DNA of 34,081 nt, taken from positions 1-34,081 of the IMG/VR virus record IMGVR_UViG_3300017786_000060. The stretch is one strand, 5' to 3'. Both the position numbers and the translations under genes were made by a program. Positions 1 to 34,081 of the stretch are shown here, piece after piece. This stretch comes from a virus. Position 1 is the first letter of the stretch; every line of letters begins with the position of its first letter. The notes under the pieces were generated by a model. The model was not told the DNA's origin. It did no database searches and saw only the letters and a program-made list of their open reading frames with translations.

Positions 1-57
1 AACAACAAGATCTTTTTCTTCTACGTCTTCAATGATTTGTTCATTATCGTTTGACAT
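1..57 (-). CDS. 22: Start of gp22-like prohead scaffold protein (partial)
   Basis: Only the first 19 codons are inside the window; the gene runs off the left edge. They read MSNDNEQIIEDVEEKDLVV, an acidic start. The ATG at 57-55 is preceded by a clear ribosome binding site, AAGGAAA, and follows the gp21 stop by 27 bases. In T4-like phages the gene directly after the prohead protease gp21 is gp22, the main internal scaffold that is later cleaved by gp21. The identity rests on gene order and the acidic start, not on recognisable sequence similarity. Confidence 0.6.
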   Translation of the reverse strand, partial: MSNDNEQIIEDVEEKDLVV

Positions 58-84
58 ATAATTAAGTTTCCTTATTTTTTTGAA

Positions 85-729
85 TTAGAGTTTGGAGAGG
101 AAATCACTAAAGATTCTTTCCTGAGCTTCGCTAATGCGACCCATAGGAACCTTTTTAATTTCAGTCTCATATTCTTCAATTTGCTGAGGTTTAAGAATGC
201 CATTTTCCCATATCCATTCTACGCCTTCCATAATGCCTTCAACGAAAGCAGATGGAGCGCTAGGATCTTGGACAATGTCAACAGTAGCAAGAACGAAATC
301 GTCCTTAACATATGTTTTGCCTTCCTTTTGCTCAACAGTACCCATACCACGACTTGAGACGCCTAACTTGCACCCGCCTTCGACGAGCCCTTTCACTATT
401 TTACCCATAGGTGTATCTAGTACCAGCGCCTTTCCAACAACATCATTACCTTCAAATTTTAATGAAGTAATTCTGTGTGAAACTTTATCAAGGTTAATCT
501 GTGGGCCTTCTGGGTGATTCAACTCACCAACTGCCCGACCGGTCATAACCTGTTCCTTAACATATTTAGCAGTAGCTTCAGCTAATATATCTTTAGGATA
601 AATTCTATTATTGCGGTTTTGCTTTTCCGCTTGCATGAATACACCTTCGATGTAAACATCTTTACCTCCACCTTCTTTAGCTTCAGTGATGTATTCAATC
701 TTTTCTAAATGTTCTGTAATTAGCTTCAT
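85..729 (-). CDS. 21: Prohead core protease gp21
   Basis: 214 residues, against 212 in T4. This is the maturation protease that sits in the prohead core and cleaves scaffold and capsid precursors after assembly (T4 gp21 peptidase family). The family hallmarks are visible: the catalytic His region GELNHPEG (His72), the catalytic Ser region GVSSRG (Ser125/126), and TVDIVQDPSAP with Asp151. The N-terminal segment with NRNNRIYP (about 39-45) is also typical. The ATG overlaps the stop of the preceding 54-codon gene as ATGA, with an AAAGAGAA ribosome binding site inside that gene, so the two are translationally coupled. The C-terminal 30 residues are charged and may be removed by self-cleavage (inference from T4). 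Confidence 0.95.
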   Translation of the reverse strand: MKLITEHLEKIEYITEAKEGGGKDVYIEGVFMQAEKQNRNNRIYPKDILAEATAKYVKEQVMTGRAVGELNHPEGPQINLDKVSHRITSLKFEGNDVVGKALVLDTPMGKIVKGLVEGGCKLGVSSRGMGTVEQKEGKTYVKDDFVLATVDIVQDPSAPSAFVEGIMEGVEWIWENGILKPQQIEEYETEIKKVPMGRISEAQERIFSDFLSKL

Positions 730-890
730 TTCTCTTTCGTTGTGTTAAAAATTTTTGATGTTAATCCGACTTTACGAACTTCAAGTGCATCATCTAATTT
801 TTCACGAATTGAATCACCAAATGTTTTGGCCGCTCCTACTTTATTGTTAGTTACAATATTGTTTAATATCCTTTGTGCTTTTTCACTCAT
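726..890 (-). CDS. Small prohead core protein, gp67/gp68-like
   Basis: A 54-codon gene found by reading the gap between gp20 and gp21. It is highly charged, with a core AKTFGDSIREKLDDALEVRK followed by VGLTSKIFN. The stop TGA overlaps the gp21 ATG by four bases. Two TATAAATA boxes lie directly upstream, one 9 bases from the ATG and one touching it. In T4, gp67 and gp68, small prohead core proteins, occupy this slot between portal and protease. The amphipathic pattern ending in a K-I-F-N type motif fits what I recall of short core proteins in marine relatives, but that similarity is from memory. Position, overlap and promoter make it a real gene; the exact T4 equivalent is uncertain. Confidence 0.8.
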   Translation of the reverse strand: MSEKAQRILNNIVTNNKVGAAKTFGDSIREKLDDALEVRKVGLTSKIFNTTKEK

Positions 891-897
891 ATTTATA
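890..897 (-). promoter_or_regulatory. TATAAATA box overlapping the start codon of the prohead core gene
   Basis: A perfect T4 late-promoter consensus on the minus strand whose last A is the A of the ATG. A transcript from it would start inside the gene, so it may be fortuitous, or only the upstream copy may work. Confidence 0.35.
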
Positions 898-899
898 TC

Positions 900-907
900 T
901 ATTTATA
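900..907 (-). promoter_or_regulatory. Late promoter TATAAATA, prohead core gene/gp21
   Basis: A perfect match to the T4 late-promoter consensus on the minus strand, between the gp20 stop (931) and the 54-codon gene (start 890). Initiation about 6 bases downstream would give a leader of only a few bases. It would drive the prohead core gene, gp21 and gp22. Confidence 0.6.
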
Positions 908-930
908 CTTTTTCGGTTTTTAAGAAAGGT

Positions 931-2436
931 TTAAAAGTCGTCTTCGTCTTCTTCACCGTCGTCTTCTTCTTCAATTTCTGTGTCAAGGCGATCAACGTCT
1001 TCGTCAGTTTGTTTTAAAATGTGTTGCCTAACGTATTTGTTCGAAACATACTTACCAACAAGATCTTCCATTGTTTGTGCCATTTCTATACGCTCTCTCA
1101 TGATTTCAAATTCTTTCAGCTCTGAGAAGTAACTATCTTCTAAGAAATCGATATTGATCTTTTCTTCTATACTGCTCCAATCGCTTTCTGTTATAACTCC
1201 TTTGAGTATAAGCTGAATACGTAAAGCATCTATAATAACAGAAGAAAACTTCTTACGCAATCTATCAATAAATTTTTGGAATTTCACTTCTTCACGTGAT
1301 ATTTCACTTGCTCTACCAATAGTAAATGAACTTTCCTGCTCAAGTCTGGAGACTGGTACGTTTAAAGCTTTATAAAGTTTTCTTTGAAAAAATACTACAT
1401 CTTCTATTTGGCCAAGGTTTTCGCCTCCACCCAGTGTCGTAATTTCTGTACCTCTTCCGCCTTCTCTTCGTGGCAAGTAAAAATCTTCTAGCATAGACAT
1501 ATGTCTACGGTCATCAGATACTTCACCGGATGTAGCATCATAAACCATTTTATTACGATAGCGCGATACAACTTGCTGAACGTATTCTTCCGCCTTCCCT
1601 TTTGGTAAATTACCTACATCAATATAGAAAATTCTACGTTCAGGTGCACGAGATACGCGGTAAACCACTAACGAATCTTCCATATAACGCAACTGATTTA
1701 CTAGCTTAATGGCTTTGTGCAAATGCCCGAGCGCCCTTTTCCTTGACGCATCTAAAAGTCCTGAGTTACATTGAATAATTGCGTCAGTCGCAAATTTAAC
1801 ACCATTCAATTCTGTGGCGGTAGTGCCATCACTCATTTGTGGCGCATACAAGTAGTATTCGTCCTTTATTCTTTCGTATTCAACTTTACTTTTTGGATCC
1901 ATGACCTTTTCGATTTCCTTTACTTTACTTATGTGTAAAGGTTCAACTGGTCGTAGTTCAACAATACCTCTTTGAGGATTTTTATCATCTATAATGACAT
2001 TAAAATATATTTTACCATCTATATACCAATTTCTAAAATAATCAGCAGCTTTGTGGTTAAACTTTAAAAGCTGTAAAACTTTATTAAATTCTTTTTGAAT
2101 TTCTTTTTTTACTTTATCAGGTTGGTCTAAATCTGTTGTAATTAATTCTATAGGTGATGATGTATCACCAGACGCCAAAGCGCCATCTACAATATCTGAA
2201 ACTGCAGCATCGCATTCTGCTTGCATTGCGGCTTCTCTATATTTTACAATCAATTGGTGGTCTGAAACTGCATCGGTCCCTTCCAAATCTACAAATTGAC
2301 CATAGTAACCGCCGCCAGCTGTGACGGTCGTACTTCCCTCATCATTCGCCCTTGGTATAGGCGAAATAATTTTTTCCGCGGATGCTTCTTTTTGAGAAGA
2401 AACCTTTCTATTTATTTCGTATCCGAATAATTCCAT
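931..2436 (-). CDS. 20: Portal vertex protein gp20
   Basis: 501 residues, against 524 in T4. It forms the dodecameric portal at the unique capsid vertex through which DNA enters and leaves, and it nucleates prohead assembly. Family features include the N-terminal MELFGYEI start, a central QLRYMEDSLVVYRVSRAPERR helix region (about 245-270) and the stretch around DDRRHMSMLEDFYLPRREGGRGTEI, used as a marker region in T4-like phage surveys. The C-terminus is very acidic (EIEEEDDGEEDEDDF). A TATAAATA box ends five bases before the ATG, and a strong hairpin separates it from gp19. No intein or frameshift is seen. Confidence 0.97.
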   Translation of the reverse strand: MELFGYEINRKVSSQKEASAEKIISPIPRANDEGSTTVTAGGGYYGQFVDLEGTDAVSDHQLIVKYREAAMQAECDAAVSDIVDGALASGDTSSPIELITTDLDQPDKVKKEIQKEFNKVLQLLKFNHKAADYFRNWYIDGKIYFNVIIDDKNPQRGIVELRPVEPLHISKVKEIEKVMDPKSKVEYERIKDEYYLYAPQMSDGTTATELNGVKFATDAIIQCNSGLLDASRKRALGHLHKAIKLVNQLRYMEDSLVVYRVSRAPERRIFYIDVGNLPKGKAEEYVQQVVSRYRNKMVYDATSGEVSDDRRHMSMLEDFYLPRREGGRGTEITTLGGGENLGQIEDVVFFQRKLYKALNVPVSRLEQESSFTIGRASEISREEVKFQKFIDRLRKKFSSVIIDALRIQLILKGVITESDWSSIEEKINIDFLEDSYFSELKEFEIMRERIEMAQTMEDLVGKYVSNKYVRQHILKQTDEDVDRLDTEIEEEDDGEEDEDDF

Positions 2437-2441
2437 AATGT

Positions 2442-2449
2442 TATTTATA
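2442..2449 (-). promoter_or_regulatory. Late promoter TATAAATA, gp20
   Basis: A perfect T4 late consensus on the minus strand, followed by ACATT and then the gp20 ATG. The five-base spacing puts the expected transcript start at or next to the ATG, so the message would be leaderless or nearly so. Confidence 0.6.
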
Positions 2450-2454
2450 CCGTA

Positions 2455-2483
2455 ATGAGTGGAGGGATTGGACCTCCACTCAT
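2455..2483 (-). terminator. Perfect 11-bp hairpin between gp19 and gp20
   Basis: Arms ATGAGTGGAGG and CCTCCACTCAT pair perfectly around a 7-base loop. The hairpin lies after the gp19 stop (2512) and just upstream of the gp20 late promoter. No run of U follows in the transcribed direction, so it is not a textbook intrinsic terminator. It could be an attenuator or a 3' stability or processing element for the abundant tail-tube message. Confidence 0.65.
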
Positions 2484-2511
2484 CAGGTAAATTTTCTTTT
2501 GTTAATTAAAA

Positions 2512-3039
2512 CTATGAAGTTGTACCAGACTCCCAATATTGGTAAGCCAGTTCAACTGTGAATTCTTCAATTGCATCGTTCGAATCATAACTCAAGTCGA
2601 TTGAAGAAACATTAACTGGATATGCACCACGAATAGTGTATGCCTTAGTAACGTTTCCTCCTTTATCGAGTTGTTCAACTGCCATGTCTGCTTGATAGTC
2701 TGTAGGATTGGATAAGCCAGTGTTGTTCACGTGCTCATTCATTCCATTCATCCAGCGTTCCATAGCGTTACGAATTTCCATACCGGTGTCATTGATAATG
2801 GTGATTGACCAGTTCTCGAATGTACGGTCACCAGCAATTTTCAGCTGACGGCCACGGAATGGTACATCAAGTTGTGCGATAACGCTGCCAGGTAGCTGCG
2901 CACCTTTACACATGAATGATGTAAGTTCAGTATCACCTCCAGCGTATCCTGGAAAATTAACGATTGCTTTGAAAAGGTTAGGGCGAGCGCCCCCACCGAT
3001 TAATTTTGATTTAAAATCATCTACTCCTAAAGTTGCCAT
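2512..3039 (-). CDS. 19: Tail tube protein gp19
   Basis: 175 residues, against 163 in T4. Hexameric rings of this protein stack to form the inner tail tube through which DNA passes. Recognisable parts are the N-terminal FKSKLIGGGARPNLFKAIVNFP, the FRGRQLKIAGDRTFENWSITI strand pair and the C-terminal YDSNDAIEEFTVELAYQYWE, a conserved end in this family. It has its own late promoter (3062-3069) and a ribosome binding site, AAAGGATAA, 6-14 bases before the ATG, so it is set up for strong expression. It lies directly after gp18, as in T4. Confidence 0.97.
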   Translation of the reverse strand: MATLGVDDFKSKLIGGGARPNLFKAIVNFPGYAGGDTELTSFMCKGAQLPGSVIAQLDVPFRGRQLKIAGDRTFENWSITIINDTGMEIRNAMERWMNGMNEHVNNTGLSNPTDYQADMAVEQLDKGGNVTKAYTIRGAYPVNVSSIDLSYDSNDAIEEFTVELAYQYWESGTTS

Positions 3040-3061
3040 AATTGTTTATCCTTTCTTATAT

Positions 3062-3069
3062 TATTTATA
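3062..3069 (-). promoter_or_regulatory. Late promoter TATAAATA, gp19
   Basis: A perfect T4 late consensus on the minus strand, immediately after the gp18 stop and 22 bases upstream of the gp19 ATG. The spacing leaves room for a short leader that contains the AAAGGATAA ribosome binding site, the normal T4 late layout. Confidence 0.8.
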
Positions 3070-4884
3070 TTAGTTAGTGCCAACAATTTCAGAGAACTCA
3101 ACGCCAGTGCGGGTTGCAATGAAGTTAAGAGTAATGAAATTAATCGAACGAGCAGGTTTGATATAGATATCAGCCACAAAGCGGTTGGTGTCAATAATGT
3201 TTCCTGTGTTATTCGTTTCATCACATACAACTAAGAAGTCAGTAACACCACGACGACCCTTTACATCCCGTAGGAAAGGCTCTGTCATATTTCTGAACAT
3301 CGCACGAGTAAATTCGTCGTTCAATTCGAACAGTTGGAATTTAGCTGCGGTAGCAATTGCCTTTTCAAGAACCATGAACAAGCGGCGTACGTTAATACGA
3401 TCGAATGCAGAAGGTTTCAGTGTGAAGGTCTTATCACCAAAGAGTACAATTCCTTGTCCTGGAAAATTGGTGATAGGATTAATTGCTGCTTTATATAGAG
3501 CATCGCGATCAGCTTGTTTAGGATTAAAACCCAATTTAGCTGCACCAAGGATTTGGCCACGATTAAAACCAGCAGGCGAGAACCAAGGTTCTGCTACATC
3601 GTCTGTGTTAGCACAAAGACCAGCAATATAACCGCTAGTTGTAATCCAATCATAACGATCAAGATACTTATTATAGACATACACGGTAGAACCTGTTGTC
3701 GTAAAGTAATTTGATTTTGTAGTTGGAACGCTACCTTTGATGTGAGTTAGCTTAGTCGAATCGCTTGATTTTGTGTGTAGATCAATCGGAGCTGAACCAC
3801 AGCCAAGAATATCTTTACGAGCTGCAGCAATTGCTAGTACTTTATTTTCAATTTCTTGCTGATTGGTTGCAGATGCTAATGGACTTGCGAAAAGCAAGTT
3901 AACATCTACGGATTCAGCATCTTCGAATAATTCAAGAGCGCTAATTACTTCAGATTTAGTATGAGTAGAACTTACACCTCCAGTAAAGGAAACATCAAGT
4001 GTACCATCAGTAAGCCTCTTAGTAGTGGTAGCCGTTTCTGGACTATCATTGCTATTAGTAGTATTGTCTTCTTTAACTGTTACTTTTCCCGGCTCAGATG
4101 GAGAATCTTCAGTGCCCAAGTCGAATATATGATCAAGTGAGTTTGCAAAGATGTATTGTGAACCAGCGTTAATTACATCTACGAAGTAATTTGTTGCGCC
4201 AGTATCGAGTTTTGCGCCAGGAATAAGAGATAACCCTTGGAATTTTTCAAGAATTGTTCCTTTAATGCCTGTAAGTAGTCCACCTTTGTCAATAACGAGA
4301 ACGTGAATTTCATCGTTATGATAGCCAAGTGTGGCACCGCCATCAGTTCCTTCATCTAGTGGAGAGTCATTACCAGCGCCTTGTGAATTAGGAATATAAT
4401 CAAAGTTATCTTTGATGTTATTATCTGTTGAGCCTGTGTGTCCAACAATAACTTGAAGACTATTGCCATAAACACCTGGGCAACGAGCGACAAAATACTC
4501 ATCATCATTCAATGCAGATGTTGGTGAATCAGCCGTTGTTAAGTTTTCGAACGCTTCAAGATTGCCAATTGGATTGGCAGGTACAACTTTATTTGTGTTA
4601 CCTGCGACTGCATTCCTATCTGAACTATTGACTGCGCGAGAAACCTTTAAAAAGTTTCCGTATTTTAAAAAACTTGCAGCAACCAAGAACGACACAGAGT
4701 GTGCGGCGTCAGGTGTACCAAAGTTTGCTTGGAGATCTTTCTCAGAACTGATGTTAATCAATTCTCCAGAAGGTCCCCAGTTAAAGTGACCGGCGTATCC
4801 ACCAATAGAGGTAGAAACCGCTGGAATCACATTTGTTAAGTCGATTTCATTTACCTCGACTCCTGGTGATACTAAGAATCCCAT
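3070..4884 (-). CDS. 18: Tail sheath protein gp18
   Basis: 604 residues, against 659 in T4. It polymerises around the tail tube and contracts to drive the tube into the host. The N-terminus MGFLVSPGVEVNEIDLTNVIP and the C-terminal domain (about 440-604, with RRLFMVLEKAIATAAKFQLFE, FRNMTEPFLRDVKGRRGV and DIYIKPARSINFITLNFIATR) are classic for the sheath family; the last is the arm-exchange strand region. The variable middle (about 125-300) carries Asp/Ser/Pro-rich loops with several DSP tripeptides. A late promoter (4952-4959) and a strong AAAGGAAAA ribosome binding site precede the ATG, in keeping with the high copy number of the protein. Confidence 0.97.
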   Translation of the reverse strand: MGFLVSPGVEVNEIDLTNVIPAVSTSIGGYAGHFNWGPSGELINISSEKDLQANFGTPDAAHSVSFLVAASFLKYGNFLKVSRAVNSSDRNAVAGNTNKVVPANPIGNLEAFENLTTADSPTSALNDDEYFVARCPGVYGNSLQVIVGHTGSTDNNIKDNFDYIPNSQGAGNDSPLDEGTDGGATLGYHNDEIHVLVIDKGGLLTGIKGTILEKFQGLSLIPGAKLDTGATNYFVDVINAGSQYIFANSLDHIFDLGTEDSPSEPGKVTVKEDNTTNSNDSPETATTTKRLTDGTLDVSFTGGVSSTHTKSEVISALELFEDAESVDVNLLFASPLASATNQQEIENKVLAIAAARKDILGCGSAPIDLHTKSSDSTKLTHIKGSVPTTKSNYFTTTGSTVYVYNKYLDRYDWITTSGYIAGLCANTDDVAEPWFSPAGFNRGQILGAAKLGFNPKQADRDALYKAAINPITNFPGQGIVLFGDKTFTLKPSAFDRINVRRLFMVLEKAIATAAKFQLFELNDEFTRAMFRNMTEPFLRDVKGRRGVTDFLVVCDETNNTGNIIDTNRFVADIYIKPARSINFITLNFIATRTGVEFSEIVGTN

Positions 4885-4951
4885 GTTTGTTTTCCTTTCA
4901 ATGTAGTTTTAATTAATAAGTGAATCATAATAAGAATGTTTTCAATAGTTC

Positions 4952-4959
4952 TATTTATA
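4952..4959 (-). promoter_or_regulatory. Late promoter TATAAATA, gp18
   Basis: A perfect T4 late consensus in the gp17-gp18 gap on the minus strand, 67 bases before the gp18 ATG. The leader, about 60 bases, ends in AAAGGAAAACAAAC before the ATG. This is the longest leader in the window and serves the most abundant tail protein. Confidence 0.8.
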
Positions 4960-4970
4960 ACTTTGCAGTT

Positions 4971-6548
4971 TTAGAGTTTATTCCAGTCCTCTATATCATT
5001 CTTCATCTTATCATAAACTGTGCCATAATTCTTACCATCATTTATAATACCAAATGGCGGAACATCATCTTCGATCTGACGCATTTTTTCAGAAAACAAC
5101 ATTTCTTTTAGATCAATAGTTGATATATTACCAAAGGCGTCTGACGATACAAACCACGCAAACAAAACTAAATTCATAACCAAGTCGTCATGATTTCCTT
5201 GTGTAGCTTCGTATGATGAACCTCTTATTTCAAATGTAGAAAGTTCAGAAATTGTTTCAGCATCTGCGATTTTAAGCTTGCCCAATTCGATTAGATCTTT
5301 CAAATTAGAACAACCAATACGTTTTACTCTTTTAGTCATTGTGACACCAACTCCACCTTTTTTCACCGACGATTCTACGAATGTATTTTCATATTCATAT
5401 TCGTAATAAATGTCATTACAAACCACTTGGCCAACATCGTTATTTTCTATAACAACCAACGCTTCGTTATACTGCCGTGCTGCTTTCACTATAACATCTG
5501 AAAAGATCATAGGAGATATTAAATTATCTCGGTATGTAGCTACCTGTTCGAATCTGCCGTCAGTAATATCAATTACGTTAAAGGTTGAATAGTCTTGTCC
5601 ACGCCCCTTTGATACGTCTACAGCCATAACATAGGTGTGATCTTCTATTGGCTTTTCATAGTATATCATACTATCATTAATAGCAATAGGTCTTTCTGGA
5701 TTTAAAGATAAAAGACAGTTAGATGATATTAACGTATTTGCTGTTCCTAAAAAGTTATTCCCATACTCTTGTTCAAACTGTAACTCAGATGTATTAGCAA
5801 TTGTTTGTTTTTTCCAAACATCATCTCTTCCAGGAACGTCAAACCAATCAACCCGCGAAGATTTGAATTCATTTGTTTTTTTCTGAGATCCTTCCCAGAT
5901 TCTATAAAACATATTACCAACACCATTTGCGGTTGACGTAATAATAACCTTTGTTTCGTCACCAGCCGAAATTACGGGATATGTAGATGTATAAAACTCT
6001 GCATCTCTTTCAACGAACGCAAACTCATCAAGGAAAAGTAAGTCAATTGAAAGACCACGAATAGAACTTCCAGATGTGGCCGCTGCTACAATTTTTGCAT
6101 TGTTCGCAAATGTAATATTACCTTTATTCAACTCTTTACAACCAGGCTGCAAAAAGAAAGGTAAATTCTCAAGCGCTAAGGTAATCCTGCCTAGCATTTC
6201 TCTTGCAGTTGCACCTTTATTCGCAAGGATCGCTATAGTTTTTTCAGGATTGAAAATAGCATACCATAGAATATAAATGACTGTGGTGATAGATTTACCT
6301 GATTGTCGACAAGCTAAAACAATATTAAACCTATTCTCATTGAACGTTTTGAAAAGTGTCTTTTGATAAGGATAGGGTTTAAATTCTACTAATCCTTTAC
6401 TTGGTGCAATCACCTTAATGTATTTTTCTGCAAAATACATAGGACTACTCATACATTTCATGTATTCGTCTATCTCTTCTTTTGTGAAATTCTGGTTAAC
6501 ACCCTCACCTTTCACAAGAGCATTGCCCATGTATCCATCACCTGCCAT
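4971..6548 (-). CDS. 17: Terminase large subunit gp17
   Basis: 525 residues, shorter than T4 gp17 (610). This is the ATP-driven motor and nuclease that cuts concatemeric DNA and packs it through the portal. The N-terminal ATPase has the Walker A-type LACRQSGKS (78-86), Walker B LLFLDE with catalytic Glu175, and the coupling motif TSTAN (204-208). The C-terminal RNase H-like nuclease has the acidic triad in MAVDVSKGRGQD (Asp311), LVVIENND (Glu368) and GNHDDLVM (Asp454/455). It starts 7 bases after the gp16 stop with no clear ribosome binding site, suggesting coupled translation. No intein is present in the ATPase motifs, where some relatives carry one. Confidence 0.98.
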   Translation of the reverse strand: MAGDGYMGNALVKGEGVNQNFTKEEIDEYMKCMSSPMYFAEKYIKVIAPSKGLVEFKPYPYQKTLFKTFNENRFNIVLACRQSGKSITTVIYILWYAIFNPEKTIAILANKGATAREMLGRITLALENLPFFLQPGCKELNKGNITFANNAKIVAAATSGSSIRGLSIDLLFLDEFAFVERDAEFYTSTYPVISAGDETKVIITSTANGVGNMFYRIWEGSQKKTNEFKSSRVDWFDVPGRDDVWKKQTIANTSELQFEQEYGNNFLGTANTLISSNCLLSLNPERPIAINDSMIYYEKPIEDHTYVMAVDVSKGRGQDYSTFNVIDITDGRFEQVATYRDNLISPMIFSDVIVKAARQYNEALVVIENNDVGQVVCNDIYYEYEYENTFVESSVKKGGVGVTMTKRVKRIGCSNLKDLIELGKLKIADAETISELSTFEIRGSSYEATQGNHDDLVMNLVLFAWFVSSDAFGNISTIDLKEMLFSEKMRQIEDDVPPFGIINDGKNYGTVYDKMKNDIEDWNKL

Positions 6549-6555
6549 AATATAA

Positions 6556-6969
6556 TTACTCTGTTATGTTCTTTATATTTTTATTATGTAAAAATTTTTG
6601 AAGCTCTGCGGTTGATCCTACGAAAATAGAATTATTAGTAGTTTCAGCAGCGTTAGCCCTTTGCTTTTCTTGTGTTATATCTTTACGAACCTTTTGTAAT
6701 TTGACTAAGTCCTGTGTCATATTACTCGCATCTTTTATCATGTTAGACAAAACCTCAAATGCTCGAGGGTGCTCTGACTCAGAAGCGAGTGCCATCATTT
6801 GATTAATCGCCTCTGACGATTGATCGATTAATTCTTTCATTTTTTCTCGTGAATACTCGACATCAGTTTCGGTATCACTTATAATTTGACCTTTATCAAC
6901 TTCGGTCTTAGGTTTTTCTATGATATCGAGATTTTTTTCGAGTGCATTAAGTATTTCATTTTTAGCCAT
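6556..6969 (-). CDS. 16: Terminase small subunit gp16
   Basis: 137 residues from the ATG at 6969 (MAKNEILNALEKN). An upstream TTG at 6981 would add four residues but is a weaker start. T4 gp16 is 164 residues. It recognises DNA and stimulates gp17. The central part (about 40-110, from YSREKMKELIDQSSEAINQM to the region after LVKLQKVRKDI) is helical with coiled-coil character, as expected for the oligomerising core. Its start lies inside the end of gp15 and its stop is 7 bases before gp17, so gp15, gp16 and gp17 form one translational unit. The identity is strongly supported by the position directly before gp17. Confidence 0.9.
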   Translation of the reverse strand: MAKNEILNALEKNLDIIEKPKTEVDKGQIISDTETDVEYSREKMKELIDQSSEAINQMMALASESEHPRAFEVLSNMIKDASNMTQDLVKLQKVRKDITQEKQRANAAETTNNSIFVGSTAELQKFLHNKNIKNITE

Positions 6970-7741
6970 GATCAAATCCAAAGGTTGTTGTAATAGTATC
7001 CGTACCGTCTAAAGGAAAAGCATCACCTGCATCAAGTGCTACTCTCACATTTTCTTCGCTGCTTGGGTTATTTGATTTTTGCACCGCACGATTTTCTGTA
7101 TCAGTATAAAAGTTAGCGTCTATTTGACGAACGATTTTACCTTCTGACACACTTCCAGTAAACTTAACTTTCATATTAAAATCGAGTGTGTATATCAGTG
7201 TTCTCCTAGTTTGAAAATCGCCTTCGTAATCGTCTTGTATCGATGTGCCAGTTAGAACAATAGGAACATCAGTCAGTGTTCCAGGTCCTTCCATATCTTT
7301 TATAGTAACTGTGTACTCAGGCGTAAAGGTCGGTAATATTTGTTCGAAGATCTGCAGCGCATCATCTTGGTTTTTTGCGTATATGTTTAATTGTATCGCC
7401 ACATTGTATGGCACACTCTGATTTACTACATTAGATTTTGTTGTATCTCCTTCGACCGACAAAACTCTTTTGTTGAATTTATTTAATTTAGTACCAGAAT
7501 CAAAATCAATTGATGTAATTTCGAAACTCATTCTTGGCAACTTAATCGCAATTGATTTATCAGTAGCTGCAACAGTATCAGCTTGAATACGAGCAAGAAA
7601 CTTTTTTCGCGGCCCATAAGCAATAGGTACACGCTCTTCAGTTGCGCCTAGTCTCACAATCTTTATGTTATTGAAAATCGTTCCAAAAACAGCAACTGCT
7701 TTCTTCATTGTTTGATTATAGAAATGTGTTCCGCTAAACAT
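6962..7741 (-). CDS. 15: Tail sheath terminator / stabiliser gp15
   Basis: 259 residues, against 272 in T4. A gp15 hexamer caps the finished tail and joins it to the neck. The start FSGTHFYNQTMKKAVAVFGTIF, the IVRLGATEERVPIAYGPRKKFLAR segment (about 29-52) and the later DFQTRRTLIYTLDFNMKVKF strand (about 178-196) are typical of gp15 in T4-like phages. Gene order gp13-gp14-gp15-gp16 supports the call. Its 3' end overlaps the start of gp16 by 8 bases. Confidence 0.95.
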   Translation of the reverse strand: MFSGTHFYNQTMKKAVAVFGTIFNNIKIVRLGATEERVPIAYGPRKKFLARIQADTVAATDKSIAIKLPRMSFEITSIDFDSGTKLNKFNKRVLSVEGDTTKSNVVNQSVPYNVAIQLNIYAKNQDDALQIFEQILPTFTPEYTVTIKDMEGPGTLTDVPIVLTGTSIQDDYEGDFQTRRTLIYTLDFNMKVKFTGSVSEGKIVRQIDANFYTDTENRAVQKSNNPSSEENVRVALDAGDAFPLDGTDTITTTFGFDHG

Positions 7742-7745
7742 AATA

Positions 7746-8657
7746 TTAATTTGTTATATCTGGTTCTCCAAATGGGTTTGTTTCAGTAAAGTCTATAAAG
7801 TTATTTCCAACTGTTTCAAAATCTATATTTTCAGCGTATGGATCATTGTCATCCATTTCGTTAAATCCTCCAACCGCTGTAACAGCGTATGAAGCACCTG
7901 AATCAGAACCAACGATATTACCAACAGGTTCCGCGGCACCTGGTCCCGCGGTAATAGCAAATCCAGTGTTTGTAGCATCACTTGCAATAGCGCTTGAAAC
8001 ATCGATTTCTCCAGTTCCTACAACCGAAACTTCTCCAGTTATTGTTAGTACACCATTTGTCTGCGTAACATCTTCTCCTCGTGTGTACGTTCCATTGCCA
8101 CTACCTAAAGTCAGTTTTGTGCGAGAAGCGTACTTTGTTTCAAAATCATCTACTTCTGCAATACCAGTATCAATCGCTTCATTGCCGTATTCGAACAATT
8201 CACAGGTTAACTTAAATGTTGGAAGATTCGATAATTGATAAAACGGATTATCATCTTCGACATAAGTGATTTGGAATAGACCTTTTACTAATGGAAAATA
8301 AATCAAATCACCTTCTTGTGGACGTGCTTCTTCTGGTGACTGGAATCTACCAATAAGTTCTTCCCACCGTCTCGTAGCTAAGACCATAGTCATTGAATCG
8401 CGTATTTCTACACCGAATTTAGAAAGTAAATCCCCATCACCTTCAAAACCGTCAGTGTTTTCAAGATACATTTCAATTTGATAAGCACTACCAAATTTAC
8501 TTAACGCGTCCTCGTTGAATATTGAATCGGTATTTACTATTGTACGAGGAATGTAATACGCGTCATGCCCGTATATCTTAAGAGCCTCTATCGTAATATC
8601 TTCGTAGAGTCTTTTTTCGGGTGTAGTTCCTTGAGAAAAATATACATTACGTGGCAT
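7746..8657 (-). CDS. 14: Neck protein gp14
   Basis: 303 residues from the ATG at 8657 (MPRNVYFSQGTTPEKRLYEDI); a TTG six bases upstream could also serve. T4 gp14 is 256 residues. With gp13 it forms the neck that closes filled heads and docks the tail. The first 170 residues (YGHDAYYIPRTIVN, then DEIRDSM-like and TRRWEE segments, then a GDLIYFPLVKGLFQI strand) are the conserved part. A Gly/Thr/Val-rich insertion (about 195-265, including VTAVGG) follows before the C-terminal PYAENIDFETVGNNFIDFTETNPFGE, a conserved ending. The insertion explains the greater length. Confidence 0.95.
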   Translation of the reverse strand: MPRNVYFSQGTTPEKRLYEDITIEALKIYGHDAYYIPRTIVNTDSIFNEDALSKFGSAYQIEMYLENTDGFEGDGDLLSKFGVEIRDSMTMVLATRRWEELIGRFQSPEEARPQEGDLIYFPLVKGLFQITYVEDDNPFYQLSNLPTFKLTCELFEYGNEAIDTGIAEVDDFETKYASRTKLTLGSGNGTYTRGEDVTQTNGVLTITGEVSVVGTGEIDVSSAIASDATNTGFAITAGPGAAEPVGNIVGSDSGASYAVTAVGGFNEMDDNDPYAENIDFETVGNNFIDFTETNPFGEPDITN

Positions 8658-8663
8658 AATCAA

Positions 8664-9422
8664 TTAACCGATAAAGTCTAGTGGAGGCATTTCGTGTTTC
8701 AACTGCATTTGTTCTTCTAACTGTTGAATTTCTTCTTTGGCATCGTCAAAGATTTGCCGGCCATTTAAAGTAACACCACCTGGTAAAACCATTCCTTCAA
8801 ACTTAATTAGATTCAATCCCCACTGCCTTTTGAAAAGTGCAGTAGTATACTTTTTAACAAATGCGTCGTTATAAACATCGGTATATGTTACAGGATCAAT
8901 CGCTTCATATGCGTCAAACACTACATATTTTCCTTCCATATCTTTTAAAGTATTTTTAGAAAGAAAGTTAACTCGGTTTTTATGGCGTGACCATTCAATA
9001 ATTTCGTATGTGCCATTAATGTTTCTTTCTATTAACGACAAATATTGTTTAGTCATTTCATAATTTATGATACCACCTGAAGGATTACTCAAATCAAACA
9101 AATCGTTTAGATGTAATTGGTAATCTACAGAAAACATACTTGTTCCTGAGTTAGTGTTATCTGTGTGAAAAACGTTATTAACTGAAAGAATATTCGCGCT
9201 ATTAGGTATTTCTACATAGCCATTAGTTATATCGGTACTCGTCACTTGGTGTTTACGTAAATTGCGAACAACAGCATCGCCATGATATTCTTGATAATAT
9301 TGAATAGCTTCATCAACGCGATCTTCCATTTGATCATCGTCAACGTTGATTTCAATTACTGGATGACCTAAAGATCTTAAACAGTAATCTATCAATCCTT
9401 GTCTGTTTGTTGGTATAGCCAT
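8664..9422 (-). CDS. 13: Neck protein gp13
   Basis: 252 residues, against 309 in T4. It binds the portal/head side of the neck and stabilises packaged DNA together with gp14. The start (LIDYCLRSLGHPVIEINV, then RVDEAIQYYQEYHGDAV) and the end (FKRQWGLNLIKFEGMVLPGGVTLNGRQI, then EEIQQLEEQMQ) match the form of gp13 common in marine T4-like phages. The ATG sits in the 17-bp repeated junction shared with two fibre genes upstream. An AATAAATA box that overlaps the stop codon of the preceding gene ends five bases before the ATG. Confidence 0.93.
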   Translation of the reverse strand: MAIPTNRQGLIDYCLRSLGHPVIEINVDDDQMEDRVDEAIQYYQEYHGDAVVRNLRKHQVTSTDITNGYVEIPNSANILSVNNVFHTDNTNSGTSMFSVDYQLHLNDLFDLSNPSGGIINYEMTKQYLSLIERNINGTYEIIEWSRHKNRVNFLSKNTLKDMEGKYVVFDAYEAIDPVTYTDVYNDAFVKKYTTALFKRQWGLNLIKFEGMVLPGGVTLNGRQIFDDAKEEIQQLEEQMQLKHEMPPLDFIG

Positions 9423-9434
9423 AATTCTATTTAT
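9418..9434 (-). repeat. 17-bp junction repeat, copy at gp13 start
   Basis: On the minus strand it reads ATAAATAGAATTATGGC, so it contains a late-promoter-like box, a five-base spacer, the ATG and the first bases of codon 2. Identical copies begin the collar-fibre genes at 16142 and 18284. Confidence 0.8.
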
Positions 9435-9435
9435 T
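9428..9435 (-). promoter_or_regulatory. Late-promoter-like AATAAATA, gp13
   Basis: One mismatch (first base) to TATAAATA. It overlaps the stop of the upstream 117-residue gene and lies five bases before the gp13 ATG, so it leaves essentially no leader. Confidence 0.4.
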
Positions 9436-9787
9436 AACTTTCAGGTGCTGTACTATCAAAAGTTACACCAGGACTTACGATCACTTGTCCTTCTGTTACG
9501 CGCGTTATAACTGGAGGAGAGTCATTTGTATGAATAATAATATCATACACATAACGTCCTGGTTTCAACGCTGCGGTTTCTGCCGCGGTTAGAGAAACAT
9601 CTAATTCATTATCTGTATCATCGACTGCAATAGTGAATGTGCCCTTTGTGGTACCATCGTAAGATTTTGCAAGTGTGCCTTCAGCGCTATAACCGCTTAA
9701 ATCTGTTAAGCCTAAAAGTCTTTCTAAATCAACTGTGTGAGTAAAATTTGCACCTTGATCTACATATAAATTTTTGTAAGTTGCCAT
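9434..9787 (-). CDS. Unknown small virion-type protein, 117 residues
   Basis: I do not recognise a named family. It begins MATYKNLYVDQGANFTHTVDL, the style of phage beta-domain proteins that start with a '..DQGa.f..t.' strand, and continues with DLSGYSAEGTLAKSYDGTTKG, a TAAETAALKPGRYVYDIII turn and a final EGQVIVSPGVTFD strand. This pattern suggests one immunoglobulin-like or jelly-roll beta domain. No signal peptide or membrane segment is seen. Its ATG shares one base with the stop of the 75-residue gene before it, so the two are coupled. Lying between the fibre cassette and gp13, it is most likely a small virion decoration or fibre-associated protein (inference). Confidence 0.75.
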   Translation of the reverse strand: MATYKNLYVDQGANFTHTVDLERLLGLTDLSGYSAEGTLAKSYDGTTKGTFTIAVDDTDNELDVSLTAAETAALKPGRYVYDIIIHTNDSPPVITRVTEGQVIVSPGVTFDSTAPES

Positions 9788-10014
9788 TATTCGGTTTCTG
9801 ATGGAATAGATATTACTTCATATGTTAAATTGTTATCAACAATGTATTGATCGATTGCTTCTGAAGTACCAACCACAATCTTAATGTTTGTAGGAGTAGC
9901 AATACTAACTGGACCTTCTTCAATATCACCTGATATTTCAGAACCATTTACTACAATAGCAAATTCGTTTGCTAAAACATTTACTGATTCATTTGTATAT
10001 TCTTGTATAGCCAT
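9787..10014 (-). CDS. Unknown protein, 75 residues
   Basis: A short acidic protein (MAIQEYTNESVNVLANEFAI...) with no recognised domain. It has alternating beta-like segments (EFAIVVNGSEISG, NIKIVVGTSEAIDQYI, LTYEVISIP). It lies 4 bases after the leucine-rich-repeat gene and overlaps the next gene by one base, so it is part of the same operon. Its upstream sequence (CCTATAAAATT then ATG) has no good ribosome binding site, which suggests coupled translation. Function unknown; its place suggests a virion or assembly role. Confidence 0.7.
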   Translation of the reverse strand: MAIQEYTNESVNVLANEFAIVVNGSEISGDIEEGPVSIATPTNIKIVVGTSEAIDQYIVDNNLTYEVISIPSETE

Positions 10015-10018
10015 AATT

Positions 10019-10825
10019 TTATAGGTATCCGGATAGTGTAAATCCTATTTCCACTAATCTGTTTTTAGCGTCTACTACATTCACGGTGTTTCCAGCCGAA
10101 TCAACAAAAGTTGTACTTGTTGCCGGCCCATTCGTTGCACCGTTTACTCGTATTGCAGGAGTATTGTATGTTATGCCATTGACAGTATTACTTATTGTTT
10201 GAGGTGATGCTCCAGTTGGACTATTATTAATATTCGAAGTAATCATTGTAAGATGAGCATTATAAAAAGCTTTTAATATAGTAGTCTTATTTGATTTTGA
10301 CACTTTCGTTTGAGAAACATTAAACACTCTTAAATTTGAAGTTACACCAAACCCAGTTTCAATGCCCTGAACGCCTGTCCATGTGCTTGAATTGCCTGTT
10401 ACTCCATAATCAGGACTTTGTCTATTAATTGCGTACTCACTTAATTTGGCGTACCCGCTTAAATCAGGAATCACACCACCCGCGCTAGAATTATTTTTAG
10501 AAAGTCTAAAGGTTTGAATATTTGTTGGAAGAGTTTGTAAGTTAGTTCCAGTAAATTGGTTTTCACTAAGTTCTATAACTCTACAATTTGTGCTTGAAGA
10601 AAAATCTGGAAAATCGCCAGAAAGTTTATTCTTTTTAAGATTAACTACTTCAAAAGTATCTATGTGGCTGTAATTAACAAACCCCGTCAAATCGTGTTCT
10701 TGGCCAAAGATAGTTTTAAAAATTCTAAAAGCAGACAGATCAATAGTACCGCCAAGCTTAGGAGACGTTGTTCCTAAATTTAAACCTGTAATATTTTCTG
10801 GATTTGTGACTGATATACTTGGCAT
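10019..10825 (-). CDS. Leucine-rich-repeat protein, putative adhesin
   Basis: 268 residues. Residues about 50-130 form degenerate leucine-rich repeats of the plant/bacterial type: VVNLKKNKLSGDFPDF, VIELSENQFTGTNLQTLP, TFRLSKNNSSAGGVIPDLSG, and further on LRVFNVSQTKVSKS. The spacing, about 20-24 residues, and the 'L..N.LsG..P' form are visible. The C-terminal part (about 205-268) has the beta-rich YNTPAIRVNGATNGPATSTTFVDSAGNTVNVVDAKNRLVEIGFTLSGYL. No signal peptide. It follows the fibre gene by one base with an AGGAA ribosome binding site. A protein-binding solenoid among fibre genes suggests a receptor-binding tip or a fibre chaperone; which one cannot be told from sequence. Confidence 0.8.
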   Translation of the reverse strand: MPSISVTNPENITGLNLGTTSPKLGGTIDLSAFRIFKTIFGQEHDLTGFVNYSHIDTFEVVNLKKNKLSGDFPDFSSSTNCRVIELSENQFTGTNLQTLPTNIQTFRLSKNNSSAGGVIPDLSGYAKLSEYAINRQSPDYGVTGNSSTWTGVQGIETGFGVTSNLRVFNVSQTKVSKSNKTTILKAFYNAHLTMITSNINNSPTGASPQTISNTVNGITYNTPAIRVNGATNGPATSTTFVDSAGNTVNVVDAKNRLVEIGFTLSGYL

Positions 10826-10826
10826 A

Positions 10827-12833
10827 TTACGTTCCTATTCCAGCCAATTCAGTTAAAACGACATTTGATGATGCTCTTTCGTACGCAGGATTATCTTTGC
10901 TATTATTGACAGAATTCAACTTGTATTCCGTACTATTACATGATCTTATACCAATGCTATAAGTTAACTCTTCTGTTGTTTGTGGCTCATCAATGAATTG
11001 CAACCAAACATTCATCATTGTACTATCCTCATTATTATCATAAGTATTTGTAACTAATCCGACCATTCTAGTACCAATTAACCCATTTTCATCAGCATCA
11101 GTACGTATTCCCAATTTAGTAAAACTTCCACTACTTCCTATTTTGCGATGAATATCATAAACAATATTTTCTTCTTGGCTATTTCCTTCTCCGTTAATCA
11201 TAGCCCGAATCATAATTCCGCTATTCACATCTCTTGGAGTTATTTTTACGTCTAAGACATCGATAAATGTTGTAGGATACGGAGAACCAGTATCGACACT
11301 ATAGACTCTTTGTCTATTCGTATGACATCCTTGGTGTTGTAAAGACATACCAAAACTAAAATCTGTTCTACCTGTTATATTTTGATTTCCAGAATATGTG
11401 GGTGTACTACCATGTTTAATACTATTATCTACATAAGCTTTAGTAGTTAAATGTGTGTCTGCAGTAGGATCTGCGGCTATAGCATTGCCAACTACTTCTA
11501 ATTGCCCTGTGTCTCTTTCAAGAATCATAATAGCATTATTAGGGCTCAAACCCGAATTTCCCTCATTATTATCATCGAAACACATCTGATTATTTAAACT
11601 ATCATATCGTATACCCATACCAGCGTTAAACGGATCTGGTTGGTCTGCACTATCACCAAATATAATTTGCGAGGTCGAAGTATCAGAGTTAGGGCCCAAC
11701 ATTAAAAATGTTAGAGCAGACGTTCCGTCTCCTACTTGTAAATTAGCAACCGGTGATGTAGTTCCTATACCAACATTACCAGAACGGTCGATCACCATTC
11801 TTTGTGATAGACCTTGACTATTAGCTGTAGTAGAACCATTTAATAATCCGGATGTGGCGAAAATCAATTCACCGTCTCCATAATGACCATCTGTAGCTCC
11901 TCCAACACCAAGAGGACTTCTGCAATAAATTCCTGCTGTAGCAGCACGATATTGACCCTCTGCCTCTGCGCTACTTTCACGAGAACCAAATAAAATACTT
12001 GGTGCAAAAGTACCTGCATTTCCACTAGAGTTATATAAAAGTATACCATGAGATGTTGGATTTCCTACATCATTGTTATCAATAGAAATAAGAAGAGGAA
12101 ATTCATCTTTAGTTGAGGTAGTGTTATTTCCGCTATCCGAGGCCGTACCAATCGGATCAAAACCGCTAGCAACAGCAGTATCTTTAATATAAATCTTATC
12201 TCCTCCGGCTGGTGTGTTTGTGTCCCATTCATCGCCAATTAACAACTGATTTGTTATTGCTGCACTTCCAGCAACATCGAGTTTTACGTCAGGAGCTGCA
12301 ACACCAATGCCAACGTTACCATTTTGCAGAATTGTTAAAGCCTGTAATTGGGAACTACCATTGTCTGTAAAAATTGCTAATTCATTATCAGAATTACTTC
12401 CAAGATATTTAATTGAAAAACCATCAGCGCCTGAAGTTGTTTCACCGTCTGCGTTATCTACTCTTAAAAGCGTAATATCTTCACCACTCGCTCCTACGCC
12501 ATCTGAACCAATTCGAATCGCGGTACCGCCAGTGGTTTGATTAATACGAAGAGTGTTATATGCAGATCCTGTATCTCCTCCTAAGTCAAGTAAAAACTCA
12601 GGTGACGTGGTATTAAGTCCTATCTTTGGCTCTGCTGAATTAGTTGAGTTAACATAGATTGTGTTATTACTATTTTGATAAGTATCGTTTACCGCTTTAA
12701 GATTGTCGGCCTCGTCTCTATAAAATAGTTTGCCGTCAGCGTAATTCAACGCTAACTCACCATACTCCAACTCGCTAGCTGCGGGTTGAACTCCACTTAT
12801 TCCACTTCTTGTTAATTGTATTTGTGATGCCAT
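10827..12833 (-). CDS. Fibre-like virion protein with GIGTTSP repeats
   Basis: 668 residues. The N-terminus (1-48: IQLTRSGISGVQPAASELEYGELALNYADGKLFYRD) is the widespread phage fibre start with 'YGELALNYADGKLFY'. The shaft carries repeats of the GNVGIGTTSP type near residues 174 and 353, plus NTTSPEFLLDLGG near 75, each a short beta hairpin usual in trimeric fibres. A TTKAYVDNSIKHG linker (about 462-476) leads into a C-terminal beta-sandwich (about 480-668), resembling the end of the 694-residue collar protein in its 'FIDVLDVKITP...' strand and its final SNVVLTELAG strand. The gene starts after an AATAAATA box. It likely forms a fibre or side spike; a receptor is not predictable. Confidence 0.85.
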   Translation of the reverse strand: MASQIQLTRSGISGVQPAASELEYGELALNYADGKLFYRDEADNLKAVNDTYQNSNNTIYVNSTNSAEPKIGLNTTSPEFLLDLGGDTGSAYNTLRINQTTGGTAIRIGSDGVGASGEDITLLRVDNADGETTSGADGFSIKYLGSNSDNELAIFTDNGSSQLQALTILQNGNVGIGVAAPDVKLDVAGSAAITNQLLIGDEWDTNTPAGGDKIYIKDTAVASGFDPIGTASDSGNNTTSTKDEFPLLISIDNNDVGNPTSHGILLYNSSGNAGTFAPSILFGSRESSAEAEGQYRAATAGIYCRSPLGVGGATDGHYGDGELIFATSGLLNGSTTANSQGLSQRMVIDRSGNVGIGTTSPVANLQVGDGTSALTFLMLGPNSDTSTSQIIFGDSADQPDPFNAGMGIRYDSLNNQMCFDDNNEGNSGLSPNNAIMILERDTGQLEVVGNAIAADPTADTHLTTKAYVDNSIKHGSTPTYSGNQNITGRTDFSFGMSLQHQGCHTNRQRVYSVDTGSPYPTTFIDVLDVKITPRDVNSGIMIRAMINGEGNSQEENIVYDIHRKIGSSGSFTKLGIRTDADENGLIGTRMVGLVTNTYDNNEDSTMMNVWLQFIDEPQTTEELTYSIGIRSCNSTEYKLNSVNNSKDNPAYERASSNVVLTELAGIGT

Positions 12834-12839
12834 ATTCTT

Positions 12840-12847
12840 TATTTATT
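12840..12847 (-). promoter_or_regulatory. Late-promoter-like AATAAATA, 668-residue fibre gene
   Basis: One mismatch to TATAAATA on the minus strand. It overlaps the stop of the upstream gene and is followed by AAGAAT and the ATG, so little leader is possible. Confidence 0.4.
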
Positions 12848-15800
12848 AATCCATCATTATTGGTGTAAAATCATATATGTATTGTCTTCCATCATTATTG
12901 ACGTTCCATCCCCATGCCGTATACCCTACAACGAATATTCTTCCATCAGATAAGTGTACGTGAGTATTTGCACCTGTATTATATTGTCGATTGCAGTGAA
13001 TAGTAACTACTTTTTCGAGTAAGTCTGAACTGAAGCTTACGCGATACGCTGTGGCTCTACCATCAACGTTTTCATTTGAAAAGTTCGTGTTATTAACTGC
13101 ATTTTGATATCCAAGATTTCCGTTTGCGTTATAGCCACTCGACCAAAGCTCGAGCTTATTCGTAGATTTGTTTCTTGCTAATACATAGTAAAAATTGTTT
13201 GTATTTCCATTCGAGAAATACAAATCTTGAATAGAATAGGACGTGGTATTAAATACTGTGTGGCTGAGCCTAATCATCGATGAGTAATCCGTGCCACGTA
13301 TATAAAATTCTTTATCTATTTCTTCACCAAGGCTGTCTTGATGAGAAGCTATAATAAGTGTACCGTCACCACCAAGGCCACTACCAGCGTTGTTTGTAAT
13401 AACATAGTTAGCTCTACGGTTTTTGTTGCTGCTATCCCATATCCTCGTTGCATAACCTACGTGCCCACCGGCAAAAGCAAAGACATCCACACCAAAATAT
13501 CCACCGCTATTATCGCCCCATGCATACACATCGTGGTTTGAATCAATCGCAACAAAATACGTTTTGTAGTCTTCTCCGCCGGCATATAGTTTTGTAATGT
13601 TTTCTAAAGGTACACCAGCACTTGTTTGCACTTCTGACCAATGATAATTATTAATTGCACTAGAATATTCGCCAGCACCGCCTTGTCCTGTGCCACCATA
13701 ACCTGCAACATAGACTCTACCATTTTCACCTAAAATCGCAACAGTGTCCCAATGACCTCCACCGTAAGAACCAATAGCAGCTGCGTCAGTAACTTTTAAA
13801 AGTTTAACAGCCGAGGCAGGTGTTGTTGTAATGTCGTCGTTCACATCAAGCATAGGATTCATTACGTGTGCACGATAAATTCTATTCGTAGCTAAATTGT
13901 ATGGTCTACCCGCAGCCGCTGTTTCGCTATTCGTAAGAGACTCACGAGTGGGTATTATTGAGTCATCCTCCATTTGAGAGGCGAGTTCCTTATGGCTACG
14001 CCTAGAAGTCCCATTCGCAAGTGCCCCCCAGTCATTAACGCCGTGGCCCCAAAAATATCCTAGATCATCAAGTGCGTAAGCAACGTGTGCCTGAATATCA
14101 CCTGATTGAACGATTTTACTCATTTTGCAATTATTCGATTCGCAAAAACTTCTTTCCCAAGCGTTAAAATATGTTGTTTGGTGACGATTCGGATCCGATG
14201 AAATAGAAGCAGCGCTGTATCCATATCCTACAGAATATGTTTTTCCTGACTTTGCGATAACGTGAGTATTGTAATAAGAAATATATAGTTTATCAACCTT
14301 TTCATCATCAGGTAGCATCATTTTGGCTCGATAACTATGACCGTTGCTATGATTTGCTCCTGTGCGATACACGCTATTGCTGTTTCCTCCAATGACAACA
14401 TCATCTTCATCATCGATATAGCAAAACGCGTCGCTGTATTGTGGCGCCACAGTATGGTGTTGACCTGACTGTGTTTCAGTTGCTTTCTTAAAGTTACCTC
14501 TCTTTCGTGCGCCGGTTTGAAGAATACTTCCATCTTCAAACATGATTGCTTTCGTACCATTTATAATTACACCATTTGTATAATCACCAAATGAATTTGG
14601 CGAAATGGCGTTGTAGTTAATAATAAGAGTATCGTTGTTTTGGTCAAGGCCTGCGTCATTTATCGTCGTAACTGTTTTACGATCAAAACCATTTAATGTA
14701 GGATCACCTTCTCCAGCGCCGTTGCCATGTACCAAAGCTCTTCCAGAGTGAGAATTACCTCCAGCACGTGTTGAGTTATTGAGTTTAAAGTCAGGCCCTG
14801 TCGTTGTAATAGTTCCAGGTATTGTAGGACTCGCTTTAATCGACACTTTGCTATTACTATCTAAAGCAATACTTGTGTTGTCGGGATCTACATCTAAATG
14901 AATTGTTTCGTTGACAGGAGAAATAACTGTTTGACCAGCACCTGAAGAATCAGTCGATACTAAACCACTACTTGCGATATCAATCTTAAAATCTATTTTA
15001 GTATTCTGTTTTGCTTTAATGTAGTACTTAATCGCGATGTAAGGCTGAACACGATTTGCAGGTGTTAAAGTAATTCCGTGACTGTGCTCGCTGTTCGCGT
15101 CAGTTGCTGTAGTATTTAATACACCACCTGGAATTTCTGTGCCGTCCGCACCATTATACACAGGTTTAGTTGGATTATTACCTACTGTAATTGCATTAGC
15201 ACTTCTTTGACTATCTTGTCCATAAAGTTGGGTTCCTCCAGTATTGTCATACTGGCTTCTTTCAAATGTCTGTACATCGTGAGTATGAACTGCAACGCCC
15301 GATTGGTCTCCAGTCAGTTTATGTCCTAAAGAAGTAAGTGAGCTATTACTTGTTCCTCCGTAGTCACCGAGGCTACCAGCGTTAAATCCTTCAGCAGCGT
15401 CAGTTCCTACTGCTACTCTACCTCTGTAATCTGGAAGCTGAAAGTCAGTAAATGGATTACCGTTACTATCGGTTCCGCTTGCGCTTCCTCCATATCGATA
15501 TCCTATTACCTCAAACAAATCTGAGTATTCACCGTCTTTTGAAATAAATGCACCTTCGCATAAAAGATAATTAGTATCATTCGTAAGTCCGGCTAAAGCA
15601 ATAACAGAACCAACAGGCATAACTTCTTCAAACACTGTTGTAGTTTGTTCTAAACCACCTGACTGCTCGAAAAGCGTTGCGGCATTCTGCCAAGCAAGAT
15701 CGCCATTTGTAGTTGCGGATGTAAGCACTGCATTATTAATCGCAGGAGGACCCGGAACTGTGTATGTTTTAGTGCCAAGAATAAGTTTACTTCCTGCCTT

Positions 15801-16142
15801 TACTTTATCTGAAGTTAACTGAGTCGCTGATTCAACTTCAGTATTAACTGATAGTTTAGTAATTGTACCAAGTATTTCTGAACCACCAACTGTAACTAAT
15901 TGATCGAAGGATGCAGCAGAAGTAAATTGTAAAGGTGTCGAAACAGATGTTGCTAAACCAGCTTGAGGAATATAAATTTCTGTTAATGCGCCAATGTCAG
16001 TATTGATCTTAGTTGTAAGTGCGCCTTCAACCACTTCAATTTCTCGTCTAATACCATTAGTCTTTTTACGCCAAACATCGAAAGTATCGTCACCGATAAT
16101 TCCGTTTCCGAAGTCCATTATATCTGATTCTTGTATTGCCAT
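12846..16142 (-). CDS. Tail-collar fibre protein with C-terminal RCC1-like propeller
   Basis: 1098 residues. Residues 10-50 carry FG...GDDTFDVWRKKTN, also found in the 694-residue neighbour. Residues about 170-380 are a phage tail-collar domain as in T4 gp12: MPVGSVIALAG, LLCEGAFISKDGEYSDLFEVIGYRYGG, FQLPDYRGRVAVG, with H-x-H pairs VHTHD (about 286) and EHSHG (about 351), and the ending RVQPYIAIKYYIK. From about 605 to the end, seven segments of the RCC1 type occur, such as AYALDDLGYFWGHGVNDWGALANG, AILGENGRVYVAGYGGTGQGG, VAIDSNHDVYAWGDNSGGYFG and VHLSDGRIFVVGYTAWGW. The natural reading is a short-tail-fibre or side-fibre adhesin whose tip is a seven-bladed propeller. The tip role is inference. 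Confidence 0.88.
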   Translation of the reverse strand: MAIQESDIMDFGNGIIGDDTFDVWRKKTNGIRREIEVVEGALTTKINTDIGALTEIYIPQAGLATSVSTPLQFTSAASFDQLVTVGGSEILGTITKLSVNTEVESATQLTSDKVKAGSKLILGTKTYTVPGPPAINNAVLTSATTNGDLAWQNAATLFEQSGGLEQTTTVFEEVMPVGSVIALAGLTNDTNYLLCEGAFISKDGEYSDLFEVIGYRYGGSASGTDSNGNPFTDFQLPDYRGRVAVGTDAAEGFNAGSLGDYGGTSNSSLTSLGHKLTGDQSGVAVHTHDVQTFERSQYDNTGGTQLYGQDSQRSANAITVGNNPTKPVYNGADGTEIPGGVLNTTATDANSEHSHGITLTPANRVQPYIAIKYYIKAKQNTKIDFKIDIASSGLVSTDSSGAGQTVISPVNETIHLDVDPDNTSIALDSNSKVSIKASPTIPGTITTTGPDFKLNNSTRAGGNSHSGRALVHGNGAGEGDPTLNGFDRKTVTTINDAGLDQNNDTLIINYNAISPNSFGDYTNGVIINGTKAIMFEDGSILQTGARKRGNFKKATETQSGQHHTVAPQYSDAFCYIDDEDDVVIGGNSNSVYRTGANHSNGHSYRAKMMLPDDEKVDKLYISYYNTHVIAKSGKTYSVGYGYSAASISSDPNRHQTTYFNAWERSFCESNNCKMSKIVQSGDIQAHVAYALDDLGYFWGHGVNDWGALANGTSRRSHKELASQMEDDSIIPTRESLTNSETAAAGRPYNLATNRIYRAHVMNPMLDVNDDITTTPASAVKLLKVTDAAAIGSYGGGHWDTVAILGENGRVYVAGYGGTGQGGAGEYSSAINNYHWSEVQTSAGVPLENITKLYAGGEDYKTYFVAIDSNHDVYAWGDNSGGYFGVDVFAFAGGHVGYATRIWDSSNKNRRANYVITNNAGSGLGGDGTLIIASHQDSLGEEIDKEFYIRGTDYSSMIRLSHTVFNTTSYSIQDLYFSNGNTNNFYYVLARNKSTNKLELWSSGYNANGNLGYQNAVNNTNFSNENVDGRATAYRVSFSSDLLEKVVTIHCNRQYNTGANTHVHLSDGRIFVVGYTAWGWNVNNDGRQYIYDFTPIMMD

Positions 16143-16154
16143 AATTCTATTTAT
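16138..16154 (-). repeat. 17-bp junction repeat, copy at RCC1-fibre start
   Basis: Identical to the copies at 9418-9434 and 18280-18296: ATAAATAGAATTATGGC on the minus strand. Confidence 0.8.
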
Positions 16155-16155
16155 T
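16148..16155 (-). promoter_or_regulatory. Late-promoter-like AATAAATA, RCC1-fibre gene
   Basis: One mismatch to TATAAATA, with GAATT between it and the ATG. It lies in the 57-base gap after the 694-residue gene, so unlike some copies it is not forced by a stop codon. Confidence 0.45.
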
Positions 16156-16199
16156 CTATCCTGCTATTGCGGTTATGCTAAGTATTGACATAATTCATT

Positions 16200-18284
16200 T
16201 TAACTCGATTGACGTATTTCTTGTACTGTAATTTGACTTACCGTTCTACAAAAGCTAGTACTATCTCCTTGTGATTCACTGTTGTTAAAGTAATATCTCG
16301 CGCTGGTGTGCGTGTATAAGCTCGCAACTTGTATTTTAAAAGTAAAAGAATCACCCGCACTTACACTATAACTAACAGGAGTCATTAAAAGGGTAGCCGG
16401 TTTGACGTTACCAATATCGTCTTGTCTATCAGAATAACAAAAATGTACACCATGTCCTGCTACTCGGCTACCTGGACTTGTTGGAAGTAAGAAATTTAAA
16501 AAGGATGCTGATGAATTATCTACACCTCCTTCATTTTTCTTATACGTATATTTAGAAACATAATCATGTCCTATCTGATAAGCTCCCATGTGAGCGTCTC
16601 CTGAAATTAAAAATTTTGATCCATCAAACGCGGGAGTAATTGTTACTTCGAGACTAGGATAATCTATAAATGTACCTACAACTGGCGCGTCTGAAGACCT
16701 GGTCGCCGCTTGATTAACAGCTTGAACGATATTTGGCGAAAGATTCGTGTCAACTATTTTTAATTGATGATTGACAAACTCAAAATCATTTAAATCAACA
16801 TTCAGCGTAATGCTATTTGCATTATTCGCACCACCTAAAGCATCTGGATCAGTCGATGATCCTAAAAGATTCGTTTGTGAATGGCTGCCATTGATGTGTA
16901 TACCCTTTGTAGGAGTAACATTTTGAACAACAACACTTGAACTTTCAGTTTTAATGATATAGTTAAGTACAATATAAGGTTGAATGTTATTGTGTGGCAG
17001 ATCACCACCAGTAGGTTTTGCTATGATCTCTGCGTATTTTGAGTTATTAGGATTACTACGTCTTGGCTTATACCCAAGACCTTGAAAATAGCCATCACCA
17101 TCTATACCATTTGAGTTATTTGCATCAGTTTCGTGAGTATGTTCTGCTAATTCGTCTACTGTAAGAGTGTGTTTGTATTCGCCACCTGAGGCACCTAATA
17201 CGTTAAATCCTCCGCTTGGCAGTGTATCAGAATTTAAATTGTTAGCGTCGATGCCGGTTCCTCTACCGATTGGAATCCGTCCTCCCATATTAGGAAGATT
17301 GAACGTAGTAGTTGCGCCAGATTGATCGGTTGTTCCTTCAAGAAATGCGGTACCACCGTATATGTTTGAAATCACCTCATGTAAAGCACGATAGGTATAT
17401 GTATTAAGCGCTTGACCGTTACAAAGTTTCCATTTTGAAGGTGCAGCTGCTTTAGTCCATTGTATCATTGAACCAATAGGATTCGGATCTTCAATTAAAA
17501 ACGGATCGACGTTTAGTTGTACGGCCTCTTCAAAATCCCACTCAAGAACATCATCAGATTTAACCTTTAGAACTTGGCCTGGAATCGGTGCGTCAGTTGG
17601 CCAGGTGTATGTAGTATTAGCGTATTTTGTTCTACCCGTAGGAACGTCAAGAAAACTTGCTTTTAGTGTTCCACTAGCAGTGTGTAAATCAATTGATTTT
17701 GTAAACTTAAACTCGCTTCCCTCTACATATATTTTACCATTAGCTCCAACTTGAATAGCGTTTGTTGAATCATCGGCCGCAGTAAATTTTACTATTCCTT
17801 CAAACTCTTTTTCACCAGTAATATTATCACTCGATGTAAGAGTCATAATATTATTTTCACCACCAGTTACATCAATCAAACGAGTGAATCGAGTATCAAG
17901 AGAAGCTATAGTTGCTTTATTCAAGATCGCATCACGAGCAACTTCATTCGTTTTTCTACGCCATGAATTAAAAGTATCGCCTGCAAGAACACCAAAATTT
18001 ATAGGTTCAATGTCTGCATCAGAAATTGGACTTGTGTATGAGATATAACTTTCTCCTCCGAATTGTCCTGTAGGAGCAGATGCTTGTGCATGCATCGCGC
18101 TAGCATCTGGCATATAAAAAGTAACTCCTGTAACCTCTTCAAACGTGTGTGCATGAGATGTTTCAGGACTATTTGTATCTGCTTCAAGCGCTTCTAATTG
18201 TGTCAAGTACAAAGGATAAAAGAACCCCTTTGTACCAAAAGTGCTGCCCGAGTTACTTGTTCCGTATATATAATAAACTGCCAT
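16200..18284 (-). CDS. Tail-collar fibre protein with gp7-type N-terminal domain
   Basis: 694 residues. Residues 1-70 (MAVYYIYGTSNSG, FFYPLY, HAHTFEE, FYMPDASAMHA) match the start of the gp7 homologue at 31461, so both probably use the same module. Residues 97-114 carry FGVLAGDTFNSWRRKTNE, shared with the RCC1-fibre protein. A tail-collar domain follows (about 265-450): PIGSMIQWTKAAAPSKWKLCNG, then FNLPNMGGRIPIGRG, AEHTHETD with an H-x-H pair, and NIQPYIVLNYIIK. The C-terminus (about 535-694) is a beta-sandwich starting VVGTFIDYPSLEVTITP, like the end of the 668-residue fibre. It is probably a gp12-like short fibre attached to the baseplate. It starts at the stop of the coiled-coil gene. Confidence 0.87.
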   Translation of the reverse strand: MAVYYIYGTSNSGSTFGTKGFFYPLYLTQLEALEADTNSPETSHAHTFEEVTGVTFYMPDASAMHAQASAPTGQFGGESYISYTSPISDADIEPINFGVLAGDTFNSWRRKTNEVARDAILNKATIASLDTRFTRLIDVTGGENNIMTLTSSDNITGEKEFEGIVKFTAADDSTNAIQVGANGKIYVEGSEFKFTKSIDLHTASGTLKASFLDVPTGRTKYANTTYTWPTDAPIPGQVLKVKSDDVLEWDFEEAVQLNVDPFLIEDPNPIGSMIQWTKAAAPSKWKLCNGQALNTYTYRALHEVISNIYGGTAFLEGTTDQSGATTTFNLPNMGGRIPIGRGTGIDANNLNSDTLPSGGFNVLGASGGEYKHTLTVDELAEHTHETDANNSNGIDGDGYFQGLGYKPRRSNPNNSKYAEIIAKPTGGDLPHNNIQPYIVLNYIIKTESSSVVVQNVTPTKGIHINGSHSQTNLLGSSTDPDALGGANNANSITLNVDLNDFEFVNHQLKIVDTNLSPNIVQAVNQAATRSSDAPVVGTFIDYPSLEVTITPAFDGSKFLISGDAHMGAYQIGHDYVSKYTYKKNEGGVDNSSASFLNFLLPTSPGSRVAGHGVHFCYSDRQDDIGNVKPATLLMTPVSYSVSAGDSFTFKIQVASLYTHTSARYYFNNSESQGDSTSFCRTVSQITVQEIRQSS

Positions 18285-18296
18285 AATTCTATTTAT
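18280..18296 (-). repeat. 17-bp junction repeat, copy at 694-residue fibre start
   Basis: Identical to the copies at 9418-9434 and 16138-16154. Here the TAG stop of the coiled-coil gene lies inside the repeat. Confidence 0.8.
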
Positions 18297-18498
18297 CTAA
18301 TTTTTCAATAAGGTTCTCAACAAGATTTGTTAGTTTATTCACTTGTGTTTTTAAATCTTGTATTTCCTTTGATTTTTCTAAATGTGTTTTCTTTTGTATT
18401 AATCTTCTACGATATCCTGCGTTATCATTTGAAAGAATGGCGTTAGAGGTTGTATCTCTTTCTAAATCTTTTCTTTCTTTAACTACTATGCGGCTCAT
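18289..18498 (-). CDS. Short coiled-coil protein, 69 residues
   Basis: A basic N-terminal half (MSRIVVKERKDLERDTTSN, then AGYRRRLIQKKTHLEKSKE) is followed by a clear heptad pattern, IQDLKTQVNKLTNLVENLIEKL (about 46-67), with Leu/Val/Ile at a and d positions. This predicts a parallel coiled coil. It starts just after the 1764-residue gene and its stop lies in the junction repeat before the collar fibre. It may be a small connector or trimerisation factor between baseplate and fibres. No family is recognised, so the role is inference. Confidence 0.8.
   Translation of the reverse strand: MSRIVVKERKDLERDTTSNAILSNDNAGYRRRLIQKKTHLEKSKEIQDLKTQVNKLTNLVENLIEKLDK
18290..18297 (-). promoter_or_regulatory. 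Late-promoter-like GATAAATA, 694-residue fibre gene
   Basis: One mismatch to TATAAATA. It contains the last Asp and Lys codons of the coiled-coil gene and lies five bases before the ATG. Confidence 0.4.
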
Positions 18499-18499
18499 T

Positions 18500-21400
18500 T
18501 TAAATTGTAGCTATGGCTCTAAAATCTTTTACTAAAGGTGCAGACGCGGTGCTTTCTGCGGTAAACACTATTTTAACTTGGAACGATGAAAAAGGTTCAA
18601 CCACTCCGTCACCGCCATAGACGTATTCTACTTCACCGAATTCTCTTGATGAACTAACTAGTATACTGTTAGAAGGTGTAAGCTTTTCAAACGCTACAGT
18701 GTTTATAGGTTCATCACCGGTTTTAGTTCGTATATAAACTAAAATTTCAGACTGATCGTTTGGCTTCGTGGCGTTAATAACAATATTAACTTGGTCGGAA
18801 GCGTTATTCAATTCTACTTCTCGTGTAATGTATCTTGAAAGAGCAGCGCCATGACCAGGTAACAATTCAGTATCTGTCTGTGGACTATCTAAACTCGATG
18901 TTGTTAAACTTTCTAAATTTCCAATAACATTATCTTCAGCCACTAGAGATATTCTATCTAAATCAATGACTGGACTTACATAATCACTTGTACTAGTAAA
19001 TTCAGCATCAACATGTAATTTACCTGTTGTTGTACCTCCACCTGTTACTGTTTGCAGATTATTAAAATACAATCTTCCATCACGCGATGTGAGATAATCA
19101 CTACTCCCTATGCTTAAAAGATATCGAGTACTTGTATTTGAGAAATTTAAGTCCTGTGAAATAAACCTTAAATTATTAAAAACCATGTTTGGATTACTTC
19201 CACCAATTCCTAAAGGATCAAACCTATACGTAAATCCTGAAAGATTAGTAAACTTCGCTCTCCAAATAGTCATCTTAAAATCTTTATTTTGATCAGGTGT
19301 CCATGTCGATGCATTCTGCGATTTAAATGAAACACCGGCGTATGTGTTTTTAGAAATCTTAGATCCTGTGACTGTATCGTCTCCTCCAGTTTCTGCCATC
19401 CATAAACGATAATCAGGAGAATTAGACATTACAACAATTGCATATTCAACACCTGGTGCAAGATACACTGGAGATTCGAATTTAAATCGTGTTGCAAGAC
19501 GTGCTGTATCAGAAACTGCTACTCCAGATGTTGCAATATCGTCAGCTGCAGGATTTGCAGTTGTTGACCCATCACCTGTTTCATATACTAGAGTATCTTG
19601 CGCTTTTTTCGTTACTCGAGAAAATGGAATCACCTTCTGAGTTGGCTGTCCGTTTTCAACAGTAACCAAGTGTACGTTAAGAGGAACATTAGCAGATTTT
19701 GCTTTAAAGAATAAATCAATCTGAGTTGCATAACAACCAGTCGGTATATTGCCAATTAGAAAAGATTGTGCAAGAGGATCGTAATATTCTTGTGTTACCT
19801 TTGTTGTAACACCTGGTACGATCTCCTTTATACGTTCTCCAGTAGACACTACTTCAATTTCACGTGTTGAAATTATTTGTTCTTGTTTAGTTTGCAACAA
19901 CCCTCGAGCTACGTACGTTACAGATGCTGATGTAGTTGTATTTGCTAAATTGTTTGTAGATGAATCTGTTAGTTTAAAAACCCGTGCACCTGTTAAAAAT
20001 TGTAGCGCTTGATTATTTGGAACAATGAAGAAACCTGTGAGATCACCTTGTGAATCACTAATAAGTTCGTCTCTTTGATCATCTGGAGACGGTAGGGCTG
20101 CAAACGCTGCTGTTGCTTCTAAATCAAATGTAGATTCATCAACTTCTTCGTTATCTATTCCATACTTTTTGAAAGCTGCTTTGGAGCAATAAGCTGATAT
20201 ATCAACATCGTCAAAGAAAGCAAAAACTTTAGTATTGGGTTTAAGCATTTGTGCTTTAAAGTAAACTCTGCGTGAGCGAATGAATGGTACAAAGGAGATG
20301 TCAAGTACTTTATCACCCATACTTGTTTCTACAGTATTGACTACTGCTTCTTGCTTATATCCTTCCATTACCGTTTCTGTTGCAAACGTCGTGGTGACTT
20401 CTCGCACTGGATGCCAGTTAGGAAATCCGGCCGCGGTTTTTGCGGCAGATGAGCCTTGACCAAATAGTTGCTTCCCTGCCTTTGTTTTTATTTTACCAAG
20501 AACATTTGTTTCTGTAGAATCGTACACATTAGTAAACGAATCACTTTCGTTCAAGGCCGCTGCTACAACATCCGCATTTGATTCGATATTAGTAATTAGC
20601 GCAGGCTTTCTATCAACTTCAATCCACTCATCGCCAGAAGGAGATAATTCAATAGCGCCATTCCATGAAGCTAAATCATATGGATTCACACTAATATCGA
20701 TACTTGCAGTTGGCTGATGAATTAATTTTTCATGTGTAAATGGTAAAGACAAAAGGCTTCCTCCTCCATCTCCTCGGTCGGCGTTGAGCAAATCGTTATC
20801 TTGAGTGGAACTTCCTAGTAAACCAGCTCCTCCTTTTTCTGCGTATTTTAAACGCTTTTGGTTTAAAGAATACTTCGGTCTTAAAATTCCTTTTTTCGTA
20901 TCTAAAGATGCTTGATATCCTGGATCTAATATATTTGCGACTCCACCTGTTAAAAAGCTATCTACGATAATACCATTCTTAAATCTTTCGGCAGTGCCTC
21001 CGCTATCGATAATCTGTTTACCATTTGCTTCTCTTTCAAGCAATGAAAGAGAAGTATAGTATTCTATATTTTGAACGCGCTTTTCTAATCGACCAATGTC
21101 TTCCATCGTAAATCTACGATTATCTACAATTCTACTTTGAATATCATCCGCGCTCCGTGTATAAGCTGGAATATACAAAGTATATAACGCCATCGCGTTA
21201 TCTGGAATTGATGGCGCCACAGGTGAAATATCTGATTCTCCTTTTACAATTTTATAATCCCCTGTGGTAGTTACTACTAGCTGATCATAACGAGATTTGT
21301 AATAATCAAGCTTGATTTTTGTAGCTGCATTAGGATCTAACGCGAGATGACTTGTATCATTATCGTCTGGTCTAAAATCCAAAACGTCTGTAAGGTATTG

Positions 21401-23794
21401 TCCTTTGTACAGGCCAATTGAGGCATAAGGCACACTACCGTCGATGTAACTATCAACACTATAATAATCCCCTGTTGTCGTACGGTCGTAATAGGTGTAA
21501 GTTATAGTTAAGCCTGAGCCTGCAGCAATTGTTGAGCCAGTATATTTAACGTTACCTACTTTATAGACACCATCACGCTGGCCGTTATCTAATTCTATAC
21601 TGGATGTTAAATCAGTCACTGGTGAATCATCTATTGTAGTGACTGAAGTGATAGCAATGATATCTCGTTTAGCTAACGCATAAGATTGGTTTTGGTTTAC
21701 CGGATTATTACTCGCAACTGTGACTAACTGTTCAGTGTGAGTAGCAATTGATTTGATACCTCTTTTAAGACCGTTATTATTATCCAATGCTGCTTTGACT
21801 GGTGCAATTACATCAACTGTTCCACTTGCAGTTCCAACAGTGAGAGTAACCTCTGTATTCGAATTAGAAAAAGACACATTAGTTACAGCTATAGGAGCAT
21901 CGCCACTTTGATTCGTAACAATGTATGAGTCAACCGAATCGTTAAAGAATAGCGCATTAGATTTTCCACTTATTTCACTAACAGTGAGTGTTATTGTATT
22001 GCCTGAAAAAGTTTTTCCACTTTTCTCTGCTCTTATTACAACCTGCGAGTCAGTTTCTCCTGTCGTAATTCCTTTAATTGTGTTATAAGGAAGAGTGATA
22101 AATCCTTTATTATTTCCTGTATCAAAAATCGGTGTAGGGTTAGATTGGTTACTTTCTGACAAAGTTCCAGTAAACGTTTGACCAGAATGAGTCGCAGCAC
22201 CAGTTATATTTAACGCAGTCCTAGGTATTTCTCCGCTTAAATCATAAATGTATAATCTATATAGTGTACCAACTTTTTCAATACCACGTATTCTACAAGT
22301 TATGCCGGTAAGAGCTTCTGGCGAATTGCCATCACCGAAAAACTGATATGTATTAGTTATATCTTCGTAATCTGGAAGATTAGTAATTGTTGATAGTTCA
22401 ATGTAACTACCAAGTTTAGCCTGACCAAATGATTCAATACCAGTCTCAACGTCACGTGCCTTTTCTGTGAATAGGTTTATAGGTTCTTCTAAAGGAACTC
22501 GATATCCATTTACATAAGCAACACCAGGCTCTACTGAAATACCATAACGCGATTCACCAAATGTTTGAGCTTCGCCTGTTGTATTAATTGTTTGGCCATT
22601 TAATCCTGATGCTACATCAGGATTTGCAGTAGTAATATCTAGTGCTTGGATCTGTGTATCGTTATACAGGCCATCATTTCCAGCAAGATCATTTCTGAAT
22701 TCTCTTAATCTTGCAACAAAAGGCGCTACGGTATAATTTCCACTTTCTTCAAAAGTTCGAAGTGCAGCTTTATCGTCAAGCTGTGTGTATTCAGGCCTTG
22801 CAGGAGCAATGTATTGACTTGAGTTTATTTCTAAAAGATTTAAATAGTTTATACTGTCAGTTCCACTTGTAGTCGCTGCACACTTGTTTACATTTTGAGT
22901 AATGCTAGTTATTGTAGAATCGTCAGTAAGTAATATAGGAACAAGATTAATACTATACCTATCAGCTCCAGGAGCTCTATCGTTGGGTGTTCCTGACGCG
23001 TTATCAAATAAACTTTCGTCTTCAGCTGATGTTTTAATTGTTGGATCTATGCGGAAAACCGCAGTACCTGTAATTTTATCATTTTTAGAAGTCTTTTCAA
23101 TAAACAATCTACTGATTGTATCGTTGTACATAAATGTACCTTGAGAAAAGAATACCCCGATATCAGTAGTAACTTCTGAAGCATAACCAACACCGGTGTT
23201 TTGAACAATAGTACCAAAATCTGCACCGGCTCCTACAATAGTTTCAGTTTGATTTTCATCTAAAGATCTTACCAACGCGCCACCAAAAATTATTGTACGA
23301 CTAGCCAAATCACCAGTATCATCAAACTCACCGGTATTCGCATCGCTATCGTTGACTGCACCTGAAGAATTGTATCTTAAATATAGTCGCCATCTTTGAT
23401 TACCAATAGTAGAAATATTCTCGTAAGCGTATACTTCAGCAGATATGGTCCCAGCGAGCGAGCCGGAAATGCGAGCAGTTTGACCCGTAATTAAGTTAAT
23501 ATTGCTGTTGATCTTAGCAATATTATCCGAAGTACCATCACCAATAATATCAACGTCAATATAATTTACGTTGTCTGTGAAAAAAGTAGTACCATCTAAA
23601 ATAGCACCTTCTTTATAAACAGACTTTCCGAACTTGTCGATCTGCGATTGCAAGATCGACTGCATTTGATTTAATTCACGAACCTGAACACTTACGCCAG
23701 GCTTGAATAAAATCTTTAGGTAATTCTTATCTTCTAATTTTGAAGTATTAAAATCGTCAAAATAAGGAGATGCATCATAAGTTTTAATAGCCAT
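18500..23794 (-). CDS. Very large DUF4815-like baseplate/tail structural protein
   Basis: 1764 residues. The N-terminus (1-70: YDASPYFDDFNTSKLEDKNYLKILFKPG, VRELNQMQSILQSQIDKFG, VYKEGAILDG) is the DUF4815 type found in tail proteins of many T4-like and related phages. A helical segment, FTMEDIGRLEKRVQNIEYYTSLSLLERE (about 893-920), and a later VLDISFVPFIRSRRVYFKAQMLKPNTKVFAFFDD (about 1160-1195) are also family marks. The C-terminal third holds further beta domains. It replaces T4 gp9/gp10 in order, directly after gp8, so it probably forms a baseplate-peripheral or fibre-network part (inference). One unbroken frame; weak ribosome binding site. Confidence 0.85.
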   Translation of the reverse strand: MAIKTYDASPYFDDFNTSKLEDKNYLKILFKPGVSVQVRELNQMQSILQSQIDKFGKSVYKEGAILDGTTFFTDNVNYIDVDIIGDGTSDNIAKINSNINLITGQTARISGSLAGTISAEVYAYENISTIGNQRWRLYLRYNSSGAVNDSDANTGEFDDTGDLASRTIIFGGALVRSLDENQTETIVGAGADFGTIVQNTGVGYASEVTTDIGVFFSQGTFMYNDTISRLFIEKTSKNDKITGTAVFRIDPTIKTSAEDESLFDNASGTPNDRAPGADRYSINLVPILLTDDSTITSITQNVNKCAATTSGTDSINYLNLLEINSSQYIAPARPEYTQLDDKAALRTFEESGNYTVAPFVARLREFRNDLAGNDGLYNDTQIQALDITTANPDVASGLNGQTINTTGEAQTFGESRYGISVEPGVAYVNGYRVPLEEPINLFTEKARDVETGIESFGQAKLGSYIELSTITNLPDYEDITNTYQFFGDGNSPEALTGITCRIRGIEKVGTLYRLYIYDLSGEIPRTALNITGAATHSGQTFTGTLSESNQSNPTPIFDTGNNKGFITLPYNTIKGITTGETDSQVVIRAEKSGKTFSGNTITLTVSEISGKSNALFFNDSVDSYIVTNQSGDAPIAVTNVSFSNSNTEVTLTVGTASGTVDVIAPVKAALDNNNGLKRGIKSIATHTEQLVTVASNNPVNQNQSYALAKRDIIAITSVTTIDDSPVTDLTSSIELDNGQRDGVYKVGNVKYTGSTIAAGSGLTITYTYYDRTTTGDYYSVDSYIDGSVPYASIGLYKGQYLTDVLDFRPDDNDTSHLALDPNAATKIKLDYYKSRYDQLVVTTTGDYKIVKGESDISPVAPSIPDNAMALYTLYIPAYTRSADDIQSRIVDNRRFTMEDIGRLEKRVQNIEYYTSLSLLEREANGKQIIDSGGTAERFKNGIIVDSFLTGGVANILDPGYQASLDTKKGILRPKYSLNQKRLKYAEKGGAGLLGSSTQDNDLLNADRGDGGGSLLSLPFTHEKLIHQPTASIDISVNPYDLASWNGAIELSPSGDEWIEVDRKPALITNIESNADVVAAALNESDSFTNVYDSTETNVLGKIKTKAGKQLFGQGSSAAKTAAGFPNWHPVREVTTTFATETVMEGYKQEAVVNTVETSMGDKVLDISFVPFIRSRRVYFKAQMLKPNTKVFAFFDDVDISAYCSKAAFKKYGIDNEEVDESTFDLEATAAFAALPSPDDQRDELISDSQGDLTGFFIVPNNQALQFLTGARVFKLTDSSTNNLANTTTSASVTYVARGLLQTKQEQIISTREIEVVSTGERIKEIVPGVTTKVTQEYYDPLAQSFLIGNIPTGCYATQIDLFFKAKSANVPLNVHLVTVENGQPTQKVIPFSRVTKKAQDTLVYETGDGSTTANPAADDIATSGVAVSDTARLATRFKFESPVYLAPGVEYAIVVMSNSPDYRLWMAETGGDDTVTGSKISKNTYAGVSFKSQNASTWTPDQNKDFKMTIWRAKFTNLSGFTYRFDPLGIGGSNPNMVFNNLRFISQDLNFSNTSTRYLLSIGSSDYLTSRDGRLYFNNLQTVTGGGTTTGKLHVDAEFTSTSDYVSPVIDLDRISLVAEDNVIGNLESLTTSSLDSPQTDTELLPGHGAALSRYITREVELNNASDQVNIVINATKPNDQSEILVYIRTKTGDEPINTVAFEKLTPSNSILVSSSREFGEVEYVYGGDGVVEPFSSFQVKIVFTAESTASAPLVKDFRAIATI

Positions 23795-23806
23795 ATAATT
23801 TGTCTT

Positions 23807-25426
23807 TTAAAACTGGATCACAAGTTTAATTTCTTCTTCCTGCGAAGCAGCTCTTTGAATTGGTTTTCTGTTTTCTAAAAATAGAACTTCTCCTGTACGA
23901 GGCGTAAGTTCTGGTGTAACATTTGAATCAGCAGTGTATACGTATTCTGTAGCAATATCTGTTCCATCACTCGCTCTTGCAATTTTAATTTTCGTAGTCG
24001 AGCTATCACCAGTAGTAAAATCATTATGATTTATATTTGCGCTGTCGTTTTGGTGAAAGTAAATGTGTTTATTAGTTACATCAACATAGTCTACAAAGGC
24101 CTTTGCTTTAATATAATCAGTTTGATTATCTACTATATCACCAATGGCATCATAATCGCCATCAGCAGTAGTTTCTGTAATAATATCACCAACAGATACT
24201 GCATTCAAATCATTATCACTAGTGACTGTAAGTCTACGCAAACCACTTAGTACTTCTTGTAGACCATAAACACCATCACCGGTAGGCTCTGGACTATCGT
24301 CTGCGGCGTTACGAGTAGGTTGTCTTATAAGAGAGATTTGGCGATAACCTATAGTAGTCGGTATTTCACCTTCAACATCTCCATTAAAATCAACTGCTAA
24401 TCCTGCATAAAACGCAGGTAGTTCTGCAACAGGGTTATTACCAAATCCATCAATCGGCGAAATCAATGGTCGTATAACTGGTGCAGTTGTGGCCACAACT
24501 GTGCTAATAGGTCGGATTGATGCCCTTAGCACGCCTTTGTGCGTTTTCAATTGATCAACAGTAGCTAAATCAGCACAGACAAACCCACTAATTGCACCAT
24601 TCGTAACAGAGGCCTGACAATCGAGAATCTTTGGATCTTTGTGAGTCGCATCACTTATTACTAATTGAAAATCGCCGTCTGTTGATGCGCTTGAAAGTCC
24701 AGCTCCAGGGTTTTCTATTTCAAACCCATAAACAATCCCTCCGCTCGAATTAGAAGGAGTACCTGTACCGGTTTTTACGGTTTTAACTTCTATAAACTGA
24801 TCCGTGTTAAACTCACTTGCAGTAACTAAATCAGCTACGTAGACCCAAGCATAATCATCACTACCAGTACTTAAAACTGGATCTCTTGCAGTATCACTAC
24901 CACCCGGCGCACTAGTTGATTCTCCTGCTAAATACGCTCCATTAGCACCATACGAATCATTAGAATCGTTGTCTAAACAGATATACACTTTATCATCATA
25001 AACTGCGTAGCAAGGATACTCGGTCTGACCAGCGCTATTAGTAGAAACGTTAAACATATCCGGATCATTCTTATTCCACCTTTTATATCTACGAGTAGCT
25101 ACCCAATTAATTTTTGGAATAACGTGTAAAGCGTTTGTAGTCTTAACTGCTACTGCTCCTATTAGATTATCAAGAACTTCTTGTGATTCACTTACGCTAC
25201 CATTCGGCAATGGTGTAGAAAAGTTTTGATCTGTTTCGACAAGAGTACTTCCTCCTACAGTTTGTGAATCCCAAGGATCTGATTTACCAATCCCGACAAA
25301 ATACTCAAATCCTCCTACATCTTGTTCAGGAGAATCGTCGTCACTTCCGGCATTTTTATCAATGATATCGTTGATTAAAAACGTTGCCGAATTACGTCTA
25401 AAATCATCTGTAATTATTGCTGCCAT
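23807..25426 (-). CDS. 8: Baseplate wedge protein gp8
   Basis: 539 residues, against 334 in T4. gp8 is a dimeric wedge subunit that binds gp7 and gp10 in T4. The start (IITDDFRRNSATFLINDI, then FVGIGKSDPWD at about 46-56) corresponds to T4 'IVTSKFR...FITFGRSEPW', and the end (GEVLFLENRKPIQRAASQEEEIKLVIQF) corresponds to T4 'GEMIYMENRPPIIMAMDQTEEINILFTF'. The identity is therefore firm. The extra length lies in the middle and includes two Asp/Ser/Pro loops, SDDDSPEQDVGG (about 29-40) and ADDSPEPTGDG. It has its own late promoter (25478-25485) with a 51-base gap before the ATG. Confidence 0.93.
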   Translation of the reverse strand: MAAIITDDFRRNSATFLINDIIDKNAGSDDDSPEQDVGGFEYFVGIGKSDPWDSQTVGGSTLVETDQNFSTPLPNGSVSESQEVLDNLIGAVAVKTTNALHVIPKINWVATRRYKRWNKNDPDMFNVSTNSAGQTEYPCYAVYDDKVYICLDNDSNDSYGANGAYLAGESTSAPGGSDTARDPVLSTGSDDYAWVYVADLVTASEFNTDQFIEVKTVKTGTGTPSNSSGGIVYGFEIENPGAGLSSASTDGDFQLVISDATHKDPKILDCQASVTNGAISGFVCADLATVDQLKTHKGVLRASIRPISTVVATTAPVIRPLISPIDGFGNNPVAELPAFYAGLAVDFNGDVEGEIPTTIGYRQISLIRQPTRNAADDSPEPTGDGVYGLQEVLSGLRRLTVTSDNDLNAVSVGDIITETTADGDYDAIGDIVDNQTDYIKAKAFVDYVDVTNKHIYFHQNDSANINHNDFTTGDSSTTKIKIARASDGTDIATEYVYTADSNVTPELTPRTGEVLFLENRKPIQRAASQEEEIKLVIQF

Positions 25427-25477
25427 ATTTTTTTTCTTCTTCTTATAAGTTAAAGTTTAAGGTTAAGTTAATAGTTT

Positions 25478-25485
25478 TATTTATA
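25478..25485 (-). promoter_or_regulatory. Late promoter TATAAATA, gp8
   Basis: A perfect T4 late consensus on the minus strand, overlapping the stop codon of the 132-residue gene. The 51-base stretch to the gp8 ATG holds short repeats of the GTTAA type (25449-25471, plus strand) and then an AAGAAGAAG purine run as a possible ribosome binding site. Confidence 0.75.
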
Positions 25486-25879
25486 TAAGTTTCTCCAATA
25501 CTTTTGAAGAACCTCTGATAAAAGTTTTGTTCATATAATGGTTACTAGTTTCTGTTATTACACCTTCAGTAAACTTAGGTGTATCTTTAGGACCGCTATT
25601 AGGATAAGTGTGATTAAGCAAAGCTCCACTAAGACTAAACGTTGATGTATTACTGTCTCCCCAATACACTAAGCCTGCTTCTGCCCAAAATCGGCTACCA
25701 GCAAATTTTAATCCTGTAATAGTTGCAGCAATACCCTGTTCAGGAGAATCATTAGTTGTTCCACCCGCGGTGTGTGTCCAAAAGACTGCAGCCGATTCTG
25801 ACAAACTATGATTTGCTATTTGTACAGGAGGATCTTTATAAACGAATGCTCCTAATTGTTGTCCTAAAAATCTTCTCAT
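25481..25879 (-). CDS. Unknown protein between gp7 and gp8, 132 residues
   Basis: Not recognised. It begins MRRFLGQQLGAFVYKDPPV and has a predicted beta-rich body with aromatic residues (AAVFWTHTAGGTT, LKFAGSRFWAEAGLVYWGDS). It contains NDSPEQG, encoded with a 14-base match to the NDSPEQ-like loop of gp8. No signal peptide or membrane span. It starts with a strong ribosome binding site (AAGGAGGA) inside the end of the gp7-like gene and overlaps its stop by one base (TAATG), so it is translated after gp7. The place between two wedge genes suggests a baseplate accessory subunit. Confidence 0.8.
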   Translation of the reverse strand: MRRFLGQQLGAFVYKDPPVQIANHSLSESAAVFWTHTAGGTTNDSPEQGIAATITGLKFAGSRFWAEAGLVYWGDSNTSTFSLSGALLNHTYPNSGPKDTPKFTEGVITETSNHYMNKTFIRGSSKVLEKLI

Positions 25880-28800
25880 TAATATCCTCCTTGACCACTA
25901 TTGTTATTGTTTGATGGTGGCGTATATTCATTACTCGATAAATAATCACCTGCACCTATATAAGTATCGTCATTAGAAATGTAACCTTCTTCTGTCACAG
26001 TCACCATATCACTAATAGGTGTATTATAATACGCGCCTATTTTAGAGTTATCGAAAAATTTAAGATTCTCATTATAGTTATTTCTAGCTCTATAATCGTA
26101 ATCATTTGTAGTAATGGTATGTAGCTCGCTTTGTTGAAGATGGATTACATTAGTAGAAACGTTATTAAACTTTTTCACTTTTCTATTTGCAGGTCTATCA
26201 TCGATGTTATAAAAAACGTTAGGTTCTATAGTAGGAGAAATCAACTCCTGTATTGAAGGTTCTGTTCCATCAACTACTTCTATTCGAGGGCCCCACCACT
26301 GCGTAGGATTTTCATCTTCACTTTGATCATAAAACATATAATTTCTTAAACACACGTGTGTAGTACTTACGTCTGTCATCCATTTTGACTCCCAATGATT
26401 AATAACTGGACCAGTTTCATACGTCGACACTGACACAAATGCGCCATTGGCGTCGTAGTAACCTACCTTTTCTCCCGAGGTATTATATAATCCAAATTCA
26501 TTCGAGTACATTCGCTCATTGTTGCCAAGATCTGGTCTTACAAAGCCAACTAGCAAATACCATTCGTCTGCAGTAGGACAACTAAATTCACTTAACAAAT
26601 AATTATTCTCTCGCCCCACGGCCGTGCTCCAATATCCTTTTGTGCCAGCAGTTCGAGTAATTGAAGTTGCGCTCGTATAAGTTTCAATTCCAAAATATCC
26701 AGTCCCTGCATATTGTTCTCTCGTCGTTGTATCATTCGTTCCGTATTGTTCTATAATCGCTGCGTTGGTTCTTATTTTCGACTGCTTAATCCACGTAGAA
26801 AATCTGTATGTTTTTGTTATATCAACCGGCACGTTAGGAGATTCAAATCCTCCTTCAGCATTTGCATCTGTTCCAGAGTTTACTCCAACCCATCCAATAG
26901 TAATATCTCTAAATGGTGTTTTAATGTATTCTCTAAAATTTTCTAATGCAGCGTTGCCAGCATGCCTCCACCTTTTGTTAAAGGGTGTCCCGTACGTAGC
27001 ATCATTACCCCTTCCAGGTGACCATGGTAGAACCTCACTTAAAAGGTTTGTTTCTTTGCGTTGTGAAGGCAATACATACAGGTCGTTCGAGTTAAGTTCA
27101 TTTGCGGTTAAAGTAGCATAATCTGATACACGTGTATGTTTATCAAACCATTTGGTCCATCTTTGATATTCATTAAATACTTTCTCGTCACGCGCTTCTG
27201 CATTCGCTCCAGAAATAAGTCGAAGTATAAAGAAAGCAACTCGATCGTATATACCTCCTCCATCTCTTGGGCTGTTACCATTTACAAGAGCGCGTATTAA
27301 TATAAAGAGTGATCTGAATTCTGCATCTAACCAACCAGGCTGATAGAAAGGCATATGCATCGAGTCCGCGCCAACATTGTTAAGTCTCCTTTCGCTATCG
27401 GTAAGAGTTTTCCAAGGAGGAACTAATTTTTGAAGCCAATCTGTAAGTTTAAGATCTGCAGTTTCAATAGCGCTGTCTACTTTATACGAAGTATCACCTA
27501 GCCAAGAATTTGATCTGCTTATTTGCATAAGAAGTGCACTAAACATTTTCATACCAGCTGGGTGAACTAATCTTAAATATTCGCTTTCCCATTCGTTGAG
27601 TTGAATACCTCCACGTATCTGATAAGAATAGTCTTGCCAAAAGTCACTATCCTGAAGTCTATTAACATCTGACACAAATCCTTTTCTATCGCCGTAATTT
27701 CCTGATGATGAAACTGATTCGTTAAAAGTATGGGAAAAATTATTTCTACTGACAATTTTTAATGAAGGACTTCCATCTCCAAACGAGGCTTTTCCTATAC
27801 CATTCGTTTGTTTATACGTCACAGAAAAGTTTGATAACACGTTGTTTGTAGAACTTTCGTACGACCAAAATGCATCCTTTAATGGACCAGTAATACCTGT
27901 GAATGTATATGTTTGTTTACTATTACGCAAGTATTCTAATGAAGATAAACTGTCACCTTCATCTACATCAACTCGCATCGCCCATTGATAAGGGTTTAAT
28001 TTTTTGACTAAATAATTATGTATCTCTCCAATTTTTGTATTAGTAACTTGCTTTTGGTAATACGCAAAATATTTAATATTACCTTGAAAATAGTGATTAG
28101 ACCTTCTTACACCAAGTCGCAAAGTAGCATCTATATCATTCACATCGAGCATTTCTTTAGTAGTAACTGCGGTGATTTGCTTACCGTGTGTTACCCAATT
28201 GCTAGAAGATATTTGAGGAAACCGTGGATCTGCCGCTACATAACGTGTCTCAGCTCCGATACTCGAATAAAGTAATTGATAAGGAGAATAAGTATGACGT
28301 CTTAAACTAGTTGACGTGCTTGATCCGAAGCCAGACAAGACTTTCACTCTTTTTTCATAGTCAATAAGCGTTTGATAAAAACTAGTTCTTTGAACACCAG
28401 AATTATTTAAAGAATTATTGTTATTACCTGTTACAACCTGAGCTGTTCCATCGTAAATATCATTTGGAAGATTAGTGCCGCCAAAGGCGCCTGTAGCGTA
28501 ATTTTCATAAACCGAAGCATGATACTGACTGATCTTGTGCATTATCCCGGTTGATCGATTATTAATTACTTCAAATGCTGCGTTAGGAGTTGCATCAACC
28601 CAAATTTGTAAAGGAAAATACTTTCCTTCATAACCTGTCCTTTGTCCTTTCAATATCCACATGCCGTAAGCCAGCTGTCCAACTGGACCATAATCAAATG
28701 CTAATAAGATGTCAGACCAGCTTCTAGTAATGACGCTTCTGATAAAGGGGGTATAAAAATTGACTATCTCTGCTCTAGTCATATATTCAATTACGTATTT

Positions 28801-31461
28801 GTCAAAGTTACCTTGAAGGCCTCCGGTTGTGACTTGATACGTCCAAAAGTTTGTACTATTACCAGTAATTACTGCGTCTGCGAAATCAGCCTCATAGTAA
28901 TCACTTCCATTCGACGATGTTCCTGCTTTCGTGAATCCATTAATGTCAATTTGTGTCGTAAGATAACCACCATCCTCAGCGTCATAGTAAACTCCTGCAC
29001 TCTTAATATCAAAGGAAGTAGGTGTACCATAGTCGCTATCATCCCAGACTCTTTCCCAGGTTTCTCCGTTTACCGATACATCGATGTATCCGTTACCGGC
29101 TGAAGTGCCAGGTGTATTGCCGTATTGCAGTGACTTTACGTCAACTCTTAGATTCTTAGTTGTAGTCGTTTGTTTAGTTATACTAAAGGTTCGAGAAGAA
29201 GTAAATGCAGAATAATACGGAGGACGTATTGTTGGATTGCTATCACTTCTTTGAAGGACGGCAGTGCTCACCTGGGGCGTAGTGGTCGAAGCCGCGCCAT
29301 CCATTATATTCCACTTATAATCGATTAAGGTACCATCGTCTGCTGTCCCACTAGGCTGGTCATCTAATTCGATTACGCAGCCATTTGCAGGGCTTACTTG
29401 ACTATAACCACTATTAACATTACCGGTGTAAAAACCATTCACATCAGTACCGAGTTCAGTGATAGGTAATCCTGAAACAATTATTGCTTCCGATCCTGAA
29501 GAAGGAACCACTTTACCAAAATTAGTTTCTGCAATAGTAATAGTATCACCAACACTATATCCACTGCCAGGTGAAACAAGAGTGACAGAGCTTACATTGC
29601 TTTTTAATGATGCTACTTCAAAGGTAAGTTGTTCAACACCACCACCTAATTGAATATCATCGATATAAACAATATCACCTACGGTGAAGCCCGAACCTCC
29701 TGAATTAATAGTAATTGTTGCACCGCCAAATTCATCCACAACTACTGTAAGGTCTACATCGCTGTGAGCGCCATCGCCATTAATATACTGCACCGAAGTG
29801 TTATTGATTGTGTATGTACCGGGTACACGGCCGAGGACGGCCCCGTTTTGATTAGTAATAGTTCCAATAGCAGTTTGATGCACGACGACATCAAATGTTG
29901 CTCCTGTGCCTCCACCACCAGATGTAGAACTTAAACCACTATATGTACCAGCAATACGATACGCGTCATCAAGTCTAATATTATCATCATCAATTCTTGC
30001 TATTTTACCATCAGTTCCACTCGCGTCAGCTGCATAATCTCTTAGGCCTTTTACTGCAACAGTAGCGTATTCTTCGTTAGGGATAACGGTAGTGCCCGTC
30101 TGTTGCACAGAATTATAACCATCGCCAGTTCCCCACCTCCAAGTTTCATAATTCAATTTCTTATTTGATATCCCTATCTGAAGACCAGGATAATTGGCAG
30201 CATCTGCAAATAGATGTACAGGTGCGTTCGACCCGCTATTCAACTTAATGTGAGCTACAAGAGTGTGAGCATTTGTGTTATTTGACTGTGTTAAAATTTC
30301 TGGATTCGTGTTATATATTTGTCCAAGATCAATATGATTTCTGTCCCATGTAGATCCTCCAGGATCGTCTGTAAATAGGAATCCATCTTCTTTAGTATAA
30401 GTTGCTCCATTTTTCAACTTGGCGATAGATTGCGAAAACCTTTTGCTGTGCGCATCGTAAACTTGAAAAGTGTTTTCTATAGGATTGTATCTTTCACTTT
30501 CTGAAGTATCAACTTCGAGAAAAAGAAACTCAGTGTCTGGGTGAGAAAGATTGGTGTTATCGATTTTTTCAATTCGTTGTATTTGTCCACTAGCAATTTC
30601 GCTATCGCCAGTATCGTAAAACTTAAGAGACTCACCTACACTATTAATATTTAAGAGATCGTTACTTGCAAAACCAGTAAGTGTATTGCCATAATTAAAA
30701 ATATCATTATCTTGAATCCAATCGCCGTCTGACGCTTTGAGAAGAAAATCCTTTGGGTATAACACCTCTACAATTTCATCGAAAAACAATTTGAAGAAAA
30801 CCAAAACAGATTCTTCACTTCCTCGAATAGAATAGTAGTTAACAACTCTTTTATACAGCGAAACGGTATCAATCACACGAGAATCAGGTACAGATATCGC
30901 GATTTCTCTTTGTATTTTATTTAGATAATCAGAAGACGTTTCATCAATATCATGTTCAGTCAATATTCTTTTACTTATATTTAAAACCTGATCGTTCGCA
31001 TTAAGATATGTGTAATAGTCTTCTAAAAGCGCTGTAAGTGTTTCAGCTGATTCGCGTAGCTGTAATGGAATCAGATCTTCAACTGTAGAAGATTCTTTAT
31101 TTGATACTCTTTCATTATGAGGATTGGTTTGCTTAGGAGAATATTGAGCAACACTCGAAACCACAAAAGAAGCTTCAGGAATATTTGTGTACGAAACAAT
31201 ATTCGTGGCTGCGTCAAAGTTATACGTAGCATATTCTGAATATGTTTCGTTATTATATGCTGATGCTGAAGGTTTACCAACCGTCCCATGATTCATGAAT
31301 CCCATTGGCATATAAAAAACCCTGTCGTCTAAACCTTCAAACGTGTGTTGATGGTATTGCCCAACGATATCGTCTGGGCTCGTGTATAGAGGATAGTAAT
31401 AGCCAAATACTCCGGCAGAATCGCCGTAGTTGCTTGTTCCTTTTAAATAATAAACTGACAT
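25879..31461 (-). CDS. 7: Enlarged baseplate wedge initiator gp7 homologue
   Basis: 1860 residues, against 1032 in T4. gp7 starts wedge assembly by binding gp10, gp8 and gp6 in T4. The conserved helical core is visible at about 143-243: LLEDYYTYLNANDQVLNIS, YLNKIQREIAIS, YKRVVNYYSIRGSEESVLVF, FFDEIVEVLYP, matching T4 'YNNLRNLIRNQYP...SYDFYSTKGIEASYKFLFKVLYNEEVEIE'. A second match, EYLRLVHPAGMKMFS (about 1292-1306), corresponds to T4 'IRFVHPVGFGF'. The N-terminal 60 residues are a domain shared with the 694-residue fibre. Between the core parts are a possible lectin-type beta domain (about 380-490) and GSG[FY].VGD repeats (about 590-640); near the end (about 1520-1740) there is a carbohydrate-binding-like module. 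The insert functions are inferred. Confidence 0.85.
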   Translation of the reverse strand: MSVYYLKGTSNYGDSAGVFGYYYPLYTSPDDIVGQYHQHTFEGLDDRVFYMPMGFMNHGTVGKPSASAYNNETYSEYATYNFDAATNIVSYTNIPEASFVVSSVAQYSPKQTNPHNERVSNKESSTVEDLIPLQLRESAETLTALLEDYYTYLNANDQVLNISKRILTEHDIDETSSDYLNKIQREIAISVPDSRVIDTVSLYKRVVNYYSIRGSEESVLVFFKLFFDEIVEVLYPKDFLLKASDGDWIQDNDIFNYGNTLTGFASNDLLNINSVGESLKFYDTGDSEIASGQIQRIEKIDNTNLSHPDTEFLFLEVDTSESERYNPIENTFQVYDAHSKRFSQSIAKLKNGATYTKEDGFLFTDDPGGSTWDRNHIDLGQIYNTNPEILTQSNNTNAHTLVAHIKLNSGSNAPVHLFADAANYPGLQIGISNKKLNYETWRWGTGDGYNSVQQTGTTVIPNEEYATVAVKGLRDYAADASGTDGKIARIDDDNIRLDDAYRIAGTYSGLSSTSGGGGTGATFDVVVHQTAIGTITNQNGAVLGRVPGTYTINNTSVQYINGDGAHSDVDLTVVVDEFGGATITINSGGSGFTVGDIVYIDDIQLGGGVEQLTFEVASLKSNVSSVTLVSPGSGYSVGDTITIAETNFGKVVPSSGSEAIIVSGLPITELGTDVNGFYTGNVNSGYSQVSPANGCVIELDDQPSGTADDGTLIDYKWNIMDGAASTTTPQVSTAVLQRSDSNPTIRPPYYSAFTSSRTFSITKQTTTTKNLRVDVKSLQYGNTPGTSAGNGYIDVSVNGETWERVWDDSDYGTPTSFDIKSAGVYYDAEDGGYLTTQIDINGFTKAGTSSNGSDYYEADFADAVITGNSTNFWTYQVTTGGLQGNFDKYVIEYMTRAEIVNFYTPFIRSVITRSWSDILLAFDYGPVGQLAYGMWILKGQRTGYEGKYFPLQIWVDATPNAAFEVINNRSTGIMHKISQYHASVYENYATGAFGGTNLPNDIYDGTAQVVTGNNNNSLNNSGVQRTSFYQTLIDYEKRVKVLSGFGSSTSTSLRRHTYSPYQLLYSSIGAETRYVAADPRFPQISSSNWVTHGKQITAVTTKEMLDVNDIDATLRLGVRRSNHYFQGNIKYFAYYQKQVTNTKIGEIHNYLVKKLNPYQWAMRVDVDEGDSLSSLEYLRNSKQTYTFTGITGPLKDAFWSYESSTNNVLSNFSVTYKQTNGIGKASFGDGSPSLKIVSRNNFSHTFNESVSSSGNYGDRKGFVSDVNRLQDSDFWQDYSYQIRGGIQLNEWESEYLRLVHPAGMKMFSALLMQISRSNSWLGDTSYKVDSAIETADLKLTDWLQKLVPPWKTLTDSERRLNNVGADSMHMPFYQPGWLDAEFRSLFILIRALVNGNSPRDGGGIYDRVAFFILRLISGANAEARDEKVFNEYQRWTKWFDKHTRVSDYATLTANELNSNDLYVLPSQRKETNLLSEVLPWSPGRGNDATYGTPFNKRWRHAGNAALENFREYIKTPFRDITIGWVGVNSGTDANAEGGFESPNVPVDITKTYRFSTWIKQSKIRTNAAIIEQYGTNDTTTREQYAGTGYFGIETYTSATSITRTAGTKGYWSTAVGRENNYLLSEFSCPTADEWYLLVGFVRPDLGNNERMYSNEFGLYNTSGEKVGYYDANGAFVSVSTYETGPVINHWESKWMTDVSTTHVCLRNYMFYDQSEDENPTQWWGPRIEVVDGTEPSIQELISPTIEPNVFYNIDDRPANRKVKKFNNVSTNVIHLQQSELHTITTNDYDYRARNNYNENLKFFDNSKIGAYYNTPISDMVTVTEEGYISNDDTYIGAGDYLSSNEYTPPSNNNNSGQGGY

Positions 31462-31467
31462 ATTAAA

Positions 31468-33453
31468 TTAGTATCCGGTGTTGCCGGTGTTGCCGGTGTT
31501 GCCGGTATTGCTACTAGCATTAGAAGAACTTGAACTACCACCTTGATCGGCTGTAACTCCTGAAGTATTTGACGTAATTAGTCCTCCATCAGAACGTGTA
31601 GAATAAGTGTTATAATTATCGTTCACCGAACCAGACACCGCAGCCGTATCAATTTCTGCACTCACCGAAGTCTTAGGAACGTCAATACGTAAGAGTGTGT
31701 TTCGACGAGATACAATATCATTAGAATTTGGTGATACTTCAAAACGTATAGTTTCAACTGATTGTGTAAGTGGAATTTTAGAATTACTTATATTTATTTC
31801 TCCAGTTAAAACATTAAGTGTTCCAACCTTATTGATCGCTCTTGTTTTTACACCTTCTACTATTGAATAGACGTATATACTTCTTTCTGTTTGTCCTTCT
31901 GCGTTAGCTTCATCTGCGAAATAATAGTCAATATTGTTATATTTCCATGAGCTTGTTTGTATAATAGATTGAGCAGGATTTTCGTCGAAAAGCTCCATAT
32001 CAAAATCAATCTTATGAGTAATAGTAGAACCTCTTGTAAGTGTTAGATCTTTATACGCATAGACTCTTACTGTAGAGTTAAGAATAGCATTGTTACTTGA
32101 ATCGATTTCTCTTAAAAACTGAGAGTAACGAAATACTCCATCAAAGTTTTGTAGTTGTGATTCGTTGAAGTTACTAATCAAATCTCGCACACCCGTTTCC
32201 ATTTGTGATTGTGTAAGAGATGTAAAAGTATTATTGTATTTAAAAAGTACATTAAAGAAAAGGTATGTGTAATCCGGATCAACGACTACGGGCTCAATTG
32301 AAAGTATCCTTTTACTTTGCAGCGCATCTGTTATCGATGTTTTTTCTTCTCGTGTCAATGTAAGACTACCTTCAGGTTTTATAGATATAAACGCTTTACC
32401 AAACTGAGGAGGATTATTATTTTCACCTCCCCAAACAGATATACTATCGATAGCGCCAAACGCCTGCTTTACAAGAGTTTGATAATCGTCAGTTGTGACT
32501 GCACGATTTTGTGCAATGAAGGTAAGAGGAGCATTGAATCTAATACTTTCAATATCTTCAACTTCGGATCCACCCGCAGATTTCGAGTTAACTATAATTG
32601 TAGTTGTACCATCGACTATAGTGTCAGCACCTCGACTATACGAAAAAGCTGAAGCACCGTTTGCGTCGTCTCCTCGTGTACTTAGAAATTCGAGTTCAAT
32701 CACAGATTGGTTTCCTGGTTGTTTACCTATAGCGTTATTACCAAAGTGAATTTCGTACTTACCTTCGTAGTTTTCTTCAAGATAATATATAAGAGATGAA
32801 CTCGTAAGTCCGGATGTGTATTCTTTAAATCTATTGTATACGCTATACGTATTAGCGTTAGGCGTATCGTAAACTTTTACAAGTAGAGAACTAATATCTA
32901 CGTTACGATCTTGAATCACAAACTTTTGATTTAATAAAGAATTATCTATGTTAAATTTACGTGACTTCATCGAGCCCTGTGATACTAATAAATTACTAAA
33001 TGTAAATGTACCTATTCCAGATTCATTGACCACCACGGTTGCCTGTGAGTCTTGAAGAAGTACGAACGTATATGTGATATCATCTATTGTAGATGTAAAA
33101 GTATCGCCACGATTAATCGTGTATGTACTATCAATAGAGTCGTCCTTTCTTCTTAATATTAAAGTGATATCAGCAGTAGCCGCGGTTTTACTCGTAGGAG
33201 TATAACCTAAAAGTTTTGCACGAGAAACAACATTAGATCTTATCTGCGCGGAATCAAGAAAAGATTCGTTCATCGCGACGTGAGTATTCATCGCATTATA
33301 GTGTGTATTATACGCCAGAATATCGAGCAGATTGTTTAGACCTGAACCATCGAAGTCCCAATCTTGAAAAGGTGAGCCTGAACGTTTAAAGTAATCTTTG
33401 AGATTACCTTTTATTTTATCGAAGTCTAATTCCGTTGTATTAAATTGTGCCAT
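31468..33453 (-). CDS. 6: Baseplate wedge protein gp6
   Basis: 661 residues, against 660 in T4. A gp6 dimer ring forms the backbone of the inner baseplate. The start (DFDKIKGNLKDYFKRSGSPFQDWDFDGSGLNNLLDILAYNTHYNA) is the family signature, and the central part YQTLVKQAFGAIDSISVWGGENNNPPQFGKAFISIKP (about 328-364) is also typical. It starts one base after gp25 ends, as expected for the conserved gp25-gp6 pair. The last 23 residues are an unusual low-complexity tail, Ser/Asn-rich and then NTG repeats, coded by a 9-base tandem repeat. Confidence 0.97.
   Translation of the reverse strand: MAQFNTTELDFDKIKGNLKDYFKRSGSPFQDWDFDGSGLNNLLDILAYNTHYNAMNTHVAMNESFLDSAQIRSNVVSRAKLLGYTPTSKTAATADITLILRRKDDSIDSTYTINRGDTFTSTIDDITYTFVLLQDSQATVVVNESGIGTFTFSNLLVSQGSMKSRKFNIDNSLLNQKFVIQDRNVDISSLLVKVYDTPNANTYSVYNRFKEYTSGLTSSSLIYYLEENYEGKYEIHFGNNAIGKQPGNQSVIELEFLSTRGDDANGASAFSYSRGADTIVDGTTTIIVNSKSAGGSEVEDIESIRFNAPLTFIAQNRAVTTDDYQTLVKQAFGAIDSISVWGGENNNPPQFGKAFISIKPEGSLTLTREEKTSITDALQSKRILSIEPVVVDPDYTYLFFNVLFKYNNTFTSLTQSQMETGVRDLISNFNESQLQNFDGVFRYSQFLREIDSSNNAILNSTVRVYAYKDLTLTRGSTITHKIDFDMELFDENPAQSIIQTSSWKYNNIDYYFADEANAEGQTERSIYVYSIVEGVKTRAINKVGTLNVLTGEINISNSKIPLTQSVETIRFEVSPNSNDIVSRRNTLLRIDVPKTSVSAEIDTAAVSGSVNDNYNTYSTRSDGGLITSNTSGVTADQGGSSSSSNASSNTGNTGNTGNTGY
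31475..31510 (-). repeat. 9-bp tandem repeat, 4 units, end of gp6
   Basis: Units CCGGTGTTG three times and CCGGTATTG once (plus strand). It codes for the NTG repeat at the C-terminus of gp6. Such repeats are prone to copy-number change. Confidence 0.9.
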
Positions 33454-33454
33454 A

Positions 33455-33889
33455 TTATCTTAATCTCTGAAGTCCTAATTCTACTTCTGTTGTAGTGTTT
33501 TGTGTAATTACATTAAATCCTATCGATACGCGATATGCGTTTGCATCTACATCATCTAGTATTTGAATATTCACCATGTTTATTCGCGGTTCATGATCTC
33601 TTAACAATCGATCAATCTCTTTCTTCATTTGAATCGCGGTAAATTGATCGGCTGGTTCGAATAGCAAACCTGTTACATTCGATCCTAGCTTACTTTGAAA
33701 TGGTCGCTCACCAAAATTAGTAAGGATAAGATTCTTCACAGCATTACGTACAGCTTGTATATCGCTTAAAGGCGTGATATCTTTTCTTGTTGGGTGTATA
33801 CTCATACCTAAATCTAAATCAGAATAGAGTTTCTTCCTCGCCAGTGTAGAAGGACGTGTCTGATTGTAGTCTGAAGCTGCGGTACTCAT
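33455..33889 (-). CDS. 25: Baseplate wedge protein gp25
   Basis: 144 residues, against 132 in T4. Member of the GPW/gp25 family. In T4, gp25 sits at the inner baseplate next to the tube and helps start sheath polymerisation. The conserved block DIQAVRNAVKNLILTNFGERPFQSKLGSNVTGLLFE (about 43-78) is the family hallmark, and DHEPRINMVNIQI is the second conserved segment. The ATG at 33889 follows a TATAAATA box by 8 bases, with no clear ribosome binding site. It is followed directly by gp6. Confidence 0.97.
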   Translation of the reverse strand: MSTAASDYNQTRPSTLARKKLYSDLDLGMSIHPTRKDITPLSDIQAVRNAVKNLILTNFGERPFQSKLGSNVTGLLFEPADQFTAIQMKKEIDRLLRDHEPRINMVNIQILDDVDANAYRVSIGFNVITQNTTTEVELGLQRLR

Positions 33890-33897
33890 ATATAATC

Positions 33898-33905
33898 TAT
33901 TTATA
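33898..33905 (-). promoter_or_regulatory. Late promoter TATAAATA, gp25-gp6-gp7
   Basis: A perfect T4 late consensus on the minus strand, eight bases before the gp25 ATG and downstream of a terminator-like hairpin. It probably opens the baseplate wedge operon. Confidence 0.65.
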
Positions 33906-33928
33906 CTACTTTCATGGTTTCAAAGCTG

Positions 33929-33951
33929 AAAAATCTCGCGCGAGAATTTTT
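33929..33951. terminator. Palindromic terminator-like hairpin upstream of gp25
   Basis: A perfect 12-base palindrome, TCTCGCGCGAGA, is flanked by five A on one side and by A and five T on the other. It can form a GC-rich hairpin followed by U on both strands, after the stop of the upstream gene (33965) and before the gp25 promoter. Confidence 0.65.
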
Positions 33952-33964
33952 GCACAAATTCATA

Positions 33965-34081
33965 TTATACTTTATAGTCTCTTAATTCAGAGATAAGATC
34001 AAGGTGCCAAAACATAAGTTCTGAATAACCCGCGACTAAATCACCATGTCCACCAAGAGTTTCTCCGATAAGAGAATCTCC
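33965..34081 (-). CDS. C-terminal end of an unidentified upstream gene (partial)
   Basis: 38 codons and a TAA stop are inside the window; the gene continues beyond the right edge. The peptide begins GDSLIGETLGGHGDLVAG and ends HLDLISELRDYKV. It shares no motif I can name. It is followed by a terminator-like hairpin, so it ends the preceding transcription unit. In T4 the upstream region holds gp5 and gp53, but I cannot assign this fragment. Confidence 0.65.
   Translation of the reverse strand, partial: GDSLIGETLGGHGDLVAGYSELMFWHLDLISELRDYKV

Follow-up and report, generated by a model that had tools for sequence, protein, structure and literature searches.

Proteins of the RCC1 type occur in at least 81 public phage records, and RCC1 ends are known on some types of phage fibre. 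In Pseudomonas phage Ppr_SeaP1, the fibre protein SeaP1_12 (PV763893, 900 aa) joins an N-terminal attachment domain to an RCC1 propeller at its C-terminus (RCC1-like domain, E = 1e-39, strongest over 424–673), as does the protein described here; its attachment part, however, is of the T7 tail fibre type (PF03906, E = 1e-4, below the cut-off) and not a T4 collar, and its RCC1 repeats are canonical. The 1365-aa "tail protein" gp88 of Pseudomonas phage Littlefix (NC_048697) likewise has a C-terminal RCC1-like domain (945–1229) and a further repeat (1318–1339), but Littlefix belongs to the Schitoviridae and no collar domain was found in gp88. RCC1 proteins adjoin tail fibre genes in Clostridioides phage LIBA6276 (a 1627-aa protein) and in Synechococcus phage S-SRM01, a member of the Kyanoviridae, the family of the nearest T4-like relatives of the virus studied here; these are separate genes, made up almost entirely of RCC1 repeats and without a collar fusion. 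Erwinia phage Hallingskeid (L023, 9617–19078) carries eight tandem RCC1 genes, annotated as chromosome condensation regulators; a gene for a virion structural protein comes after them.

Beta-propellers are also found in proven or presumed receptor-binding proteins, namely gp45 of Staphylococcus aureus phage phi11 and P2 of PRD1, both five-bladed, and the seven-bladed gp131C of phiKZ, none of them given as RCC1 type in that source (PMC4901313). The best sequence-profile and fold matches to the tip reported below are RCC1, HERC2, and UVR8, seven-bladed proteins of eukaryotic cells whose roles are unrelated.

The gene analyzed here fuses an RCC1-type propeller to a T4-like collar fibre, a combination for which 50,697 phage records gave no match. 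When the full-length protein was used as the query, the best 40 of 82 phage-record matches covered the collar part only; the tip alone had no match in the same 50,697 records, and none of the seven RCC1 phage proteins scanned contained a collar domain. The literature searched did not yield any account of such RCC1 tips on fibres of phages. The sequence-only reading had considered such a tip distinct. Since RCC1 fibre ends exist elsewhere but no collar fusion was seen among those examined, the kind is known, whereas the combination is new within these collections.

The window, i.e., the whole stretch of 34,081 bases that constitutes the virus record, has almost all of its genes on the minus strand. 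The gene order is gp25, gp6, gp7-like (1860 aa), gp8, a DUF4815 protein (1764 aa), two collar fibres, a 668-aa fibre-like protein, a 268-aa and a 117-aa protein, the latter of a fibre-assembly family, gp13, gp14, gp15, terminase, sheath, tube, portal, and prohead protease. The RCC1-tipped fibre gene thus sits between gp8/DUF4815 and the neck genes gp13–gp14, adjoining the second collar fibre. The portal is approximately 50% identical to those of cyanophages and of Methylophilales phage Melnitz, which points to an uncultured T4-like marine phage as the source. The second collar fibre (16200–18284, 694 aa) is paralogous to the RCC1-tipped one over residues 3–383 (26% identity, E = 6e-18), i.e., in the N-terminal and collar parts, and has its own, different C-terminal tip. 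The 117-aa protein (9434–9787) matches PHROG families including "L-shaped tail fiber protein assembly" and may be a fibre chaperone. The 268-aa protein adjoining the fibres (10019–10825) has a weak leucine-rich-repeat match (E = 0.004); being 39% identical in the relative L013, where gp13 is about 80% identical, it appears to be fast-evolving. The features of the RCC1-tipped fibre are listed in the table.

Table. Features of the RCC1-tipped collar fibre gene, with residue numbers of the protein and positions in the window
Feature	Residues	Positions	Strand	Basis
Collar-type tail fibre gene, 1098 aa	1–1098	12846..16142	(-)	ORF, Pfam Collar PF07484, neighbour paralogy
N-terminal part, probably for baseplate attachment (predicted function)	1–173	15624..16142	(-)	Conservation
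Collar domain and HxH-rich head, ending in RVQPYIAIKYYIKAK	174–378	15009..15623	(-)	Pfam Collar; Gp10_C in orthologues
Hypervariable collar-head insert	281–355	15078..15302	(-)	Low identity to L001; swapped independently of tip
Shared neck, ending at the exchange boundary	379–446	14805..15008	(-)	Identity drop vs L013
Tip-linked segment (LVHG...MFEDGSILQTGA)	447–559	14466..14804	(-)	Seen with RCC1 tips only
RCC1-type beta-propeller tip	560–1098	12849..14465	(-)	Pfam PF25390, PDB profile, AlphaFold with Foldseek/VIA
Hairpin 1, poor RCC1 match	573–585	14388..14426	(-)	Strands in both models
Repeat 2	616–640	14223..14297	(-)	Model strands; profile match in L008
Repeat 3	674–701	14040..14123	(-)	Model strands; profile match in L008
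Long insert separating repeats 3 and 4, HVMNPM...TT.P motif	702–783	13794..14039	(-)	Four-tip alignment
Repeat 4	784–814	13701..13793	(-)	Profile match, 17.2 bits
Repeat 5	849–877	13512..13598	(-)	Profile match, 13.5 bits
Repeat 6, degenerate in window	910–949	13296..13415	(-)	Model strands; weak match in L008
Repeat 7	969–1002	13137..13238	(-)	Profile match, 9.5 bits
Repeat 8	1045–1073	12924..13010	(-)	Profile match, 0.5 bits in window, 7.1 in L002

The tail collar domain is recognized at residues 178–243 (PF07484, E = 2.9e-9, 37 bits against a cut-off of 24), and Gp10_C matches were found in the orthologues L015 and L016. The stretch singled out in the sequence-only reading (12846–14340) corresponds to residues ~602–1098 of the 1098-aa reading frame, and the proposed fusion of a propeller to a gp12-type collar protein is borne out by this collar match together with the RCC1 fold seen by sequence profile and in the models. 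As 720 residues follow the collar head, we call the protein gp12-like and do not assign it as gp12. Its location in the tail is predicted from synteny and Pfam only, and it is presumably trimeric.

The RCC1 character of the tip is supported by several sequence comparisons. The Pfam family PF25390 (RCC1-like domain) matches the whole protein with E = 1.1e-13 (best stretch, residues 686–885) and the tip alone with E = 9.6e-15; at 55 bits, the score of the window tip lies under the Pfam gathering score of 150. All four homologous tips are matched (best E = 7.5e-17), while the single-repeat family PF00415 is borderline only (9e-4 in L008). A search of the PDB with a single sequence gave no match; with a profile of four sequences, HERC2 was found at 1e-9 (best), UVR8 at 8e-7, and the RCC1-type SRM1/Prp20 at 7e-6. 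A repeat profile built solely from RCC1 proteins of other phages yielded four matches of at least 0 bits in the window tip, against a mean of 0.10 and a maximum of 2 in 300 shuffles, and eight in the L008 tip, again against 0.10. RCC1-type sequence is therefore present in the tip far beyond chance.

The models agree with this assignment. The AlphaFold model of the window tip, made with four sequences, is of low confidence (pLDDT 57, pTM 0.68), and that of the L008 homologue, which is 33% identical, is poorer (pLDDT 45, pTM 0.56). RCC1 chains nevertheless come top for both. The first 49 Foldseek rows for the window model are all RCC1-family propellers (led by WBSCR16, UVR8, RCC1, RCC2, and HERC2; best E = 1.9e-11), and VIA-align gives Z = 17.4 with HERC2 RLD2 for the window model and places RCC1 first, with Z = 15.1, for the L008 model. 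The phiKZ propeller gp131C, which may still be related, is absent among the matches listed. Structure prediction and comparison with propellers, the check suggested for the initial reading, thus returned RCC1 propellers as the best match of both predicted folds; since both models are of low confidence, support for the fold is moderate and little can be said about its detail.

The number of blades is less certain. Seven segments of RCC1 form, starting at about residue 605 and equated with the seven blades of RCC1, had been proposed; their RCC1 type is upheld by Pfam and the repeat profile, and the propeller fold by profile and models, but not their number, because model secondary structure and alignment delineate eight hairpins, the first at residues 573–585, upstream of that start, and eight blades are at least as good a fit as seven. 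Taken singly, only repeats 4, 5, 7, and 8 reach 0 bits in the window, and the other four hairpins are supported by homologues and models. Hairpins 1 and 6 match RCC1 poorly in the window; the Pfam RCC1-like match in L001 begins at hairpin 1, and repeat 6 is easier to recognize in L008 (SYIVTEHSQPQLWAAGSSNHYG). Pairwise hhalign comparison of single blades was uninformative. The designed eight-bladed propeller Scone-E aligned with the L008 model over 298 of 311 residues, and RCC1 itself (1i2m_D) over 306 of 390. With the window model, the designed eight-bladed propeller Ika8 (PMC6327176) aligned over 296 of 318 residues, so that both designed proteins were covered almost to full length (93–96%). 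The final strand, YDFTPIMMD, might pair with hairpin 1 and so complete the ring. AlphaFold is sometimes ambiguous on blade number (PMC9218822). On balance, eight is the probable number of blades; seven is possible, yet clearly the less probable. The motif HVMNP...TT.P in the long insert that separates repeats 3 and 4 is retained in the RCC1 tips, including the one with an overall identity of 33%; in L002 it begins with HPMNP.

Orthologues of the fibre were collected via its N-terminal part, and six of them are complete. Their first 40 residues are 70–92% identical in all six, regardless of the tip, and the relatives keep the same gene order around the fibre; in L013, gp13 and gp14 show about 80% identity. 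The proteins of L013, L015, and L016 (569–664 aa) have the same first ~445 residues, including a neck that is 65–77% identical, followed by short, unrelated tips; identity to L013 falls from 80% at residues 401–440 to 15% at 441–480. The neck of L008, in contrast, is only 48% identical, yet L008 has in common with the window the RCC1 tip and the preceding segment of ~110 residues, being 65–72% identical at 441–520. Residues 441–560 are 62–92% identical among the RCC1-tipped proteins and absent from L013, L015, and L016, and the tip-linked segment has no credible match in phage records. From these opposite patterns of neck and tip identity, we conclude that the tip moves separately, as a single cassette that starts near residue 447 and includes everything up to the C-terminus. 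The proposed comparison with fibre tips of related phages gave a homologous tip in L008 and unrelated ones in the three relatives with the more similar necks.

Only three independent tip relatives (the contigs of L001 and L002 and the near-identical pair L008/L009) were found in 2.9 million viral contigs, and none in 84,980 genomes; these scans depend on short conserved peptides, and distant relatives would escape them. In L009 (3723–6997), the near-identical twin of the L008 fibre is broken into two reading frames within the propeller, reflecting a frameshift or an assembly error.

Since relatives replace the tip with unrelated ones, it is most likely an exchangeable host-recognition head. 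The distal position of the propeller and its exchange, both typical of receptor-binding domains, and the presence of propellers in such proteins favour binding to the host surface, and we consider it probable that the propeller acts as a receptor-binding tip. According to this model, residues 1–446 would form the shared baseplate-side part of a T4-like collar-type tail fibre, while residues 447–1098 would form a single exchangeable cassette composed of a ~110-residue connector and an RCC1-superfamily propeller, probably eight-bladed. The loop-lined face of the propeller would be turned to the host surface and bind a receptor, either a glycan or an outer-membrane protein, and a swap of the cassette would bring about a change of host.

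The main rival concerns the collar-head insert, which varies far more than the tip between the window and L001. This insert is the most variable part of the protein (33% identity between the two, against 86–88% in the flanking parts and 87% in the RCC1 tip; locally 25–37%, against 65–100% in the rest of the protein), and it is the insert, not the propeller, that changes fastest between them, which counts against the propeller as the recognition site. The inserts of L002 and L016 are alike (53% over 116 aa) although their tips differ, so the insert is swapped between fibres with different tips, and insert and tip are exchanged independently of each other. In phage T4 gp12, the head after the collar is receptor-binding, and gp12-type heads offer a parallel for an insert that would be the true receptor-binding determinant, with the RCC1 tip as a secondary adhesin or structural cap that might, for instance, attach weakly and reversibly to a widespread component of the surface. 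This explanation has to reckon with some 650 more residues beyond the collar head and neck that are likewise exchanged as a unit, and we regard it as unlikely, though not to be neglected. The insert is nevertheless a candidate second host-range site; within the preferred model of a receptor-binding propeller, it would be a second exchangeable surface that may add to host choice.

RCC1 and HERC2 propellers are protein-binding modules, and the propeller might instead bind another virion protein (a neighbouring fibre, a chaperone, or the baseplate) as an assembly or fibre-clasping domain. Retention of HVMNP in the 702–783 insert, even in the 33%-identical tip, is what a conserved contact would produce; relatives with the same gene order, however, manage without an RCC1 tip, and such a role is improbable. 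Finally, a DNA-condensing function, suggested from the family name for the eleven RCC1 proteins of jumbo coliphage phAPEC6 (PMC7247149), has a negligible chance of applying here and was set aside because the RCC1 domain of this protein belongs to a tail collar fibre, located outside the capsid, and RCC1 propellers bind many kinds of ligands.

The fold family, the architecture, and the exchange of both modules are thus observed in the proteins compared. The composite picture, in which the two recognition modules of a T4-like collar fibre (the insert in its collar head and the propeller at its distal end) are shuffled independently and the propeller, of RCC1 type and eight-bladed, is an exchangeable cassette for receptor binding, is offered tentatively, as a possible rather than a probable whole. 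The names often given to phage RCC1 proteins, "regulator of chromosome condensation" and "DNA condensation protein", may mislead on function, and an RCC1 gene whose tip is swapped among relatives is a clear case for an RCC1 domain at work on the end of a tail fibre. The RCC1 tip also provides a testable candidate module for host recognition in uncultured marine T4-like phages.
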